NCBI RefSeq assembly: GCF_009911265.1
Contig: NZ_QXXA01000012.1
Coordinates: forward strand, 1-64,000
Direction: 5' to 3'
Source: Senegalia massiliensis
GTDB taxonomy: Bacteria > Bacillota > Clostridia > Tissierellales > SIT17
DNA: 64,000 bases
Shown one piece after another: positions 1-64,000 of the stretch. The number at the start of each line of letters is the position of its first letter. The first letter of the stretch is position 1. The notes beneath the pieces were generated by a model. It saw only the letters and a list, made by a program, of their open reading frames with translations. It was not told the DNA's origin and did no database searches. Both the position numbers and the translations under genes were made by a program.

Positions 1-81
1 ACAATGCCAGGGCTTCCTAAAACACCTGCAGCAAATAATATGTATCTTTCTGATGAGGGAGAAATTAGTGGGTTATTTTAA
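1..81 (+). CDS. fhs: Formate--tetrahydrofolate ligase, C-terminal end only
   Basis: The window opens inside a frame that reads to a TAA at 79-81. Its last 26 residues contain MPGLPKTPAA and end in ISGLF, which is the conserved C-terminus of formyltetrahydrofolate synthetase as I know the family. The enzyme makes 10-formyl-THF from formate, ATP and THF in the cytoplasm. It lies directly upstream of hutI on the same strand with only 16 bases between them, which suits histidine breakdown through formimino-THF. The rest of the gene is outside the window, so completeness cannot be judged. Confidence 0.85.
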   Translation, partial: TMPGLPKTPAANNMYLSDEGEISGLF

Positions 82-97
82 AGATTGGAGAGATAAA

Positions 98-1363
98 ATG
101 AATAATAAAATTTTAATTAAAAATGCTAATCAAGTAGTAACATGTAGTGGTAGTAATCAAAAAAAAGGATCAGAAATGAATGAGCTTCATGTGATAGAAG
201 ATGGTTGTATTATTATAAAAGATGATAAGATAGAAAAGGTAGGAACATCTGAAGAAATATTAAAAGATATTGATGAAAAGGAATATAATATTATAGATGC
301 TAAAAATAAATGTGTTTTACCAGGTTTCATAGATTCTCATACTCATGTTGTATTTGGTGGATATAGAGCAGAAGAATATAATATGCGATTAAAAGGCATA
401 GATTATATGGAAATAATGAAACGTGGTGGAGGAATTCAAAGTACTACTGAGGCTACTAAAAAAGCTACATTAGAAGAGTTGGTACAGTTAGGTATTAAAA
501 GACTTGATTCTATGGTTTCATTTGGAGTTACAACAGTAGAATCAAAAAGTGGATATGGATTAGACTTAGATACAGAAATAAAGCAATTAGAAGCAATGAA
601 AAAGTTAGATGATATTCATCCTATTGATATATCAAAAACATTCTTAGGTGCACATGCAGTTCCACCTAAATATAAAGGTAAAGAAGATGAATTTATAGAC
701 TTTATAATAGAAACAGTACTTCCGAAAGTAGTAGAAGACGATTTAGCAGAATTTTGTGATGTGTTTTGTGAGAAAGATGTTTTTTCAGTAGAACAATCTA
801 GAAAGCTTTTAAAAAGTGCTCAAAAGTTAGGATTAAAATCAAAATTACATGCTGATGAGATAGTACGTATAGGTGGTGCAGAGCTTGCAAGTGAAATTGG
901 TGCTATTTCAGCAGATCATTTACTTAGAGCATCAGATCAAGGTATAAGAATGATGGCAGAAAATAATGTAGTAGCTACACTTCTTCCAGGCACAGCTTTT
1001 AGTTTAAAAGAAGAATATGCTAGAGCAAGAGATATAATAGATTCAGGATGTGCTGTGGCACTTGCAACAGATATGAATCCAGGAAGTTGTTTTACTGAAT
1101 CTATACCACTTGTAATAGCACTAGCTACTCTTTATATGAATATGAGTATAGAGGAGACAATAAATGCTCTTACTATAAATGGTGCAGCAGCTATAGATAG
1201 AGCTGATACTGTGGGTAGTATTGATGAGGGTAAGAAAGCAGATATTGTAATACATGAATTTCCAACATATGATTATATACCATATCATATAGGGGTAAGT
1301 ACTGTAGAAAAAGTTATAAAAAATGGTAAGTTAATATTTGATAAAATAAAAAATGAGGCCTAA
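98..1363 (+). CDS. hutI: Imidazolonepropionase
   Basis: Hydrolyses 4-imidazolone-5-propionate to N-formimino-L-glutamate, the third step of histidine degradation; cytoplasmic metallo-dependent amidohydrolase. The 421-residue product has the HTH metal motif at residues 81-83 followed by VVFGG, then FLGAHAVP near 190, KLHADE near 250, SADHLL and ATDMNPG near 326, all expected of HutI. The ATG at 98 is chosen because GGAGAG lies a few bases before it; an in-frame start at 53 would sit inside the fhs coding end. It follows fhs closely and is probably in one operon with it. Its stop overlaps the end of the convergent HD-GYP gene by four bases. Confidence 0.95.
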   Translation: MNNKILIKNANQVVTCSGSNQKKGSEMNELHVIEDGCIIIKDDKIEKVGTSEEILKDIDEKEYNIIDAKNKCVLPGFIDSHTHVVFGGYRAEEYNMRLKGIDYMEIMKRGGGIQSTTEATKKATLEELVQLGIKRLDSMVSFGVTTVESKSGYGLDLDTEIKQLEAMKKLDDIHPIDISKTFLGAHAVPPKYKGKEDEFIDFIIETVLPKVVEDDLAEFCDVFCEKDVFSVEQSRKLLKSAQKLGLKSKLHADEIVRIGGAELASEIGAISADHLLRASDQGIRMMAENNVVATLLPGTAFSLKEEYARARDIIDSGCAVALATDMNPGSCFTESIPLVIALATLYMNMSIEETINALTINGAAAIDRADTVGSIDEGKKADIVIHEFPTYDYIPYHIGVSTVEKVIKNGKLIFDKIKNEA

Positions 1364-1381
1364 GCTAAGGCTTCATTTTCA
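1350..1381. terminator. Bidirectional terminator hairpin shared by hutI and the HD-GYP gene
   Basis: Arms AAAATGAGGCCT (1350-1361) and AGGCTTCATTTT (1368-1379) pair fully with one G-U, around a 6-base loop, with A-rich and T-rich flanks. The hairpin covers both stop codons of the convergent genes. Confidence 0.7.
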
Positions 1382-2457
1382 TTATATACAATACTTTCTA
1401 TAACTATATTTTTCTGTGTCATTAAATCAATAGTATTATTAGTAGATAGAATTTTTATTTTAGGTCTTAATGGAAATCCTGTGTTTATTGATTTTACAAT
1501 ACCTATATTTTTATTACTTAATTTTACCATAGTGCCTATTGGATAAGGTATTATTTTATTTGAAAATTTTCTAACTAAATTTATATCGAAATGATTTGAA
1601 CAATTTGCATATAAAAATTCTAAGGCATCATTTGGAGTCATTGCAGATCTATAAGGCCTATCTGAAGTCAATGCGTCATATACATCACAAATACTAACAA
1701 TTTTAGCTAAAAAATATATTTGTTCTTGTTTTAACCCTTTTGGATAACCTGATCCATCAATTTTTTCATGGTGTTGTAATGCTATGATTCTAGCTGGAGA
1801 AGGAATTTTATTACTAGCTTTTAGGTATTCATAACCATCTAAAGCATGTTTTTTCATTATTTTAAATTCTTGATTTGTTAACTTTCCATTTTTATTTAAA
1901 ATTTTTGAAGGAGTTAAAGTTTTTCCAATGTCATGGAGTAGAGATCCAATTGCTAGATACTTTAAATGCTCTTTTTTTAGACCAAGTTCAATTCCTAATA
2001 TTATTGAGAAGATTGATACACTTAAGCAATGCTCATATGTATAGTTATCTGCACTTTTAATATCTACTAGATTAACCATTATATCTTTTTGGCAGAGTAT
2101 ATCATCTAATAATTCTTCAGCTATATTTGAAATGCTAGATATATTTTTATCTGCTTTATCTATTGAATTTTTATTATATAAATTATTATTTGAATAGTCA
2201 TGTTCAAAACTATTATAAGTTTCTTTTAACTTTATAATAGCTTTACTTCTAATTTGTGGGGAGATTATGTCATTTAGTTCTACATCTGAGTATTTATCCA
2301 TTATATATATAGAATATATTCCGAAAGATTTAATTCTTTTAATATAGTTAGAGGATAATCTTGTACCTTTTGCAAGTAAAGTTTTTCCTTTTTCATTACA
2401 TATATTTTTACCTAAAAGAGTTCCTTCTTTAACAAATGATATTGGCATAAAACGCAA
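1360..2457 (-). CDS. HD-GYP domain phosphodiesterase
   Basis: A 365-residue cytosolic protein. An unassigned N-terminal third (about 1-115) is followed by an HD-GYP domain with LLHDIGK near residue 175, HHEKIDGSGYPKGL near 228-241 and ICDVYDALTSDRPYR near 255. HD-GYP proteins usually hydrolyse cyclic di-GMP, which is known for the family; activity here is inferred. A C-terminal segment of about 60 residues (PYPIGTMVKLSNKN...) is common in clostridial members. The start is TTG at 2457, because AGGGGG lies seven bases upstream; the in-frame ATG at 2448 is too far from it. The gene is monocistronic and convergent with hutI. Confidence 0.88.
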   Translation of the reverse strand: MRFMPISFVKEGTLLGKNICNEKGKTLLAKGTRLSSNYIKRIKSFGIYSIYIMDKYSDVELNDIISPQIRSKAIIKLKETYNSFEHDYSNNNLYNKNSIDKADKNISSISNIAEELLDDILCQKDIMVNLVDIKSADNYTYEHCLSVSIFSIILGIELGLKKEHLKYLAIGSLLHDIGKTLTPSKILNKNGKLTNQEFKIMKKHALDGYEYLKASNKIPSPARIIALQHHEKIDGSGYPKGLKQEQIYFLAKIVSICDVYDALTSDRPYRSAMTPNDALEFLYANCSNHFDINLVRKFSNKIIPYPIGTMVKLSNKNIGIVKSINTGFPLRPKIKILSTNNTIDLMTQKNIVIESIVYNENEALA

Positions 2458-2480
2458 AATAAATCCCCCTTAAAATAATG

Positions 2481-2504
2481 TAACGAGGAGCTAGCTCCTC
2501 GTTA
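2481..2504 (-). terminator. Hairpin between the DUF1328 gene and the HD-GYP gene
   Basis: TAACGAGGAG-CTAG-CTCCTCGTTA is a perfect inverted repeat, extended by flanking A/T pairs. It is followed on the minus strand by TTATTTT, so it could end the DUF1328 transcript just before the HD-GYP ribosome site. Confidence 0.65.
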
Positions 2505-2534
2505 TATTATACTATAATTTGATATTGTTCTCAA

Positions 2535-2696
2535 TTAGAATATAGCAGCACCAAATATAAGGGCAATTATAAACAATATTAAGAATATAATAAATAATAT
2601 TTTTGCAATACTTGCTGAAGCACTTGCAACACCTCTAAAACCAAAGAAACCAGCAATAACTGCTATAACTAAGAATATTAATGTCCATTTCAGCAT
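2535..2696 (-). CDS. DUF1328-family small membrane protein
   Basis: Reads as a 53-residue protein beginning [20 protein letters not shown] and continuing [15 protein letters not shown]. This is the characteristic pattern of the DUF1328 (YtjA-like) family: two hydrophobic segments around a small-residue-rich linker. The start is ATG at 2696, with AAGGAGGAATTTAAA immediately before it. Members are small inner-membrane peptides of unknown function, often called stress-related; no catalytic residues are visible. It stands alone between the HD-GYP gene and divergent pepV. Confidence 0.9.
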
Positions 2697-2870
2697 TTTA
2701 AATTCCTCCTTTTTATAATTAATAATATTAATAAAAATATAGCCTAAACTATTTAATTTAAACAGTTTTAAATTAAATTTTATTTATGTTATTATTAGTA
2801 TAGGATTGGGTAAAAATATAAGGTAAAGCTTAATTGGATAACAGTAAAATAAATTAGGAGGTAGTTTTAA

Positions 2871-4208
2871 GTGGATTATAAAAATAGAGTAGAACAACTA
2901 AAAGATGAAATGATAAGTTCTATAAAAGCGTTGGTAAATATACCAAGTGTAAAAGATGAAAATAGTAAAGATACACCATATGGAGAAGACATAGATAAGG
3001 CACTTAAAAAAGCTTTAGAAATTTGTGATAATTTAGGATTTGAAACATACTATGATGCAGAAGGATATTATGGATATGCAGAAATAGGTGAAGGTAAAGA
3101 AATGTTAGGCATATTAGGACATCTAGATGTTGTACCTGCAGGAGAACTATCTAATTGGAATACTGATCCATTTGAAGCCCAAATTAAAGATGGTAGATTA
3201 TATGGTAGAGGAACTCAGGATGATAAAGGGCCAACAGTTGCTGCAATATATGCTGTGAAGGCACTTATGGATTCAGGAATAAAATTTGATAAAAGAATAA
3301 GATTTATATTTGGAACAGATGAAGAAAACCTTTGGGGTGGAATAGATAAGTATATGGAAAAAGAAGAAGTTCCTACATTAGGATTTACTCCAGATGCAGA
3401 GTTTCCTATGATACATGCAGAAAAGGGCTTATTACAATCAAAATTAAAATCTGAATCCAGTGGAAAGTTAGTATTATCAGGAGGTAATGCATTTAATGCA
3501 GTTCCAGATAGAATTGGTTATAGTGGAGAGTATAATGAAAGATTAAAACAAGAATTAGATAATTTAGGTTTTGAATATGAAGTGCAGGGAGAGACTATTT
3601 ATGTAATAGGAAAAGGTGCTCATGCTTCTCAACCTCATAATGGAATTAATGCTATAGCTCTTATAGCAATTGCACTTAATAATATTGGCGTTGAAAGTAA
3701 TGCAATTAAATTTATAGCTGAAGTAATAGGTGAAGATTATAATGCTAAGAATATATTTGGAGAATGTGAAGATGAACCATCAGGTAAGATAACATTTAAT
3801 ATAGGTAAACTTAATATAGATGAGAATCAAGAAGAAATAGCAATTGATATAAGAATACCAGTTACTAAAGATAAAGAAAAAATAGTTGATGATATAAAAC
3901 AAAAGGTAAAAGAATATAATATTGAATATGAAGAATTTGATTTTCTTAACTCACTATATGTTCCTAAAGACCATAAACTCATTAAAACACTTAGAAAAGT
4001 ATACGAAGAAGAAACAGGAAAAGATTCTACACCTTTAGTTATAGGGGGAGCTACTTATGCTAGAGCAATGGACAATTGTGTAGCATTTGGAGCAGTATTT
4101 CCAGGTCAAGAAAAAGTAGAACATCAAGCGAATGAATATATTGAGGTAGATACACTTATTGAAGTGACAAAGATATATGCAGCTGCAGTTTATAATTTGA
4201 CAAGATAA
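2871..4208 (+). CDS. pepV: Dipeptidase PepV, M20 family metallopeptidase
   Basis: Cytoplasmic di-zinc dipeptidase (Xaa-His / beta-Ala type), 445 residues, the usual length for PepV. The metal-site motifs are visible: GHLDVVPAG near residue 83, GRGTQDDKGP near 113-122 and FGTDEENLWGG near 150, with further ligands in the C-terminal half (HASQPH, GGATYARAMDN). Start is GTG at 2871, with AGGAGG nine bases upstream. It probably serves peptide or amino-acid use together with nearby histidine degradation, which is inference from neighbourhood. ptsH follows after 52 bases. Confidence 0.92.
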   Translation: MDYKNRVEQLKDEMISSIKALVNIPSVKDENSKDTPYGEDIDKALKKALEICDNLGFETYYDAEGYYGYAEIGEGKEMLGILGHLDVVPAGELSNWNTDPFEAQIKDGRLYGRGTQDDKGPTVAAIYAVKALMDSGIKFDKRIRFIFGTDEENLWGGIDKYMEKEEVPTLGFTPDAEFPMIHAEKGLLQSKLKSESSGKLVLSGGNAFNAVPDRIGYSGEYNERLKQELDNLGFEYEVQGETIYVIGKGAHASQPHNGINAIALIAIALNNIGVESNAIKFIAEVIGEDYNAKNIFGECEDEPSGKITFNIGKLNIDENQEEIAIDIRIPVTKDKEKIVDDIKQKVKEYNIEYEEFDFLNSLYVPKDHKLIKTLRKVYEEETGKDSTPLVIGGATYARAMDNCVAFGAVFPGQEKVEHQANEYIEVDTLIEVTKIYAAAVYNLTR

Positions 4209-4260
4209 TATTGTCGGTTTATTATATAATAGATTAAATAAAATTTTTAGGAGGATATGT

Positions 4261-4521
4261 ATGAAAAATTTAGAAATAGAATTAACTAATGAAACTGGTT
4301 TACATGCTAGACCAGCAAGCCTTTTCATCAGAGAAGCATCAAAATATACATCTGATATTGTAGTAGTAAAAGATGGTACAGAATATAATGGAAAGAGCAT
4401 AATGGGTATATTAAGTATGGGAGCTACAAAAGGTGACAAGTTAAATATTAAAATAGATGGCTCAGATGAAGAAGAAGCTTATGAAGGCTTAAAGAATCTT
4501 TTTGAAAATGAGATAAAATAA
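4261..4521 (+). CDS. ptsH: HPr phosphocarrier protein
   Basis: An 86-residue HPr of the phosphotransferase system. His15 lies in the GLHARPAS active-site motif and Ser46 in KSIMGILSMG, the HPr kinase/phosphorylase site typical of Firmicutes, so both phosphoryl transfer and catabolite signalling are expected. ATG start with AGGAGG upstream. No PTS enzyme I gene is adjacent. It could share a transcript with pepV; a hairpin downstream (4540-4614) may end it. Confidence 0.95.
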   Translation: MKNLEIELTNETGLHARPASLFIREASKYTSDIVVVKDGTEYNGKSIMGILSMGATKGDKLNIKIDGSDEEEAYEGLKNLFENEIK

Positions 4522-4539
4522 GACTCATTTAAAAAATAT

Positions 4540-4614
4540 AAACCATTCTTTAGATAAAGGAATAGTATAAAGTAAGTTCAATTATACTACTTTGTTTGAA
4601 AGGATGGTTTTTTT
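4540..4614 (+). promoter_or_regulatory. Long-range hairpin enclosing the ribosome site of the LysM hydrolase gene
   Basis: AAACCATTCTTT (4540-4551) pairs with AAAGGATGGTTT (4599-4610) with one G-U, and is followed by a run of T that leads straight into the ATG at 4615. An inner repeat AGTATAA/TTATACT (4564-4570, 4582-4588) folds in the loop. The 3' arm contains the AAAGGATGG Shine-Dalgarno. It looks like a ptsH terminator that also holds the next gene's translation signal. Confidence 0.5.
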
Positions 4615-6117
4615 ATGCATACAATTAAATATATAGTTAGACCAGGGGATAGCTTATATCTAATAGCTAGACAGTTTAATGTAGATATGAGTGAAATAAA
4701 TAGAATAAATAATTTGACTAATTCTAATATTTATGCAGGACAAATATTAGAAATTCCTCTAGAAAATTATACAGTAAAATCTGGAGATAGTTTATATTCT
4801 ATAGCAAATAGATTGAATGTACCTATAGAAAGTTTGATGATAATAAATAATTTAGAAGATACTAATTTATCTATAGGACAAATATTAAAAATTCCTTATT
4901 ATACTGAAATGATAGTAAATGTAGATGTAGCTAACATTAGGCTTGGACCCTCTACTGAATTCGATGTAATTGCACAAATGGTTAGAGGCGCAAAATTACC
5001 TGTAATAGAAATAAATGATGAGTGGACAAAAGTTGAACTTTATGATGGAAGACAAGGATTTATTAAAAGTACACTTGGAAATTTAAAAGTATATGGTGGA
5101 GAAAAACCTATAGTAGCTATATTAGGATATTATACATTAGAAGAAGGAGTGGCTCTTCCAAGCTCCTATGATTCTTTCGTAGCAAACAAAAATGAATTAA
5201 CTGAAGTTCCTCTATTTTTGTTTAGAATATCTGAAAATGATCCTACTACTATAGAAAAATTTGGAGATTTTACTAATCAATATGTTGAAGATGTCATAGA
5301 AATTGGACATAAATCTAATGTAAAGATGCTTGCTTTAATTCATAATTTACTTTATACAGGAGGAGTAGAAAGAGCAAAAGAAATAACATCTCAGATGTTA
5401 GCTAATGAACAGACCAGATCTACTTTTATAGAAAATACTATTGAGCTTATAGAAGGATATGGTTTCGATGGAGTTAATATTGATATCGAAGATGTAGATA
5501 TTAAAGATAGTGATAAATTAACTATGTTTTTCGAAGAATTAGGAGAAGCTTTATCTAAAAGAGGTTATTATTTATCTGCTTCAATTCCATCAAGAGTAAG
5601 TGATGAACCATTTAATCCTTTCTCTGATCCTTTTAATTATGCATCAATAGGAGAAGCAGTAGATGAATTTGTAGTAATGTTATATAACGAACATGGATGG
5701 CCAGGAAGTGGACCAGGTCCTGTAGTTTCAATAGGTTGGATGGAAAGAGTATTAAATTATACAATGACAAAAATGCCAAGAAGAAAAATAATGGCTGCAG
5801 TATCTGTTTTTGGTTTTGACTTTAATTTAGATACTGGAAAAAATTCTTATGTAACTTTTGAGAGTGCTATGAATTTAGCAGATAAATATAATAAAGAGGT
5901 AATATTTGATGAAGAAACAAAAACTCCTTATTTTAAGTATGTAGATGAAGAAGGAAATAATCATGAAGTTTGGTTTGAAAATGCTGAAAGTATAAAAGCC
6001 AAAATAAATCTTGCTAATAAACTTGGGATAAAAGGAATTGCACTTTGGAGACTAGGAATGGAAGATGAATCAATGTGGAATATGATAAGAGAGGATGTAG
6101 TAGTTAAGAGATTTTAG
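4615..6117 (+). CDS. LysM-SH3-GH18 spore-type peptidoglycan hydrolase
   Basis: A 500-residue protein with two LysM repeats (about residues 2-47 and 50-95; both have the PGDSLY/SGDSLY pattern), an SH3-like domain (about 100-150, NVDVANIRLGPS), and a glycosyl hydrolase 18 domain with DGVNIDIEDVD near residue 286, whose Glu is the family's catalytic acid. This resembles the SleL/YaaH cortical-fragment lysins of spores, which are N-acetylglucosaminidases acting on cortex fragments; the extra SH3 domain differs from the two-LysM SleL form. No signal peptide is visible, as for other spore-loaded enzymes. The ATG follows AAAGGATGG, which lies within a hairpin arm. Confidence 0.85.
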   Translation: MHTIKYIVRPGDSLYLIARQFNVDMSEINRINNLTNSNIYAGQILEIPLENYTVKSGDSLYSIANRLNVPIESLMIINNLEDTNLSIGQILKIPYYTEMIVNVDVANIRLGPSTEFDVIAQMVRGAKLPVIEINDEWTKVELYDGRQGFIKSTLGNLKVYGGEKPIVAILGYYTLEEGVALPSSYDSFVANKNELTEVPLFLFRISENDPTTIEKFGDFTNQYVEDVIEIGHKSNVKMLALIHNLLYTGGVERAKEITSQMLANEQTRSTFIENTIELIEGYGFDGVNIDIEDVDIKDSDKLTMFFEELGEALSKRGYYLSASIPSRVSDEPFNPFSDPFNYASIGEAVDEFVVMLYNEHGWPGSGPGPVVSIGWMERVLNYTMTKMPRRKIMAAVSVFGFDFNLDTGKNSYVTFESAMNLADKYNKEVIFDEETKTPYFKYVDEEGNNHEVWFENAESIKAKINLANKLGIKGIALWRLGMEDESMWNMIREDVVVKRF

Positions 6118-6139
6118 GGGTTTTATACCCCTTTTTTTT
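6116..6139 (+). terminator. Rho-independent terminator of the LysM/GH18 gene
   Basis: AGGGGT (6116-6121), 5-base loop, ACCCCT (6127-6132), then a run of eight T. It begins at the stop codon. Confidence 0.85.
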
Positions 6140-6177
6140 GGGTACATTTAATTAAGTAGCAGAAAGGAGTTAAATCT

Positions 6178-6712
6178 ATGAATAAATCAAAGTTTAAAGG
6201 ATTGACACAGGAAGAAGTTAAAAAATCTAGAAATTAAAATGGAGATAATAAGATTAAAAAAGGTAAAAGTAGAATGGTATGAGTTTCTTTGAATAGCAAT
6301 TGCTGTAGTAATAGCAATATTTGTAAGTATTTATTCAGATTATAGTAATGAAAAATCATTTAAAAACTTCAAGAACAAGCTTCACAAATAGAATGTAAAG
6401 TATTTAGAGATGGAAAATTAGAGAAAATATCCATAGAATACATAGTTAAAGGTGATAAAATATTAGTTCAATTAGAAATCTCAATAAAATACTGAAGTAG
6501 TATATGAACAAGATAACAAGGAAAAACTAGAAGTTGTAGGTGGAGATTTTATAGAACAATCTAAAAAATTATAATGTAGAAATAGTCTATAAAATCCATT
6601 AAACAAGTACAAGATGTTGGAATACAAGTAGTAATGATAACAGGTGATAAAAAAGAAATTGCAATTGCAATAGCAAAAGAATCAAATATTATAAAAATTG
6701 ATTGATATAGCA
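6178..6712 (+). pseudogene. Decayed P-type calcium-transporting ATPase
   Basis: Fragments in several frames match the order of a PMCA/YloB-type Ca2+ ATPase. There is an N-terminal MNKSKFKGLTQEEVKKSRN ended by TAA, then IAIAVVIAIFVSIYSDYSNE (second helix), ECKVFRDGKLEKISIEYIVK (actuator domain start), and finally SIKQVQDVGIQVVMITGDKK, the hinge region before the phosphorylation-domain TGD motif. The remnant is about 0.5 kb, while intact genes are near 2.7 kb, so the core including the DKTGT aspartate is gone and several stops and frameshifts interrupt the rest. A good ribosome site (AAAGGAG) still precedes the ATG. This accounts for most of the 640-base gap before the next gene. Confidence 0.8.
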
Positions 6713-6756
6713 AGAAATTAATATTTAAAAATATAAATTAAAGGAAGTGGATATCT

Positions 6757-7530
6757 ATGATAGATTTAAATAAATCTATTGAATTAGTTAAAGAGTGGGC
6801 ATATGAAGCTGGAAAAGCTCAAAAGGATAATTATGAGAAAGAAGATTTACAAATTTCTACTAAATCATCAGATATAGATTTAGTTACAGAAATTGATGAT
6901 TTATCAGAAAAAATAATAATAAAAGGAATAAAAAGAGAGTATCCCGATCATGATATTTTATCTGAAGAATCAGAGTTTGAAAAGACTGATTCAGATTATT
7001 TATGGATAATAGATCCTTTAGATGGGACAACTAATTATGCACAAGGACTTCCAATATTTGCAGTATCCATTGCATTGGAGTTTAGAGGTAAAATAGTTTT
7101 AGGAGTAGTATACAATCCTATGTTAGATGAAATGTTCTCAGCAGTAAAGGGAAAGGGTACATATTTGAATGGCAAAGAAATAAAGATAGGTGGAAAGGAT
7201 GAATTGATTAAGTCTGTAATAGCAACGGGTTTTGCTTATGATAGAAATACAAATGAAAACAATAATATATCTAATTTTTCTAAGATTTTACCTAAGGTAA
7301 GAGGTATTAGAAGAATGGGAGCAGCAGCTTATGATTTAGCTTGTGTAGCATGTGGTAGACTAGATGGATATTGGGAATTTAATTTAAAATCATGGGATGT
7401 AGCAGCAGGAATATTAATTATAAAAGAAGCTGGTGGAGAAGTAGTTGATATTTCTGGAGGGAAAAATGTATCAATAATAGCAGGAAATAAAAAGATGATA
7501 AAATTAATAGAAAAGGAGATAAAAGCTTAA
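6757..7530 (+). CDS. Inositol monophosphatase family protein
   Basis: A 257-residue Mg2+-dependent phosphatase. Visible family motifs are LSEESEF (metal Glu pair, near residue 66), the WIIDPLDGTTNY signature near 86-96, and SWDVAAGILIIKEAGG near 211-226, containing the C-terminal metal Asp. The family dephosphorylates inositol monophosphates, NADP or fructose-1,6-bisphosphate; the substrate here cannot be told. ATG start with AAAGGAAGTGG upstream. Monocistronic. Confidence 0.9.
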   Translation: MIDLNKSIELVKEWAYEAGKAQKDNYEKEDLQISTKSSDIDLVTEIDDLSEKIIIKGIKREYPDHDILSEESEFEKTDSDYLWIIDPLDGTTNYAQGLPIFAVSIALEFRGKIVLGVVYNPMLDEMFSAVKGKGTYLNGKEIKIGGKDELIKSVIATGFAYDRNTNENNNISNFSKILPKVRGIRRMGAAAYDLACVACGRLDGYWEFNLKSWDVAAGILIIKEAGGEVVDISGGKNVSIIAGNKKMIKLIEKEIKA

Positions 7531-7544
7531 GCTTTTATCTCCTT
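7513..7544. terminator. Perfect 32-bp palindrome at the end of the inositol monophosphatase gene
   Basis: AAGGAGATAAAAGCTT and its exact reverse complement meet at 7528/7529, overlapping the stop codon. There is no clear T-run after it, so it may be a weak terminator or an mRNA 3'-end stabiliser. Confidence 0.5.
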
Positions 7545-7669
7545 GAAAATTGTATATTATTTTTATACCATAGAAATAATAATAAAAGGAATTAAGAAAA
7601 TAGTTAAAAACCATATAATAATAAACATATGTAACAAAGAAAATTTAAAATAGAAAGGAGAATTTATTA

Positions 7670-8536
7670 ATGAACAGATGGGATTTTCCTAATAATATTA
7701 AAGGTCAAGTTCAAGAAAAGCAACCTGGAGTAAATTCAAAAATGGATCCAAAACCTATCTATGAAGATGATAAATACAAGGCAGCAGACAAATTAAAAGA
7801 TAAAGTAGCAATAATTACTGGAGGAGATAGTGGTATAGGTGGAGCTGTATCCATTCATTATGCTAAAGAAGGCGCAGATGTAGCAGTAATGTATTTAGAT
7901 GAACATGAAGATGCCAAAAATATTAAAAAAAGAGTAGAAAAAATAGGTAGAAAGTGTTTACTTATATCAGGTGATGTAGGTGATGAACAATTTTGTAAAG
8001 ATGCAGTGGAAAAAGTCATAGATGAATTTGAAAAAATTGATATATTAGTAAATAATGCAGCTGAACAACATCCAAAAAAGAATATATTAGATATTTCAAC
8101 AGAACAATTAGAGAAAACATTTAAAACTAATATATTTTCAATGTTTCATATGGTAAAAGCAGTATTACCTTATTTAAAATCTGGAAGCAGCATTATAAAT
8201 ACCTCTTCTATAACAGCATATGAAGGAAATGCAGGTTTAATAGATTATTCTGCTACAAAAGGAGCTGTAACAACATTTACTCGTTCATTATCGCAAGCTT
8301 TAATTGATAAAAATATAAGAGTAAATGCAGTGGCACCAGGTCCTATTTGGACACCTCTTATTCCTTCATCATTTGAAGCAAGTCATGTAGCAGGTTTTGG
8401 AGATGATCAACCTATGAAAAGACCAGGTCAGCCAGTAGAATTAGCTCCAGTATATGTATTTTTAGCATCTGAAGATTCTTCATACATGTCAGGTCAAATG
8501 ATACATATAAATGGTGGAGCAGTAGTAAATGGATAA
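7670..8536 (+). CDS. Short-chain dehydrogenase/reductase, general-stress (YhdF/YdaD) type
   Basis: A 288-residue NAD(P)-dependent oxidoreductase with an N-terminal extension of about 40 residues ending PIYEDDKYK, typical of the B. subtilis YhdF/YdaD stress group. The cofactor motif TGGDSGIG is near residue 50, NNAA near 125 and the catalytic YSATK near 195, preceded by NTSSIT, which carries the catalytic Ser. The substrate is unknown. ATG start with AAAGGAG. It is followed by a terminator and stands alone. Confidence 0.88.
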   Translation: MNRWDFPNNIKGQVQEKQPGVNSKMDPKPIYEDDKYKAADKLKDKVAIITGGDSGIGGAVSIHYAKEGADVAVMYLDEHEDAKNIKKRVEKIGRKCLLISGDVGDEQFCKDAVEKVIDEFEKIDILVNNAAEQHPKKNILDISTEQLEKTFKTNIFSMFHMVKAVLPYLKSGSSIINTSSITAYEGNAGLIDYSATKGAVTTFTRSLSQALIDKNIRVNAVAPGPIWTPLIPSSFEASHVAGFGDDQPMKRPGQPVELAPVYVFLASEDSSYMSGQMIHINGGAVVNG

Positions 8537-8548
8537 TATATGATTATT

Positions 8549-8584
8549 AAAAGCCGTCATAAATATTTATGGCAGCTTTTTTTG
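8549..8584 (+). terminator. Terminator after the SDR gene
   Basis: AAAGCCGTCATAAAT / ATTTATGGCAGCTTT stem with one mismatch and one G-U, followed by a T-run. Confidence 0.75.
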
Positions 8585-8626
8585 GGTATATAATATTATA
8601 AATATAAAAATTAAGGAGTTGCAAAA

Positions 8627-9196
8627 ATGAAACGATTATCTATTGTATTTATAATAGCTGGAATAATAATATTATTATTTCCCACATTAAATAGAGGGTA
8701 CAAAGATTATAAAAGGGAAAAAGTACTTGAGCAATGGCAACAAAGCATGAATGATATTTCAACTATAGAAAGTTCTAAAAAGAATGATAGTCCACAAGAT
8801 AGTCTTAACAAGTATATATTAAAAATAGATAAAATAGAATTATATATGCCTGTATTAGATGGAGCAACAGATGAGAATTTAGATATATCTTTATCTAAGA
8901 TGAATCATACAGCAGAACCTGGGGAAGTTGGAAACTTTGCTGTAGCAGGGCATAGAAGTTATACTTATGGGCGACATTTTAATAGATTAGATGAATTACA
9001 AAAAGGTGATATATTAACTGTTGAAGCTAAAAATAAAAATTATAAATATGAAGTAGAAGAGACTTTAGTTGTTGAACCAGAAGAATTATGGGTTTTAGAA
9101 GGAAATAATAAAGACAAAGAAATTACACTTGTTACATGTACTCCAATAAAAGTAGCTAGTCATAGGTTAATTATAAAGGGGAAATTAGTTGAATAA
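8627..9196 (+). CDS. Class D sortase
   Basis: A 189-residue membrane-anchored transpeptidase. One N-terminal transmembrane segment (about residues 4-22), then a sortase barrel with catalytic His in AVAGHRSY near residue 106, Cys in TLVTCTP near 168 and Arg in SHRLIIKG near 180. Sortases cleave a C-terminal sorting signal and attach proteins to the wall or to pili; class D is common in sporulating Gram-positives. No LPXTG-like substrate gene is seen nearby. ATG start with AAGGAG upstream. Confidence 0.88.
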   Translation: MKRLSIVFIIAGIIILLFPTLNRGYKDYKREKVLEQWQQSMNDISTIESSKKNDSPQDSLNKYILKIDKIELYMPVLDGATDENLDISLSKMNHTAEPGEVGNFAVAGHRSYTYGRHFNRLDELQKGDILTVEAKNKNYKYEVEETLVVEPEELWVLEGNNKDKEITLVTCTPIKVASHRLIIKGKLVE

Positions 9197-9234
9197 ATAT
9201 GTTATAATTGATCTATACAATATGGGGGAATGAT

Positions 9235-10143
9235 ATGGGGTACTTATTACTTGCAATAATATGTAGTTCATCTATAGCTATAATATTTAAGTTTAGTGAA
9301 ACAAATAATTTAAATCGTTATGCTGTAACTACAATGAATTATTTTACAGCTTTTATAGTAAGTCTTATTTTAAGTATAGTAGAAGGAAATATAATTTTAA
9401 AAGGATATGATAGCTTTTTTTATGAGTTTAAAGATGTAGTTTTAAAAGGGAATGCACTTTTTTCTCCAAGTAGTAGTTTTATTTGGGCCATTATAGTTGG
9501 TGTATTTGCAGGAGTATTTTTCTTTTTATCTTTTCTATACTATCAGATAAGTGTAAAAAACAATAGTGTAGGTCTTGCAGGAACTTTTGCAAAGCTTGGA
9601 ATACTTGTACCTATGAGTTTTTCTATAATATTATGGAGAGAATTTCCTACATATATTCAATGGATAGGTATAATTCTATCTCTTATTTCAATAATAATAG
9701 TTAACATATCATTTAAGAAAAACCATATAAAAGATATACATATAAGTTTAATACTATTATTTCTATTTGGTGGATTTGCAGAGTTTTCTAATAAGATATT
9801 TCAAAAATATGCAATATCAGAGTATAAATCAATATTTTTATTTTTTGTTTTTTTTATAGCTTTTATAATTAGCTTAATAATGACTTTAAAAAAGAAAAAG
9901 AAAGTTAATAAGATTGATTTAATTACAGGAATATTAGTAGGTATACCCAATTTGTTTTCTTCCTTTTTTTTAATACTCTCATTAAACCATATGAAAACTT
10001 CTGTAGTATTTCCAATATATAGTGCAGGTAGTATTATAATTATAACACTTGTTGGAACATTGTTTTTAGGAGAAAAACTAGAAAGAAAAGAAATTGTTGC
10101 AATTTTTATGACGGTTATAGCACTTATTTTAATTAATTTATAG
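9235..10143 (+). CDS. EamA/DMT superfamily transporter
   Basis: A 302-residue integral membrane protein with about ten hydrophobic segments in two similar halves, as in drug/metabolite transporters. The second half ends with the typical LGEKLERKEI segment before a last helix. The ATG at 9235 is chosen because GGGGGAATG lies just before it; a TTG at 9208 would have no ribosome site. The substrate is not predictable. It starts 38 bases after the sortase gene and is followed 37 bases later by a HAD phosphatase. Confidence 0.8.
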   Translation: MGYLLLAIICSSSIAIIFKFSETNNLNRYAVTTMNYFTAFIVSLILSIVEGNIILKGYDSFFYEFKDVVLKGNALFSPSSSFIWAIIVGVFAGVFFFLSFLYYQISVKNNSVGLAGTFAKLGILVPMSFSIILWREFPTYIQWIGIILSLISIIIVNISFKKNHIKDIHISLILLFLFGGFAEFSNKIFQKYAISEYKSIFLFFVFFIAFIISLIMTLKKKKKVNKIDLITGILVGIPNLFSSFFLILSLNHMKTSVVFPIYSAGSIIIITLVGTLFLGEKLERKEIVAIFMTVIALILINL

Positions 10144-10180
10144 TTTTTAGTTAGTATAAGAATAAAGAGAGGTGAAAATT

Positions 10181-10903
10181 ATGATAGGAGCATTTTTTGA
10201 TATTGATGGTACACTTTACAGGAATTCGTTAATGATAGAACATTTTAAAAAACTAATTAAATATGAAGTTATAGATGAGGCAATATGGCATAGTCATGTA
10301 AAGCACACATATGAAAAATGGGAAAGAAGGTATGGTGATTTTGAAGACTATCTTGAAGAATTAGCTGATATTTATGTAAATGAACTCAAGGGAATAAATA
10401 AATCACATATAGCATTTATAGCTCATCAAGTAATAAGATTAAATGGAGAAAAAGTATATAAATATACTAGAGATCGTATAAAATGGCATCATGATCAAGG
10501 ACATAAAGTTTTCTTTATATCTGGTAGTCCAGAGTTTTTAGTGGAAAAGATGGCAGAAAGATATGATGTTACTCAATTTAGAGGTAGTAAATATGTATTA
10601 GATGAGAATGATAATTTCACTGGTGAAATAGTTAAAATGTGGGATTCTTTTAATAAACAAAGAGCTTTAGATGAATTTGTTGATAAATTTAATATTGATT
10701 TAAAAAATAGCTATGCATATGGAGATACATCTGGAGATATTTCAATGTTTAAAATGGTTGGAAATCCTATAGCTATGAATCCAAATAGAGAATTATATGA
10801 TTTTATAAAAAATGATGATGAATTATCAAAGAATACTACAATAATTATTGAAAGAAAGGATATAATATATAAAGTAGATTCAAATGTTGAAACTTTATTA
10901 TAA
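10181..10903 (+). CDS. HAD superfamily phosphatase, SerB-like (IB subfamily)
   Basis: A 240-residue haloacid-dehalogenase-type phosphatase. Nucleophile motif FFDIDGTLYR at residues 5-14, motif II FISGSPEF near 111, and motif III/IV YGDTSGDISMF near 186. The long cap with many aromatic and basic residues is like the HAD-IB (phosphoserine phosphatase / CicA) group; the substrate is unknown. The ATG at 10181 follows AGAGGTG; the in-frame GTG at 10172 is part of that ribosome site. Confidence 0.85.
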   Translation: MIGAFFDIDGTLYRNSLMIEHFKKLIKYEVIDEAIWHSHVKHTYEKWERRYGDFEDYLEELADIYVNELKGINKSHIAFIAHQVIRLNGEKVYKYTRDRIKWHHDQGHKVFFISGSPEFLVEKMAERYDVTQFRGSKYVLDENDNFTGEIVKMWDSFNKQRALDEFVDKFNIDLKNSYAYGDTSGDISMFKMVGNPIAMNPNRELYDFIKNDDELSKNTTIIIERKDIIYKVDSNVETLL

Positions 10904-10916
10904 ATTTTAAAAAATC

Positions 10917-10946
10917 TTGACAAATATTTATATTTTGATATATTAT
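10917..10946 (+). promoter_or_regulatory. Promoter of the ileS T-box transcript
   Basis: Exact TTGACA at 10917-10922 and TATTAT at 10941-10946 (18-base spacer), or TATATT at 10939 (16-base spacer), just upstream of the T-box leader. Confidence 0.65.
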
Positions 10947-10954
10947 TAAGCAAA

Positions 10955-11200
10955 CTATATAATTAAAAGTTATGATGAGGAGAGTAGTATAAATTATTAT
11001 TTATAGAGAGATAATCCATAGGCTGAAAGATTATTATTAATATTTATATGAAAATCACCTTGGAGCAATATGTCTGAAATTAGTAAGACATTTCGCAGAA
11101 ATGCGTTATATTTATTTAAGTGATAGTATTTTTACTATAATTTGGGTGGTACCGCGATAAATTCGTCCCTAAGCATATGCTTAGGGATTTATTTTTTATA
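10955..11200 (+). promoter_or_regulatory. T-box leader of ileS, isoleucine specifier
   Basis: A tRNA-sensing leader. GATGAGGAGAGTAGTA (from 10974) opens Stem I. The specifier position after GAA carries ATC at 11054-11056, an isoleucine codon followed by A. The conserved antiterminator sequence GGGTGGTACCGCG is at 11144-11156. The competing terminator is a perfect stem at 11166-11187 followed by T-rich sequence to about 11197. Uncharged tRNA-Ile is expected to allow read-through into ileS. Confidence 0.93.
11166..11197 (+). terminator. Regulated terminator of the ileS T-box
   Basis: TCCCTAAGCATATGCTTAGGGA is fully self-complementary and is followed by TTTATTTTTT. Confidence 0.85.
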
Positions 11201-11228
11201 TAAATTATTTAAAGAAAAGGGTGAAAAA

Positions 11229-14200
11229 ATGGATAAATTTGAGCAATTATCAAATGAAGATGTAAAGACGAAAGAAAAAGATATATCTGATTTTTGGGAT
11301 GATGTAGATATATTAGAAAAAAGCATAGAAACAAGAGAAGGAAAAAAACCATTTATATTTTATGAAGGTCCACCAACTGCTAATGGAAGGCCAGGAATCC
11401 ATCATGTACTTGCAAGAACATTAAAAGATTCTGTGTGTAGATATAAGACTATGGAAGGCTATCAAGTTAAAAGAAAAGCAGGATGGGATACACATGGATT
11501 ACCTGTAGAAATTGAAGTTGAAAAACAATTGAATTTAAATAACAAACAGGAAATAGAAGAATATGGCCTTGATAAATTCAATGAAAAGTGTAGAGATTCA
11601 GTATTTAAATATGAAAATTTATGGAGAGAAATGACTAAAAGAATGGGATATGCTATTGATTTAGATAATCCTTATATAACACTTGATAATGACTATATAG
11701 AGTCAGTGTGGTGGATATTAGATAAATTTAATAAAGAAAATATGATTTATGAAGGACATAAGATATTGCCATATTGTACTAGATGTGGTACTGGACTTGC
11801 ATCTCATGAAGTTGCACAAGGTTATGAAGAAATTAAAACAAATACAGTTATAGTTAAGTTTAAAAGAAAAAATATAGATGAATATTTTCTTGTATGGACT
11901 ACTACTCCATGGACACTTGCTGCAAATGTTGCTTTAACTGTACACCCTGATGTAAAATATGCAAAAGTTAAATCTGATGGTGAAGTGTATTATTTAGCAG
12001 AAGATTTATTAGATAATGTATTAGGAGATAGGGGATATGAAGTTTTAGAAAAGCTTACAGGTAAAGATTTAGAATATATGGAATATGAACAATTAATGCC
12101 TTTTGTAGAAGCTGATAAAAAAGCATTTTTTGTAACTGTTGCAGATTATGTAACTACAACTGATGGTACTGGTATAGTACATTCAGCACCTGCATTTGGT
12201 GAAGATGACTATAATACTGGAAGAAGATATGATTTACCTGTATTACAACCTGTAAATGAAGATGGGAAATACACGACAACTCCATGGGAAGGCATGTTTG
12301 TAATGGATGCAGATATAGAGATTATAAAATGGCTTGCTGAGAAGGATAAATTATTTAAAAAGCAAAAAATGGCTCATAATTATCCTCACTGTTGGAGATG
12401 TAAGACTCCATTATTATACTATGCAAAGCCTAGTTGGTATATAGAAATGACCAAACTTAAGGATCAATTGATAGAAAATAATAATAATGTAGAGTGGTAT
12501 CCAGATTATGTAGGAGAAAAGCGTTTTGGAAACTGGTTAGAAAATTTAAATGATTGGGCTATTTCTCGAAGTAGATATTGGGGTACACCACTTAATATTT
12601 GGAGATGTGATAGTTGTGACCATACAGAGAGTATAGGATCTAGAAAAGAACTTGTTGAAAAATCTATAGAGGATATAGATGAAAATATTGAACTTCATAG
12701 ACCATTTGTAGATGATGTTCATATAAAATGTGAGCATTGTGGTTCAACTATGACAAGGGTAAAAGATGTTATTGACTGTTGGTTTGACAGTGGTTCTATG
12801 CCTTTTGCGCAACATCATTATCCATTCGAAAACAAAGATAATTTTGATGAATTATTTCCAGCAGATTTTATATGTGAAGGTATAGATCAAACTAGAGGTT
12901 GGTTCTATTCATTACTTGCTATATCAACTTTTGTTAAAGGAGAAGCTCCATATAAAAAAGTTCTTGTAAATGACCTTATATTAGACAAAGAAGGCAAAAA
13001 AATGTCTAAATCAAAAGGAAATACAATAGATCCTTTTGAAATGTTTGATAAATATGGTGCAGATGCACTTAGATGGTATCTATTATATGTATCACCAGCT
13101 TGGTCACCTACTAAGTTTGATGAAGAAGGCTTAAAGGAAGTACAAAGTAAATTCTTCTCAACTATTAAGAATGTATATAACTTCTTTACACTATATGCAA
13201 ATACTGATGGAATTGATCCAAAAGAATTTAATATTGATTATAAAAATAGACCAGAAATAGATAGATGGATTCTTTCAAAATATAATAACCTTATAAAAGT
13301 TACAAAAGAAAATATGGATAAATTTGATTTAACAAAAGTAGTAAGAGAAATACAAGAATTTGTAAATGAAGATCTAAGTAACTGGTATATAAGACGTTCA
13401 AGAAGAAGATTCTGGGCTACAGAATTAACTGATGATAAAAAAGCAGTATATAATACAACATATGAAATATTACTTGGTATTTCAAAGATGGTTGCACCAT
13501 TTGCACCATATATTTCTGAAGAAATCTATAGAAATTTAACTAATAATTTATCTGTTCATGTAGATTATTACCCAGAAACTAATAATGAGTTAATAGACCC
13601 TACAGTGGAAGAAAAAATGGATTTAGTAAGGGATTTAGTTAAATTAGGAAGAGCTTCGAGAGAACAAGTAAGAATAAAAGTACGTCAACCAATATCAGAA
13701 GTTATAGTTGATGGAAAATATGAAGATTTAATTTCAGATTTAGTTCCTTTAATCAAAGAAGAATTAAATGTTAAAAATGTAGTATTTGCAAAAGATTTAA
13801 AAGAATATATGAGATTTAACTTAAAACCTAATTTCCCTGTTGCAGGACCTAAACTAGGTAAAAAGATTAAGTTTTTTGCTAAAGCACTTAATAGTTTAGA
13901 TTCTACTGAAGCAGTAAACAAACTAGAAAATAATGAAGAATTAACTGTTGATTTAGATGGGGAAGATTTTACTTTCTCAAAAGAACTTGTAGATATAAGA
14001 ATAGAATCAAAAGAAGGATTTACTGTATCTATGGAGAATAATTTATTTGTAATATTAGATACTACCCTTACAGGTGAGTTATTAAATGAAGGATATGCAA
14101 GAGAATTTATATCTAAAGTACAACAAATGAGAAAAAATAATGATTATGAAATGATGGATAATATAAAGATTTATTTTAATGGTAATGTTGAAATAAATGA

Positions 14201-14333
14201 TGCTATTAATAAATATAGTGATTATATAAAGTCTGAAACACTAGCAATAGAAGTAAATAGTGTGGAGGATAAAAATCTAGAAATTCATAATTTAAATGGC
14301 CATGACACAGGTATAAAAGTAGAAAGAATTTAA
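11229..14333 (+). CDS. ileS: Isoleucyl-tRNA synthetase, eukaryote-like (type 2) form
   Basis: Charges tRNA-Ile in the cytoplasm; 1034 residues. The class I signatures are GIHHVLAR near residue 57 (HIGH equivalent) and KKMSKSKGN near 595. Between them lie the editing-domain motifs (WTTTPWTLAANVAL near 223) and a DQTRGWFYS segment before KMSKS. The length above 1000 and phrases such as RKAGWDTHGLP are those I associate with the eukaryote-like IleRS2 group, often mupirocin-insensitive; that is inference. The ATG at 11229 follows AAGGGTGA. The frame extends upstream to 11142 only through the T-box itself, so the longer start is rejected. Confidence 0.95.
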   Translation: MDKFEQLSNEDVKTKEKDISDFWDDVDILEKSIETREGKKPFIFYEGPPTANGRPGIHHVLARTLKDSVCRYKTMEGYQVKRKAGWDTHGLPVEIEVEKQLNLNNKQEIEEYGLDKFNEKCRDSVFKYENLWREMTKRMGYAIDLDNPYITLDNDYIESVWWILDKFNKENMIYEGHKILPYCTRCGTGLASHEVAQGYEEIKTNTVIVKFKRKNIDEYFLVWTTTPWTLAANVALTVHPDVKYAKVKSDGEVYYLAEDLLDNVLGDRGYEVLEKLTGKDLEYMEYEQLMPFVEADKKAFFVTVADYVTTTDGTGIVHSAPAFGEDDYNTGRRYDLPVLQPVNEDGKYTTTPWEGMFVMDADIEIIKWLAEKDKLFKKQKMAHNYPHCWRCKTPLLYYAKPSWYIEMTKLKDQLIENNNNVEWYPDYVGEKRFGNWLENLNDWAISRSRYWGTPLNIWRCDSCDHTESIGSRKELVEKSIEDIDENIELHRPFVDDVHIKCEHCGSTMTRVKDVIDCWFDSGSMPFAQHHYPFENKDNFDELFPADFICEGIDQTRGWFYSLLAISTFVKGEAPYKKVLVNDLILDKEGKKMSKSKGNTIDPFEMFDKYGADALRWYLLYVSPAWSPTKFDEEGLKEVQSKFFSTIKNVYNFFTLYANTDGIDPKEFNIDYKNRPEIDRWILSKYNNLIKVTKENMDKFDLTKVVREIQEFVNEDLSNWYIRRSRRRFWATELTDDKKAVYNTTYEILLGISKMVAPFAPYISEEIYRNLTNNLSVHVDYYPETNNELIDPTVEEKMDLVRDLVKLGRASREQVRIKVRQPISEVIVDGKYEDLISDLVPLIKEELNVKNVVFAKDLKEYMRFNLKPNFPVAGPKLGKKIKFFAKALNSLDSTEAVNKLENNEELTVDLDGEDFTFSKELVDIRIESKEGFTVSMENNLFVILDTTLTGELLNEGYAREFISKVQQMRKNNDYEMMDNIKIYFNGNVEINDAINKYSDYIKSETLAIEVNSVEDKNLEIHNLNGHDTGIKVERI

Positions 14334-14338
14334 TTTAT

Positions 14339-14375
14339 AAGCTAGATCAACTAGATTGATCTAGCTTTATTTTTA
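14339..14375 (+). terminator. Terminator of ileS
   Basis: AAGCTAGATCAA / TTGATCTAGCTT (14339-14350, 14356-14367), a perfect 12-bp stem with a 5-base loop, then TTATTTTTATT. Confidence 0.85.
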
Positions 14376-14410
14376 TTGATTCTTATATTTACATATGTTT
14401 TGAATAAATA

Positions 14411-14438
14411 AAAACATCGTCTAAGACGATGTTTTTTT
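14411..14438. terminator. Second, bidirectional terminator between ileS and spo0E-like
   Basis: AAAACATCGTC / GACGATGTTTT (11-bp stem, 3-base loop) with an A-run before and a T-run after. It is well placed to stop the convergent spo0E-like transcript. Confidence 0.85.
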
Positions 14439-14445
14439 ATTTTGA

Positions 14446-14622
14446 TTAATGTAATATCATGTTTTTTTTATTTAATTCTTTTTGATAAACAACAATAAGC
14501 TTGTCCAACTCTTTACTTAATGTAACTATCTCTAAATTAGTGAGTTCATTCAAATTTTTTGCTACTAAATTATTTAAAGCTTCTCTTGTGTTGTTTATTT
14601 TTGATAAATAATTTTTATCCAT
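14446..14622 (-). CDS. Spo0E-family aspartyl-phosphate phosphatase
   Basis: A 58-residue protein starting MDKNYLSKINNTREAL, with the family signature LSKELDKLIVVYQ at residues 35-47 (S-x-E-L-D followed by an aliphatic segment and Y). Spo0E-type proteins are short helical hairpins that dephosphorylate Spo0A-P and so restrain sporulation; that is known for the family. ATG at 14622 is preceded by AAGGGGGATATTC, a strong ribosome site. It is a single gene convergent with ileS and supports the view that the organism sporulates. Confidence 0.85.
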   Translation of the reverse strand: MDKNYLSKINNTREALNNLVAKNLNELTNLEIVTLSKELDKLIVVYQKELNKKNMILH

Positions 14623-14817
14623 GAATATCCCCCTTTTTATATAATAAAATCTCTAATCCCTTAATATTATTATATAACTATAGTTTATTTTTTTCAAGTT
14701 ATAATTTAAATTTTTTTAATTATAGTTTTAATTTATAAAAATATAATTAGATATAATTAAACTGTACTTTTAATGTCGAATTGTGTATAATTATAATATA
14801 AGATAGGAGGATACTTT

Positions 14818-15048
14818 ATGATTAGATCTAATTTAAGATTAATAATGGCTAAAAAAAGAATAAAAAATGTCACTGAAGTGGCAGAGTTATGCCAAATTTC
14901 AAATCCTACTATCACAAAATTAAATAACGATAGAAAACTAGAATCACTTAGCTTAGAAACAATTTTAAAATTATGTGCTGGTCTTGAATGTACAATGGAA
15001 GAGCTAATTGAAGTAGATTATGATGAAATTGGAAAATTATTAAAGTGA
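14818..15048 (+). CDS. XRE/Cro-type small transcriptional regulator
   Basis: A 76-residue protein that is almost entirely a helix-turn-helix domain. NVTEVAELCQISNPTITKL spans the two HTH helices (about residues 18-36), and LETILKLCAGLECTMEELI is the usual Cro/CI (HTH_26) ending. It probably represses or activates a local target; none is obvious. AGGAGG lies before the ATG. The peroxiredoxin gene begins 109 bases downstream on the same strand. Confidence 0.85.
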   Translation: MIRSNLRLIMAKKRIKNVTEVAELCQISNPTITKLNNDRKLESLSLETILKLCAGLECTMEELIEVDYDEIGKLLK

Positions 15049-15157
15049 AATAAAAACTAATTGAAAAAAATTATCATTTAAATGTTTAAAATATCTGGCA
15101 TAGGGAATATATATTATTGTGAGAGTTAAATTATTATTCTAAGGAGGAAACTGATTT

Positions 15158-15679
15158 ATGGAAAGATTAGTAGGAAAACCAGCACCAGATTTTAAAATGC
15201 CAATAGTTAAAGGAAATGGAGAGGAATTTGGTGAAGTAAAATTAGATGATTATAAAGGCGATTGGTTAGTAATGTTCTTTTATCCATTAGATTTCACATT
15301 TGTTTGCCCAACTGAAATAACAGGATATAGTAAACAATGTGCAAAATTCGAAGCAGAAGGCGCTAGAGTGTTAGGTGTAAGTACAGATAGCGAACATTCA
15401 CATAAAGCTTGGATAAATGGTGACCTAGGAAAATTAAACTTCCCACTTGGTGCAGATAAAACAATGAATGTATCAAGAGATTATGGAATTTTAGTAGAAG
15501 AAGATGGTGTAGCATTAAGAGGATTATTTATAATAGATCCTGAAGGAATAGTAAGATATTCAGTTGTACATGATTTAAATGTAGGACGTAGTGTAGAAGA
15601 AACTCTTCGTGTACTTAAAGCTTTAAAAACTGGTGGATTATGCCCAATAGGTTGGGAAGAAGGAGAAGAATTACTTTAA
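15158..15679 (+). CDS. 2-Cys peroxiredoxin, AhpC/Prx1 type
   Basis: A 173-residue thiol peroxidase reducing hydrogen peroxide and alkyl hydroperoxides in the cytoplasm. Peroxidatic Cys50 is in DFTFVCPTE, and the resolving Cys near 162 is in GGLCPIGW, followed by a short C-terminal tail, so it is the typical 2-Cys form. No AhpF is adjacent; the electron donor is unknown. ATG with AAGGAGG upstream, followed by a terminator shared with the convergent nqr operon. Confidence 0.92.
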   Translation: MERLVGKPAPDFKMPIVKGNGEEFGEVKLDDYKGDWLVMFFYPLDFTFVCPTEITGYSKQCAKFEAEGARVLGVSTDSEHSHKAWINGDLGKLNFPLGADKTMNVSRDYGILVEEDGVALRGLFIIDPEGIVRYSVVHDLNVGRSVEETLRVLKALKTGGLCPIGWEEGEELL

Positions 15680-15692
15680 TATATAAGAACAA

Positions 15693-15720
15693 AACCCCCT
15701 TGAAAATTAAGGGGGTTAAA
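15693..15720. terminator. Bidirectional terminator between the peroxiredoxin gene and nqrF
   Basis: AACCCCCTT (15693-15701) and AAGGGGGTT (15709-15717) form a strong stem, with A/T-rich flanks on both sides. Confidence 0.75.
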
Positions 15721-15722
15721 AT

Positions 15723-16820
15723 TTATTCAAATTTATCATAGAATATTAAGTTTTCAGGAATTCCTTTTTCTTTTAACGTTTCAACAGTAGAATCTATCAT
15801 TCTAGGGCTACCACAAAGGTAAACTTCTTTATTTTCTCCATTTTCCATATATTTATCTATAGCATCAGTTACTCTACCTATATCACCTGTCCATCCATCT
15901 TTCTTTTTAGCTCTTGAAAGTGTTGGAACGAATTTAAAATTAGGCAATTTTTGTTCTATTTCTTTTAATTCTTCAACAAAAAATAAATCTTCTATATATC
16001 TTGCTCCAAAGTAGAATGTAGCTTTTCTATCTATATTGTTTTCAACCATATGATATAAAATTGATAATATTGGAGCCATACCTGTACCTATTGCTACCAT
16101 TACCATTTCTCTATCAGTATTTTGATAATAAAAATCTCCATATGGACCATTAAATAATACTTCATCATTTTCATTTAAATGATGATGCACATAAGTTGTA
16201 GCAATTCCTTCTGGGACATAGCCTATTATAAGTTTCAATTTATTTTTAAGCATTGGAGATGATGCTATTGAATAAGCTCTATATACCTCTTCGTCACTTC
16301 CCTTGTATTTTGGAGCTCTTAACTGTACATATTGTCCTGGCTTAAAATCAATACTACCTTCTTTTATATCGAAAGTTAGATGTTTTATTGTAGGTGTTAA
16401 ATCTATTATTTTTGACACTTTACCTTCATACTCTCTTACACTAAATAATTCTTCAGGTATTTCAATCTTTATATTTTCTTTTACTTTTACTTGACAAGAT
16501 AATCGTACATTTTCTTTCATGTCTTCAGGAGTGAGATAACCTAGCTCAGTAGGTAGTACAGGTCCTCCACCTTCTGTTATCTTTACCTTACAATAACCAC
16601 AACTACCTTTACCACCACAGGCAGAAGGTATAAATATCTTTTGACTTATAAGAGATGATAGAAGGGTATCTCCACCATCTACTACATAATCTTCATCATC
16701 ATTTATATTAATAATAACTTCTCCATAATTACCTATAGTATTTTTAGCAAGTGTTAAAAGAAATGCCAAAACACCTGTAATTCCAGATATAGCACCAACT
16801 GTAATAACAATCGTTCCCAT
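15723..16820 (-). CDS. nqrF: Nqr-type NADH dehydrogenase subunit F (2Fe-2S/FAD)
   Basis: NADH-oxidising subunit of a Na+-translocating NADH:acceptor oxidoreductase. One N-terminal transmembrane helix (about residues 3-24), a plant-type ferredoxin domain with CGGKGSCGYC near 67-76 and the fourth Cys in LSCQV near 110, then an FAD domain (YRAYSIAS near 188) and an NADH domain (IGTGMAPILSIL near 253, YLCGSPRMID near 337). The 365-residue length is slightly below the about 405 of Vibrio NqrF. It is the last gene of the operon, 12 bases after nqrE, with AAGGAG before the ATG. An RnfC/RnfB identity is excluded by this architecture. Confidence 0.92.
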   Translation of the reverse strand: MGTIVITVGAISGITGVLAFLLTLAKNTIGNYGEVIININDDEDYVVDGGDTLLSSLISQKIFIPSACGGKGSCGYCKVKITEGGGPVLPTELGYLTPEDMKENVRLSCQVKVKENIKIEIPEELFSVREYEGKVSKIIDLTPTIKHLTFDIKEGSIDFKPGQYVQLRAPKYKGSDEEVYRAYSIASSPMLKNKLKLIIGYVPEGIATTYVHHHLNENDEVLFNGPYGDFYYQNTDREMVMVAIGTGMAPILSILYHMVENNIDRKATFYFGARYIEDLFFVEELKEIEQKLPNFKFVPTLSRAKKKDGWTGDIGRVTDAIDKYMENGENKEVYLCGSPRMIDSTVETLKEKGIPENLIFYDKFE

Positions 16821-16832
16821 CTAATCACTCCT

Positions 16833-17423
16833 TTATTGAATCTGTACTATTCCTGAAAAACCAACAAAAGCAAGAGCCATTAAACCTGTTATTATTATAG
16901 TTATTCCAGGTCCTTCTAGTCCCTTAGGTACTTTTGCATATTTAAGTCTTTTTCTAATTCCAGCCAGTGCTACTATTGCAAGCATCCAACCTAGTCCTGA
17001 ACCTAAACCAAACAACAGGGAAACTATTAAATTATAATCTCTAATAACCATAAATAGTGAAACACCAAGTATTGCACAGTTAACTGTTATTAAAGGTAAG
17101 AATATTCCAAGGGCATAATATAAATTTGGAAGATATCTTTCAACAATCATTTCAACTAATTGTACAAATGCAGCAATACTTATAATGAATATTATGAACC
17201 GTAAGTATTCTAGTCCTAATGGAACTAGCACATAATGATAAATCATATAATTTAGAACTGTAGTAAAAGTAAGTACAAAAGTAACTGCTTGACCAAGTCC
17301 TAAAGATGTTTTAATTTCTCCAGATACTGCAATAAATGAACACATACCTAAGAAGTTGGTAAGTATCATGTTATTAGTAAATATTGATGCGAAAAATACT
17401 ACAAACGGATTTAAACCTTCCAT
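16833..17423 (-). CDS. nqrE: Nqr/Rnf membrane subunit E (RnfA-like)
   Basis: A 196-residue membrane protein with six hydrophobic helices, one of the paired NqrD/NqrE (RnfE/RnfA) subunits that line the ion pathway. The two conserved intramembrane Cys are seen in [11 protein letters not shown] near residue 28 and [10 protein letters not shown] near 117; in Vibrio NQR these coordinate an Fe centre with the NqrD pair. Its ATG overlaps the nqrD stop (TAATG), which indicates coupled translation. Confidence 0.93.
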
Positions 17424-18055
17424 TAGCTAACAGCCTCCCCTTTTAATGAATCTTCTTCTTCACTAGGTAGAAGTGATCTTGCTATCCATATAACTATGCC
17501 AAGCATAAAGAATGCACCAGGAGCCATAACCATAATAGTCCATTTAGTAAACCATTCTCCTAATACTTGTATTCCAAATATAGAACCAAATCCTAATAAC
17601 TCTCTGAAAAAAGCTATAATTAAAAGTATAATTGCATAACCTGCACCAGATGCAATACCATCTAAAAATGAATAAAGTGGCTTGTTATTTTGCGCATATG
17701 ATTCACAACGTCCCATTATAATACAATTTGTTATAATAAGCCCTACATAAGGACCTAAAGCTTTACTCATAGAAGGATAATAAGCTTTCAAAACAATATC
17801 AACTATTATTACAAAAGAAGATATAATAAGTACTTGGACCATCATTCTTATATGTTTAGGAGTATAATTTCTAAGTATTGATACAGTAAGCTCTGAAAAA
17901 GAAGTAACAAATATTAAACCTATTCCCATAACAAGAGAATTAAGCATTAAGTTTGTAACAGCAAGTGCAGAACAAATCCCTAATATTTGTCTATATATAG
18001 GATTATCTTGCCATAATCCTAAAGTAAATATCTTTTTTACTTTTTTATTTGCCAT
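17423..18055 (-). CDS. nqrD: Nqr/Rnf membrane subunit D (RnfE-like)
   Basis: A 210-residue integral membrane protein with about six helices. [11 protein letters not shown] near residue 28 and [16 protein letters not shown] near 107-122 carry the conserved Cys residues that pair with those of NqrE. The short charged N-terminus ([10 protein letters not shown]) precedes the core. It overlaps the nqrC end by 11 bases and nqrE by one, so it lies inside one transcript. Confidence 0.93.
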
Positions 18056-18668
18056 TTAGATCTTCTCCTTTCATTAGGTCTTTAAATTCTTCTATGTCCT
18101 GATTTAATAAGTTTTTTACTGATTTAGAAGTGAGCGTTGCACCTGTAATGGCATCTACATTTCCATCTGCTGCAGGTCTATATTCAAGATAGTTTTTATT
18201 ATCTCTATCTAAATCTATATTCCTAAATTGATCTTTAAACCACATTTCATCAATTCTGCCACCAAGACCAGGAGTTTCGCTGTGTGATACAAAATCAACT
18301 CCTAAAAGAGTGTTTAGATTTTCATCTACAGCAGCATATCCTTTAATAGTACCCCAAAGACCGTTACCTTCTACAGGAAAGGCATATCCTAATTTCTTAC
18401 CATCTTTTTCTGCTCCATATATAGTAATATCATCAACCTTAAAAGGTTTTAAATGTTCCTTATATAATTCTTCTATTTTTTTATCGTTATCATTTGGATA
18501 ATCTACATCGAACACATATAAAAGCGTTTTCCACTCGTCTATTTGTGCATTTTGTGCTATAACATCTTTAGTTGTATAGTTTAATAATGATAATACAAGT
18601 GTAAAAAAAGCAGTTACTAATATCATAAAAATAATAGGATAACTAAATGATTTTTTTATATTTTTCAT
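18045..18668 (-). CDS. nqrC: Nqr/Rnf FMN-binding subunit C (RnfG-like)
   Basis: A 207-residue protein with one N-terminal transmembrane helix (about residues 10-29) and an extracytoplasmic FMN-binding domain. The flavinylation motif DAITGATLTS near 173-182 is intact; ApbE attaches FMN to the Thr of the AT pair in this family. SHSETPGLGGRI near 126 is also typical of NqrC/RnfG. It overlaps nqrB by four bases (ATGA). No apbE gene is in the window. Confidence 0.93.
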   Translation of the reverse strand: MKNIKKSFSYPIIFMILVTAFFTLVLSLLNYTTKDVIAQNAQIDEWKTLLYVFDVDYPNDNDKKIEELYKEHLKPFKVDDITIYGAEKDGKKLGYAFPVEGNGLWGTIKGYAAVDENLNTLLGVDFVSHSETPGLGGRIDEMWFKDQFRNIDLDRDNKNYLEYRPAADGNVDAITGATLTSKSVKNLLNQDIEEFKDLMKGEDLNGK

Positions 18669-19639
18669 GCTGTAACCTTCTTTCTCTTAGCCTTTTTACT
18701 CTTTTTATAATATTTTACTCCTTCATCAATTATAGGGGCAAAAGTATTTCCTATAAGTATTGCAAACATTATACCTCCTGCAAATAAAGCGTATCCTCTT
18801 ATAATTACTGTGATAGCACCAATTAAAATTCCATAAATCCATTTTCCTTCTTTAGTTTTAGCTGAAGAGATAGGATCAGTTGCCATAAATACTGCACCAA
18901 ATAACAATCCACCGCTCATAACTCCAAATAGCGGATTTGGTACAGATGTAAATCCTATAAGTCTTAGTATCAAACTTAAACCTACAAAACCTGAAATTAC
19001 AGCTGTCATAGTTTGCCATGAGGCTGTTTTTGTATAGATTAGATAAATTCCAGCAAGTATTATTAAAAGTGCACTTGTTTCTCCTAAAGAGCCAGATACA
19101 TTCCCTAGGAATAAATCTATGTAGTTAGATAGTTCTCCAGTTTCTCTAAAATTTAGCATAGGTGTAGCAGTAGCTATAGCATCTACTGAGCTAGTCATAT
19201 AACGAGTAAAGCCACCTAAAAATGAGTTTGATACATTTGACCAGTCAATAGTAAGTGGTTGTGGGAATGATACATATACAAAGGCTCTTGCAACTAATGC
19301 AGGATTAAAAACATTTTTACCAAAACCACCAAATACAGCTTTACCAAAAATTACACCAAATATAATTCCTAAGGTTCCTACCCAATAAGGAGTACTAGGT
19401 GGGAGAGTTAATGTAAAGAGAATAGATGTTACAATTACAGCTTCAGATACTTTTCCTTTGCCATATTTCTTTTCAAATATGTATTCTGTAGCACAACCCC
19501 AAATTGTAATCCAAGTCATTAATAATAATGACCTCCATCCAAAAAAGTATATTGATGCTAAAATTATTGGTATTAAGGAATAAATAACTTTACGCATCAT
19601 TTTTTGTTGCATGAAATTATTTTTCAAACTAAAAGACAA
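18665..19639 (-). CDS. nqrB: Nqr/Rnf membrane subunit B (RnfD-like)
   Basis: A polytopic membrane protein of about 324 residues, the first gene of the operon. FNPALVARAF, the flavinylation-type motif DAIATATPML (AT kept, preceding S/T-G replaced) and FMATDPISS are typical of NqrB/RnfD. It is closer to RnfD in length (about 350) than to Vibrio NqrB (about 415). The TTG at 19639 is preferred because GGAGGTG sits six bases before it; an in-frame ATG at 19654 has no ribosome site and lies just upstream of that GGAGGTG. No nqrA precedes it. Confidence 0.9.
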   Translation of the reverse strand: MSFSLKNNFMQQKMMRKVIYSLIPIILASIYFFGWRSLLLMTWITIWGCATEYIFEKKYGKGKVSEAVIVTSILFTLTLPPSTPYWVGTLGIIFGVIFGKAVFGGFGKNVFNPALVARAFVYVSFPQPLTIDWSNVSNSFLGGFTRYMTSSVDAIATATPMLNFRETGELSNYIDLFLGNVSGSLGETSALLIILAGIYLIYTKTASWQTMTAVISGFVGLSLILRLIGFTSVPNPLFGVMSGGLLFGAVFMATDPISSAKTKEGKWIYGILIGAITVIIRGYALFAGGIMFAILIGNTFAPIIDEGVKYYKKSKKAKRKKVTA

Positions 19640-19819
19640 TATGTACACCTCCATGATTTATTTTTTAACAGGATTTATTTGACTAGATACTTTATACCCA
19701 ATATTTTCTATAATAAAATAAATAACATAAAAATTTAGCAATATTTTGAATTTTAAGTGCTTAATATAAAACAGAAGTGGTATATATTAAACATAGCATT
19801 TATATAAGGAGGAATTACT

Positions 19820-19882
19820 ATGGCTGATGAAGAAGTTAAGAAAAAAGAAGGTATGTATTTCCAATGTTTAGATAATAGGTGA
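19820..19882 (+). CDS. Possible 20-codon leader peptide ahead of the Nudix gene
   Basis: ATG at 19820 is preceded by AAGGAGGAATTACT, a full-strength ribosome site, and reads 20 codons, strongly charged at first (MADEEVKKKEG), to TGA at 19880-19882. The Nudix ATG follows after seven bases, and its own AGGTGA ribosome site overlaps this stop. This could be a coupled leader peptide or the stub of a lost gene. I do not recognise it. Confidence 0.4.
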   Translation: MADEEVKKKEGMYFQCLDNR

Positions 19883-19889
19883 TAAATTT

Positions 19890-20504
19890 ATGAAATTAGA
19901 TCAAATAATAAATAAAGTTGCAAATAGAATCTCCAAACCTTTAGGAATAGATAGAGATTTTGCTATATTAGTACCGCTAATATATGTAAAAGATGAGTTA
20001 CACATATTATATGAAGTTAGGTCTAAAAAACTTAATACTCAACCAGGAGAAATATCATTTCCGGGTGGTAGAGTAGAAAAAGGAGAAACTTTTAAGGATG
20101 CAGCAATAAGAGAAACAATGGAAGAATTAAATATTAAAAGAAAAAATATAAATATTATAAACTCTATTGACTATATAATAATGCCTTTTAATATATCATT
20201 ATATCCCTATGTTGGAATTATAGAGGATATAAATTTTGAAGATATAAATTATAGTGAATCTGAAGTAGAAAGTATTTTTACTGTTCCATTGAAATTTTTT
20301 CTAGAAAACGAACCTGAAAGATATAATATGGGTATCTCACCCCAGATAGGAGATGATTTTCCTTATCATTTAATAAATAATGGAAAAGCCTATGATTGGA
20401 GAACAGGGATTTATCCAGTGTTTTTTTATAGATATAAAGACTATGTTATTTGGGGTATGACAGCAAGAATGACAAAGAATTTTGTAGATATTATAAAAGA
20501 ATAA
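19890..20504 (+). CDS. Nudix hydrolase, CoA pyrophosphatase (YeaB/NudL) type
   Basis: A 204-residue hydrolase. The Nudix box reads GGRVEKGETFKDAAIRETMEEL (residues 55-76; G-x5-E-x7-RE-x2-EE). GEISFPGG just before it is the marker of the CoA-diphosphatase subgroup, which splits CoA into phosphopantetheine and 3',5'-ADP. The ATG follows AGGTGATAAATTT. It is divergent from nqrB, with about 0.25 kb between them. Confidence 0.85.
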   Translation: MKLDQIINKVANRISKPLGIDRDFAILVPLIYVKDELHILYEVRSKKLNTQPGEISFPGGRVEKGETFKDAAIRETMEELNIKRKNINIINSIDYIIMPFNISLYPYVGIIEDINFEDINYSESEVESIFTVPLKFFLENEPERYNMGISPQIGDDFPYHLINNGKAYDWRTGIYPVFFYRYKDYVIWGMTARMTKNFVDIIKE

Positions 20505-20518
20505 AATTTTTAATATTA

Positions 20519-20557
20519 GTCCCTGACTTCTTTTAAAGGAGGTTGGGGATTTTTTTA
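20519..20557 (+). terminator. Terminator after the Nudix gene
   Basis: CCCTGACTTCTTTT and AAAGGAGGTTGGGG pair along their whole length with several G-U pairs, followed by seven T. Confidence 0.75.
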
Positions 20558-20644
20558 TAAAAAATTATTAAATTTTAAAACTTTTTTTATAGTTATATCG
20601 TTATTATATATGGAAATGTTTTTAAAGAGAAAAGGGGTGATATC

Positions 20645-21214
20645 ATGCCTACTGATGAAGAACTTATTGAGGAAATAAATAAGGGGTCTCAAGCTGCAAT
20701 GGAGGTGCTAGTAAAGAAATATTATAAAAGCATATTTTCTTATATTTATCGTAAAGTTGGGGACTATCATATTTCCTATGATTTAACACAAGAAGTCTTT
20801 ATAAAAATGATGAAATCAATAAATAAATATGAAGGAAGGGGAAAGTTTAATAATTGGATATTAAAGATAGCTGTTAATCATTGTAATGATTATTATAAAA
20901 GTAAAACATTTAAGAATAGAACAAGGGAAACTAAACTAGAAGATAGTATGTCAGAAAATAACGATAAAGTATGGGATTTATTAAAGAAAAAGATAGAAAG
21001 AAACTTAGTTAAGAAAGAAATTTTAAGACTACCTGATTATCAAAAAGATGTTCTAATATTAAGGTATTATCATGACATGAAGTTAAAAGAAATAGCAGAT
21101 ATAACAGAGAGCAAAGAATCAACGGTTAAATCAAGGTTAAGGCAAGGTACATGTAAATTAAAGAAAAATCTATTAGGAGGTGAAGATATTGAAAAGAGAA
21201 AAAGAAGATTTTGA
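20645..21214 (+). CDS. ECF-type RNA polymerase sigma factor
   Basis: A 189-residue sigma-70 family factor with region 2 (about residues 20-90; YDLTQEVFIKMMKS, the core-binding segment) and region 4 (about 125-180; LPDYQKDVLILRYYHDMKLKEIADI followed by the HTH ESTVKSRLRQG). It probably drives its own operon with the membrane protein and ABC exporter downstream. No classical zinc-finger anti-sigma gene follows; its 3' end overlaps the next gene, which encodes a membrane protein that may fill that role. Ribosome site GGGGTGAT. Confidence 0.9.
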   Translation: MPTDEELIEEINKGSQAAMEVLVKKYYKSIFSYIYRKVGDYHISYDLTQEVFIKMMKSINKYEGRGKFNNWILKIAVNHCNDYYKSKTFKNRTRETKLEDSMSENNDKVWDLLKKKIERNLVKKEILRLPDYQKDVLILRYYHDMKLKEIADITESKESTVKSRLRQGTCKLKKNLLGGEDIEKRKRRF

Positions 21215-22013
21215 AACATATAAAGATATGACAGAAGAAGAATTAGATAATTTGTGGTCTATGATGGATCGCTATACTGTTGAATTACCTAGTGAGAAAG
21301 AGATAGATAAATCTATAAATGGATTACGAAAATATGTACCTGATAAAAAGAAAGAATATCATTTTATAGATAGATTTTATTATTTAATGAGAAAAGGAAT
21401 GTTAGAAATATCATTTATTAATAAATTCTTTTGGGTAATAAGTAGTTTATTGTTTGCCATAGGAGTTATTTGGATGTATTTTAATCGAGATATGAATCCA
21501 TATCTTATAACTATAACATTATCTCCTTTACCTTTTACAATTGGAATAGTAGAAATATTTAAAGGTAGAGATAGAGGTATGATGGAAATAGAAATGACCT
21601 GTAAAATATCCTATGGAGAAATACTTCTATCCAAATTAACTATAATTGGATTTTATAATATTATTCTAAACACAATTTTTACATTGTTATTATATTCTAT
21701 AAGTAATTTTAATTTCTTGAGATTAACTATAATGTGGTTCACTCCCTTTACATTTATCTCTGGAATATCCCTATGGCTAGCTATGAAAATTAAGAGCAGC
21801 TATACTATGACTATAATAGTATCACTATGGATAAGTTTAATAATTATGATTATTAATACTCCATTACTCTTAGAGAGGCTTCTTTTAGTAAATATAAGTG
21901 CATATGTAGGTATATCAATACTTGGAATTAGTATAAGTTTAATTCAGATAAAAATATTTATAGATAAAAATATAATAAATAAGGAGAGAGGATTATTTGA
22001 AATTAATTATTGA
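21189..22013 (+). CDS. Membrane protein of the ECF/ABC operon, possible anti-sigma
   Basis: A 274-residue protein. A soluble acidic N-terminal part of about 80 residues (TEEELDNLWSMMDRYTVELP...) is followed by about six transmembrane helices in three pairs. The position directly after a sigma gene, with a cytosolic head, suggests an anti-sigma or sensory partner, but no ZAS zinc motif is present, so this is inference. The start is taken as TTG at 21189, eight bases after AGGAGG; a GTG at 21180 is in frame but inside the ribosome site. It overlaps the sigma gene by 26 bases. Confidence 0.7.
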   Translation: MKREKEDFETYKDMTEEELDNLWSMMDRYTVELPSEKEIDKSINGLRKYVPDKKKEYHFIDRFYYLMRKGMLEISFINKFFWVISSLLFAIGVIWMYFNRDMNPYLITITLSPLPFTIGIVEIFKGRDRGMMEIEMTCKISYGEILLSKLTIIGFYNIILNTIFTLLLYSISNFNFLRLTIMWFTPFTFISGISLWLAMKIKSSYTMTIIVSLWISLIIMIINTPLLLERLLLVNISAYVGISILGISISLIQIKIFIDKNIINKERGLFEINY

Positions 22014-22866
22014 TAATATAACAATGAAGTATAAAGATAAAATTGCAGTAGAAAATTTTACTGTTAAACTAGATAAAGGAGTATATGGCTTTTTAGGACC
22101 TAATGGATCAGGCAAAACTACATTGATGAGAGTATTGGCAGATCTATTAAGGCCAACTAAAGGTAGAATTTTATTAAACGATAGAGATATATCTACAATG
22201 GGGGATGACTATAGAGATATATTAGGATATCTACCTCAAAGCTTTGGATTTTATAAAAGCTTTACTGCTCATAAATTTATGATGTATATAGCAGCTTTAA
22301 AGGGCATAGATCAATCTAAAGCATTAAAGAAAGTTGATGAATTGTTAGAATTAGTTAATCTTAAAGAACATTGTAAAAGAAAAATTGGAAAATTCTCTGG
22401 TGGAATGAAGCAGAGAATAGGAATAGCTCAAGCCTTGATCAATGATCCTAAAATATTGATATTAGATGAACCTACAGCAGGTCTTGATCCAAAGGAAAGA
22501 ATACGATTCAGAAATTTAATATCAGAAATATCCAAAGATAGGATAGTTTTATTGTCTACTCATATAGTTTCAGATATAGAATATATAGCTAAAGAAGTAA
22601 TTTTAATAAAAGAAGGAAAATTGTTGGGGATAGATTCTCCAGATAATATATTAGAAAACATGAAAGGAAAAGTATGGAAAGGGACTACGACAGAAGAAAG
22701 GTTTAGAAATATAAAGAATGATTATAAAATAAGTAATGTAGTTAGAAAAAATGGTGTACAACTTAGAATAATATCTGATAAAAAGCCTTTTCTAAAGGCT
22801 ATAGAAGCAGAACCACGATTGGAAGATATGTATCTATATTATTTTGATAAGGAGGTGGAAGAGTGA
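21997..22866 (+). CDS. ABC transporter ATP-binding protein
   Basis: A 289-residue ATPase with Walker A GPNGSGKTT (about residue 35), signature FSGGMKQRIGIAQAL (about 133), Walker B ILILDEPTAGLDP (about 153) and H-loop STHIVSD (about 187). The C-terminal 80 residues are the extension seen in CcmA/BcrA-type exporters. Start TTG at 21997 after AAGGAGAGAGG. It overlaps the preceding gene by 17 bases and the permease by four, so it forms one export unit with it. Confidence 0.9.
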   Translation: MKLIIDNITMKYKDKIAVENFTVKLDKGVYGFLGPNGSGKTTLMRVLADLLRPTKGRILLNDRDISTMGDDYRDILGYLPQSFGFYKSFTAHKFMMYIAALKGIDQSKALKKVDELLELVNLKEHCKRKIGKFSGGMKQRIGIAQALINDPKILILDEPTAGLDPKERIRFRNLISEISKDRIVLLSTHIVSDIEYIAKEVILIKEGKLLGIDSPDNILENMKGKVWKGTTTEERFRNIKNDYKISNVVRKNGVQLRIISDKKPFLKAIEAEPRLEDMYLYYFDKEVEE

Positions 22867-24050
22867 TAAATTTAGTTAAATTTGAGTTATATAAGATAAT
22901 TAGTAAGAAAAGTTTACTTATTGGATTATTATTTTTTATTTTGATTTATGGATTTGGTACTTTCTATGATTATGAAACTCAAAAAGAGTATAAAAATATT
23001 GCAGAAAAAGAATTTAACAGATTTGAAGGGAAACTTACTGAGGAAAAATTAAAATTAGCTCAAGAAGGTCATAAAAAAATTGAGAAGAAAGCTATGGAGG
23101 GTTCTCGAAATGGAAAATCCTTTTTAGAGGTGTTAAGTACAAGGGATCATGCGTTAGATGGAGTGTATCAACATGTTTCAATGGTTGCAGGGATACAGAA
23201 AAGAAAAGAAGAACGAATAAATGAATTATATAATAGTATAGAAAACAATGTTTTAAATGACTATAAGCATAAACAATCTAAATTAGAATATAATATGCTC
23301 AAAGATATATCAAAGCCTGAGATATATGATGAGTCATTTTGGGGTGGAATTTTAGGGTATTTTGACGGTGTAGGGTTCTTGGCTTTAGGTGCTATTTCTT
23401 TATTAGGTTTATCTAGTGTATTTACTGAAGAATATAGTACAAGGATGGATAGATTAATTCTTAGCAGTAAAAATGGAAAAAGCAAGGTTATAACATCAAA
23501 AATAATATCTGCATTTATCTTTATAGTATGTATGTGTATAATAGTTTTTATAGTTAATTTTATAACTATTTTAATTTTATATGGTAATAATGTATGGAAT
23601 ATTCCAATACAGAGTTTTTCTCCTATAGCATATTCTCCATATGATTTTACAACAATTGAATTCTTATTAATTCAGATATTATTTAATTTTGTTGGTATAT
23701 TATCCTTTAGCTTATTAGTTTTAGCATTGTCATCCATAAGTAAATCTTTACTTATACCATTTTTTATAGGAGGAATGGTGTATATATTGCCTGTACTTAT
23801 AAAGATATATCTTCCTTATCCAAAGGGTTACTCTAGTTATGGTTCAAAACATTGGATAGAAACATTAGAGAACTTGAGTTATGTGGGTGTATCGAAAGCA
23901 TATGATTTATTTAATGGGTTTTATACCCTAAACATATTTGAACGACCAATACTCTATCCCTATGCTGCTATAGTCATTATGATTATCTTAGGAATACTAT
24001 CTACTATATTTATATATATTAGTTTCAGAAGACATCAAGTTAAAAGTTAA
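22863..24050 (+). CDS. ABC transporter permease (ABC-2 type)
   Basis: A 395-residue membrane protein. One N-terminal helix (about residues 16-36), an extracytoplasmic loop of about 120 residues rich in charged residues, then five or six helices, the layout of ABC-2 exporters with a large first loop. It starts GTG at 22863, overlapping the ATPase stop (GTGA). Its partner is the ATPase just upstream; the cargo is unknown. Confidence 0.85.
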   Translation: MINLVKFELYKIISKKSLLIGLLFFILIYGFGTFYDYETQKEYKNIAEKEFNRFEGKLTEEKLKLAQEGHKKIEKKAMEGSRNGKSFLEVLSTRDHALDGVYQHVSMVAGIQKRKEERINELYNSIENNVLNDYKHKQSKLEYNMLKDISKPEIYDESFWGGILGYFDGVGFLALGAISLLGLSSVFTEEYSTRMDRLILSSKNGKSKVITSKIISAFIFIVCMCIIVFIVNFITILILYGNNVWNIPIQSFSPIAYSPYDFTTIEFLLIQILFNFVGILSFSLLVLALSSISKSLLIPFFIGGMVYILPVLIKIYLPYPKGYSSYGSKHWIETLENLSYVGVSKAYDLFNGFYTLNIFERPILYPYAAIVIMIILGILSTIFIYISFRRHQVKS

Positions 24051-24056
24051 ATAAAA

Positions 24057-24093
24057 TAAGCCCATACTTGATAATTCAAGGTATGGGCTTTAA
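24057..24093. terminator. Bidirectional terminator between the ABC permease and MATE genes
   Basis: AAGCCCATAC (24058-24067) pairs with GTATGGGCTT (24081-24090), extended by TTG/CAA inside the loop, with A/T-rich flanks on both sides. Confidence 0.75.
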
Positions 24094-24099
24094 ATTATA

Positions 24100-25482
24100 T
24101 TATTTTTCTTCTATAACTGGTTTAAAACTTGATACATTATTTGTGTTTTCATTTAGCTTTTTCATTTCTAATGTGATCCATATTCCTGTAACTAATGATG
24201 CTAGTATATCAGATACTGGCGCTGCCATCCAAATTCCTTTTAAACCAAATACCTTTGACAATAATATTATACCAGGAATTAAGAAAACCACTTGTCTTGA
24301 TAAACTTAGAAACATTGCATGCTTAGGCTTTCCTACTGCTTGGAAGTAATTTGAGCATACTATTTGAAAACCTATTATTGGTAGCATAAATAGGAATATT
24401 CTTAGTCCGTTTGTTGCCATCTCAATTAAGTTTTTATTATTTCCACCAAAGAAAGAAATTAATTCCTTAGGAAATGCTCTAGTTATAATATATCCTGTAA
24501 CAGTAATAAAAGTAGCACCTATTACTGCAAGTTTTAGAGCCTTTTTTACTCTATCAAATTGTTTTGCTCCATAATTATATCCAATAATAGGTTGAACACC
24601 TTGGTTTATACCAAATATAGGCATAAGTATAAACATGGTAATACTATTTATAATACCAAATGAGGCAATAGCTGTATCTCCACCATAAGTTTGAAGGTTA
24701 TTATTTAATATAGCATTTATAGCAGATGAAGCTATTTGCATTAGAAATGGTGCAGAACCTATTGCAACAATATTTTTTACTACAGGTAATTGTAATTTGA
24801 AATTATCTTTATGAATATTTAAAGAACTTTTGCCTCCAAAGAAATAAGATAATACCCATATAGCAGAAGCAGCTTGAGATATTATTGTTGCAAAAGCTGC
24901 ACCACGTATTCCCATATCTAATACGAATATAAATATAGGGTCAATAATAATATTTAATGCTGCACCTATTAACATAGTAAGCATAGCCGTTTTAGGGTTA
25001 CCTTCAGCTCTTATAAAGTTATTCATTCCAAACCCTACAGTTTGAAAAATTGCTCCAAATAATATTATTTGAAGATAATCACGAGAATAAGGAAGTACTG
25101 AGCTACTTGCACCAAATAACTTTAATAGTGGATCTAAAAATATAAGTCCTAAAGCTGAAATAATCACAGCTACTATTACAAGTAAAAACATTCCATTACC
25201 TAATATTTTTTCAGCTTCCTCTTTTTTGTTTTCACCAAGTTTTATGGAGATTAGGGAAGTAGCACCAATTCCTATAAGCATGCTAAATGCCATTATTATA
25301 AGCATTATAGGAAATCCTATAGTTATACCTGCTATACCTAGTTCACCAACTTTACGTCCCACATAAATTCTATCAATTGTATTATATAGTGCATTTACCA
25401 TCATACCAACTATAGCTGGTATAGAAAATTTAAGTAATAATTTTCCTATAGGAGCATTGCCTAATAATTTTTGTCTATCCAT
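24100..25482 (-). CDS. MATE family efflux transporter
   Basis: A 460-residue protein with twelve predicted helices in two homologous halves, each starting with a P-x-I-V/G-type segment (FSIPAIVGMMVNALYNTIDRIYVG near residues 19-41). This is the multidrug and toxin extrusion family, which uses a Na+ or H+ gradient. RAEGNPKTAMLTMLIGAALN near 158 is a typical MatE motif. It lies ten bases after a marR gene, probably its repressor. Confidence 0.9.
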   Translation of the reverse strand: MDRQKLLGNAPIGKLLLKFSIPAIVGMMVNALYNTIDRIYVGRKVGELGIAGITIGFPIMLIIMAFSMLIGIGATSLISIKLGENKKEEAEKILGNGMFLLVIVAVIISALGLIFLDPLLKLFGASSSVLPYSRDYLQIILFGAIFQTVGFGMNNFIRAEGNPKTAMLTMLIGAALNIIIDPIFIFVLDMGIRGAAFATIISQAASAIWVLSYFFGGKSSLNIHKDNFKLQLPVVKNIVAIGSAPFLMQIASSAINAILNNNLQTYGGDTAIASFGIINSITMFILMPIFGINQGVQPIIGYNYGAKQFDRVKKALKLAVIGATFITVTGYIITRAFPKELISFFGGNNKNLIEMATNGLRIFLFMLPIIGFQIVCSNYFQAVGKPKHAMFLSLSRQVVFLIPGIILLSKVFGLKGIWMAAPVSDILASLVTGIWITLEMKKLNENTNNVSSFKPVIEEK

Positions 25483-25492
25483 ATACTACACC

Positions 25493-25939
25493 TCACACCT
25501 TTGTCATTAATTCAACTACATTCTTTATACTTTTAGAAAATTTTTTAGTTTCTTCTTCATTTAAATTTTGAAATAATACTTTCATTGCATCATCAAATAG
25601 AGATTTTTGATATTGCATGTAATTTTCACCTTTTTCAGTAAGGGACAGTAAATATCGTCTTCTATCATTAGGGTCTATCTTTCTTGATACTAAATCTTTT
25701 TCTATCAATGAATCAATAAGAGTAGTTAAACTTCCTTTTCTCATACCTAAGTATTTACCTAAGGTAGAAGGAGATAAATATTTATGTCTACCTAAAATCA
25801 TAATAGTTCTATTTTGATTTTTATTGCAATGGTAGCTTTTATGATTAGTAGTTCTAAAAATTTTACCAATTTTACTATGAAATAATGCTGTGAATTCTAA
25901 TAAATTTTCATTTATAGAACTTAATTCTTTATCTTTCAA
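25493..25939 (-). CDS. MarR family transcriptional regulator
   Basis: A 148-residue winged-helix repressor. The HTH is LSPSTLGKYLGMRKGSLTTLIDSLIEKDLV (about residues 56-85), and the wing DPNDRRRYLLSLTEKG follows. It starts with TTG at 25939 after GAGGTGAAA and precedes the MATE gene in the same operon. Its probable operator is the inverted repeat at 25966-25993. It probably senses a compound exported by the pump, which is inference. Confidence 0.9.
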   Translation of the reverse strand: MKDKELSSINENLLEFTALFHSKIGKIFRTTNHKSYHCNKNQNRTIMILGRHKYLSPSTLGKYLGMRKGSLTTLIDSLIEKDLVSRKIDPNDRRRYLLSLTEKGENYMQYQKSLFDDAMKVLFQNLNEEETKKFSKSIKNVVELMTKV

Positions 25940-25965
25940 AATTTCACCTCAATTTAATTAGTATA

Positions 25966-25993
25966 ACTAATAGTTAGATTTCTTACTATTAGT
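25966..25993 (-). promoter_or_regulatory. Probable MarR operator
   Basis: ACTAATAGTTAGA, two bases, TCTTACTATTAGT: a 13-bp inverted repeat with one mismatch, next to a TATACT -10-like element (minus strand, 25964-25959). Size, A/T content and position fit MarR autoregulation. Confidence 0.6.
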
Positions 25994-26087
25994 ATTCTAA
26001 CTACATTCATATTAAAAGTCAAGTATTGATTGAAAAATATGTTAAAAAGATTATATAATAATATTAATATATTTAAGGAGTGGTAAT

Positions 26088-26588
26088 ATGCAAAAGATAA
26101 AAAAGGTAGATATAAAAGATAAAAAGAAATTTTATGGATATTTGAACTTGAAATTAACAGGTCTCATATGTGAAGAATCAGATTGGCTTGCTAATTTATC
26201 TAATAGTGCAGCACTTTTAGGTTTATTACTAGAGGATATAAATTGGGCAGGATTTTATTTATATAAAAAAGGTGAATTAGTATTAGGGCCTTTTTGGGGA
26301 AAGCCTGCATGCACTCATATAGAAATAGGAAAAGGAGTCTGTGGTACAGCAGCAGCAACAAGACAAGTACAAATAGTAGAAGATGTAAACAAGTTTGAGG
26401 GGCATATTGCATGTGATGTAGCTTCACGTTCAGAAATAGTAATACCTATAATAAAGGAAGGAGAATTAATAGGAGTACTGGATATAGATAGTCCTATAAC
26501 TAATAGATTTTATAAAGAAGATGGTAAGTATTTAGAAGCATTTGTAGATATATTAAATAAATATGTAAATTGGGAAGATATAAAATAA
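26088..26588 (+). CDS. msrC: Free methionine-(R)-sulfoxide reductase, GAF domain
   Basis: A 166-residue single-GAF-domain enzyme that repairs free L-methionine-R-sulfoxide. The family's Cys motifs are visible: GPFWGKPACTHI near residues 64-75, GKGVCGTAA near 80 and HIACDVASRSEIV near 108-120, the three Cys used for catalysis and disulfide relay. ATG start with AAGGAG. It is probably co-transcribed with the small membrane-protein gene 18 bases downstream. Confidence 0.92.
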   Translation: MQKIKKVDIKDKKKFYGYLNLKLTGLICEESDWLANLSNSAALLGLLLEDINWAGFYLYKKGELVLGPFWGKPACTHIEIGKGVCGTAAATRQVQIVEDVNKFEGHIACDVASRSEIVIPIIKEGELIGVLDIDSPITNRFYKEDGKYLEAFVDILNKYVNWEDIK

Positions 26589-26606
26589 AAAATAGGGGGA
26601 TTAACT

Positions 26607-26894
26607 GTGAAAAAAATTGAAGTAAGAGAATTAGGGATTTCAAGTTTGGTTAAAGTTACATTATATTTTTCAATTATACCAATAGCTTTAATGATTATAG
26701 TAGGGGTATTGGCTTTTATTGCAGGTTTAATTTCAGGAGAAAGAGCAGCTATTGCTTTTGGAATGTTATATCTTGCTATGCCTATAGCAGTTGTAATAAT
26801 ATATGGAGTTACAATGGCTATAGGTGGAGTTTTATATAACGCTTTCTCTTCAAAATTTGGAGGATTAGAAATATTTATAAAAGATAAAGAATAA
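26607..26894 (+). CDS. Small two-helix membrane protein, unknown function
   Basis: A 95-residue protein with two long hydrophobic helices (about residues 18-45 and 52-77) and a short charged C-terminus (IFIKDKE). I do not recognise the family with certainty; it loosely resembles DUF3566-like proteins. GTG start after AGGGGGATTAACT, 18 bases from the msrC-like gene. Confidence 0.7.
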   Translation: MKKIEVRELGISSLVKVTLYFSIIPIALMIIVGVLAFIAGLISGERAAIAFGMLYLAMPIAVVIIYGVTMAIGGVLYNAFSSKFGGLEIFIKDKE

Positions 26895-26930
26895 AAAAGT
26901 TCCGTTAATTTATTTTAACGGAACTTTTTT
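26893..26930 (+). terminator. Terminator after the small membrane protein gene
   Basis: AAAAAAGTTCCGTTAA / TTAACGGAACTTTTTT, a perfect 16-bp stem with a 6-base loop; strong T-run. Confidence 0.9.
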
Positions 26931-26975
26931 GACTATAAGTACATCTAATTATAAAGAAAAGAGATACAGAAAGAG

Positions 26976-27488
26976 GTGATTGATATCAATGAGTTAGAAA
27001 TTAAATTATTAATAAAAAACATAAAAAAAGGTAAATTGGTAGTTTTAAATGAATGGATAGAGAATAGAAAAGAGAAATTATATAAAATTGCTTGGTCTTA
27101 TTTATATAATCATGAAGATGTAGAAGATGTATTCCAAGATACAATAATAAAAGTATACGAAAATATAAAAAAGTTACATAAGAAAAAATACTTTGAAACT
27201 TGGTTTATAAGAATCCTTATAAATGAATGCAAAATGAAACTTAGAAAGAGAAAAAGGGAAATTTTAAAAGAAGAAATAACATACGAAAAAAATCATGAAG
27301 ATAATTATAATTTTTATGAAGATATTAATAAATTAGAGGATAAATTTAAAGAAGTTATAGTTCTTAAATATATTTCAGAATACACTCAAGAAGAAATAAG
27401 TGAAATATTAGATATACCCATAGGCACAGTAAAATCAAGAATATATAGAGGATTAAAAGAACTTAGAAAATTAATGCAGGAGGTGTAA
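26976..27488 (+). CDS. ECF-type RNA polymerase sigma factor (SigV-like)
   Basis: A 170-residue ECF sigma factor with region 2 (HEDVEDVFQDTIIKVYENIKK, residues about 43-63) and region 4 (FKEVIVLKYISEYTQEEISEILDIPIGTVKSRIYRGLKEL, about 115-155). It is followed two bases later by its putative anti-sigma gene. The start is uncertain: GTG at 26976 is used, but no strong ribosome site precedes it. AGAGGTGAT overlapping that codon could serve a rarer downstream start such as ATC at 26985. Confidence 0.85.
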   Translation: MIDINELEIKLLIKNIKKGKLVVLNEWIENRKEKLYKIAWSYLYNHEDVEDVFQDTIIKVYENIKKLHKKKYFETWFIRILINECKMKLRKRKREILKEEITYEKNHEDNYNFYEDINKLEDKFKEVIVLKYISEYTQEEISEILDIPIGTVKSRIYRGLKELRKLMQEV

Positions 27489-27490
27489 TT

Positions 27491-29107
27491 ATGGATTGTG
27501 AAAAATGCAAACAAAATATTGTTGACTATATACATGGAGAGACTCAAGACAATGAGGAAGTAAAAAAACATTTAGAAATTTGTGAAGAATGTAAGCTAGA
27601 ATATGAAAATTTAAAAGAAGCAATAGGTTATTTAAAAACTAATAGCCAAAAAATAAATACTAATAAAGAATTGAAATTAGATAAAAATATAAAAAAGAAT
27701 AAATTTAAAAGTGTTGGAAGAATAGGAGTTATAGCAATATTTCTTTCAATATTTTTAGTAGCTACAGTATTTGCAGCTGAGAAATTAGGTTTCTTAGATT
27801 GGTGGAAAGATAGTAGTAAAATACAAACTAATGCATGGGAAGAATTAATAGAAAATGGTGTCGGACAAAAATTAGATATAAGCACAGAAGACAATGGTGT
27901 AAAGATAACAGCAAAAGGAATAATAGCAGATGAAATAAATACTTTGGTACTATTAGAAATAGAAAATTTAAATGAAGATAGAAGGTTAACACCATCATAT
28001 AATGCTATATTTAAAGATCCTACTCACGTTCCTTGGCCTGTAATAGTAGAAGGGGATATAGAAAATTTTTATGAAGATACATCTTCATTCGTGAATATCA
28101 CAAATATTTATACTGAAGATGAAAATAAGCTAAACATATTAGTAAATACTAATACTATGACCAAAGACAAAGGAAAATTCACACTAAATATAGATACACT
28201 ACAAACTATGATAAATGAAAGTGAAGAAGATATTAAATATGTAGAAGGAAACTGGACATTAGAAATAGAAGGAGAAAAAATTTCTTCAAAAATTTATGAA
28301 GTAGGGAAGGAAATAGATTTAGATGGAAATGAAGTGATAATTGATAAAGTAGTTATAGCACCAACAACCACTCAAATAGATTATAGATTTAAGGTGGAAA
28401 ATGAAAAAGTAAGATATAACTTAGATTCAATTGATTTTTCCATGGAATATAAGGGAGAAAGATTTGCTAATTCACCTATAAGTTACGATAAATATTCAGA
28501 TTACACAGCAGATGATGAAGGATATACTAATAGAAAATATCATCTATATCCTTTATATTTAAAAGATCCAAAAGAAGTTACTTTAAATATAGATACAAAA
28601 AGATATTCTACTAGAGGAGCAAGATACTATAATATAGATTGGGACAATTTGCCTCAGACTATAGAATATGACGGAAGCAATTTAACAGTTAAAAGTATAG
28701 GTATGGGAGAAGAAGAAACAGAAATAATAATAGAAGAAGATGATAGTAAGGATAGGAAATATTTAAAATCAAATATAACTTTTAGAAAATCTAACAATCT
28801 AGAAAATAAAGAATATGATAGACCTTATATGCATAGTGGTGATTATCTTTTGAGAGGTGAATATACAAAATATGAAGTTGAAAATATTAATACAGATGAA
28901 AGTGAAGATAAATTAAAAGGATTTGAGAATAATAAGGAATATGTCTACGCAGAAGAACAAAAATTCATTATAAGAAAAAATGACTTTGAAGAAGCTGGAA
29001 TCCCTGAATTATATAAAAAGAAATATATAATTCCCGAGTATTTAGTGATTCATAGCCAAGAATATATTGATTTTCCCGATAAAAAAGTAGATATAAAACT
29101 AAAATAA
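27491..29107 (+). CDS. Anti-sigma factor with zinc finger and DUF4179 domain
   Basis: A 538-residue single-pass membrane protein. The N-terminal cytosolic ZAS domain has CEKC near the start and HLEICEECK (H-x3-C-x2-C) near residues 27-35. A transmembrane helix lies at about 75-95, ending in AAEKLG, followed by a DUF4179 region (about 100-190) and a long extracellular part rich in beta-strand-like acidic segments. The family binds and holds its ECF sigma until an envelope signal arrives. It follows the sigma gene by two bases, so they are co-translated. Confidence 0.88.
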   Translation: MDCEKCKQNIVDYIHGETQDNEEVKKHLEICEECKLEYENLKEAIGYLKTNSQKINTNKELKLDKNIKKNKFKSVGRIGVIAIFLSIFLVATVFAAEKLGFLDWWKDSSKIQTNAWEELIENGVGQKLDISTEDNGVKITAKGIIADEINTLVLLEIENLNEDRRLTPSYNAIFKDPTHVPWPVIVEGDIENFYEDTSSFVNITNIYTEDENKLNILVNTNTMTKDKGKFTLNIDTLQTMINESEEDIKYVEGNWTLEIEGEKISSKIYEVGKEIDLDGNEVIIDKVVIAPTTTQIDYRFKVENEKVRYNLDSIDFSMEYKGERFANSPISYDKYSDYTADDEGYTNRKYHLYPLYLKDPKEVTLNIDTKRYSTRGARYYNIDWDNLPQTIEYDGSNLTVKSIGMGEEETEIIIEEDDSKDRKYLKSNITFRKSNNLENKEYDRPYMHSGDYLLRGEYTKYEVENINTDESEDKLKGFENNKEYVYAEEQKFIIRKNDFEEAGIPELYKKKYIIPEYLVIHSQEYIDFPDKKVDIKLK

Positions 29108-29140
29108 AGAAAATGTAGGCTTAAGCCTACATTTTCTTTA
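29105..29140. terminator. Perfect 36-bp palindromic terminator between anti-sigma and tyrS
   Basis: TAAAGAAAATGTAGGCTT and its exact complement meet at 29122/29123. It serves both convergent genes. Confidence 0.85.
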
Positions 29141-30364
29141 TTTCACTATAACTTGATGATATTTTTTCTTGCCTTTTTTAATCAATAACTTATTATCTAC
29201 AAAATCTTCAAGTGTAATTTCTTTTTTAAAATCAGTTATTTTTTCATCATTAACTGAAACTCCACCTTGTTTCACAAGACGTCTTGCTTCACCATTTGAA
29301 GCAGTAAGTCCAAGTTCTGTCATAAGAGCAAGTAGGCCTATTCCATCTTCAAATTTAGCTTTTTCCATTTCTGTAGATGGGATATTAGTCATATCATTTC
29401 CACCAGAGAATAATGCTTTAGCTGCTTTTTGAGCATTCATAGCTTCTTCTTCTCCATGAACTATTTTTGTAAATTCAAATGCAAGTATTTCTTTTGCTTT
29501 ATTTATTTCTGAACCTTCAAGATTACCAAGTCTTCTTACCTCTTCCATAGGTAAGAATGTAAGCATAGCTAAAGTATTTTCTACATCAGCATCATCAATA
29601 TTTCTTAAGTATTGGTATAATTCAAAAGGTGATGTTTTATCAGGATCCACCCAAACAGCTCCTGATTCAGTTTTACCCATTTTTTTGCCTTCACTAGTAG
29701 TGAGGAGTTTAAAAGTAAGGCCATAAACTTGTTTTTGTTCTTCTCTTCTTACTAAATCTACTCCAGCTATAATATTTGACCATTGGTCGTTTCCACCCAT
29801 TTCTAATTTACATCCGTATCTTTTATTTAATTCTAAAAAGTCATAGGATTGAAGTAGCATGTAATTAAATTCTAAAAATGATAATCCTTTTTCAAGTCTT
29901 GATTTGAAACATTCAGCTGTAAGCATTCTATTTACAGAGAAATGTTTACCAATATCTCTTATAAATTCTATATACTTTAAATCATCTAACCAATCTTTAT
30001 TATTTACAGCATATCCATTTTCTCTATCTAAATTTAAGTATTTAGATAATTGGTTTGTAAGACCACGTACGTTTTTATCAAGTTGTTCTTCTGTAAGCAT
30101 TTTTCTTATATCTGATCTTCCTGATGGATCACCTATTTTTGCAGTTCCACCACCTACTAGTGCAATAGGTTTATGTCCTGCTTTTTGCATATGCATCATA
30201 ACCATAACTTGAACAAAGTGACCTACATGAAGACTATCTCCTGTAGGGTCAAATCCTACGTAAAAAGTAACAGATTCCTTGTCTAATAATTCTCTTATTT
30301 CATCTTCATGTGTAGCTTGTTCTATAAATCCACGTTCTACTAAAATATCATATATATTACTCAT
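29138..30364 (-). CDS. tyrS: Tyrosyl-tRNA synthetase
   Basis: A 408-residue class I synthetase. [13 protein letters not shown] near residues 39-51 holds the HIGH-type motif (HVGH) and [13 protein letters not shown] near 228 the KMSKS-type motif. An S4 RNA-binding domain (about 340-405; [18 protein letters not shown]) ends the protein. [13 protein letters not shown] and GGNDQWSN contact tyrosine and tRNA in known structures. Start ATG with AAGGAGG. Its expression should depend on the T-box leader upstream. Confidence 0.97.
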
Positions 30365-30637
30365 TTTAAAACCTCCTTATAAATTTCATTTTAAGCAATA
30401 AAAAAAGTCCTCTCAAATCCCAAAGGACGAGAAAACTCGTGGTACCACCTTAATTTACATCTTTTTAGATGCCTCATTATACTACGTATCATGTAGAAGT
30501 CGCTATAGTTTCCTATAGAAGCTTAAGAATCGTAATTCACTTAATTTTTGGGCAGATTTTTCACCAACCAACCTGTCTCTTATTTCCCTTAAAAAAAGCT
30601 ACTATTTCCATCAATGCTTATATCTCTATTTTAATAT
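30365..30637 (-). promoter_or_regulatory. T-box leader of tyrS, tyrosine specifier
   Basis: Read on the minus strand: a GATGGAAATAGTAGC Stem I start, a GGTTGGTTGGTG distal element, TAC (30534-30532) in the specifier position after GAAT, the conserved GGTGGTACCACG (30449-30438), and a terminator GTCCT / AGGAC followed by seven T. Binding of uncharged tRNA-Tyr should favour read-through. Confidence 0.93.
30400..30428 (-). terminator. Regulated terminator of the tyrS T-box
   Basis: The stem GTCCT (minus strand 30428-30424) / AGGAC (30411-30407) can be extended inwards, and is followed by seven T. Confidence 0.75.
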
Positions 30638-30666
30638 ATAATATATATAATAGCCTGAAATGTCAA
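30638..30666 (-). promoter_or_regulatory. Promoter of the tyrS transcript
   Basis: On the minus strand, TTGACA (30666-30661), a 17-base spacer, and TATTAT (30643-30638). Confidence 0.75.
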
Positions 30667-30715
30667 TACATATTCAAATTTTTATAATATAATGTTAATA
30701 AAGGAGATGTTTTAA

Positions 30716-30955
30716 TTGGATAGAAAAATAAAAATTAATAAAGATAAAAAGTTGATAATGATAGGAAAAATCAAAGATTATTTTTTAAAAGAAAGAGGAG
30801 ATGATTTAGGGGATTTAGCTGCTGAATTAGTATTAGATTTTTTTATAGAAGAATTAGCTCCGGATATATATAATACAGCTATAGAAGATAGTTATACATA
30901 TATAAATGATAAATTGCAGGATTTATTTGCACTTCAAATAGTAAAGAGGAAATAA
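30716..30955 (+). CDS. DUF2164 family protein
   Basis: A 79-residue protein. The central stretch (GKIKDYFLKERGDDLGDLAAELVLDFFIEELAPDIYN split over residues 17-53) matches the conserved pattern of DUF2164 as I recall it: an acidic region, LLDFF-x-EE and then a Y-N-x-A-x-ED segment. The function is unknown. TTG start at 30716 after AAGGAG. It is divergent from tyrS and ends at a hairpin. Confidence 0.8.
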   Translation: MDRKIKINKDKKLIMIGKIKDYFLKERGDDLGDLAAELVLDFFIEELAPDIYNTAIEDSYTYINDKLQDLFALQIVKRK

Positions 30956-30961
30956 AAAAAT

Positions 30962-31007
30962 AGACTGCTTCATAACTAATTTAATTAGTTATAAAACAGT
31001 CTCGTTT
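30962..31007. terminator. Bidirectional hairpin between DUF2164 and DUF4097 genes
   Basis: AGACTG ... CAGTCT encloses ATAACTAATT/AATTAGTTAT; A-run before and T-rich sequence after. Confidence 0.65.
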
Positions 31008-32213
31008 TTAATTTATATTTATTTTACCATTAGTAGTATTTAAGTCAAATATCACTGGATTGTCAATAGAACCTTCTTTGTGAGCTTTTATATTTTGATT
31101 TTTATTATTGTAATCATAGACTATATTAGATAAATTTAAGTCTATATTAGAATTAGTGGTATTTGCATCTATTTTATAGGAATTTTCAAATTCATCTAAA
31201 TCAATATATATCCCTGCATTTGAAGTGATAAATCTAATTGTTTTTATAGAATCTGTGTCTATATTATTTAAATGAATTTTACCATTAGATGTTTTACCTA
31301 TTACATTTATAAGGTTAGAATCTTCAATTCTTATATAAGAGTTTGAAGTATTTATATTCAATGTATTAATTTCTCCATCATTTACTATAACTTTAGCATT
31401 TTTTGTAGATAAAGTTGCCTCATTACATTTTGTGTCGTGTAAATAAATAGGAGAATTTTTAGTTGATAAATCAACAGAATAATCACAGTTTATGTCAGAT
31501 AAACTTATAGAAGCATTTTTAGTAAATGCAGAAATGTTTTTAGAGTATAAATCTAATATATCTATTTTACCATTAGTAGTATTTATTTTTATATTTTCAT
31601 ATTTCATATGAGGTAATGATATATCTAATTTTACTGCTATATCTGAATCAAATAAAGGTTTTAATATTATATTATTATCTGATTTATTTAAACTCATAAT
31701 TTTATTTTCTGTTGATATTTTATTTTTTTTCAAATAACAAGTAGCTTCTACATAAATATAATTTTTACTCCATGGATTTATATTTATATCTCCATTTATA
31801 CTTCTAATATCTAATACTGGACTTTCTATATCATTAATTTCTAATTGTATATTTTCTTCTTTTATTTCATATCGTCCTAATATATTATATAGATTATCTT
31901 TATCCATAAATGAATTAAATGTTGACATTATTTTATCAGCAAAGGACCCTGTACCTTCAGAAAAATCCTTTCCGAATTTCTCAAATTTTTCTTCAAATTT
32001 TTCACCAAATTTATTAAAGCTACTTTCTAGTTTGTTTATTTTTTCTTCAAATTCTTTTTCCCAATCTTTATTGTGTTTAGATTTAAAATTTGATTTTGAA
32101 TTATTGTTAGTTTCATTTTTATTTTCGATTGCATCTAAAAGTTTAGCAGCTTCTTCTTCAGAAATCTTACCTTCTTTTAACATTCTAAGAATCATCATTT
32201 TCTCTTCATTCAC
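31008..32213 (-). CDS. DUF4097 beta-repeat protein with SHOCT-like N-terminus (YvlB/LiaX type)
   Basis: A 401-residue protein. Residues 1-32 (MLKEGKISEEEAAKLLDAIE) form the short SHOCT-like helix pair common to such regulators. A charged coiled segment (about 40-105) follows, and from about 120 on come repeated short beta-strand units (for example INTTNGKIDILDL, STKNSPIYL, KTSNGKIHLNN) typical of the DUF4097 helix. Proteins of this kind work in envelope-stress circuits (YvlB, LiaG/LiaX); the role here is inferred. GTG start after AGGAGG. It follows the DUF2089 gene by 21 bases. Confidence 0.85.
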   Translation of the reverse strand: MNEEKMMILRMLKEGKISEEEAAKLLDAIENKNETNNNSKSNFKSKHNKDWEKEFEEKINKLESSFNKFGEKFEEKFEKFGKDFSEGTGSFADKIMSTFNSFMDKDNLYNILGRYEIKEENIQLEINDIESPVLDIRSINGDININPWSKNYIYVEATCYLKKNKISTENKIMSLNKSDNNIILKPLFDSDIAVKLDISLPHMKYENIKINTTNGKIDILDLYSKNISAFTKNASISLSDINCDYSVDLSTKNSPIYLHDTKCNEATLSTKNAKVIVNDGEINTLNINTSNSYIRIEDSNLINVIGKTSNGKIHLNNIDTDSIKTIRFITSNAGIYIDLDEFENSYKIDANTTNSNIDLNLSNIVYDYNNKNQNIKAHKEGSIDNPVIFDLNTTNGKININ

Positions 32214-32234
32214 AAGAATACCTCCTAAAATAAA

Positions 32235-32597
32235 TTATTCATTGATCATATTTAATGCTTGTTCTGCTGTTATTTCACCATCAGATAATTTTTTTAATAT
32301 TTCTGTTTTACTAATTTGTTCAGTTGGTTGAGGTTTATATCCTAAATCCCTAATGACATTTTCTAATTTGTTTCTTACAGTGGGATAAGATATACCCATT
32401 TCTTTTTCTATTTCTTTAATATTACCTCTGTTTTTAATAAATACTTCTATAAAGTTTTTTTGCTTAGAAGTTAATCTGCAAAATTTACATTGAGTAAATT
32501 CTCCTTCCATAGTAGTCCCGCAGCTATTACATGTAAGTCGAGTGATATTTAATTTTTTATCGCAAACTGGACATGTACCTAAAGTTTCTTTTTTCAT
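32235..32597 (-). CDS. DUF2089 family regulator with zinc ribbons and HTH
   Basis: A 120-residue protein. CPVC, CNSC and CKFC motifs (residues about 9-40) form zinc ribbons. A helix-turn-helix follows (IKEIEKEMGISYPTVRNKLENVI, about 60-82), then a short C-terminal segment EILKKLSDGEITAEQALNMI. That segment resembles the SHOCT-like start of the next protein, so the two may interact; this is inference. This is the DUF2089 family, often paired with DUF4097 proteins. ATG after AAGGAG. Probable autoregulator of the pair. Confidence 0.88.
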   Translation of the reverse strand: MKKETLGTCPVCDKKLNITRLTCNSCGTTMEGEFTQCKFCRLTSKQKNFIEVFIKNRGNIKEIEKEMGISYPTVRNKLENVIRDLGYKPQPTEQISKTEILKKLSDGEITAEQALNMINE

Positions 32598-32686
32598 ATA
32601 ATTCTCCTTTACTATAAATTTTAGAATTATCTAATAATTATTATGTTTAATTATATTATAACCTATTATTTTAAAAAATCAACACT

Positions 32687-32725
32687 AATATTAAAATAAT
32701 TAATATAAATATTAAAATAATTAAT
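32687..32725 (-). repeat. Two perfect 18-bp direct repeats upstream of the DUF2089-DUF4097 operon
   Basis: AATATTAAAATAATTAAT occurs at 32687-32704 and again at 32708-32725, a period of 21 bases (two helical turns). It lies about 90 bases upstream of the DUF2089 start, a position that suits a tandem operator. Confidence 0.6.
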
Positions 32726-32788
32726 TTATAAATTAATATATTTAAGGTTAATATATAATATTATTTAATATTCAATTTGTGCATTAAA

Positions 32789-32812
32789 AAATGGACTCAT
32801 ATGAGTCCATTT
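32789..32812 (-). terminator. Terminator of the superoxide reductase gene
   Basis: AAATGGACTCAT / ATGAGTCCATTT, a perfect palindrome, followed on the minus strand by a T-run. Confidence 0.85.
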
Positions 32813-32825
32813 AGAATTAAATTTA

Positions 32826-33200
32826 TTATTTTACTTTTACTTCTTTGCTGTTTTCCCATAAACCATGTATATTACAATAACTTACTACATGAATTGTACC
32901 TGATTTATTTGTTTTAAAGTATGTTGCAACTTGAGGTTCATCAAATAGATCAGATTCACCATGTGCATCAAAATTAGCTGTATAAATTTCAACTGGAAAT
33001 TTTCCATCTTCTGGTTTGAAGAATATCTTAAACCACTTAATATGGTGTTCCAAAGTATTTGGATGAGCAATTTCATCTCCAATAGAAACTTTTAATTCTG
33101 TAAGTTCACCTGCATTAATAGTATCTTCAATATGAATTACTGGTACGTGTTTTTCACCTTTCCAGTCACCTGTTTGTAATAAATTACCTAAACTTTTCAT
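32826..33200 (-). CDS. Superoxide reductase (desulfoferrodoxin/neelaredoxin, class II)
   Basis: A 124-residue non-haem iron protein that reduces superoxide to hydrogen peroxide without making oxygen. The iron ligands are readable: GEKHVPVI near residue 16 (Glu and first His), NTLEHHIKW near 48-56 (His ligands), and SYCNIHG near 108-114 (Cys and last His). There is no N-terminal Dx/rubredoxin-like domain, so it is the one-iron class II type. ATG start with a GGGAGG ribosome site. It stands alone and fits an anaerobe with oxygen defence. Confidence 0.94.
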   Translation of the reverse strand: MKSLGNLLQTGDWKGEKHVPVIHIEDTINAGELTELKVSIGDEIAHPNTLEHHIKWFKIFFKPEDGKFPVEIYTANFDAHGESDLFDEPQVATYFKTNKSGTIHVVSYCNIHGLWENSKEVKVK

Positions 33201-33371
33201 TTAAACATCCTCCCTTAATTTTTAAAAATTTCATTCCTTAATTAATATACCCTTTTAATTATATTTAACACAAAAAAATTAGCTTTGGCTAAGAAATTTT
33301 AAAAATAGATATAATAGATAATAAATAGTTTTTCTGATAAAATATAATTAGTTATATGAAGGAGAGGTTTG

Positions 33372-34508
33372 ATGAACAATATTAAATTAATAGCAACAGC
33401 TACTTTTGGGCTGGAAGCTATAGTTAAAAGAGAAGTAGAAAGTTTAGGATTTAAAGATATAGAAGTAGAAAATGGTAAAGTCATATTTTCTGCAAAACTA
33501 GAAGATATTCCAAAAGCTAATTTATGGCTTAGAACTGCTGATAGAGTTTTATTATTAGTAGGAGAATTTAAAGCTTTATCATTTGAAGAGTTATTTGAAA
33601 ACACTAAAAAACTTCCGTGGGGAGATTTAATAAGTAGGGATGGAGAATTTACTGTAACAGGTAAATCAATCAAATCAAAATTATATAGTGTTCCTGATTG
33701 TCAATCAATTGTAAAAAAGGCAATAGTGGAAAAGATGAAAGAAAAGTATAGGACAGATTGGTTTAGTGAAACTGGAGCAAAATATACTGTTCAAGTAGCC
33801 CTTTTAAAAGATATAGCAACACTTACAATAGACACTTCTGGAGTTGGACTTCATAAAAGAGGATATAGAAAAGAAGCTATGGAAGCACCACTTAAAGAAA
33901 CACTTGCAGCAGCACTTGTACAGTTAAGTTTTTGGAGTCATGATAGAGTATTATTAGATCCATTTTGTGGCTCAGGTACAATCCCAATAGAAGCAGCAAT
34001 GATAGGTAGAAATATTGCTCCAGGATTAAATAGAAAATTTGCATCAGAAGACTGGGATATAATTCCTGATGGAGCTTTTAAAAAAGAAAGGATAGAAGCA
34101 TTTAAATCCATAAAACACGATAGAGACTTAAAAATATATGCATCAGATATGGATAAAAAAGCAATAGATATAGCAAAAGATAATGCTTTTAAAGCAGGAG
34201 TAGATGATTCAATTGATTTTAAAGTAAGAAAATTTTCTACAATAAATATAAAAAATAAATTTGGAGTAGTCATAACTAACCCTCCATATGGTGAGAGGTT
34301 AGGTGATAAAAAAGAAGTAGAAGAATTATATAAAGATATGGGTAAAGAATTTAAAAACTTAAGAACATGGTCAAAATATATAATAACTTCAGATGAAAAT
34401 TTTGAAAAGCTTTATGGGAAAAAAGCTTCTAAAAAGAGAAAATTATATAATGGTAGAATAAAAGTAGATTATTATCAATACTTTGGACCAAAGCCTAAAA
34501 AAGATTAA
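33372..34508 (+). CDS. rlmL: 23S rRNA (guanine-N2)-methyltransferase, RlmL N-domain type
   Basis: A 378-residue rRNA base methyltransferase. An N-terminal ferredoxin-like/THUMP region (about residues 1-160) precedes a Rossmann methyltransferase domain with DPFCGSGTIPIEAA near 196 and the catalytic NPPYG near 304. This is the YpsC/RlmL-type protein, the single-domain Gram-positive form rather than the fused E. coli RlmKL. Known members methylate G2445 of 23S rRNA; the exact target here is inferred. The ATG at 33372 follows GGAGAGG. Confidence 0.9.
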   Translation: MNNIKLIATATFGLEAIVKREVESLGFKDIEVENGKVIFSAKLEDIPKANLWLRTADRVLLLVGEFKALSFEELFENTKKLPWGDLISRDGEFTVTGKSIKSKLYSVPDCQSIVKKAIVEKMKEKYRTDWFSETGAKYTVQVALLKDIATLTIDTSGVGLHKRGYRKEAMEAPLKETLAAALVQLSFWSHDRVLLDPFCGSGTIPIEAAMIGRNIAPGLNRKFASEDWDIIPDGAFKKERIEAFKSIKHDRDLKIYASDMDKKAIDIAKDNAFKAGVDDSIDFKVRKFSTINIKNKFGVVITNPPYGERLGDKKEVEELYKDMGKEFKNLRTWSKYIITSDENFEKLYGKKASKKRKLYNGRIKVDYYQYFGPKPKKD

Positions 34509-34532
34509 GAAATAATTTCTTAATCTTTTTTA
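34497..34532 (+). terminator. Terminator of the rlmL gene
   Basis: AAAAAGATTAAGAAA / TTTCTTAATCTTTTT around a short loop, overlapping the stop codon and followed by T. Confidence 0.85.
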
Positions 34533-34534
34533 GT

Positions 34535-34630
34535 AAATATAAAGGTACACTTAGAAAGATAATTAAAAATTCAAGAGGTCAATTTGCAGATTGTAAGTAT
34601 TATTCTATACTTAAAGATGAAGTTATTTAA
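34535..34630 (+). pseudogene. C-terminal remnant of an acetyltransferase-like gene
   Basis: An open stretch of 31 codons reads KYKGTLRKIIKNSRGQFADC and then KYYSILKDEVI before TAA. The CKYYSILKDE ending is like the C-terminus of GNAT acetyltransferases. There is no start codon or ribosome site and the upstream part is missing, because an rlmL terminator abuts it. It looks like the tail of a deleted gene; the family assignment is tentative. Confidence 0.5.
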
Positions 34631-34642
34631 GAGGTGACAAAC

Positions 34643-35326
34643 ATGTTAGATATTAATAATATTGAAGTTCAAAGGGATATAGGTGAATATAATAAATATT
34701 GTAGGGATAAAAGTGTTTTAAAAAACAATAATTTTTTTATAGCAATCCATAATAATGAAGATACAATTGCTACAGGAGAGCTATATATAATTAGTCAGAG
34801 GGTTGCTAAGTTAAATATTTATATAGAAGTAGAAGGAGTAGATAAAGAGAAAGTAACCAATCTATTTATAGATGAAATATTATACTGGAATCCATTTCTT
34901 AAAACTATTTATTATGAAAATGGAGAGTTTGAAAATAAGGGTTTTAAAGAATTAAAAAAGATACATATTGATGATATCCAACCTTCTCAATTATATATAA
35001 GTAAAGAAAAATTAAAAAATGTTTCCTCATGGTTAGATTCTGAAGAAAAGTTGATAATTCCTGTATTAGAAAGCAATGGGACATATATTTCGCTTGATGG
35101 ACATACTAGGATTGTACAAGGATATATAAATGGGTATGAAAATGTATATATTTATATAGATAACGATAGCAACTTAGAAGATTATAGAGTTTTTATTGAT
35201 TGGTGCAAGAATGCTAATATAAAATCAGTAAAAGATTTAACTAAAAGGATAATAAGTAAAGATGAATATGAAATTAAGTGGAATAATAGATGCAGAAATT
35301 ATTTTGAAAATATAGAAAATGATTAA
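34643..35326 (+). CDS. ParB-like domain protein, unknown function
   Basis: A 227-residue protein. Residues about 115-175 resemble the ParB/Srx-like fold: IDDIQPSQLYISKEKL, then IPVLESNGTYISLDGHTR with the DGHTR motif, and GYENVYIYI. The N-terminal half (about 1-110) looks like a degraded acetyltransferase-type alpha/beta fold and is not assigned. It is not a chromosome-partition ParB: there is no HTH and no parA. The ATG at 34643 follows GAGGTGA. It heads a probable cluster with a methyltransferase and an acetyltransferase. Confidence 0.65.
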   Translation: MLDINNIEVQRDIGEYNKYCRDKSVLKNNNFFIAIHNNEDTIATGELYIISQRVAKLNIYIEVEGVDKEKVTNLFIDEILYWNPFLKTIYYENGEFENKGFKELKKIHIDDIQPSQLYISKEKLKNVSSWLDSEEKLIIPVLESNGTYISLDGHTRIVQGYINGYENVYIYIDNDSNLEDYRVFIDWCKNANIKSVKDLTKRIISKDEYEIKWNNRCRNYFENIEND

Positions 35327-35337
35327 GGGGAAATAAG

Positions 35338-36258
35338 ATGAAAGGATATTTTAGGGGGGTACCTATGGAAAATAGGAATTGGTCTGAGAAAATACAAAGT
35401 ATATATAGTTTAGATACTAGTAGAGATTTAAGGTTTACAGAAAATAAAATAGAAGAGATAATTGAATTTATTAGAATTAAAAATGCAAAGAATATATTAG
35501 AGGTTGGATGTGGAACTGGTACTTTTACTAGAAAGATTAGAAAATATTTATCTAAAGATATAAAAATAACTGGTTTAGACATGGATCATAACTTTATAAA
35601 CTATTGCAGAAAGAAAGCTAAAAAAGAAAAATTAAGTAATATTCAGTATATTGAAGGAGATGCATTATCATTGCCTTTTGATAATAACACTTTTGATGCG
35701 TGTACATCTCATACTGTAATAGAACATGTACCAAATAAGAAATTCTTAGAAGAACAATATAGAGTATGTAAAGAAGGTGGATATGTATCTATATTAAATA
35801 TTAGACCAGAGTTAGCCTTAATGAGTAAAGATAATATTACACCAACTACTAGGGAAAAAGTTCTCATGAACAAAATAGATTTATATACAAAAGAAGTAAA
35901 AGATGAATTAAAGGTAGGAAAATATTTTGATAACCCTCAAAATATATTAAGATTATTTGAAAAAGTTGGGTTTAAAGAAATACATTTAGATACGCTTAAT
36001 TATGTTAGTTGTACGGATGATGCTAGAAATTCTTATAAAAGAAAAAGATTAATAATAGAATCAGAACATGAGAGTATATTGCAGTTTATAAATATGAGTA
36101 TAGGTGCAAAAGAAAGTATATTAACTGTTAAAGAGAAAGATGAATTAATGGGATTAATTAATGAAAGATATGTTAAAAGAATAAATATGTTGGATGAAAA
36201 TAAAAGACTTTGGGATTTTAATATATCTCCCATGATAATTATTAGCGGACAAAAATGA
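35338..36258 (+). CDS. SAM-dependent class I methyltransferase
   Basis: A 306-residue cytosolic enzyme. ILEVGCGTGTFTRKI (about residues 53-67) is the SAM-binding motif I, GLDMDH follows, and FDACTSHTVIEHVPNKKF is motif IV/post-IV of the UbiE/Methyltransf_11 type. The C-terminal third has no recognised domain. The ATG at 35338 follows AAGGGG. The in-frame ATG at 35365 also has a very good site (AGGGGGG), so the first nine residues may not be translated. The substrate is unknown. Placed between a ParB-like and an acetyltransferase gene. Confidence 0.8.
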   Translation: MKGYFRGVPMENRNWSEKIQSIYSLDTSRDLRFTENKIEEIIEFIRIKNAKNILEVGCGTGTFTRKIRKYLSKDIKITGLDMDHNFINYCRKKAKKEKLSNIQYIEGDALSLPFDNNTFDACTSHTVIEHVPNKKFLEEQYRVCKEGGYVSILNIRPELALMSKDNITPTTREKVLMNKIDLYTKEVKDELKVGKYFDNPQNILRLFEKVGFKEIHLDTLNYVSCTDDARNSYKRKRLIIESEHESILQFINMSIGAKESILTVKEKDELMGLINERYVKRINMLDENKRLWDFNISPMIIISGQK

Positions 36259-36269
36259 GGTGATTATAA

Positions 36270-36806
36270 ATGAAAAAAGTATTACTTAAAAATAACAATA
36301 AACTTCTAATTAGAGAGACTAGAAAAGAAGATGCAAAAAAACTAATAAATTATATACAGGAAATTTCTGTTCAATCTGATTTTCTTACATTTGGTCGAGG
36401 AGAATTTAATATTTCTGTTGAAGATGAAGAAAAGATGCTAGAAAACATTTTGAATTCAAATAACAATCTAAATATAATAGCATTAATAGATAATAAAATA
36501 GTTGGAAATTTGACCTTTAGAGGTGGGCATAGACCAAGAATTAAGCATACTGGAGAATTTGGAGTAAGTGTATTAAAAGAATATTGGTGCATAGGTATAG
36601 GGAAAGAACTAGTAAAGCATTTGATAACTTGGGCAGAAGATGGGGATATAATTAAGAAAATAAATTTACGAGTTAGAGAAGATAATACAAAAGCTATAGA
36701 ATTGTATAAAAAACTAGGATTTAAAAAAGAAGGTATAATAACAAGAGATTTATATTTAAATGGAAAATACTATAGTTCAATACAAATGGGGTTGGAATTA
36801 GATTAA
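36270..36806 (+). CDS. GNAT family N-acetyltransferase
   Basis: A 178-residue GNAT enzyme. The acetyl-CoA loop is in EYWCIGIGKELVKHLITWA (about residues 107-125; a degenerate Q/R-x-x-G-x-G/A), followed by KINLRVREDNTKAIELYKKLGFKKEG, the classical motif B. The substrate is unknown. ATG 12 bases after the methyltransferase stop, with GAGGTGAT before it, so it is probably in the same operon. Confidence 0.88.
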   Translation: MKKVLLKNNNKLLIRETRKEDAKKLINYIQEISVQSDFLTFGRGEFNISVEDEEKMLENILNSNNNLNIIALIDNKIVGNLTFRGGHRPRIKHTGEFGVSVLKEYWCIGIGKELVKHLITWAEDGDIIKKINLRVREDNTKAIELYKKLGFKKEGIITRDLYLNGKYYSSIQMGLELD

Positions 36807-36821
36807 AGGGAGGTAGCTTAA

Positions 36822-37361
36822 ATGAAAAAGAAAATTGGAGTATTAATTTTTTTCTTAGTAATATCTGTCATGTTATCAGCTTGTACTGATGATAATGAAG
36901 ATGTTGAAAATGCAAAAGTAGAAGATTTGGAAGAGAGAATTTATGAACTTGAAAACAAAAATGAAGAATATGAGAAAAATCAAAAAGAATTAGCAAAAGG
37001 ATTATTTAGATATGAATTAAGTATTGGTGATGAAGAAATTTTAAATAGTGAAATTACAACAGATAAAAAAGAATTTTCAATAATACTTAGTGAGAGATAT
37101 CCTAATATTACAACTCAAAATGAAAAATTAAATGAAATTATAAGATCAGGAAAAATAAGTGGAAATCATTATAATGAACATATAAAATCCTTAACTCCAA
37201 AACCAAATGAAGAAACTATGACAGATGGTACAATAGTTACTGCATTTCATTATATATATAAAGATTTAAAAGTTGGAGATACTATAAAAATAGAAATAAC
37301 AGATGAATTAAAAGAAAGATTAGGATTTAATTCAAATACTGTAGAAATCACTGTAGAGTAA
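36822..37361 (+). CDS. Lipoprotein of unknown function
   Basis: A 179-residue exported lipoprotein. Hydrophobic signal peptide with lipobox LSAC (Cys about residue 21), an acidic stretch, then a coiled-coil segment (about 30-60, EDLEERIYELENKNEEYEKN). The C-terminal 100 residues contain no domain I recognise. The ATG follows GGGAGG and starts 15 bases after the acetyltransferase stop, so co-transcription is likely. Confidence 0.75.
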   Translation: MKKKIGVLIFFLVISVMLSACTDDNEDVENAKVEDLEERIYELENKNEEYEKNQKELAKGLFRYELSIGDEEILNSEITTDKKEFSIILSERYPNITTQNEKLNEIIRSGKISGNHYNEHIKSLTPKPNEETMTDGTIVTAFHYIYKDLKVGDTIKIEITDELKERLGFNSNTVEITVE

Positions 37362-37402
37362 AATATAAGACTAAATTATAATAATTTAGCCTTATATTTT
37401 TT
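37360..37402. terminator. Bidirectional terminator between two lipoprotein genes
   Basis: AAATATAAG-CTAAATTA pairs with TAATTTAG-CTTATATTT with one bulged base on each side; A/T-rich flanks. Confidence 0.75.
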
Positions 37403-37751
37403 CATCTAATATGTAAATTTTTTTAGCATCTGCCTGAACTGGATATGACTCTCTTACTCCACCTTCAAATATTATCTCAACCATCAGACCTTCTTCTAAA
37501 TCTTCTATATTAACTTTTTTAGTTCCATCATAAATTGTTGTGTTACTGTCTACATAAACAGATGCTTTATCATATTCTGTGTCAGATTCTTTTTTTCCTT
37601 CCACATAAATAGTATAGGAAGAAGTATTATTAGCTTCTATTTTTTCTATTTCTCCTCTTATACCTATAGCTTCATTTTTCATTTCTTCTGTACAACCTAC
37701 AAAGAATAATATGGTATAAAGTATTAATAAAGTAAAAATTAATTTTTTCAT
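37392..37751 (-). CDS. Small lipoprotein (DUF3221-like)
   Basis: A 119-residue exported protein. Signal peptide MKKLIFTLLILYTILFFVGC with Cys20 as the lipidated residue, then a small beta-rich domain of the type seen in DUF3221 lipoproteins (GEIEKIEANNTSSYTIYVEG, followed by VYVDSNTTIYDG and LEEGLMVEIIF). The ATG at 37751 is chosen because AAGGA lies nine bases before it; the upstream ATG at 37760 directly abuts that site. Function unknown. Confidence 0.75.
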   Translation of the reverse strand: MKKLIFTLLILYTILFFVGCTEEMKNEAIGIRGEIEKIEANNTSSYTIYVEGKKESDTEYDKASVYVDSNTTIYDGTKKVNIEDLEEGLMVEIIFEGGVRESYPVQADAKKIYILDEKI

Positions 37752-37867
37752 TAAAATCATCCTTAATATTTAATATTATATATTCTACCCATGTAAATAT
37801 AAAATATTTCTGTAAAATACAAAATCAAAGTTAAATTTTCAGAAAATTGGGTATAAATACAGAAAAT

Positions 37868-37910
37868 AATGGACCAGTAGGCTATTTATAAGTCTCAGGG
37901 TTCATTTTTA
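37868..37910 (+). promoter_or_regulatory. Hairpin leader upstream of the glycosyltransferase operon
   Basis: AATGGACC (37868-37875) pairs with GGTTCATT (37899-37906) with one G-U, followed by TTTTATT, about 40 bases before the first ATG. No ORF ends upstream on this strand, so it may be an attenuator-like leader rather than a terminator of another gene. Confidence 0.4.
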
Positions 37911-37946
37911 TTATAAAATTTTAGTGAATAAGGGAGATCTTGATAA

Positions 37947-39137
37947 ATGAATATTTCAATAGCAATGATTACAAAGAATTTTAACTTTAATACTGGATTA
38001 GATGATTTTCTTAAAAATGCAGAAAAATTTGGTCATAAGATCTACTCTGTTATAGTGGTGTATTCTCATAAAATTGATAAAACTACAGTTAAATACTTTA
38101 GTAAAAAAGTAAAGGTTCATGCTGTAAAAATAAATGATAAATCAGACTTATATAAAGATCTACTTTATAAAGGAGTTTCTTCTAAAGATATAAATCGTTT
38201 ATTAAAGGTAAAAACATTATCAACTGATGGAATAGTTCCATATGGAATAAATAGAAATCATGCTATATTAAAAGCTATGCTTACAGGCACTGATATATTA
38301 TTCTTCATAGATACTGATGTATATCCTTATGTTTTGAGAAAAGAAAAGGGACAAATTATAAAAGAAGAAATAGACTTTATAGGTTCACATATGACTTATA
38401 TGAAGAAAGAAAATATAATAGTAACTACATCGGATTATTCAGGTTATTATATAATACCACCTATGGAGTTTGAAGGTATGAAGGAACTTTTCATAGGGCT
38501 TCAAAAAGAAATAATATATGAATATATTAAGAACTATAATATTCATAATTGTCTGAAAATAGATAGTGAAATTAAAGAGCCTTTTGTTAGGCACAAAATA
38601 CTAGGTGGGAATTTAGCTATAAAACTAGAAACATTTGATAAATTGCCACCATTTTATTCTTCATATTACTCACCAGATGGCAAAAATAATGTACTATCTA
38701 GAGGCGAAGATACAATTTTAGGATTAAAATCTAAAACAATAAAAGAAGATTTTATAGATATAGATGTTAAGATATTTCATGATACTTATAATAATTATCC
38801 TAATGTGCCAGATATAAAAAATAATAAAAATATTAAAGATAGATTTTACTATGCATGTCTTGGTTGGATAGGAAGAAATCCATTTTTAAATTGGTTAATG
38901 GAAGAAGATTTATCAAATATAGAGGAAGAACAGTTAAAAAATATAAAGTTTGGATCCTTAAAATTATCAGAATATTTAAACGACGATAGATTTCTAATAT
39001 TACCAGAAGCTTTAGAAAATAGTTATAACAACTTACCTCATGTCATAAAAGATTACAAGAAAACTATTAAAAGTTGGGAAAAAACTATGATTAAACTAAA
39101 AAAAGGAGATGGAATATATGAAGATATTATTAATTAA
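37947..39137 (+). CDS. Putative glycosyltransferase, GT-A-like, first gene of the cluster
   Basis: A 396-residue soluble protein with no membrane segment. The pattern ILFFIDTDVYPY near residues 112-123 gives a DxD-type metal/nucleotide-sugar site (D-T-D). GGNLAIK near 212 and SRGEDTILGLKSK near 250-262 (an ED motif) resemble the acceptor region and catalytic base of GT2-like enzymes. Family placement is inferred from these motifs only. ATG at 37947 with AGGGAG upstream. It overlaps the next gene by 20 bases. No sugar-nucleotide synthesis, flippase or polymerase gene is nearby. Confidence 0.7.
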   Translation: MNISIAMITKNFNFNTGLDDFLKNAEKFGHKIYSVIVVYSHKIDKTTVKYFSKKVKVHAVKINDKSDLYKDLLYKGVSSKDINRLLKVKTLSTDGIVPYGINRNHAILKAMLTGTDILFFIDTDVYPYVLRKEKGQIIKEEIDFIGSHMTYMKKENIIVTTSDYSGYYIIPPMEFEGMKELFIGLQKEIIYEYIKNYNIHNCLKIDSEIKEPFVRHKILGGNLAIKLETFDKLPPFYSSYYSPDGKNNVLSRGEDTILGLKSKTIKEDFIDIDVKIFHDTYNNYPNVPDIKNNKNIKDRFYYACLGWIGRNPFLNWLMEEDLSNIEEEQLKNIKFGSLKLSEYLNDDRFLILPEALENSYNNLPHVIKDYKKTIKSWEKTMIKLKKGDGIYEDIIN

Positions 39138-40314
39138 TCACTTTCCCCTTGAAGGTTCTGGAAGTGGTGTATATACAAGAAATTTAGCAATAGAACTTAC
39201 TAAAAGAGGAAATGAAGTGAGGGTAATATTTCCTGAAAATGAAAAACCAAGAGAAGAAATATTTGAACAAAGACCAATATACTTTAAAGGTGTAAATAGT
39301 ACTGATTGGGATTTAGATTATGATTTTCCATGCTTTACATCTCACCCAAGAAGTATGAATACTTATTATGATTTAAATAATGAACAAATGAAAGATTATA
39401 TTGATGTATTTTTAAAAAGAGTAAAAGAGGAAGTAGATGACTTTAATCCTGATATAATTCATGCTCAACATTTATGGATTGCACCTTTTGCTGCTTCTAA
39501 AACAAAAGTACCTTATATTGTAACAGCACATGGGACAGATTTGAAAGGATTTAAAAAAGATAGTAGATATCATAAATATGCTTTAGAAGGGGCAAGAAAT
39601 GCATCTAAAATAATAACTATATCAAAACAAGTTGATAGTGAAGTTAAGTCTTTATATGGAGTAAATGATGAAGATACTGAAATAGTTATGAATGGATATG
39701 ATGAAGAATTATTTAAACCAATGGATTTAGATAAAAAGAAAATTTTAAAGAATTTTGGAGTAAATACAAGTCCTGATTATATAGTATCCTTTGCAGGCAA
39801 ACTTACACATTTTAAAGGAGTAGATGTTTTAGTAAAGGCTGCTAAAACTTATAATAATAGTATAGAGGGTAAAACTGTTGTTACATTAATTGCAGGAAAT
39901 GGAGAACTTTATTCAGAGCTAGTAGAATTAAAGGATAGGTTAAGCATTAATAATCTTTTCTTTCTAGGTCATGTAAGTCAAAAAAAATTAGTAGATTTAT
40001 ATAATATTGCAGATGTAAGTACAGTACCTTCTAGGGTAGAGCCTTTTGGACTTGTTGCAATAGAAGCACTTGGTTGTGGAACTCCTGTAGTAGTTACAAA
40101 CCAAGGAGGACTTGTAGATTTTATAAATGATGATGTAGGAACTCTTGTAGATGTAGATGATGATATGAAACTTGCATCTGCTATAAGAAATGAACTTACT
40201 AGAAATGATAAAGAAGAAAGAAGTAAAAGGTGCTATAAATATGCTAAGAAAAACTTCTCATGGAAAAACACTTTAGATAATTTAGAAAAAATTTATGGAG
40301 GGGTTAAGAAATGA
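39118..40314 (+). CDS. GT4-family glycosyltransferase (GT-B fold)
   Basis: A 398-residue retaining glycosyltransferase. GSGSGVYTRNLA near residues 14-25 is the N-terminal glycine-rich loop, AHGTDLKGF near 138 and SFAGKLTHFKGVD near 220 are typical, and SRVEPFGLVAIEALGCGTPVV near 302-322 carries the E-x7-E motif. The donor and acceptor are unknown. The ATG at 39118 is preferred, with AAAAGGAG ten bases before it; the ATG at 39109 abuts that site. It overlaps both neighbours, so all three are translated together. Confidence 0.88.
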   Translation: MKILLINHFPLEGSGSGVYTRNLAIELTKRGNEVRVIFPENEKPREEIFEQRPIYFKGVNSTDWDLDYDFPCFTSHPRSMNTYYDLNNEQMKDYIDVFLKRVKEEVDDFNPDIIHAQHLWIAPFAASKTKVPYIVTAHGTDLKGFKKDSRYHKYALEGARNASKIITISKQVDSEVKSLYGVNDEDTEIVMNGYDEELFKPMDLDKKKILKNFGVNTSPDYIVSFAGKLTHFKGVDVLVKAAKTYNNSIEGKTVVTLIAGNGELYSELVELKDRLSINNLFFLGHVSQKKLVDLYNIADVSTVPSRVEPFGLVAIEALGCGTPVVVTNQGGLVDFINDDVGTLVDVDDDMKLASAIRNELTRNDKEERSKRCYKYAKKNFSWKNTLDNLEKIYGGVKK

Positions 40315-42053
40315 GACAAACTGTAGTTATACCGACATATTGGTCCAGAAAATCAACTGAAGGGTGGAAAAAAGGAGATGCAATATATGATCATCCTACT
40401 CCTGTAGATAAGGAAGGGACATTAAAAAGGACACTTGAAAGTTTGAAAAATTTAAATGATAAAGACTTTAAATTAGTTATACTTTTATGCCCTACAACAA
40501 TAGATATAGAGAAAGAAGCTGAAGAAAAGGTTAAAAATATAATAAATAGCGTAGATATGGGGATTGAAACTTTTCTTTTTACTCCAAGAAGTTTAAGGAC
40601 TATAAAAAATATTTTTAAATCTTCTGATTTGAAAAGGGAAATAATAGATATGATGAGTTTGAAAGGATATTCTAATGTTCGAAATATGTGTCTTTTTTCA
40701 GCCCATATACTAGCTTCAGATGTAGTAATTTTAATAGATGATGATGAAATAATTGAAAATAAAAATTTCATATCCATGTCTAAGAAATATATAGGTAAAA
40801 GGATATATGGTGAAATTATATATGGAGTTGCTGGATACTATCTAAATAAGCATGATGAATATTATGATGATGTAGATATGGAGCCTTGGATGACATATTG
40901 GGATAGATTTGGTAGTAAAGCTAAAGCATTTGATAAAATTATAGGTTGTGAACCAAGATTAAAACAAACTCCTTTTGCTTTTGGTGGAGCAATGGTGATT
41001 CACAAGAATCTTTATCAGCTTATAGCTTTTGATCCTAATATTACGAGAGGAGAAGATATTGATTATTTAATTAATTCAAAGATGTTTGGATTTAATTTCT
41101 TTTTAGATAATAAACTTTCTGTGAAACATCTTCCACCTAAAAAAAATCATCCAGTATGGCAAAGATTTAGAGAAGATATTTATAGATTTATGTATGAAAG
41201 AGCAAAGCTATCTTCACAATATGCTGTAAATAATATGACCATAGTAAAACCAGAGGATTTTGATCCTTATCCTGGTGAATTTTTAAAGGATGATTTAGAA
41301 GATAAAATATATAAGACCAATGTATTATTATCCTTAGAATATTTAGCAGAAGGTGATACGGAAGCTTCAAAAGAGACTATGAAAAATATTTATATAAGTA
41401 AATATGAAGCAGTAAAAGAAAAAGATCCTTTTACTCAATATAGATATATACAAAGAAATTGGCAAAAAATAGTTGATTTTACTATACAAAATAGATATCA
41501 AATTAGAAAAATAATGGAAAGTAATAATTTATCTAAACAAAATGTAGATGCTAAAGAAAAACAAAAAAATATCAGTTTAGAAGATAAGATAAATAAAATA
41601 AAGAGTATAAAAGAATTTGGAATTTTTACAGAAGAAGAAATAAAAGAAATTGCACAAATTACAAATATTAAGTTCTTTAATGATAATGAAATGGTATTTA
41701 AAGAAGGAGAACAGGATTCAAAATTTTATATAATAGTAGATGGATGTATAAATATATTTAAGCGTAATGAAAAAAATGAAGAAATTTCTTTAGCAACACT
41801 TTGTACAGGAAATTTCATAGGAGAAACTGCAATAGCTACAGAAAAATACTATGTAAATGGTAAAGCAACTGAATTTTTAACTGTTTTATCTTTAGAGCAA
41901 TCACAAATTGAAGAGATAGTTAGGTCAAAACCAAAGATGGGAATGAAATTTCTTCAAATATTTGTAGACAAACTTTCTTATAAATTAGGAAAAACAAACA
42001 AACTTTATGCAGATTATTTACTTCAAACTTCTCATTTAGAAGATATGAGTTAA
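40311..42053 (+). CDS. Glycosyltransferase fused to a CRP-like cyclic-nucleotide-binding domain
   Basis: A 580-residue protein without membrane segments. Residues about 1-330 look like a GT-A transferase: TVVIPTYW at the start, VVILIDDDEII near 136 (DDD), FAFGGAMVIHK near 223 and RGEDIDYLINSKMFG near 245-259. About 330-430 is helical. About 445-565 has a complete cNMP-binding-fold layout: FNDNEMVFKEGEQDSKFYIIVDGCINIFKRN, then TLCTGNFIGETAIATEKY. There is no C-terminal HTH, so it is not a CRP regulator. The expected R-x-A of the phosphate cassette reads GKAT, so cAMP binding is not assured. Overlaps the GT4 gene by four bases. Confidence 0.8.
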   Translation: MRQTVVIPTYWSRKSTEGWKKGDAIYDHPTPVDKEGTLKRTLESLKNLNDKDFKLVILLCPTTIDIEKEAEEKVKNIINSVDMGIETFLFTPRSLRTIKNIFKSSDLKREIIDMMSLKGYSNVRNMCLFSAHILASDVVILIDDDEIIENKNFISMSKKYIGKRIYGEIIYGVAGYYLNKHDEYYDDVDMEPWMTYWDRFGSKAKAFDKIIGCEPRLKQTPFAFGGAMVIHKNLYQLIAFDPNITRGEDIDYLINSKMFGFNFFLDNKLSVKHLPPKKNHPVWQRFREDIYRFMYERAKLSSQYAVNNMTIVKPEDFDPYPGEFLKDDLEDKIYKTNVLLSLEYLAEGDTEASKETMKNIYISKYEAVKEKDPFTQYRYIQRNWQKIVDFTIQNRYQIRKIMESNNLSKQNVDAKEKQKNISLEDKINKIKSIKEFGIFTEEEIKEIAQITNIKFFNDNEMVFKEGEQDSKFYIIVDGCINIFKRNEKNEEISLATLCTGNFIGETAIATEKYYVNGKATEFLTVLSLEQSQIEEIVRSKPKMGMKFLQIFVDKLSYKLGKTNKLYADYLLQTSHLEDMS

Positions 42054-42056
42054 TAT

Positions 42057-42090
42057 AAAAAGAATTGGTTTAAACCAATTCTTTTTTATT
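42057..42090. terminator. Perfect palindromic terminator between the glycosyltransferase cluster and lpd
   Basis: AAAAAGAATTGGTTT / AAACCAATTCTTTTT (30 bp, exact), T-run on the plus side. Confidence 0.9.
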
Positions 42091-43795
42091 AATTATGAAT
42101 AGCACCAGTTTCAGTACTTGCTAATATAGACTCATATATAGATTCTGCTGTTGTAGGATGAGCATGTATAGTATTCATTAAATCTATGTCTTTTAACTTG
42201 TTTTTTATAGCTAAAGCTATTTCATGAATTAAATCTGTAGCATGAGGACCTATTATAGAACCACCTAATATAACTCCTGTTTCTTTGTCCTTAATTATTT
42301 TAACAAATCCTTTAGATTCTCCTAATGTTAATGCTTTTCCATTTGAGGAAAAAGGAAATTGACCAATGGAAATTTCTAACCCTTTTTCTTTAGCTTCTTT
42401 TTCATTTAATCCAACTATTGCTATTTCTGGATCTGTAAATATGGCAGAAGGTATAACATCATATTCCATATCTACATCTTTATCTAAAATATTTTCTACA
42501 GCTACTATAGCTTGGTGAGACGCTACATGAGCTAGTTGAATTTTATCTGTAACATCACCTATAGCATATATATTAGAAATATTAGTTTGCATTTTAGTAT
42601 TTACTTTTATTCCTCTTTTATTTTCATTTCTTTCAATACCTAACTTTTCTAAATCTATTTCACCTAAATTTGGTTCTCTTCCTACAGATAATAACACTTT
42701 ATCACTAGTAATATAATGTAATTTATTATTTTTGCTGAAGGATACAATACTTTCTTTATCTTCAGAATCAATTATTTCTTCAGCTTTTGATGAAGTATAT
42801 ATTTTTATTCCTTTTTCTTTTGCTATGGAAGTAATTTCTGAAACTATATTATTATCGATATTAGAGAGTATATCATTCATATATTCAATAACAGTTACAT
42901 CTACTCCAAAGTTATTGAAAAGAAAAGCAAACTCCATACCTATTACTCCTCCTCCTATGATTGTGAGTTTTTTAGGTAGTTTATTTATATCCAGTATTTG
43001 TTTGCTAGTTAGAACATTTTTAGAATCAATACCTTTAATAGGAATCATAGATACTTTAGAACCTGTAGCTAAAATTATATTTTTAGTATTTATAGTTGTT
43101 TCTGTATTATTAGATTTTACAAATACAGTGTTTTTATCTAAAACTTTAGCATTTCCTTTATATAAAGTAACATTATTATTATTAAATAAATATTCTATAC
43201 CGTTAGTTAACTCTTTGACTATATTATTTTTTCTAGAAACTACTTTTTTTATATCAGCTGATATATTTTCAGCACATAATCCAAATTCATTTATATTCTT
43301 TAAATTGTCATACATTTTAGCTGAAGTTACAAATGCTTTTGTAGGTATACAACCCCAGTTTAAACAAGTTCCACCTACTTTTTCTTTTTCGATTATAGCA
43401 ACTTTAGCTCCCATTTTTGCAGCATAAATAGCAGCTACATATCCACCTGGACCTGCACCAATAACAGTTATATCCATATCTATTTCTTCTTTTTTAGGCT
43501 TCATTAATCCACCCATATAGTTGAATGTACTTTTTTTCTTAGAAGAAGTATTTTTTAATTCACCATCAACTGTTATAAGTATGTCATCTTTTTTGACCGT
43601 ATCACCAGTTTGAACCTTAACTGATTTAACAACTCCAGAAGCAGTAGAGGTTATTGTTTTATTACCTTTATTAGATTCTATATCTAATATTTCATCTCCT
43701 GATTTTATATTATCATTAACTTTTACATATACTTTTCCTATCTTTCCATTATTAGAATGTCCAGATAATTTTTCAAGCTTAATATCAATCAACAT
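42089..43795 (-). CDS. lpdA: Dihydrolipoamide dehydrogenase with N-terminal lipoyl domain
   Basis: A 568-residue flavoprotein disulfide reductase. Residues about 1-75 are a lipoyl/biotinyl-like domain with ILDIESNKGNKTI, where the Lys is in the lipoylation position. After a linker comes FAD-binding ITVIGAGPGGYVAA (about 105), then the redox disulfide GGTCLNWGCIPTKA, the NAD-binding IGGGVIGMEF, and the C-terminal HAHPT dimer-interface motif with His/Glu. It catalyses NAD+-linked oxidation of dihydrolipoyl groups. No E1/E2 or glycine-cleavage gene is next to it. The ATG at 43795 has AAAGGA eight bases upstream; the ATG at 43804 abuts the site. Confidence 0.92.
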   Translation of the reverse strand: MLIDIKLEKLSGHSNNGKIGKVYVKVNDNIKSGDEILDIESNKGNKTITSTASGVVKSVKVQTGDTVKKDDILITVDGELKNTSSKKKSTFNYMGGLMKPKKEEIDMDITVIGAGPGGYVAAIYAAKMGAKVAIIEKEKVGGTCLNWGCIPTKAFVTSAKMYDNLKNINEFGLCAENISADIKKVVSRKNNIVKELTNGIEYLFNNNNVTLYKGNAKVLDKNTVFVKSNNTETTINTKNIILATGSKVSMIPIKGIDSKNVLTSKQILDINKLPKKLTIIGGGVIGMEFAFLFNNFGVDVTVIEYMNDILSNIDNNIVSEITSIAKEKGIKIYTSSKAEEIIDSEDKESIVSFSKNNKLHYITSDKVLLSVGREPNLGEIDLEKLGIERNENKRGIKVNTKMQTNISNIYAIGDVTDKIQLAHVASHQAIVAVENILDKDVDMEYDVIPSAIFTDPEIAIVGLNEKEAKEKGLEISIGQFPFSSNGKALTLGESKGFVKIIKDKETGVILGGSIIGPHATDLIHEIALAIKNKLKDIDLMNTIHAHPTTAESIYESILASTETGAIHN

Positions 43796-43810
43796 TTTTC
43801 TCATCCTTTT

Positions 43811-43849
43811 CTAATAAATATTAGAGAAAGACAGTATCTCTACTGTCTT
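43811..43849 (-). repeat. Two short hairpins in the gap between the AhpD-like gene and lpd
   Basis: CTAATAAATATTAG (43811-43824) and AAGACAGTA-TCTC-TACTGTCTT (43828-43849) are inverted repeats inside the intercistronic gap. There is no T-run, so they may be mRNA processing or stability elements. Confidence 0.5.
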
Positions 43850-43864
43850 ATGCACTTATTTAAA

Positions 43865-44215
43865 TTATTTAAAGTCTTTTTCAAATTCATTCAATGACTC
43901 TTTTAGTAATGTTACACTATATGCAATTGAAGGGCCGCCACCAAAAGCTACAGCTACCATTGCTGATTCAAGAATCTCTTCTCTTGTTGCTCCTGCTTCA
44001 AGTGCTTTATAAGTATGGAAGACAATACAATATTCACATCTATTATAGCAACCTATAGCTATACTCATTAATTCTTTAGTTTTTAAATCTAATGCTCCAG
44101 GTTCATAGGATGCTTCTAAAAGGCCCATAAAAGCACCTACATGCTTTTCGTTAGATTCTGCTAGTTCTTCTAATCCACCTGTGAAATCATTTAACATTTT
44201 TCTTACATCTGCCAT
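43865..44215 (-). CDS. Carboxymuconolactone decarboxylase / AhpD-like protein
   Basis: A 116-residue helical protein of the CMD family. CEYCIVFHTYKALEAGATREEILES near residues 61-85 holds the C-x2-C disulfide and downstream His of AhpD-type alkylhydroperoxidase proteins. In mycobacteria AhpD is reduced by a lipoyl protein and Lpd; the neighbouring lipoyl-Lpd gene makes the same link plausible here (inference). It could instead be a CMD of another function. ATG with GGAGGAG; it is the first gene of the pair. Confidence 0.85.
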   Translation of the reverse strand: MADVRKMLNDFTGGLEELAESNEKHVGAFMGLLEASYEPGALDLKTKELMSIAIGCYNRCEYCIVFHTYKALEAGATREEILESAMVAVAFGGGPSIAYSVTLLKESLNEFEKDFK

Positions 44216-44303
44216 TATTAACTCCTCCTAATTTAGATTTAACATTTTAATATACTTAGTATAGCAAGTAATTTGTTAATTGTCAATCAATATTAAATAA
44301 AAA

Positions 44304-44334
44304 AGTAAACATAATATTAGATATTATGTTTACT
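44304..44334 (-). terminator. Terminator of the MATE-MarR operon
   Basis: AGTAAACATAATAT / ATATTATGTTTACT stem with a 3-base loop, overlapping the marR stop and followed by six T on the minus strand. Confidence 0.85.
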
Positions 44335-44751
44335 TACATTTGAAACCATTTTATGAAGTACATTCATGAATATTTCCAATTCATCTTCTTTTATACCTGT
44401 TGATACTAATTCATTAAATTTTTCTCCCTCAGGTAAAAGTTCTATTCTTGTTTCTTTTCCTTTTTGAGTTAATATTATATTTATAACTCTTTTATCAGAT
44501 TGATTTTTTTTACGTATAACTAATTTTTCTCTTTCCATTCTATCTATTAATCTAGCTATAGTAGATTCTTTAATATTCATAAGTTTTGCTAAATCTCTTT
44601 GATTAACATTATTGTTTTTTCCTAAATAATATAGTGCAATCCATTGCACTCTAGTAACTCCTTTTTCATTAAGTATTTTATCAAATGTTTCAGTAATGAT
44701 TTTAGTCGAGTTATCTGTAATGTAAGATACTCAAGTATCCAAGTTGAACAA
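44317..44751 (-). CDS. MarR family regulator with an in-frame TGA at codon 7 (candidate selenoprotein, or nonsense mutant)
   Basis: The frame starts TTG at 44751 after GAGGTGATTATT, reads MFNLDT, meets TGA at 44733-44731, and continues VSYITDNSTKIITETFDKIL and then NEKGVTRVQWIALYYLG to a normal MarR domain and stop. With the TGA read through it is 144 residues, the usual MarR length, and the part before the conventional start at 44649 (GTG, 110 residues) is clearly MarR-like. The HTH is NQRDLAKLMNIKESTIARLIDRM, with the wing after it. I recall Cys at this place in clostridial relatives, so selenocysteine is possible; a nonsense mutation is the alternative. Last gene of the MATE operon. Confidence 0.65.
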
Positions 44752-44772
44752 AATAATCACCTCTTATTAAAT

Positions 44773-46134
44773 TTAACTAAATTCTTTTTTTATTATTTTA
44801 TTTTCCCATTTTCTAGATAAATAAAGAATAAATCCTATTAAACATACAGATGCATTACTTAATATCATTGCAAACCATACTGATTTTTCACCTAAATTGG
44901 TAAAGTTTTTAAATATGAGTATCAAAGGTATCCTAAATACCCATAGTCTGGAACCCATAATAAGCATTGCCATGATAGTATGTCCAGAGCCTTGAAAAGT
45001 ACCATTAAATATTTGAAATATTCCCATTAAAGGTAGAGAAGCAGATATAACTCTTAAATAAAATGTGGCTTGTGATATTACATCTTTACTATTTGTAAAT
45101 AAATTTATAATTTGTGGTGCTGTTATAAATACAATAGATCCACCTATAATTAAAAATATCGTAGCAAGTGCTGCACTAGTTTTTACAGCTTTTCTTGCCC
45201 TTAAAATATTATCCTTACCTAAATTTTGTCCTACTATTGTAGCAAGTGCACTACCTATCCCCATAGCAGGCATGAGAATAAGTGAATTTATTCTATTACC
45301 AATTATAAATGCTGTAAGTGTAGCACTTCCAAATGATTTTACAAATACATTTAATACAGCAAATCCAAGAGAAGCAGTAGATTGACCAATTGAAGAGGGA
45401 AGGCCTACTAAAATAATCTTTTTAAGCCAATATTTTTTAACTTTCAAATGACACTTATTTAATTTTATACCATCATCTTTTGTAAATAAAATATACATGG
45501 CATATAGTGCAAGTATTCCTCTTGCTAAAACTGTAGCAATTGCAGCACCGCTTACTCCTAAATTAAATACAAAAATAAAAATAGGATCTAAAATTATATT
45601 CAATGCTACCGAAAAAGCTACAAGAACCATAGGAGTATAAGTATCCCCTTGACCTTGCTTTATTGCTTTAAAAGCAAAAAATATAAACATAGTTGGAAGC
45701 CCTAAAAGTATTATTCTTAAAAAATCTACACTATAATTAAATAACTCTCCTTCTGCTCCCATTATTGAAACGATAAATGGGGTAGTAAAAAAACCTAATA
45801 TTCCTAAAACTGTAGAAGAAATAAAAGAAAATGAAATAATTTGTCCAGCAACAACTTTTGCTTGCTCATGATCATTAGCACCTGTATATTGAGAAATTAG
45901 AGCTGTTCCTGATATTGAAAGGCCTACTGCAATCGACATCATAAAAAAGATAATTGGCCATACAAAACCAACTGCATTTACTTCTATATCTCCAAGCCTA
46001 CTTACAAAAAAAGTATCTGTTAAGTTATAAATTGTCTGTATTAAATTATTTATCATAAGTGGAACAGATAAAGTTAATATGACTTTTGCCATATCTCCTT
46101 TTAATATTAGTTTACGTTTCTCGGCATAGTCCAT
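44773..46134 (-). CDS. MATE family efflux transporter
   Basis: A 453-residue twelve-helix transporter. LSVPLMINNLIQTIYNLTDTFFVSRLG (about residues 23-49) is the MatE start, and KQGQGDTYTPMVLVAFSVALN near 161 is another family motif. The drug or metabolite exported is unknown, with Na+ or H+ antiport by family knowledge. It precedes the marR gene by 21 bases on the same strand, the reverse of the marR-MATE order at 24.1-25.9 kb. ATG with GGGGG-type site. Confidence 0.9.
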   Translation of the reverse strand: MDYAEKRKLILKGDMAKVILTLSVPLMINNLIQTIYNLTDTFFVSRLGDIEVNAVGFVWPIIFFMMSIAVGLSISGTALISQYTGANDHEQAKVVAGQIISFSFISSTVLGILGFFTTPFIVSIMGAEGELFNYSVDFLRIILLGLPTMFIFFAFKAIKQGQGDTYTPMVLVAFSVALNIILDPIFIFVFNLGVSGAAIATVLARGILALYAMYILFTKDDGIKLNKCHLKVKKYWLKKIILVGLPSSIGQSTASLGFAVLNVFVKSFGSATLTAFIIGNRINSLILMPAMGIGSALATIVGQNLGKDNILRARKAVKTSAALATIFLIIGGSIVFITAPQIINLFTNSKDVISQATFYLRVISASLPLMGIFQIFNGTFQGSGHTIMAMLIMGSRLWVFRIPLILIFKNFTNLGEKSVWFAMILSNASVCLIGFILYLSRKWENKIIKKEFS

Positions 46135-46171
46135 ATTGTCCCCCTTGAGTATAGTTACCTATAGTATATCA

Positions 46172-46200
46172 AAACTTATTTCGAGTATCAAAATAAGTTT
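46172..46200 (-). promoter_or_regulatory. Inverted repeat upstream of the MATE-MarR operon (probable operator)
   Basis: AAACTTATTT, nine bases, AAATAAGTTT: perfect 10-bp arms. The centre contains CGAGTATCAA, and TTGAGTATAG lies about 25 bases nearer the gene. Both resemble the GATACTTGAGTATC palindrome at the marR start. Confidence 0.5.
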
Positions 46201-46264
46201 CATTTATAGTATATTATAGGGTATAATAAATATATACTAAATTTATTTATGAGGAGTGTTTATT

Positions 46265-46612
46265 ATGATAGTATCTCATGAAAAGAATATAGAGAAAGTA
46301 GAATTTGATAATCCAGAAGTAAAAGGTGCATCAATGAAAGCTATAATATCACCAAAAGAAGGATGGGAAGGTCACGTAATGAGAGTGATGGAGGTAGAAG
46401 AAGAGGGCTATACTCCAAAGCATAGTCATCCATGGCCTCATATTAATTATATGTTAGAAGGAAAAGGAATACTATTTATAGATGGAAAAGAACATGAAGT
46501 TGAGAAAGGTTCATATGCATATGTACCTGAAAATAAACTTCATCAATTTAAAAATGTAGGCAAAGGTAAGTTTAAATTTATATGTATAGTACCTGAAAAA
46601 GGGCATAAATAG
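46265..46612 (+). CDS. Small cupin-domain protein
   Basis: A 115-residue single cupin. The metal motif is KHSHPWPHINYMLEGKG (about residues 56-72), followed by KGSYAYVPENKLHQFKN (about 86-102), which carries the second His site. It is of the type found as small metal-binding sensors or isomerases; no reaction can be assigned. The ATG at 46265 follows GAGGAG; the upstream GTG at 46256 is inside that site. It is divergent from the MATE gene. Confidence 0.85.
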   Translation: MIVSHEKNIEKVEFDNPEVKGASMKAIISPKEGWEGHVMRVMEVEEEGYTPKHSHPWPHINYMLEGKGILFIDGKEHEVEKGSYAYVPENKLHQFKNVGKGKFKFICIVPEKGHK

Positions 46613-46637
46613 GATGGTTAACCATCCTATTTTTTTA
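46607..46637 (+). terminator. Terminator of the cupin gene
   Basis: AAATAGGATGGTT / AACCATCCTATTT, perfect, overlapping the stop codon, then T-run. Confidence 0.9.
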
Positions 46638-46692
46638 TGATATAATATAATTGAATTATAATTAGAAATATATAGTAGAATAGGGTGAAACT

Positions 46693-47403
46693 ATGAGCAA
46701 TTGTAATGGAGTTTGTGATTTATGCCAAGGGAAATATTGTGCTAAAAAAGTATCTATATTTTCCATACTTCCAGAAGAGGAGCTTGCACAAATTACAAAT
46801 AAATTAGAAGTAAGAAAATACAAAAAAAATGATATGCTCTTTTTTGAAGGAGATATTTCAGATAAATTATTTTTAATAAATAAAGGTAAAATAAAAGCTT
46901 TTAAATATACACGAGATGGAAAAGAACAAATTATATATATATTAGCAGAAGGTGATTTTATAGGAGATATGAGTCTTATAAAACAAAGTGAATTTAAATT
47001 TAATGCTATAGCTATGGAAGATAGCACAATATCAATACTAACTAAAAAAGATTTTGACAAAATACTTTTAAATAACCCTACAATTGCATTAAAAATATTA
47101 GGTGTAATTCATGATAGAGTAGTAAATTTAGAAAATCAAATACAAAGGCTAGGAACAAAAGATATTGAATCTAGACTTGCAGGACTACTTTTAAGTTTAA
47201 TTAAAGATTTTGGTACACCCAAAGAAAGTATAGTAGAACTTGAGATACCACTTAGTAGAGAAGATATGGCAAATTATATAGGATCAACCAGAGAAACAGT
47301 TAGTAGAAAGTTAAGTTCACTTCAAGATGATAATATAATAGAATTAATAGGGAATAAGAAAATAATTATAAAAGATTTAAATTTACTTGAAAACTTAGCT
47401 TAG
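46693..47403 (+). CDS. CRP/FNR family regulator with N-terminal Cys cluster
   Basis: A 236-residue regulator. Four Cys in the first 16 residues (C4, C8, C11, C16; CNGVCDLCQGKYC) precede a cNMP-binding-like beta-roll (about 20-130) and an HTH with LSREDMANYIGSTRETVSRKLSSL (about 190-213), ending with the recognition E-T-V-S-R. FNR proteins hold an oxygen-sensitive Fe-S cluster on Cys, so a redox role is likely (inference). It precedes a dehalogenase-like gene by 14 bases, recalling CprK and reductive dehalogenases. GTGAAACT ribosome site is weak; ATG at 46693. Confidence 0.88.
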   Translation: MSNCNGVCDLCQGKYCAKKVSIFSILPEEELAQITNKLEVRKYKKNDMLFFEGDISDKLFLINKGKIKAFKYTRDGKEQIIYILAEGDFIGDMSLIKQSEFKFNAIAMEDSTISILTKKDFDKILLNNPTIALKILGVIHDRVVNLENQIQRLGTKDIESRLAGLLLSLIKDFGTPKESIVELEIPLSREDMANYIGSTRETVSRKLSSLQDDNIIELIGNKKIIIKDLNLLENLA

Positions 47404-47417
47404 AGAGGAAATAAATT

Positions 47418-48464
47418 ATGAAAAAAATAGATGAAAGAGATACTATGTTTTCACGTATGAATTTAGAAGAAGGTTCTAAGGACTATAATAATTATTATAA
47501 TAATCATCCTGAGAAAAAAGAAAAAGATGATGAAATTAGAAATAAACCTGAAATTTGTGGAGAAGGAACTGCCACATATGATCCAATAAATTCTAAAATA
47601 GCTGAAGCAAACTTTAAATTTTTAAATGATATAAAAAAAATATCAGAAGGAATTCCTGCACTTGAAAAGGTGGATGTGAATAGTGAAACTATCACTAGAA
47701 GAATAAAAGGTCTTTCAAAACACTTTGGTGCTGTCAAGGTAGGTATTACGAGAATGCGAAATTATCATTGGTATTCTAATAGAGGTAGGGATAATGAAAC
47801 TTATGGTGATAAAGTAAATTCAAACCATAAATATGGTATAGTTTTTGCTGTTAAAATGGATAAGGAAATGTTAAATAGATCCCCACAAGTCTCAGAAATC
47901 ATAGATACTTCAAATGCCTATGTAAAAGCAAGTATTATTGGAATGCAGATATCATATTTTTTAAGAGAACTTGGGTATGAAGCTAGAAATCATATGGATG
48001 CAAATTATTTAGCTGTATTACCGCTTGTAGCAAGAGATGCAGGTATTGGAGATATAGGAAGAAATGGAATAATCATCACAAAAGAATATGGTCAAATGAT
48101 AAGACTTGGACTAATTACTACAAATATACCTTTAATAGAAGATGAATATAAAGACTTTGGTTTAAATAATTTTTGTGAGAGATGTAATAGATGCTTGAGA
48201 ACTTGTCCAGGCAAGGCTATACCAAAAGATAAAAAAGATATAAATGGTATAAATAGGTGGCAAATAAATCAGGAAGATTGCTATAATATGTGGAGAATAT
48301 TAGGAACAGATTGTGGAATTTGTATATCTAGTTGTCCTTTTAGCCAAGGTGTTGATATTGAAAATATAAAGAGTAATAAAGACATAGATGAAGCATTGAA
48401 AGAGCATGATGAAAAATATGGCATAAGACCATATATAAGAACACAACCTGAATGGTTGAAATAA
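47418..48464 (+). CDS. Soluble reductive-dehalogenase-like / double 4Fe-4S protein
   Basis: A 348-residue cytosolic protein without Tat signal. The middle (LGYEARNHMDANYLAVLPLVARDAGIGDIGRNG split over about 190-222) resembles the RdhA/QueG corrinoid domain. Then FCERCNRCLRTCPGKAI (C-x2-C-x2-C-x3-C) and CYNMWRILGTDCGICISSCPF (C-x11-C-x2-C-x3-C) give two 4Fe-4S sites in the RdhA pattern. It may be a corrinoid-dependent reductase; no rdhB-type anchor gene is present, and QueG (about 380 residues) is the other possibility. GAGGAAAT upstream of ATG. The CRP/FNR gene lies just before it. Confidence 0.78.
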   Translation: MKKIDERDTMFSRMNLEEGSKDYNNYYNNHPEKKEKDDEIRNKPEICGEGTATYDPINSKIAEANFKFLNDIKKISEGIPALEKVDVNSETITRRIKGLSKHFGAVKVGITRMRNYHWYSNRGRDNETYGDKVNSNHKYGIVFAVKMDKEMLNRSPQVSEIIDTSNAYVKASIIGMQISYFLRELGYEARNHMDANYLAVLPLVARDAGIGDIGRNGIIITKEYGQMIRLGLITTNIPLIEDEYKDFGLNNFCERCNRCLRTCPGKAIPKDKKDINGINRWQINQEDCYNMWRILGTDCGICISSCPFSQGVDIENIKSNKDIDEALKEHDEKYGIRPYIRTQPEWLK

Positions 48465-48486
48465 GTCCTCTATAGAGGACTTATTT
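48459..48486. terminator. Perfect palindrome covering both convergent stop codons
   Basis: AAATAAGTCCTCTA / TAGAGGACTTATTT, exact 28 bp, T-rich exit on the plus strand. Confidence 0.85.
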
Positions 48487-49292
48487 TAATTAATATATGC
48501 TCTTGACATAATTTCATTATCTATTTTATCAACTATATTTTTATTTTTTCCTAATATATAGAATCCTATTGTTTTATCATAATTTTTGAAATATTTGACA
48601 TACATTCTTCCATACATATTTATAATGGGATAGTTTTTGCTAGTGTTTTTAGGATTGCCAAATTGAATATAACCTCTTTGGAAATTTTTCTTATTATGAT
48701 TTGGGGAATTTGTACGAATTTTGGAATCTACTTTTATCCAATTATCACTTTTGATATATTCTATATTTTCTTCAATATCTATTATATCATTTTTAAAAGT
48801 CGATTTTTTAGGATTAAGACCAAGTGAACGTAGTACCAAATATTTTTGGTCATACTTTGGAACTTTTTCTAATAAATCAATATTTATATCTCCATTTGAT
48901 TTAAATCCAAAGGGGTTATTTGATTTAGAATCAATAATATATGCACCATAAAATGCGGAAAATAGTTCAGAATCTTCATCATAATAACTAGAATATTCAT
49001 TAAGAAATTTAAATCCTCCAAAATTATATGAAATACTTAATTCCACATCTTCGTTTATATAGTTTGAAAAACCATTTTTAGAATTAAAATATAGCATAAA
49101 AGGATAAAAGGATGTATTATTTATTTTTCTAGTAGGAATATTTATATTGATATCATTATATAAGCCTGTGTTTTTATAATATATTTTTAAAGGATACATT
49201 ATAAGATAACTTCTTAAATGATAGTGTAAATTTGTTATATAAACAAATAATATAATTATTATAATTGTAATTAGTTTCAATTTATTTTTCAT
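48486..49292 (-). CDS. Membrane-anchored protein of unknown function
   Basis: A 268-residue protein with one N-terminal hydrophobic anchor (about residues 5-22). The remainder is polar, rich in Asn, Tyr and Lys (INIPTRKINNTSFYPF, GRMYVKYFKNY) and looks like an extracytoplasmic beta-rich domain. I recognise no domain or motif. Gene is convergent with the dehalogenase-like gene and divergent from the adenosyltransferase gene. Confidence 0.7.
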   Translation of the reverse strand: MKNKLKLITIIIIILFVYITNLHYHLRSYLIMYPLKIYYKNTGLYNDININIPTRKINNTSFYPFMLYFNSKNGFSNYINEDVELSISYNFGGFKFLNEYSSYYDEDSELFSAFYGAYIIDSKSNNPFGFKSNGDINIDLLEKVPKYDQKYLVLRSLGLNPKKSTFKNDIIDIEENIEYIKSDNWIKVDSKIRTNSPNHNKKNFQRGYIQFGNPKNTSKNYPIINMYGRMYVKYFKNYDKTIGFYILGKNKNIVDKIDNEIMSRAYIN

Positions 49293-49404
49293 AATAAACT
49301 CCTAGAAATGTTATTTTAATATATATATTTTTTATATCCATTAATAAGTAGAATAATTCATTTTTCTTTGGGTATAATTATTTTAGAATTTGGAGGTGTG
49401 TTTT

Positions 49405-49935
49405 ATGAGAGTATATACTAAAACAGGTGATAAAGGTAAAACTAGTCTTTATGATAGTAAAAGAGTTTTTAAAGATAGTATAAGAGTAGAGTCTTATGGA
49501 ACAATTGATGAGTTGAATTCATATTTAGGTTTAACTAAAAACTTTATTGAAGATAAAAAAGTGTATGATTTATTAAATAAGATTCAAAGAAAATTATTTG
49601 ATGTAGCAGCAGAACTTGCTACAGAAGATAAATCAAAGCTTAAGTTTGAAATGACAGAAGATGAAGTAATATTTTTAGAAAATAAAATTGATGAATATTT
49701 AGATATGGTAGAAACTCCTGATTATTTTATAATACCTGGAGCAGGAAAAGCTGCGGGATTTCTACATGTAAGTAGAACTATATGTAGAAGAGCAGAAAGA
49801 AGAATAATTACACTTGCAAGAGAAGCTGATGTAAATGAACATTTATTAAAATATGTTAATAGACTCTCAGATTTACTTTATTCTTTATCTAGATATATTG
49901 AAGATGGATATGAAGAAGTAGATTTTAATAATTAA
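49405..49935 (+). CDS. Cob(I)alamin adenosyltransferase, PduO type
   Basis: A 176-residue ATP:corrinoid adenosyltransferase. RVYTKTGDKGKTSLYD at the N-terminus is the ATP-binding motif, SYGTIDELNSYLG follows near 33-45, and SRTICRRAERRII near 125-137 is the substrate-site motif of the PduO family. It makes adenosylcobalamin for B12-dependent enzymes. The ATG at 49405 follows GGAGGTG; an ATG-like start at 49390 lies upstream of that site. A perfect 40-bp terminator follows. It is near, but not in an operon with, the dehalogenase-like gene. Confidence 0.94.
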   Translation: MRVYTKTGDKGKTSLYDSKRVFKDSIRVESYGTIDELNSYLGLTKNFIEDKKVYDLLNKIQRKLFDVAAELATEDKSKLKFEMTEDEVIFLENKIDEYLDMVETPDYFIIPGAGKAAGFLHVSRTICRRAERRIITLAREADVNEHLLKYVNRLSDLLYSLSRYIEDGYEEVDFNN

Positions 49936-49973
49936 AAATGACCCTGAATACTATAGTATTCAGGGTCATTTTT
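49934..49973 (+). terminator. Perfect 40-bp terminator of the adenosyltransferase gene
   Basis: AAAAATGACCCTGAATACTA and its exact complement; A-run and T-run at the ends. Confidence 0.92.
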
Positions 49974-50071
49974 AATTATTTTTATGTCTACTATATAAAT
50001 AAAAATTTTATTATGATATAATTGTATATATTGGTTTGAAAATTCTTCTCAAACCTGGGGAGGTATCTGAT

Positions 50072-51196
50072 TTGAGTATTAATAATAGTATTGAAATGTT
50101 TTTAAATAAAGATCATATTAATAATCAAAAATTAACTCGTAATATATTAGATAGTATGGCTGACTGGGTAAGAGTTATAGATAGAAATGGAATAGTTATA
50201 TATGAAAATGAAACTATGAAAAAAGAGCTTGGCTTTAATTCTTTAGGAAAATCATGCTATTTTTCTCTTGGAAGAACTTGTGAATGTAACAGATGTATAA
50301 CTCAAACTACATTTCAAACAGAAGCTATATCTGAAAAAGAACAAATTATAAATGGAAGAGTATTTTCTATAAAAAGCTCTCCAGTTAAGGATAATGACGG
50401 AAATATATATGCAGTTGTGGAAGTGTTTAGAGATATAACAAAGGAAAAGCATCTTGAAAAACAAGTAATAGACAGAAATAGAAAGATGAACAAAGATATT
50501 AAATATTCTAGAGCATTGCAAAAAAGAATTTTACCTCCAAAAGGCAATTATGGCTCTGTATCTATTGATTATATATACAAACCTTCAGAAGTATTAAGTG
50601 GGGACATGTTTGATGTATTTAATATCAATGAAAGGTATACAGGTATCTATATATCTGATGTAGTGGGTCATGGAGTATCAGCTTCTATACTTACTATGTT
50701 TGTAAGACAGACCATGAGAGCAATAATGGATACCACAATACAACCTTCCAATGTATTGAAGGAATTACATCAGAGTTTTCTAGACTTAAACATAGATGAT
50801 GATAAATATTTTACAATAATTTATGGAGTATTAGATAAAAGGAAAGGTACATTTACCTACGCAAATGCTGGACATAATAGTTTACCTTTATTATTGAGAA
50901 ATAATAGTATAGAAGTTTTAGAAAATACTGGATTTCCAATATGTTATTTGTTTGATGATATAAATTATAATGAAAAGACTATAAAAGTACAAAAAAATGA
51001 TAAAATATTATTTTATACAGATGGCATAATAGAACTTCGAAATAAATTTGGAGAACAATATGGAATAGAAAGATTAAAAAATAGTATTAAGGATAAAAAA
51101 GGTAATCTTATAAAATATATTTTAAAATCAATGAATTGTTTTCATTATGATGAACCACAAGATGATATAGCTTTATTAAAAGTTAGAATGAATTAA
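50072..51196 (+). CDS. PAS-SpoIIE (PP2C-type) serine phosphatase
   Basis: A 374-residue cytosolic protein. A PAS domain (about residues 20-130; MADWVRVIDRNGIVIYENE) holds a Cys-rich insert CYFSLGRTCECNRC, followed by a coiled linker and a SpoIIE/PP2C domain (about 160-370). That domain carries KPSEVLSGDMFDVF, YISDVVGHGVSA, YANAGHN and FYTDGIIELRN, the metal and catalytic motifs. RsbU-type phosphatases of this kind activate anti-anti-sigma proteins; the target is unknown. TTG at 50072 after GGGGAGG is preferred to a TTG at 50036. Confidence 0.88.
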   Translation: MSINNSIEMFLNKDHINNQKLTRNILDSMADWVRVIDRNGIVIYENETMKKELGFNSLGKSCYFSLGRTCECNRCITQTTFQTEAISEKEQIINGRVFSIKSSPVKDNDGNIYAVVEVFRDITKEKHLEKQVIDRNRKMNKDIKYSRALQKRILPPKGNYGSVSIDYIYKPSEVLSGDMFDVFNINERYTGIYISDVVGHGVSASILTMFVRQTMRAIMDTTIQPSNVLKELHQSFLDLNIDDDKYFTIIYGVLDKRKGTFTYANAGHNSLPLLLRNNSIEVLENTGFPICYLFDDINYNEKTIKVQKNDKILFYTDGIIELRNKFGEQYGIERLKNSIKDKKGNLIKYILKSMNCFHYDEPQDDIALLKVRMN

Positions 51197-51226
51197 AAAC
51201 CAGTCTAAAAAATAGGCTGGTTTTTA
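51197..51226 (+). terminator. Terminator of the PAS-SpoIIE gene
   Basis: AAAACCAGTC / GGCTGGTTTTT around a short loop, T-run at the end; it sits just before the asnA promoter. Confidence 0.75.
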
Positions 51227-51255
51227 TTGACTTTATTAAATGTTTGTAATATAAT
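51227..51255 (+). promoter_or_regulatory. Promoter of asnA leader
   Basis: TTGACT (51227-51232), a 17-base spacer, exact TATAAT (51250-51255). Confidence 0.8.
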
Positions 51256-51261
51256 TATTTC

Positions 51262-51540
51262 TAATAAAAAACTAAATAGATTTAAATATTGTGATGAGGA
51301 GAGTAATTACAAGAGTTTGTTTTAGAGAGTCGACGATGGTGAAAGTTCGATACAAAACTTATAATGAAAAACGCCTCTAAATAGCTAACTGAAATTCATT
51401 AGAAAATTAGGCTTAGTCGGAACCAAACCGTTATTTATTGGACAGTATCGAAACATAGTTTCCGTACTGATAAATATCATTTAGGGTGGTGCAAAATATA
51501 TCTTTTGTCTCTATATAGAGATAAAAGATTTTTTTATTTT
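51262..51540 (+). promoter_or_regulatory. T-box-like leader of asnA, asparagine specifier
   Basis: GATGAGGAGAGTAA (from 51293) opens Stem I; the specifier position after ATGAA carries AAC at 51370-51372, an asparagine codon. The antiterminator core at 51486-51494 reads GGGTGGTGC followed by AAAATAT, in place of GGGTGGTACCGCG, so the conserved ACCGCG half is missing. A terminator (ATCTTTTGTCTCT / AGAGATAAAAGAT, 51502-51531, then T7) follows. Identity is clear from the layout, but the antiterminator is unusual. Confidence 0.85.
51502..51537 (+). terminator. Regulated terminator of the asnA T-box
   Basis: 13-bp stem with one G-U and a 4-base loop, then T7. Confidence 0.85.
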
Positions 51541-51568
51541 AAAATATAAAATTAAAGGAGTGGATTTT

Positions 51569-52582
51569 TTGGATACTAAATTAATTATACCAAGTAACTA
51601 TAAACCAACATTAAACTTAAAACAAACAGAAATAGCTATAAAAACTATAAAAGATTATTTTGAAAGAAAATTGGCAAAAAAATTAAATTTATTAAGAGTA
51701 TCAGCACCTTTATTTGTAAGAACAAATACTGGATTAAATGATAATTTATCTGGTGTAGAAAGACCAGTTATATTTGATATGAAAAATGATTCTGAGTCTA
51801 ATGTAGAAATAGTTCATTCTCTTGCAAAATGGAAAAGAATGGCACTTAAGAGATACAATTTTGAAATTGGAGAAGGAATTTATACTGATATGGATGCAAT
51901 AAGAAGAGATGAAGAATTTGATAACACTCATTCAATATATGTTGACCAGTGGGATTGGGAAAAAATAATAGATAAAAAAGAAAGAAATCAAGAAAAATTA
52001 AAGGAAATAGTAAAACTAATATATGGTATATGTAAGGATACAGAAAAATATATATGTGGTTTATATGATCATATAGAGCCTATTTTACCTGAAGAAATAC
52101 AATTTATTTCTTCAAAAGAGTTAGAAAGATTATATCCTAATTTAAGTCCAGAATTAAGAGAGAGAAAAATAGCAAAGGAAAAAAAGGCTGTATTTATAAT
52201 GGAAATAGGTAGAAATTTAGAGTCAGGTGAGCCACATGGGATGAGGTCTCCTGATTATGATGATTGGGATCTAAATGGTGATATAATATTCTGGAATCCA
52301 GTATTAAATAGTGAATTTGAAATATCTTCTATGGGTATAAGAGTTGATGAAGAAGCACTTAAAGAGCAATTAAGATTATCTAATTGTGAGGATAGAAAGA
52401 CCCTTGAATATCATGAGTTATTATTACAAGATAAATTACCTCTTACTGTAGGGGGAGGAATAGGTCAATCGAGACTTTGTATGTTCTTTTTGAGAAAAGC
52501 TCATATTGGTGAGGTACAATCTTCTATTTGGCCTAAATGGATGGTAGAAGAATGTAATAAAAAAAATATAATATTATTATAA
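51569..52582 (+). CDS. asnA: Aspartate--ammonia ligase (asparagine synthetase A)
   Basis: A 337-residue class II aminoacyl-synthetase-like ligase that makes asparagine from aspartate, ATP and ammonia. ERKLAKKLNLLRVSAPLFV (about residues 31-49), then GIYTDMDAIRRDEEFDNTHSIYVDQWDWEK (split, about 106-135) and the C-terminal GGGIGQSRLCMFFLRKAHIGEVQ (about 300-322) are AsnA signatures. TTG at 51569 is preferred, eight bases after AAGGAG; the GTG at 51560 overlaps that site. The T-box upstream links its expression to uncharged tRNA-Asn. Confidence 0.96.
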   Translation: MDTKLIIPSNYKPTLNLKQTEIAIKTIKDYFERKLAKKLNLLRVSAPLFVRTNTGLNDNLSGVERPVIFDMKNDSESNVEIVHSLAKWKRMALKRYNFEIGEGIYTDMDAIRRDEEFDNTHSIYVDQWDWEKIIDKKERNQEKLKEIVKLIYGICKDTEKYICGLYDHIEPILPEEIQFISSKELERLYPNLSPELRERKIAKEKKAVFIMEIGRNLESGEPHGMRSPDYDDWDLNGDIIFWNPVLNSEFEISSMGIRVDEEALKEQLRLSNCEDRKTLEYHELLLQDKLPLTVGGGIGQSRLCMFFLRKAHIGEVQSSIWPKWMVEECNKKNIILL

Positions 52583-52589
52583 AAAAATA

Positions 52590-52618
52590 TTGACATCTTC
52601 TTCAAGTTAAAGTAATAT
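52590..52618 (+). promoter_or_regulatory. Promoter of the ATP-grasp gene
   Basis: TTGACA (52590-52595), 17-base spacer, TAATAT (52613-52618), about 30 bases before the ATG. Confidence 0.75.
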
Positions 52619-52649
52619 ATTTACATGTTAAAGAGAAAGGAATTAGAAG

Positions 52650-53459
52650 ATGAAAATAATATCATTTAATCCATTTAGAACAATAGGCATGAAAAATATC
52701 ACATATATAAAACCTGAAAATATGTTTAGAGAAATAGATAAAATTAAAGATGCTGATTTTATATTGTTTCCAGAATATTGGCAAGTAAATTCGTTGGTGT
52801 ATGGTTTGAAGAAAAATATTTTTCCAAATATAGATACATTTCATTTAGGACATAATAAAGTTGAAATGACAAGAGCTTTCATGGCAACATTTCCTAAAAA
52901 TATACCATATACTAGAATAATGGGAAGTTCTAATTCTACAATTGATATAATTGAAGAAGAGTTTGGATATCCTGTAGTAGCAAAAGAAATAAAAAATTCA
53001 ATGGGAAATGGAGTATTTCTTTTAGAAAATAGAAATCAATTAAAGAATTATATAAATAAAAATGAAATATTATATATTCAAGAGTATTTACCAATAGATA
53101 GAGATTTAAGAGTTGTATATATAGGTAATAAAGTAATAAGTGCATATTGGAGAATAGCTGAAGAAGGAAAATTTCATAACAATATAGCTAAGGGAGCTAG
53201 CTATTCTTTTGAAGATATACCTTTACAAGCTGTAGATTTAGTAGATAGAGTTGCAAAAAAATTAGGTATTAATCATGCAGGATTTGATGTAGTAGAAGTT
53301 GAAGGCAAATTTTATATATTAGAGTTTAATGTTTTATTTGGTAATGAAGGATTAAAACATCAAGGAATAAGAGCAGAAGATTATATATATAAGTATATAT
53401 CTAATAATGATCCTAACAAACCAACATTTCCAGGAATCAAAAGAAAAGTTATATCTTAA
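52650..53459 (+). CDS. RimK-like ATP-grasp ligase
   Basis: A 269-residue ATP-grasp enzyme. KEIKNSMGNGVFLLEN near residues 112-127 is the glycine-rich ATP loop region, LYIQEYLPIDRDLRVVYIG near 144-162 and AGFDVVEVEGKFYILEFNVLFG near 213-234 are the grasp and Mg-binding segments. RimK-type enzymes ligate an amino acid or peptide to a carboxylate; the substrate is unknown. ATG after AAAGGA. It has its own promoter after asnA and a terminator of its own. Confidence 0.85.
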   Translation: MKIISFNPFRTIGMKNITYIKPENMFREIDKIKDADFILFPEYWQVNSLVYGLKKNIFPNIDTFHLGHNKVEMTRAFMATFPKNIPYTRIMGSSNSTIDIIEEEFGYPVVAKEIKNSMGNGVFLLENRNQLKNYINKNEILYIQEYLPIDRDLRVVYIGNKVISAYWRIAEEGKFHNNIAKGASYSFEDIPLQAVDLVDRVAKKLGINHAGFDVVEVEGKFYILEFNVLFGNEGLKHQGIRAEDYIYKYISNNDPNKPTFPGIKRKVIS

Positions 53460-53476
53460 TAACTTTTCTTTTTTTA
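53442..53476 (+). terminator. Terminator of the ATP-grasp gene
   Basis: AGAAAAGTTAT / ATAACTTTTCT with a 6-base loop, T-run after. Confidence 0.85.
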
Positions 53477-53528
53477 TGTCCAGATTAAGTGATATAATGA
53501 TAATAAGTGAAATTAAGGAGGAGATTTT

Positions 53529-54845
53529 TTGGATAATATTTTTATTGATTATTCTAATGCAATGATAAAAAAAGAAGAATTAAAAGCTATAGAACCTTTT
53601 GTAAGTAAAGCACATAATTTATTGGAATCAGGAAAAGGTCTTGGGAATGATTATTTAGGATGGATTGATTTACCTGATAACTTAGAACAAGAAGAACTTG
53701 AAAAAATTAAAAGAAGTGCTAATGATATAAGAGAAAAATCAGATGTGCTTTTAGTTATAGGAATAGGTGGATCATACTTAGGTGCTAGAGCAGTAATAGA
53801 AGCTTTAGAAGACAATGAAAAAGATACAGAAGTATATTTTGTGGGAAATAATATAAGTGGAAAATATATAAATAAAATAATGAGTAAAATAAAAGATAAA
53901 GATATAAGTATAAATGTAATATCTAAATCAGGTACTACAACAGAGCCTGCACTTGCATTTAGGATATTCAGAAAATTTTTGGAAGATAAATATGGAAAAG
54001 AAGAATCTAAAAAAAGAATATATGCTACTACAGATGCTTCTAAAGGGGCACTTAAAAAATTATCTGAAGATGAAGGATATACAACATTTATAATTCCAGA
54101 TGATGTAGGTGGAAGATACTCAGTTTTAACTCCAGTAGGATTATTACCTATTGCTGTAGCTGGAATTGATATAGATAAACTAATATTTGGCGCAAAAAAA
54201 GCTAGAGAAGAATATAGTCATAATAGTCTAGAAAATAATGAAGCCTATAAATATGCAGCAGTGAGAAATATATTATATAATAGAGGTAAACAAATAGAAA
54301 TACTTGTAAACTATGAACCACATGTTCATTTTATATCTGAATGGTGGAAACAATTATATGGAGAAAGTGAAGGGAAGGATGGTAAAGGGATTTTTCCATC
54401 TTCTGTAGATTTTTCAACAGATCTTCACTCTATGGGTCAATATATTCAAGAAGGAAGAAGAAATATATTTGAAACTATATTGAATATAAATGATCCAGAA
54501 GTAGATATAGAAATAGAAAAAGATGAGAAAGATTTAGATGGTCTTAATTATCTAGCAGGTAAGACTATGGATTTTGTTAATAAAAAAGCATTTGAAGGAA
54601 CACTAATTGCTCATGTAGATGGCGGAGTACCAAATATAATAATTAATATACCGAAAATGGATGAGTATTATTTAGGAAAATTAATATACTTTTTTGAAAA
54701 GGCATGTGGTTTAAGTGGATATTTATTAGGAGTAAATCCATTTAATCAACCAGGAGTAGAAGAATATAAGAAAAATATGTTTGCCCTCTTAGGAAAGCCG
54801 GGATATGAAGAATTAAGAAAAGAATTAATGAATAGAATAAAATAA
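53529..54845 (+). CDS. pgi: Glucose-6-phosphate isomerase
   Basis: Interconverts glucose-6-phosphate and fructose-6-phosphate in glycolysis; 438 residues, a normal size for Firmicute [15 protein letters not shown] near residue 77, [15 protein letters not shown] near 133, the signature [16 protein letters not shown] near 193-208, and [23 protein letters not shown] near 284-306 are all present, including the catalytic Glu/His region. TTG start at 53529 after AAGGAGGAG. Monocistronic with a terminator. Confidence 0.97.
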
Positions 54846-54870
54846 AAATAACCCATATGGGTTATTTTTA
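54843..54870. terminator. Perfect palindromic terminator between pgi and the nitroreductase gene
   Basis: TAAAAATAACCCAT / ATGGGTTATTTTTA (28 bp exact); serves both convergent genes. Confidence 0.88.
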
Positions 54871-54872
54871 TT

Positions 54873-55511
54873 TTATTCTATTATAGTTAAAACTTCTTCT
54901 AGAGTTTTTCTAGGAGGTGATACAACATTTTCATTTTCTGGGATACCTAAAGGTGTTATAGCAGCTAAAAAGTAATTCTCTTTACTGAACCCAACATACT
55001 CAGATATTTCTTTTGCTGCATATAATGGACCTGTCATCCAACATGTACCATAATTCATACTAGCTGCAGCTAGTTGTAAATTTTCCATTGCTGCTGAAAT
55101 TCCTTGTATTCCAGGAGATGGTCTAAGAAGGTCATGAATTTCTTCTTGTGAAGCTCCTTTAGCTTTTAGAGCTTTATATCCAGCTGGAATATAATTTTTA
55201 GCATATGCTAAAATTATAATAGGAGCATTTTTAAATATAGTATGATATTTAAGAAATTTTGTAAGGTTTCTTTTATCATTTTCATCATTTAAATATGATG
55301 CTAATTCATCATTTTTTTCTTCTACTATATTTGCTAATTTCTTTATTTTTTCTTTATTTTTTATGACAACAAAATGCCAACCTTGTTCATTTTTGCCTGA
55401 AGGTGCTTGGGTAGCTGCTTTTATAATGGTTTTTATATCTTCATCATTAATATTTTCTTCTTTAAATTGTCTAATGCTTTTTCTTTTATAAATAAAATCT
55501 AATTCTGTCAA
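54873..55511 (-). CDS. Nitroreductase family protein
   Basis: A 212-residue FMN-dependent oxidoreductase. KRKSIRQFKEE near residues 9-19 is the FMN-phosphate binding start, ATQAPSGKNEQGWHFVVI near 34-51 and SMNYGTCWMTGPLYAAKEISE near 147-167 are family motifs. The natural substrate is unknown. TTG at 55511 is preferred, nine bases after AAGGAG; the GTG at 55520 overlaps that site. It follows the rubrerythrin-like gene by 15 bases, in one operon. Confidence 0.85.
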   Translation of the reverse strand: MTELDFIYKRKSIRQFKEENINDEDIKTIIKAATQAPSGKNEQGWHFVVIKNKEKIKKLANIVEEKNDELASYLNDENDKRNLTKFLKYHTIFKNAPIIILAYAKNYIPAGYKALKAKGASQEEIHDLLRPSPGIQGISAAMENLQLAAASMNYGTCWMTGPLYAAKEISEYVGFSKENYFLAAITPLGIPENENVVSPPRKTLEEVLTIIE

Positions 55512-55526
55512 GTATAACACTCCTTA

Positions 55527-56036
55527 TTAAAATGGATAGAAGCTTTGATCAAACCAACTATCTTGCATATATTTTTTGAATTCATTGTAAAAATATTCTC
55601 TGTGCTTATCTTCCCATTCTGCTAATGTTTTTAGTAGGTTTTTAGCTTGTTCATTATCTGTTTTGGTTATAGCTTCTCTATAATAATTAGCAAAATCATT
55701 TTCTATTAAATATGCCATTCTCATAATAGTCATATCAGAAAAGTTAGATTCTAAATTTCGTTTTGTCATTTTATCTTTTTCTTGTTCAAAAACATTTTCA
55801 AATATTTCACTTCCGTCAGAAAGTTCGATATCAAAAGAATTCCAATTATTATTTTTTGATAATCCATCATAATGCTTTTTTAATATATTATAGTGGTCGT
55901 TTTCCACATCAGCTAAACTTTCAAAAACTTTTTTAACATCTTTATCTTCAATTTCATCTTTATATTTTTGATAAAATCTTTGTCCTTGCCTTTCCATTTC
56001 CATAGCATATTTTAATATTTGCAAAATATTTTCCAC
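55527..56036 (-). CDS. Rubrerythrin-like ferritin-fold protein
   Basis: A 169-residue four-helix protein. Each helix pair carries di-iron ligands: EMERQGQRFYQKY near residues 13-25, DVENDHYNILKKH near 43-55 (E-x2-H), LIENDFANYYREAI near 112, and EWEDKHREYFYNE near 138-150 (E-x2-H). There is no rubredoxin domain. It probably acts in peroxide or iron handling; it may reduce with the nitroreductase next to it, which is speculation. GTG start after GGGAGG. Confidence 0.85.
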   Translation of the reverse strand: MENILQILKYAMEMERQGQRFYQKYKDEIEDKDVKKVFESLADVENDHYNILKKHYDGLSKNNNWNSFDIELSDGSEIFENVFEQEKDKMTKRNLESNFSDMTIMRMAYLIENDFANYYREAITKTDNEQAKNLLKTLAEWEDKHREYFYNEFKKYMQDSWFDQSFYPF

Positions 56037-56193
56037 TAAAAAACCTCCCTATTATTTTAATATTTCAATTCATTATTTACCCTGAATGATATTATATAAA
56101 CAATATGAATATTATTAATTATATCATGATTATATATATAATATAAAGGGTATAGATTTTTTAATGAATGACTAGAAACACTGGGGGGATAAT

Positions 56194-56868
56194 ATGGATT
56201 TTTTTAATTCAATATCTGGATTGTTTAGGATATATATAGAAAGAAGTGATTATTTTTTAGAAATAACTTTAGAGCATATAAAAATTTCTTTAATTGCTAT
56301 AACTTTTATAACACTTATAGGTGTACCACTTGGAGTATTAATTTCTAGGTATAGAAGATTAGCACCATTTGTAATAAGTCTTACTAACTTTTTATATACT
56401 ATACCTGTGATAGCGTTCTTTGGAATTATGGTTTCTGTTATTGGATTAGGTACTACTAATGCAATATTAGCACTTATAATATATGGTCTTCTTCCCGTTG
56501 TTAGAAATACTTATGTAGGGATTACAGAAGTAGACAAATCAATAGTAGAAGCAGGAAAAGGAATGGGAAGTACTCGGTTTCAATTATTATTTAATATAGA
56601 GCTTCCTCTAGCTCTTCCAGTTATAATAGCAGGACTTAGAACAATGATAGTTATGACTATTGCTATGACTGCAATAGCTGCATTTATTGGCGCAGGGGGT
56701 ATAGGAACAGCTATCTGGAGAGGAATAACCACATATAATACAGAATTATTATTTTCGGGGAGTATCTTAGTTGCACTTCTTGCTATTATTGCTGATAGAA
56801 TATTGGAGTTTATAGAAAAATTAGTTATTAGAAAAGTGCAGGGAAAAAGATTAAAGGAGGAAACGTAA
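56194..56868 (+). CDS. Osmolyte ABC transporter permease (OpuB/ProW type)
   Basis: A 224-residue inner-membrane protein with about six helices and the binding-protein-dependent transport motif GKGMGSTRFQLLFNIELPLALPVIIAG (split, about residues 119-145). Members of this group import glycine betaine, choline or carnitine. It is the first of three genes; its stop and the next ATG are adjacent. ATG after GGGGGG. Confidence 0.9.
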   Translation: MDFFNSISGLFRIYIERSDYFLEITLEHIKISLIAITFITLIGVPLGVLISRYRRLAPFVISLTNFLYTIPVIAFFGIMVSVIGLGTTNAILALIIYGLLPVVRNTYVGITEVDKSIVEAGKGMGSTRFQLLFNIELPLALPVIIAGLRTMIVMTIAMTAIAAFIGAGGIGTAIWRGITTYNTELLFSGSILVALLAIIADRILEFIEKLVIRKVQGKRLKEET

Positions 56869-57789
56869 ATGCTTAAAAAAATTGGAATATTAATTTTAGC
56901 ATTATTTTTAATTCTAGGAACAGTTGTAGCTTGTGATGATGAAAATGGAGAAGAAACATCAGGTGCTGGAGAGGAAAAGTCAATAACTATAGGAACAAAG
57001 CCTATGACAGAGCAATATATAATAGGTGAAATGATAAAGATTTTAGTGGAAGAAAAAACAGAGATAAATGTAGATATGAAATCAGGTATAGCAGGTGGAA
57101 CTAGTAACTTACATCCTGCAATAATTTCTGGTGAAATTGATCTTTATCCAGAATATACAGGCACAGGGTGGATGTTTGTTCTTGAAAATGATTTGATAGA
57201 AGATCCTGATGAAATGTATAAAAGAACAAAAGAAGCTTATGAAGAAGAATTTGATCTTTTATGGCTTGACCAGTATGGATTTAATAATACTTTTACATTG
57301 GCAGTAAATGCTGAAAAAGCAAAAGAATTAGGTATAGAAACATATTCAGATTTAGCAGAAAATAGTGAAGAACTTGTATTTGGAGCTGAGTATGATTTTT
57401 ATGAAAGAGATGATGGATTTAATGCTATAAAAAATGTTTATGGATTCAATTTTAAAGACACAAAAGAAATGGATATAGGACTTAAATATCAAGCAATAGA
57501 ATCAGGTAAAGTAGATGTTATAAATGCTTTCTCTACAGATGGGTTATTAGATGAATATGGATTAAAAGTACTGGAAGATGATAATAATTTCTTCCCATCA
57601 TATTATGCTTCAACAGTAGTTAAAAATGAAACATTAAAAGAATATCCAGAACTTAAAGATGTTTTGAATATGTTAGCTAATAATATAAGTGAAGAAGAAA
57701 TAAGAAATATAAACAATAAAGTTGAGAGTAAAAATGAAGATCCAGAAGATGTAGCATATGAATTTTTAGAAGAGAAAGGACTATTATAG
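56869..57789 (+). CDS. Osmolyte-binding lipoprotein (OpuBC/OpuCC type)
   Basis: A 306-residue substrate-binding protein. Signal peptide with lipobox TVVAC (Cys22), then KSITIGTKPMTEQYIIGEMIKIL (split, about 39-61), typical of quaternary-amine binding proteins, and GEIDLYPEYTGTGW near 90. Anchored outside the membrane, it delivers the solute to the permease. It begins directly after the permease stop, with AAAGGAGG upstream, and its stop overlaps the ATPase GTG. Confidence 0.9.
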   Translation: MLKKIGILILALFLILGTVVACDDENGEETSGAGEEKSITIGTKPMTEQYIIGEMIKILVEEKTEINVDMKSGIAGGTSNLHPAIISGEIDLYPEYTGTGWMFVLENDLIEDPDEMYKRTKEAYEEEFDLLWLDQYGFNNTFTLAVNAEKAKELGIETYSDLAENSEELVFGAEYDFYERDDGFNAIKNVYGFNFKDTKEMDIGLKYQAIESGKVDVINAFSTDGLLDEYGLKVLEDDNNFFPSYYASTVVKNETLKEYPELKDVLNMLANNISEEEIRNINNKVESKNEDPEDVAYEFLEEKGLL

Positions 57790-58877
57790 TGGCAGTAGTA
57801 AAGTTTGAGAATGTTTCAAAGGATTATGGTAATGGAAAAAAAGCTTTGAAAAATTTGAATTTAGAGATTAATGAAGGTGAATTTGTAACATTGATTGGTC
57901 CCTCTGGATGTGGCAAAACAACAGCTTTAAAGTTAATAAATGGATTAATTAAGTCATCTGATGGTAATATATATATTAATAATAAAGAAATATCTAAATG
58001 GAATCAAATATATTTAAGACGTCAGATAGGATATGTAATTCAACAAGTAGGGTTATTTCCACACTTAAATATATCTGAAAATATATCATATGTACTAAAG
58101 ATTAAAGGAGTGGAAAAGGTTCAAAGAAAACAAAGAGCAAGGGAACTTATAGAGCTTGTAGGTCTTACAAAAAATGATTTAAAAAAATATCCTCGTGAAT
58201 TAAGTGGAGGACAGCAACAAAGAGTTGGAGTTGCAAGAGCACTAGCGGCAGATCCTCCTATAATTTTAATGGATGAACCTTTTGGAGCTATAGATGAAAT
58301 TACTAGAAAAAAATTACAAGATGAATTAATAGATATACACAAAAAAGTAAATAAGACTATTATTTTTGTAACTCATGATATACATGAAGCTATGAAGCTT
58401 GGAAATAAAATAGTGTTATTAAAAGAAGGGGAGCTTATTATATCTGGTAGTAGAGAGGATATATTTTTTAACCAAGAAGATAATTATATAAATGAATTTT
58501 TTGGCATAAAAAGTTTTACTTCTTATGCAGATGTAGCAAATATTAAAAATACATTAGTTAAGAATTACCCTACAATAGAATTAAATAATGTGGAAAATAA
58601 TGCAAAGTTAAAATTTGAAGAAGATATAAATATTTTACCTGTATTAAAAAATGGACAATATATAGGTATGTATTATATAGGGAAGAATTTTGTATTTATG
58701 AAAGAAAATATAGAGAATATAGCAGCAATAAATCAGAATAAAACTATAATGGAAGCATTAGAAATTCAATTTAAAGAGGGATATGATATTTTACCAGTAA
58801 TAGATAATGAAAATAATTATTTAGGAGTATTTAAAATAAATAAAGCATATAATAACATGATAAAAAAAGCTAATTGA
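57789..58877 (+). CDS. Osmolyte ABC transporter ATPase with C-terminal CBS domains
   Basis: A 362-residue ATPase. Walker A GPSGCGKTTALK (about 36), Q-loop IQQVGLFPHL, signature LSGGQQQRVGVARAL (about 138), Walker B IILMDEPFGAID (about 156) and H-loop VTHDIHEA (about 192). The last 110 residues form a tandem CBS-like region (ILPVLKNGQYIGMY, ILPVIDNENNYLGVF), which in OpuA senses ionic strength. GTG at 57789 overlaps the preceding TAG by one base, so translation is coupled. Confidence 0.93.
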   Translation: MAVVKFENVSKDYGNGKKALKNLNLEINEGEFVTLIGPSGCGKTTALKLINGLIKSSDGNIYINNKEISKWNQIYLRRQIGYVIQQVGLFPHLNISENISYVLKIKGVEKVQRKQRARELIELVGLTKNDLKKYPRELSGGQQQRVGVARALAADPPIILMDEPFGAIDEITRKKLQDELIDIHKKVNKTIIFVTHDIHEAMKLGNKIVLLKEGELIISGSREDIFFNQEDNYINEFFGIKSFTSYADVANIKNTLVKNYPTIELNNVENNAKLKFEEDINILPVLKNGQYIGMYYIGKNFVFMKENIENIAAINQNKTIMEALEIQFKEGYDILPVIDNENNYLGVFKINKAYNNMIKKAN

Positions 58878-58915
58878 CAGTATACGCCAAAAACTCTTGG
58901 TGTATATTATTTTAT
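58878..58915 (+). terminator. Hairpin after the osmolyte transporter operon
   Basis: GTATACGCCAA / TTGGTGTATAT pairs with a 6-base loop (one G-U) and is followed by TATTTTA. Confidence 0.6.
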
Positions 58916-59011
58916 ACATCTGTATGGGTTTCTGCACAGTTTTTTAAATTCAAATAAATATATGTCTACTTAAATATAGTTATTGCAACAAAAATAAATA
59001 TATTTTTAAAC

Positions 59012-59027
59012 TGGCATAGTATTTGCA
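59012..59027 (+). promoter_or_regulatory. Sigma-54 (-24/-12) promoter of the crt-hbd-thl operon
   Basis: TGGCATAGTATTTGCA: GG at 59013-59014 and GC at 59025-59026 with exactly ten bases between, matching the consensus TGGCAY-N5-TTGCW. It lies 35 bases upstream of the crt start, and a sigma-54 activator gene is 3.4 kb downstream. Confidence 0.85.
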
Positions 59028-59061
59028 TATTAAAATTATATAGAAATAGAGGAGGGATAAT

Positions 59062-59841
59062 GTGAATTTTAATAATTTAACTTTGGAGAAAAAAGAAAAT
59101 GTAGCAATACTTAAAATTAATAGACCCAAAGCTTTAAATGCATTAAATACAGATACTCTATTGGAACTAGATAATGCAATTGATGTGCTTGATAAAGATC
59201 AAGATGTAAACGTTATTGTATTATCAGGTGAAGGTAAGGCATTTGTAGCAGGTGCTGATATTCTAGAAATGAAAGAAAAAACTGCAAGTGAAGGAAGAGA
59301 ATTTGGTAAGCTTGGCAGTGATATTTTTAGAAAAATAGAAATAATGGAAAAACCAGTTATTGCAGCTGTAAATGGATTTGCATTAGGTGGAGGATGTGAG
59401 CTTTCTATGGCATGTGACATAAGAATAGCATCTGAAAAGGCTAAATTTGGTCAACCAGAAGTAGGACTTGGAATAACTCCAGGATTTAGTGGGACCCAAA
59501 GACTTTCAAGACTTGTAGGAACTGCTAAAGCTAAAGAGTTAATATTTACAGGCGATATGGTAGATGCTAATACAGCAGAAAAAATTGGACTTGTAAATCA
59601 AGTTGTATCAAAAGAAGACCTAATGAATTCTGCACTAGAAATGGCTGAGAAAATATCATCTAAAGCTCAGCTTGCTGTAAGATATTCAAAAGCTGCAATT
59701 AATAGAGGCATTGAAACAGATATTGAAACAGGAATAGAAATAGAAAAAGATTTATTTGGACTATGTTTTTCAACAGAGGATCAAAAAGAAGGAATGAATG
59801 CATTTATAGAAAAGAGAAAACCAAATTTCAAAAATAAATAA
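59062..59841 (+). CDS. crt: Crotonase (3-hydroxybutyryl-CoA dehydratase)
   Basis: Interconverts 3-hydroxybutyryl-CoA and crotonyl-CoA in the butyrate pathway. 259 residues of the enoyl-CoA hydratase family: GKAFVAGADILEM near residues 59-71 (oxyanion hole), NGFALGGGCELSMACDIRIAS near 105-125 with its catalytic Glu, and QPEVGLGITPGFSGTQRL near 132-149 with the second Glu. GTG at 59062 after GAGGAGGG. An ATG at 59060 is out of frame and meets TGA at once. First gene of the operon. Confidence 0.95.
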   Translation: MNFNNLTLEKKENVAILKINRPKALNALNTDTLLELDNAIDVLDKDQDVNVIVLSGEGKAFVAGADILEMKEKTASEGREFGKLGSDIFRKIEIMEKPVIAAVNGFALGGGCELSMACDIRIASEKAKFGQPEVGLGITPGFSGTQRLSRLVGTAKAKELIFTGDMVDANTAEKIGLVNQVVSKEDLMNSALEMAEKISSKAQLAVRYSKAAINRGIETDIETGIEIEKDLFGLCFSTEDQKEGMNAFIEKRKPNFKNK

Positions 59842-59859
59842 ACTGTTAGGAGGCTGAAT

Positions 59860-60705
59860 ATGAAAGCTACAATTATTGGTGGCGGAACAATGGGTTCAGG
59901 AATAGCTCAAGCATTTGCAGGAGCGGGATATGATGTAATGATAAAGGATATAAATCAAGAGGGAATAGATAGAGGTATAAAAATCATATCTAAAAATTTA
60001 GACAGATTAGTAAAAAAAGAAAAAATAACTGAAGATAAGAAAAATGAAATAATGGGTAGAGTTAGAGGTACACTTTCTAATGATGATATAAAAGATTCTG
60101 ATATAGTAATAGAAGCAGCAGTAGAAAATATGGATATAAAGAAAAAAATATTTAAGGAATTAGATGAAGTTTGTAAGGAAGATGCAATACTTGCTTCAAA
60201 TACTTCTTCTCTTTCTATAACAGAAATAGCATCAGCTACAAATAGACCTGAAAAGGTAATTGGAATGCATTTTTTCAATCCAGTACCAGTTATGAAACTA
60301 GTAGAAGTTATAAAAGGAATAGCAACTAGTGAAGAAACAAAAATGAAAATAATTGAAATGTCTAAGGAGTTAGGAAAAACTTCAGTAGAAGTTGAAGAGG
60401 CACCAGGATTTGTAGTAAATAGAATACTAGTACCAATGATTAATGAAGCAGCAGGTATACTTGCAGAAGGAGTTGCATCTAAAGAAGATATAGATGAAGC
60501 TATGAAATTAGGAGCAAATCATCCAATAGGACCATTAGCACTTGCAGATTTAATTGGTGTAGATGTATGTCTTGCCATTATGGAAGTTTTATATGATGAA
60601 TTTGGTGATTCTAAATATAGACCTCACCCATTACTTAGAAAAATGGTAAGAGGCGGAATGTTAGGTAGAAAAACTAAAAAAGGATTCTATGATTATAATA
60701 GATAA
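59860..60705 (+). CDS. hbd: 3-Hydroxybutyryl-CoA dehydrogenase
   Basis: NAD(P)H-dependent reduction of acetoacetyl-CoA to (S)-3-hydroxybutyryl-CoA. 281 residues. Rossmann motif [21 protein letters not shown] near residue 4-24, [12 protein letters not shown] near 115, [17 protein letters not shown] near 135-151 with the catalytic His, and [18 protein letters not shown] near 180-197 with the Asn. ATG after AGGAGG, 18 bases from the crt stop; same operon. Confidence 0.96.
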
Positions 60706-60718
60706 ATAAAAAATATTA

Positions 60719-60743
60719 CGAACCTTGCATAGTGCAAGGTTCG
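60719..60743 (+). repeat. Intercistronic hairpin between hbd and thl
   Basis: CGAACCTTGC-ATAGT-GCAAGGTTCG, perfect 10-bp stem. No T-run follows, so it is more likely an mRNA processing or stability element than a terminator. Confidence 0.65.
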
Positions 60744-60794
60744 AGTTATGTAAAGACATCGTTAATATATTAACCATACAAGGAGGAGTTATAA

Positions 60795-61973
60795 ATGAGA
60801 GAAGTAGTAATAGTAGGAGCAGCAAGAACACCAGTAGGTGCTTTTGGAGGTGCTTTATCAAAATTATCAGCAATAGACTTAGGTGTTGTAGCAGCAAAAG
60901 AAGCTATGAAAAGAGCAGGTATAAAGCCAGAAATGGTAGATAATGTTTTAATAGGAAATGTTTTGTCAGCAGGACTTGGACAAAACCCTTCAAGACAAGT
61001 TGCTATAAATGCAGGAATACCAGAAACCACTCCAGCAATGACAATAAATAAAGTTTGTGGTTCAGGACTTAGAACTGTTAGTATGGCAGCACAGTTTATA
61101 ATGCTTGGAGATGCTGATGTTATACTGGCAGGAGGAACAGAAAGTATGAGTAATGCTCCATATTTACTTCCTAAGGCAAGATGGGGACAAAGAATGGGAG
61201 ATGGACAGATAGTTGATAGTATGATTAATGATTCATTATCTGATGCGTTCTTTGATATTCATATGGGTATAACAGCAGAAAATATAGCGGAACAATGGAA
61301 TTTAACTCGTGATATGCAAGATGAGTTTGCAGTAAGAAGTCAAAATAGAGCAGAAAAAGCTCAAGCTGAAGGAAGATTTAAAGATGAAATTGTACCTGTA
61401 GAAGTACCACAAAGAAGAGGAGAACCTATAGTAGTACAAGATGATGAATATATTAAAAAAGGAGTAACTAAAGAAAAGATTTCAAAATTACGTCCAGCAT
61501 TCAAAAAAGATGGTACAGTAACAGCTGCAAATGCATCAGGAATAAATGATGGAGCAGCAATGCTTATTTTAATGAGTAAAGAAAAATGTGAAGAATTAGG
61601 ACTTAAACCACTTGTAACTATAAAATCATATGGTTCAGCAGGGTTAGATCCTAAAATAATGGGTTATGGTCCAGTGCCTGCTACTAAAAAAGCACTTGAA
61701 AAAGCTGATTTAAGCATTGAAGATATAGATTTAATAGAAGCTAATGAGGCTTTTGCTGCACAATCACTTGCAGTAGTTAAAGATTTAAAAATGGATCCAG
61801 AGAAAGTAAATGTAAATGGAGGTTCTATAGCAATTGGTCATCCAGTAGGAGCTAGTGGAGCTAGAATTTTAATTACATTATTATATGAAATGGAGAAAAG
61901 AAACTCTAAAACAGGACTTGCAACTCTATGTATCGGTGGAGGACAAGGTACTTCACTTATAGTTGAAAGATAG
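60795..61973 (+). CDS. thlA: Acetyl-CoA acetyltransferase (thiolase)
   Basis: Condenses two acetyl-CoA to acetoacetyl-CoA, the entry to butyrate formation. 392 residues. The acylated Cys is in [11 protein letters not shown] near residue 88, the catalytic His in [14 protein letters not shown] near 348, and the second Cys in [15 protein letters not shown] near 378. ATG after AAGGAGGAG. Order crt-hbd-thl lacks bcd and etfBA, which must be elsewhere if butyryl-CoA is made. Ends at a strong terminator. Confidence 0.96.
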
Positions 61974-61995
61974 TAAATATAAATAAAGTTTAACT

Positions 61996-62034
61996 AGAGT
62001 ATATATCAGAATTCTGATGTATACTCTTTTTTTG
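61996..62034 (+). terminator. Terminator of the crt-hbd-thl operon
   Basis: AGAGTATATATCAGAA and TTCTGATGTATACTCT pair along their length, then T-run. Confidence 0.88.
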
Positions 62035-62094
62035 TTTTAATTTTATGGAAAATATTATATGATATATATAAGATAATCTAAAGGGGATGATGAT

Positions 62095-62478
62095 ATGGAT
62101 ATAGATGAATTAATTATACTTTTAGATAAGAAAAAAATAAATATAATTAAGTCTACTATAGCTAGAGCTAAAGATAAAAAATATTTTAATCAATATTCTA
62201 GTTCTTCTGAAGAAGTTATACATATGGCATCTAATGATACTATAGAAGGGTTAAAAATAATACTTGAAACACAAAGGTATGTAATATTTAAAAATAAAAT
62301 AAAGTGGTTTAAAAGTATGATTGAATCTAGAACAAGTATTAGTGTAAAGGAATATATAATAGAATTTATATTACTATTAAAATCGCAAATAGAAGAAAAT
62401 TTTCTAAAAGATGAAAGAATTAATTTAGTGTTTAATAATATGATATATATAATTAATGAAGAATTTGAAGGGAGATAG
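62095..62478 (+). CDS. Small helical protein, possible RsbRD_N-like sensor
   Basis: A 127-residue, mostly helical cytosolic protein. The segment [29 protein letters not shown] (split, about residues 80-108) recalls the RsbRD N-terminal sensor helix (S-x-S-x-A-x-x-F-I/L-x-L-K). This resemblance is from memory and not strong. It ends two bases before the sigma-54 activator ATG, so the two are translated together and may form a sensor-regulator pair. Ribosome site AAGGGGATGATG. Confidence 0.55.
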
Positions 62479-62480
62479 AA

Positions 62481-63869
62481 ATGACAAAAAATTTAGAATT
62501 AAATAATTATTTAGTATCTACTATGCAAAAAATATTTGATCCTATACCAGTCCCACTTATATTATTAGATAGAAATACACAAATCATAATGATTAATGAT
62601 ATTTTTGCTAATTATTTAGGATATGAAAAATCATATATAATAGGTAAAAAGGTTCAAGATGTAGATAAATATTCTAGATTTCCTTATGTTTTTCAAACAA
62701 AAAAATCTGAAATAGCTTGGAAACATAAATTTGAAAATGGTCATACTGGTATTGTTCATAGAATCCCTATATTAGATGAAAATGGTGAGGTAGATTATGG
62801 TTTCGGGATGGTGCTTTTTCAAGACATGGAACAGTTTAGAGATATAATAGAGAAAAACAAACTTTTAGAAACAGAAATAAAGCACTATAGAAATAGATTA
62901 AGAGAGTTATCAGGCGCTAAATATTCTTGGGAAAATATAATTAGTAGAAGTATTATAATGAATGAAATTAAATCCATGGGAAGAAAAGCTTCTATGACAA
63001 GCTCTAATGTACTAATACTTGGTGAAAGCGGTACAGGTAAGGAATTATTTGCTCATTCTATTCATAATGATAGCCGAAGACATCTTGATCCTTTTGTAAA
63101 AGTTAATTGTGCTGCTATACCAGAAGAATTACTTGAATCAGAGTTATTTGGGTATGTAGATGGAGCATTCACTGGAGCTAAAAAAGGCGGTAAAATAGGT
63201 AAATTTCAATTAGCAAACAAAGGAAGTATATTTTTAGATGAAATAGGAGATATGCCTTTAAATATGCAATCTAAACTATTAAGAGTTTTGCAAGAACGTG
63301 AGATTGAAAGGATTGGAAGCAATAAAACACAAAATATAGATATAAGAGTAATAGCAGCTACGAATAAAAGGTTAGAAGAATTAGTTGAAGAAGGTAAATT
63401 TAGAGAAGATTTATATTATAGATTAAATGTTATGAGTATAGAAATACCACCTTTAAGAAAAAGAATAGATGATATAGAATCTCTAAGTAAATTGTTATTA
63501 AAAAAGATATCTAAACAATTAGGAAAGTATGTAAATGAAATTTCCCATGAAGCTATGGATTATTTGAAATCGCATGATTGGCCTGGAAATGTAAGAGAAC
63601 TTGAAAATATCTTGGAAAGAGCTGTAAATTTAACGGATAATAATAGAATACTTACTAGACATTTATCTAATTATATAACAAAAACTAAAAAGGAAATAAC
63701 AATAGGTCCTGTAAAATCTATAAAAGAAATAATAGAAAAAGCAGAACGAAAAGCTATTATAGAAGCTTTAACTTATACAAAAGGAAATAAATTAAAAGCG
63801 TCAAATTTACTAAAAATAAGTAGATCTAATCTTTATGACAAAATTGAAAGATATAATATCTCTGTGTAG
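62481..63869 (+). CDS. Sigma-54-dependent transcriptional activator (PAS-AAA+-Fis)
   Basis: A 462-residue enhancer-binding protein. PAS domain at about 15-125 ([17 protein letters not shown]), linker helix, AAA+ domain with Walker [12 protein letters not shown] near 177, the sigma-54 contact loop GAFTGA near 230, Walker [12 protein letters not shown] near 249 and R-finger region NLRPLRKR-like PPLRKRIDD near 330. The C-terminal Fis-type HTH has [21 protein letters not shown] (split, about 432-455). It probably activates the -24/-12 promoter at 59012. It forms a coupled pair with the gene before it. Confidence 0.93.
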
Positions 63870-63908
63870 TATGATTGGACAGTGTATGAATAGAATACAG
63901 TAATTTCA

Positions 63909-63950
63909 AGTAAAGTTGTTTTAAATTAATACAATTTTACTTTTTTTTAT
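63909..63950 (+). terminator. Terminator of the activator gene
   Basis: AAGTAAAGTTGT / ACAATTTTACTT with one G-U, loop of about ten A/T bases, then T-run. Confidence 0.85.
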
Positions 63951-64000
63951 AAATAGATTTATTTTGTTCTATTTAAATATAGATAAAATAGCAATTCTAT

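Follow-up and report, generated by a model that had tools for sequence, protein, structure and literature searches.

A predicted selenocysteine at residue 7 of a MarR-family regulator adjoining a putative lipoyl-dependent peroxidase operon in Senegalia massiliensis

Related regulators, selenoproteins and peroxidase systems

OhrR, SarZ and MgrA are single-thiol sensors of the MarR family which release DNA on oxidation. The regulator described here, encoded in a stretch of 64,000 nucleotides from Senegalia massiliensis (positions 1 to 64,000 of contig NZ_QXXA01000012.1, assembly GCF_009911265.1, hereafter called the window), resembles OhrR, SarZ, MgrA and AbfR (structures 1z91, 3hrm, 2bv6 and 5hlg) in its MarR fold, in having, close to where helix 1 begins, a single and presumably reactive chalcogen, and in its linkage to a peroxide-detoxifying gene, which is OsmC in some relatives. 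It differs from them in that selenocysteine (Sec) is predicted to replace Cys in one clade, and in that its main partner is an AhpD-like protein with a lipoyl-domain dihydrolipoyl dehydrogenase (Lpd). Identification of the protein as OhrR itself failed on both the position of the sensor Cys and the model score. In a profile alignment, ungapped over this stretch, Cys15 of OhrR pairs with Ser9, two residues from Sec7, and Gln13 with Sec7 itself, and the chemistry may thus differ from that of OhrR; the score with the curated model NF052638 was 42.8 bits (cut-off 200), and the OhrR-type NCBIfam models were far below cut-off. OhrR was absent from the 50 structure-comparison matches listed, and may stand further down. 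The model of the bilirubin utilisation regulator BilQ (NF045593) was among the top-scoring NCBIfam MarR models, but its 55 bits fell well short of the cut-off (125), and no shared neighbours were seen.

Nearly all of the prokaryotic selenoproteins listed so far are enzymes, transporters or redox proteins. A 2026 review lists 119 families, among them no MarR protein, the sole 'regulatory' entry being the FmdB family (PMC13188914), and a MarR selenoprotein is not mentioned with deep-Sep (PMC12013277) or by Peng 2016 (PMC5029168). The literature searched contained no paper that connects a selenoprotein to regulators of the MarR or OhrR type, and prior mention elsewhere is possible. The marR gene of the window shares with the SelB-decoded selenoproteins SelD, GrdA and GrdB an in-frame UGA at a Cys position, a complete decoding machinery in the genome and RNA structure downstream of the UGA, which in the host selD also includes two tandem hairpins; its product, unlike theirs, acts as a regulator that binds DNA and is neither an enzyme nor a transporter.

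Systems of a lipoyl protein and Lpd are known reductants of AhpD and of OsmC/Ohr proteins (PMC8945050). The genes next to marR resemble these thiol peroxidase systems in that a lipoyl protein and Lpd are present as reductant for an AhpD-like or OsmC protein; they differ in the fusion of the lipoyl domain to Lpd, in the frequent presence of LplA in the operon and in having a Sec or Cys MarR protein as regulator. The features of the window are given in Table 1.

Table 1 Features of the marR locus in the window
Feature	Position	Strand	Evidence
Dihydrolipoyl dehydrogenase with N-terminal lipoyl domain	42089..43804	minus	TIGR01350 556 bits, over cut-off; Biotin_lipoyl; conserved in operon
CMD/AhpD-like protein, first gene of predicted target operon	43865..44215	minus	Pfam CMD E 1.6e-22; conserved marR neighbour
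Promoter TTGACA-N17-TATACT (44286-44258) and operator half-site TTGCTATACTAA (44267-44256), 5' of ahpD-like gene	44251..44286	minus	
MarR-family regulator gene, Sec at residue 7 predicted	44317..44751	minus	TTG start, 144 aa with UGA read through; Pfam MarR
Hairpin AGUGCAA(UGGA)UUGCACU, candidate SelB-binding, loop 87 nt after UGA	44633..44650	minus	
Long-range helix, 3' strand GGAGUUA, nt 69-75 after UGA	44655..44661	minus	
Long-range helix, 5' strand UAACUCG, nt 17-23 after UGA, candidate SECIS part	44707..44713	minus	
In-frame UGA, marR codon 7, predicted selenocysteine	44731..44733	minus	TGA 24 / Cys 60 in 84 core homologues
Shine-Dalgarno AAGAGGTG 5' of marR TTG start	44758..44765	minus	Sequence
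MATE efflux protein gene, adjacent upstream of marR, non-conserved neighbour	44773..46134	minus	

The in-frame UGA and its exchange with cysteine codons

The Shine-Dalgarno sequence, TTG start, TGA at codon 7 and open frame beyond it that the initial annotation described are all present in the sequence. The marR frame runs from TTG at 44751-44749 to TAA at 44319-44317 and reads M-FNLDT-U-VSYITDNSTKIITETFDKILNEKGVTRVQW at its start, with 137 codons between the TGA and the TAA. Residue 7 is the sole Sec/Cys position in the whole protein, which matches Pfam MarR (PF01047, E 5.8e-14, above cut-off). Its AlphaFold model is confident (pLDDT 92.3) and in structure comparison shows a SlyA-type winged-helix MarR fold (Z 17.4). 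A general use of TGA as a sense codon was rejected: seven of the 46 window frames of at least 200 codons end in TGA, which thus serves as a stop here. A second MarR match with a TGA in the same genome (L005) was likewise discarded, the TGA there being an ordinary stop.

Homologues were gathered without reference to codon 7, and the peptide patterns with which species-representative genomes were scanned left out residue 7. The first 83 distinct core members had TGA (23), TGT (50) or TGC (10) at this codon and no other codon; a 24th TGA member (L170), whose hairpin position and operator match those of the others, came from a later phylum-wide search. The resulting 84 core homologues thus comprise 24 with TGA, 60 with Cys and none with a third residue, which bears out the earlier suggestion that the TGA falls at a Cys position. 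Among the 199 related genomes searched, homologues with TGA at the same position occur in other genera and families, and reading these homologues gave TGA or TGT as the codon and no other. Tyr, His, Asp or Ser was found there in six distant homologues only, and in the four of these non-Cys homologues that were tested (G153, G162, G173 and G178) neither a SelB above cut-off nor a tRNA-Sec was found.

The host genome carries a tRNA-Sec gene (C4:42280-42372, 69.9 bits) and selB (C4:45531-47417, above cut-off), adjoined on the same contig by a selA-like ORF and a Sec-type SelD gene, so that a search for selABCD, proposed as a check on the selenocysteine reading, found the whole set. The host SelD (ASGUAAK), GrdA (CFVU) and GrdB genes also contain an in-frame TGA; SelA, SelD and GrdB were identified by reading the sequence, with no model used.

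A selenoprotein and a nonsense mutation had both been considered for this gene, and the presence of the machinery, the recurrence of the TGA and the Cys in all remaining core members favour the former. Strict table-11 translation of marR ends after six residues, as would be expected if the TGA were a real stop, arising from a nonsense mutation or sequencing error, and marR a pseudogene. This reading has hardly any probability left, with TGA in the same column of 24 distinct homologues from many genera, only Cys in the other core members, a frame retained at 94 % identity in the close relative L016, and codons 3' of the TGA under both protein and synonymous constraint. The codon is conserved among homologues, and the TGA in the window is therefore not a fresh mutation. 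It is also very unlikely, if slightly less so, that the UGA terminates translation and that a shorter regulator starts at an internal GTG (44649), the 5' part serving as a leader. This GTG has a plausible Shine-Dalgarno sequence (AAGGAG, 8 nt upstream), and the 110-aa ORF is what a standard gene caller gives. The shorter product, however, would lack the opening helices of the MarR dimer domain, a start codon is missing from the matching position in most other Sec members, and the strict exchange between UGA and Cys codons would be left unexplained. Residues 2-34, moreover, are among the most conserved in members of the family, including F2, C/U7, K17, F23, T33 and R34. We strongly infer, from these comparisons of sequence, that Sec is inserted at codon 7.

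In a maximum-likelihood tree from which codon 7 had been left out, the 23 Sec members placed all fell into one clade (support 100/98) together with 11 Cys members, and at least seven Sec/Cys changes were needed. The simplest story would be a single change from Cys to Sec, followed by several returns to Cys. A tRNA-Sec was found in 17 of the 19 Sec genomes tested; in the same-order set it was found in 12 of 14, the two misses being metagenome-assembled genomes, 68 % and 85 % complete, both with selB. No tRNA-Sec was found in the four tested Cys revertant genomes inside the Sec clade (L046, L088, L090 and L091); the named Cys genomes tested there were those of Paenibacillus anaericanus, Anaerovorax odorimutans, Anaerovorax IOR16 and Anaerotignum MB30-C6, while all five Sec members tested beside them had a tRNA-Sec. 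The return to Cys does not always go by way of tRNA-Sec loss, since Cys members of Sedimentibacter and of the Lutispora type retain the Sec machinery.

RNA structure downstream of the UGA

The published bSECIS model of Zhang and Gladyshev places the apical loop 16-37 nt from the UGA and describes a loop of 3-9 nt with G in one of its first two positions; not every selenoprotein gene follows it, as its authors note (PMC13188914). The loops found here agree with the model in sequence (UGGA on 7 bp in the window; GGUC, AGUN, GGAG or GGGC in other Sec members) but not in spacing, the distance being 87 nt in the window and 48 nt in the others, in keeping with the initial annotation, which had found no hairpin at the usual distance.

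Nineteen Sec members, compared in an ungapped alignment, share a 6 bp hairpin (H1) at about nt 13-39 after the UGA and, directly 3' of it, a second hairpin of 7 bp (H2), the apical loop of which begins 48 nt after the UGA and reads GGUC, AGUC, AGUA, AGUG, GGAG or GGGC. The H2 cells are paired in 94 % of cases, with 19 cells changed on both sides compared with 7.0 in shuffles, and columns 18/42, where each base is the third of its codon, show all four Watson-Crick pairs (UA, AU, GC and CG). With shuffles that preserve the protein and codon use, nt 10-62 were more stable than synonymous shuffles in 17 of the 19 members (p ≤ 0.015, these and the other RNA p-values being single values among several windows and tests tried). 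Among ten nested Cys members the H2 stem was kept only in L081, with GGCC as its loop. Synonymous conservation in the other Sec groups was uneven, being significant in two of five. The two-hairpin RNA looks like a SECIS element, in which H1 would shorten the path to H2.

H2 at 48 nt is absent from the clade of the window, which has four Sec members (the window, L016, L017 and L047). Here a long-range helix is followed by the UGGA hairpin, with a stem of 7-9 bp in all four and of 1 bp in L046, the Cys relative nested in the clade. The region of nt 10-102 was more stable than synonymous shuffles in the four Sec members (p 0.010, 0.000, 0.003 and 0.003) and not in L046 (p 0.25). Codons 8-43 showed excess synonymous conservation in the clade (p 0.0008), a level of 0.05 being reached in none of seven control triples of Cys members; the codons of the UGGA hairpin alone were not significant (p 0.05-0.11). 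The helix and the UGGA hairpin show almost no covariation among these four related sequences, and for this reason they are proposed only as a candidate SECIS. Support for this structure is weaker than for the two-hairpin RNA of the 19 Sec relatives.

The initial annotation had also drawn a hairpin with the TGA at its base, around TACATTAC. It is real in L015 and L016, but shares its AUAACUC bases with the better-supported longer-range helix; as a SECIS it was rejected, as its loop lacks an initial G and it lies too near the UGA, besides competing with the long helix.

The UGGA hairpin (44650-44633) fits a simple terminator pattern and lies outside the 16-37 nt of the model, and could instead be a transcription attenuator or an mRNA stability element, Sec insertion then using another or unrecognised signal. 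The hairpin nevertheless occurs in every one of the clade's four Sec members, has been lost in the nested Cys member L046, and follows the helix much as H2 follows H1 in the other Sec members, and on this evidence an attenuator or stability element is a real but minority possibility beside a role in Sec insertion.

The downstream operon and a predicted redox switch

At most of the 83 loci, marR is followed by a CMD/AhpD-like gene, a gene for a lipoyl-domain Lpd of 570 residues and often LplA. The gap between the marR stop and ahpD is about 75-170 nt in most loci and about 220-360 nt in L021, L022, L032, L050, L078, L082 and L110. The sequence TTGCTATACTAAT lies between marR and ahpD, in many loci together with its mirror half; the operator 13-mer, with at most two mismatches, occurred downstream of marR in 57 of 83 loci, upstream in two and in shuffled sequence in one of 83. 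In the window the ahpD promoter matches 11 of 12 consensus positions, and the putative operator, with one good half-site and a degenerate second half, overlaps the -10 box. A second exact operator-like match in the host genome was set aside as an apparent chance occurrence within a transporter gene. Several Clostridium loci (L060, L061, L075, L087 and similar ones) have, upstream of the operator, a short inverted repeat of the type ATACCACC...GGTGGTAT.

The likely target of the regulator is the operon downstream of marR (AhpD / lipoyl-Lpd, with or without LplA). The MATE pump, put forward earlier as its target, is probably not, because it adjoins marR in the window and L016 only. In L059, L072 and L086 one or more genes of the OsmC family stand beside a Cys-type marR, in the usual place of AhpD, which suggests that the two peroxidase types are interchangeable in marR operons.

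Elsewhere in the window, a 580-residue protein (40311-42053, plus strand) combines an N-terminal part that by eye is glycosyltransferase-like, with no Pfam match there, and a C-terminal cyclic-nucleotide-binding domain, an unusual combination. A CRP/FNR-type protein with a Cys-rich N-terminus (CNGVCDLCQGKYC) is encoded at 46693-47403 (plus strand), beside a 4Fe-4S protein (47418-48464), and may be another redox regulator.

Taken jointly, it is probable that the marR product is a selenoprotein with Sec7 and a redox repressor of a lipoyl-dependent peroxidase operon, released from DNA by oxidation. UGA codon 7 would be decoded by the cell's own SelA, SelB, SelD and tRNA-Sec, assisted by RNA structure in the downstream coding region. 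By binding the palindrome TTGCTATACTAAT-ATTAGTATAGCAA at the -10 box of the following gene, the protein would repress the operon encoding the AhpD-like peroxidase/reductase, the lipoyl-domain Lpd and, in many relatives, LplA; repression at this putative operator is predicted from its position and conservation. The lipoyl-domain Lpd would pass electrons from NADH to the AhpD-like protein, LplA attaching the lipoyl group. Oxidation of Sec7, or of Cys7 in other lineages, would free the repressor from the DNA and thereby induce the operon, a peroxide signal and a role of residue 7 as the switch being suggested by the sole, invariant Cys/Sec and the function of the operon.

Alternatively, Sec7 might sense neither peroxide nor redox state, and might bind a metal or organometal (e.g. 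mercury or arsenic) or react with an electrophile. Several clostridial selenoproteins have been proposed to handle metals (PMC13188914), and the C. difficile MarR structure 8xt8 has Hg bound; the conserved partners AhpD/OsmC, lipoyl-Lpd and LplA, however, form a thiol-peroxidase electron chain and are not metal transporters, which makes such a role improbable.

As an extension of the redox repressor, we tentatively suggest, as a possibility that we would not rate as probable, a selenium-gated repressor in which one residue senses both selenium supply and redox state by way of a SECIS of an unmodelled spacing class. With UGA at codon 7, selenium shortage would leave hardly any repressor and the lipoyl-peroxidase operon would be derepressed; with plentiful selenium, the Sec repressor would respond to oxidants faster than its Cys relatives.

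If the selenoprotein reading is true, Sec in a DNA-binding repressor puts selenium chemistry directly into gene control. The RNA elements of the Sec marR genes would widen the bacterial SECIS rules in gene finders, which overlook such genes or cut them short. With natural Sec/Cys pairs of one sensor, and with a predicted operon and operator, why Sec is used over Cys would become directly testable.
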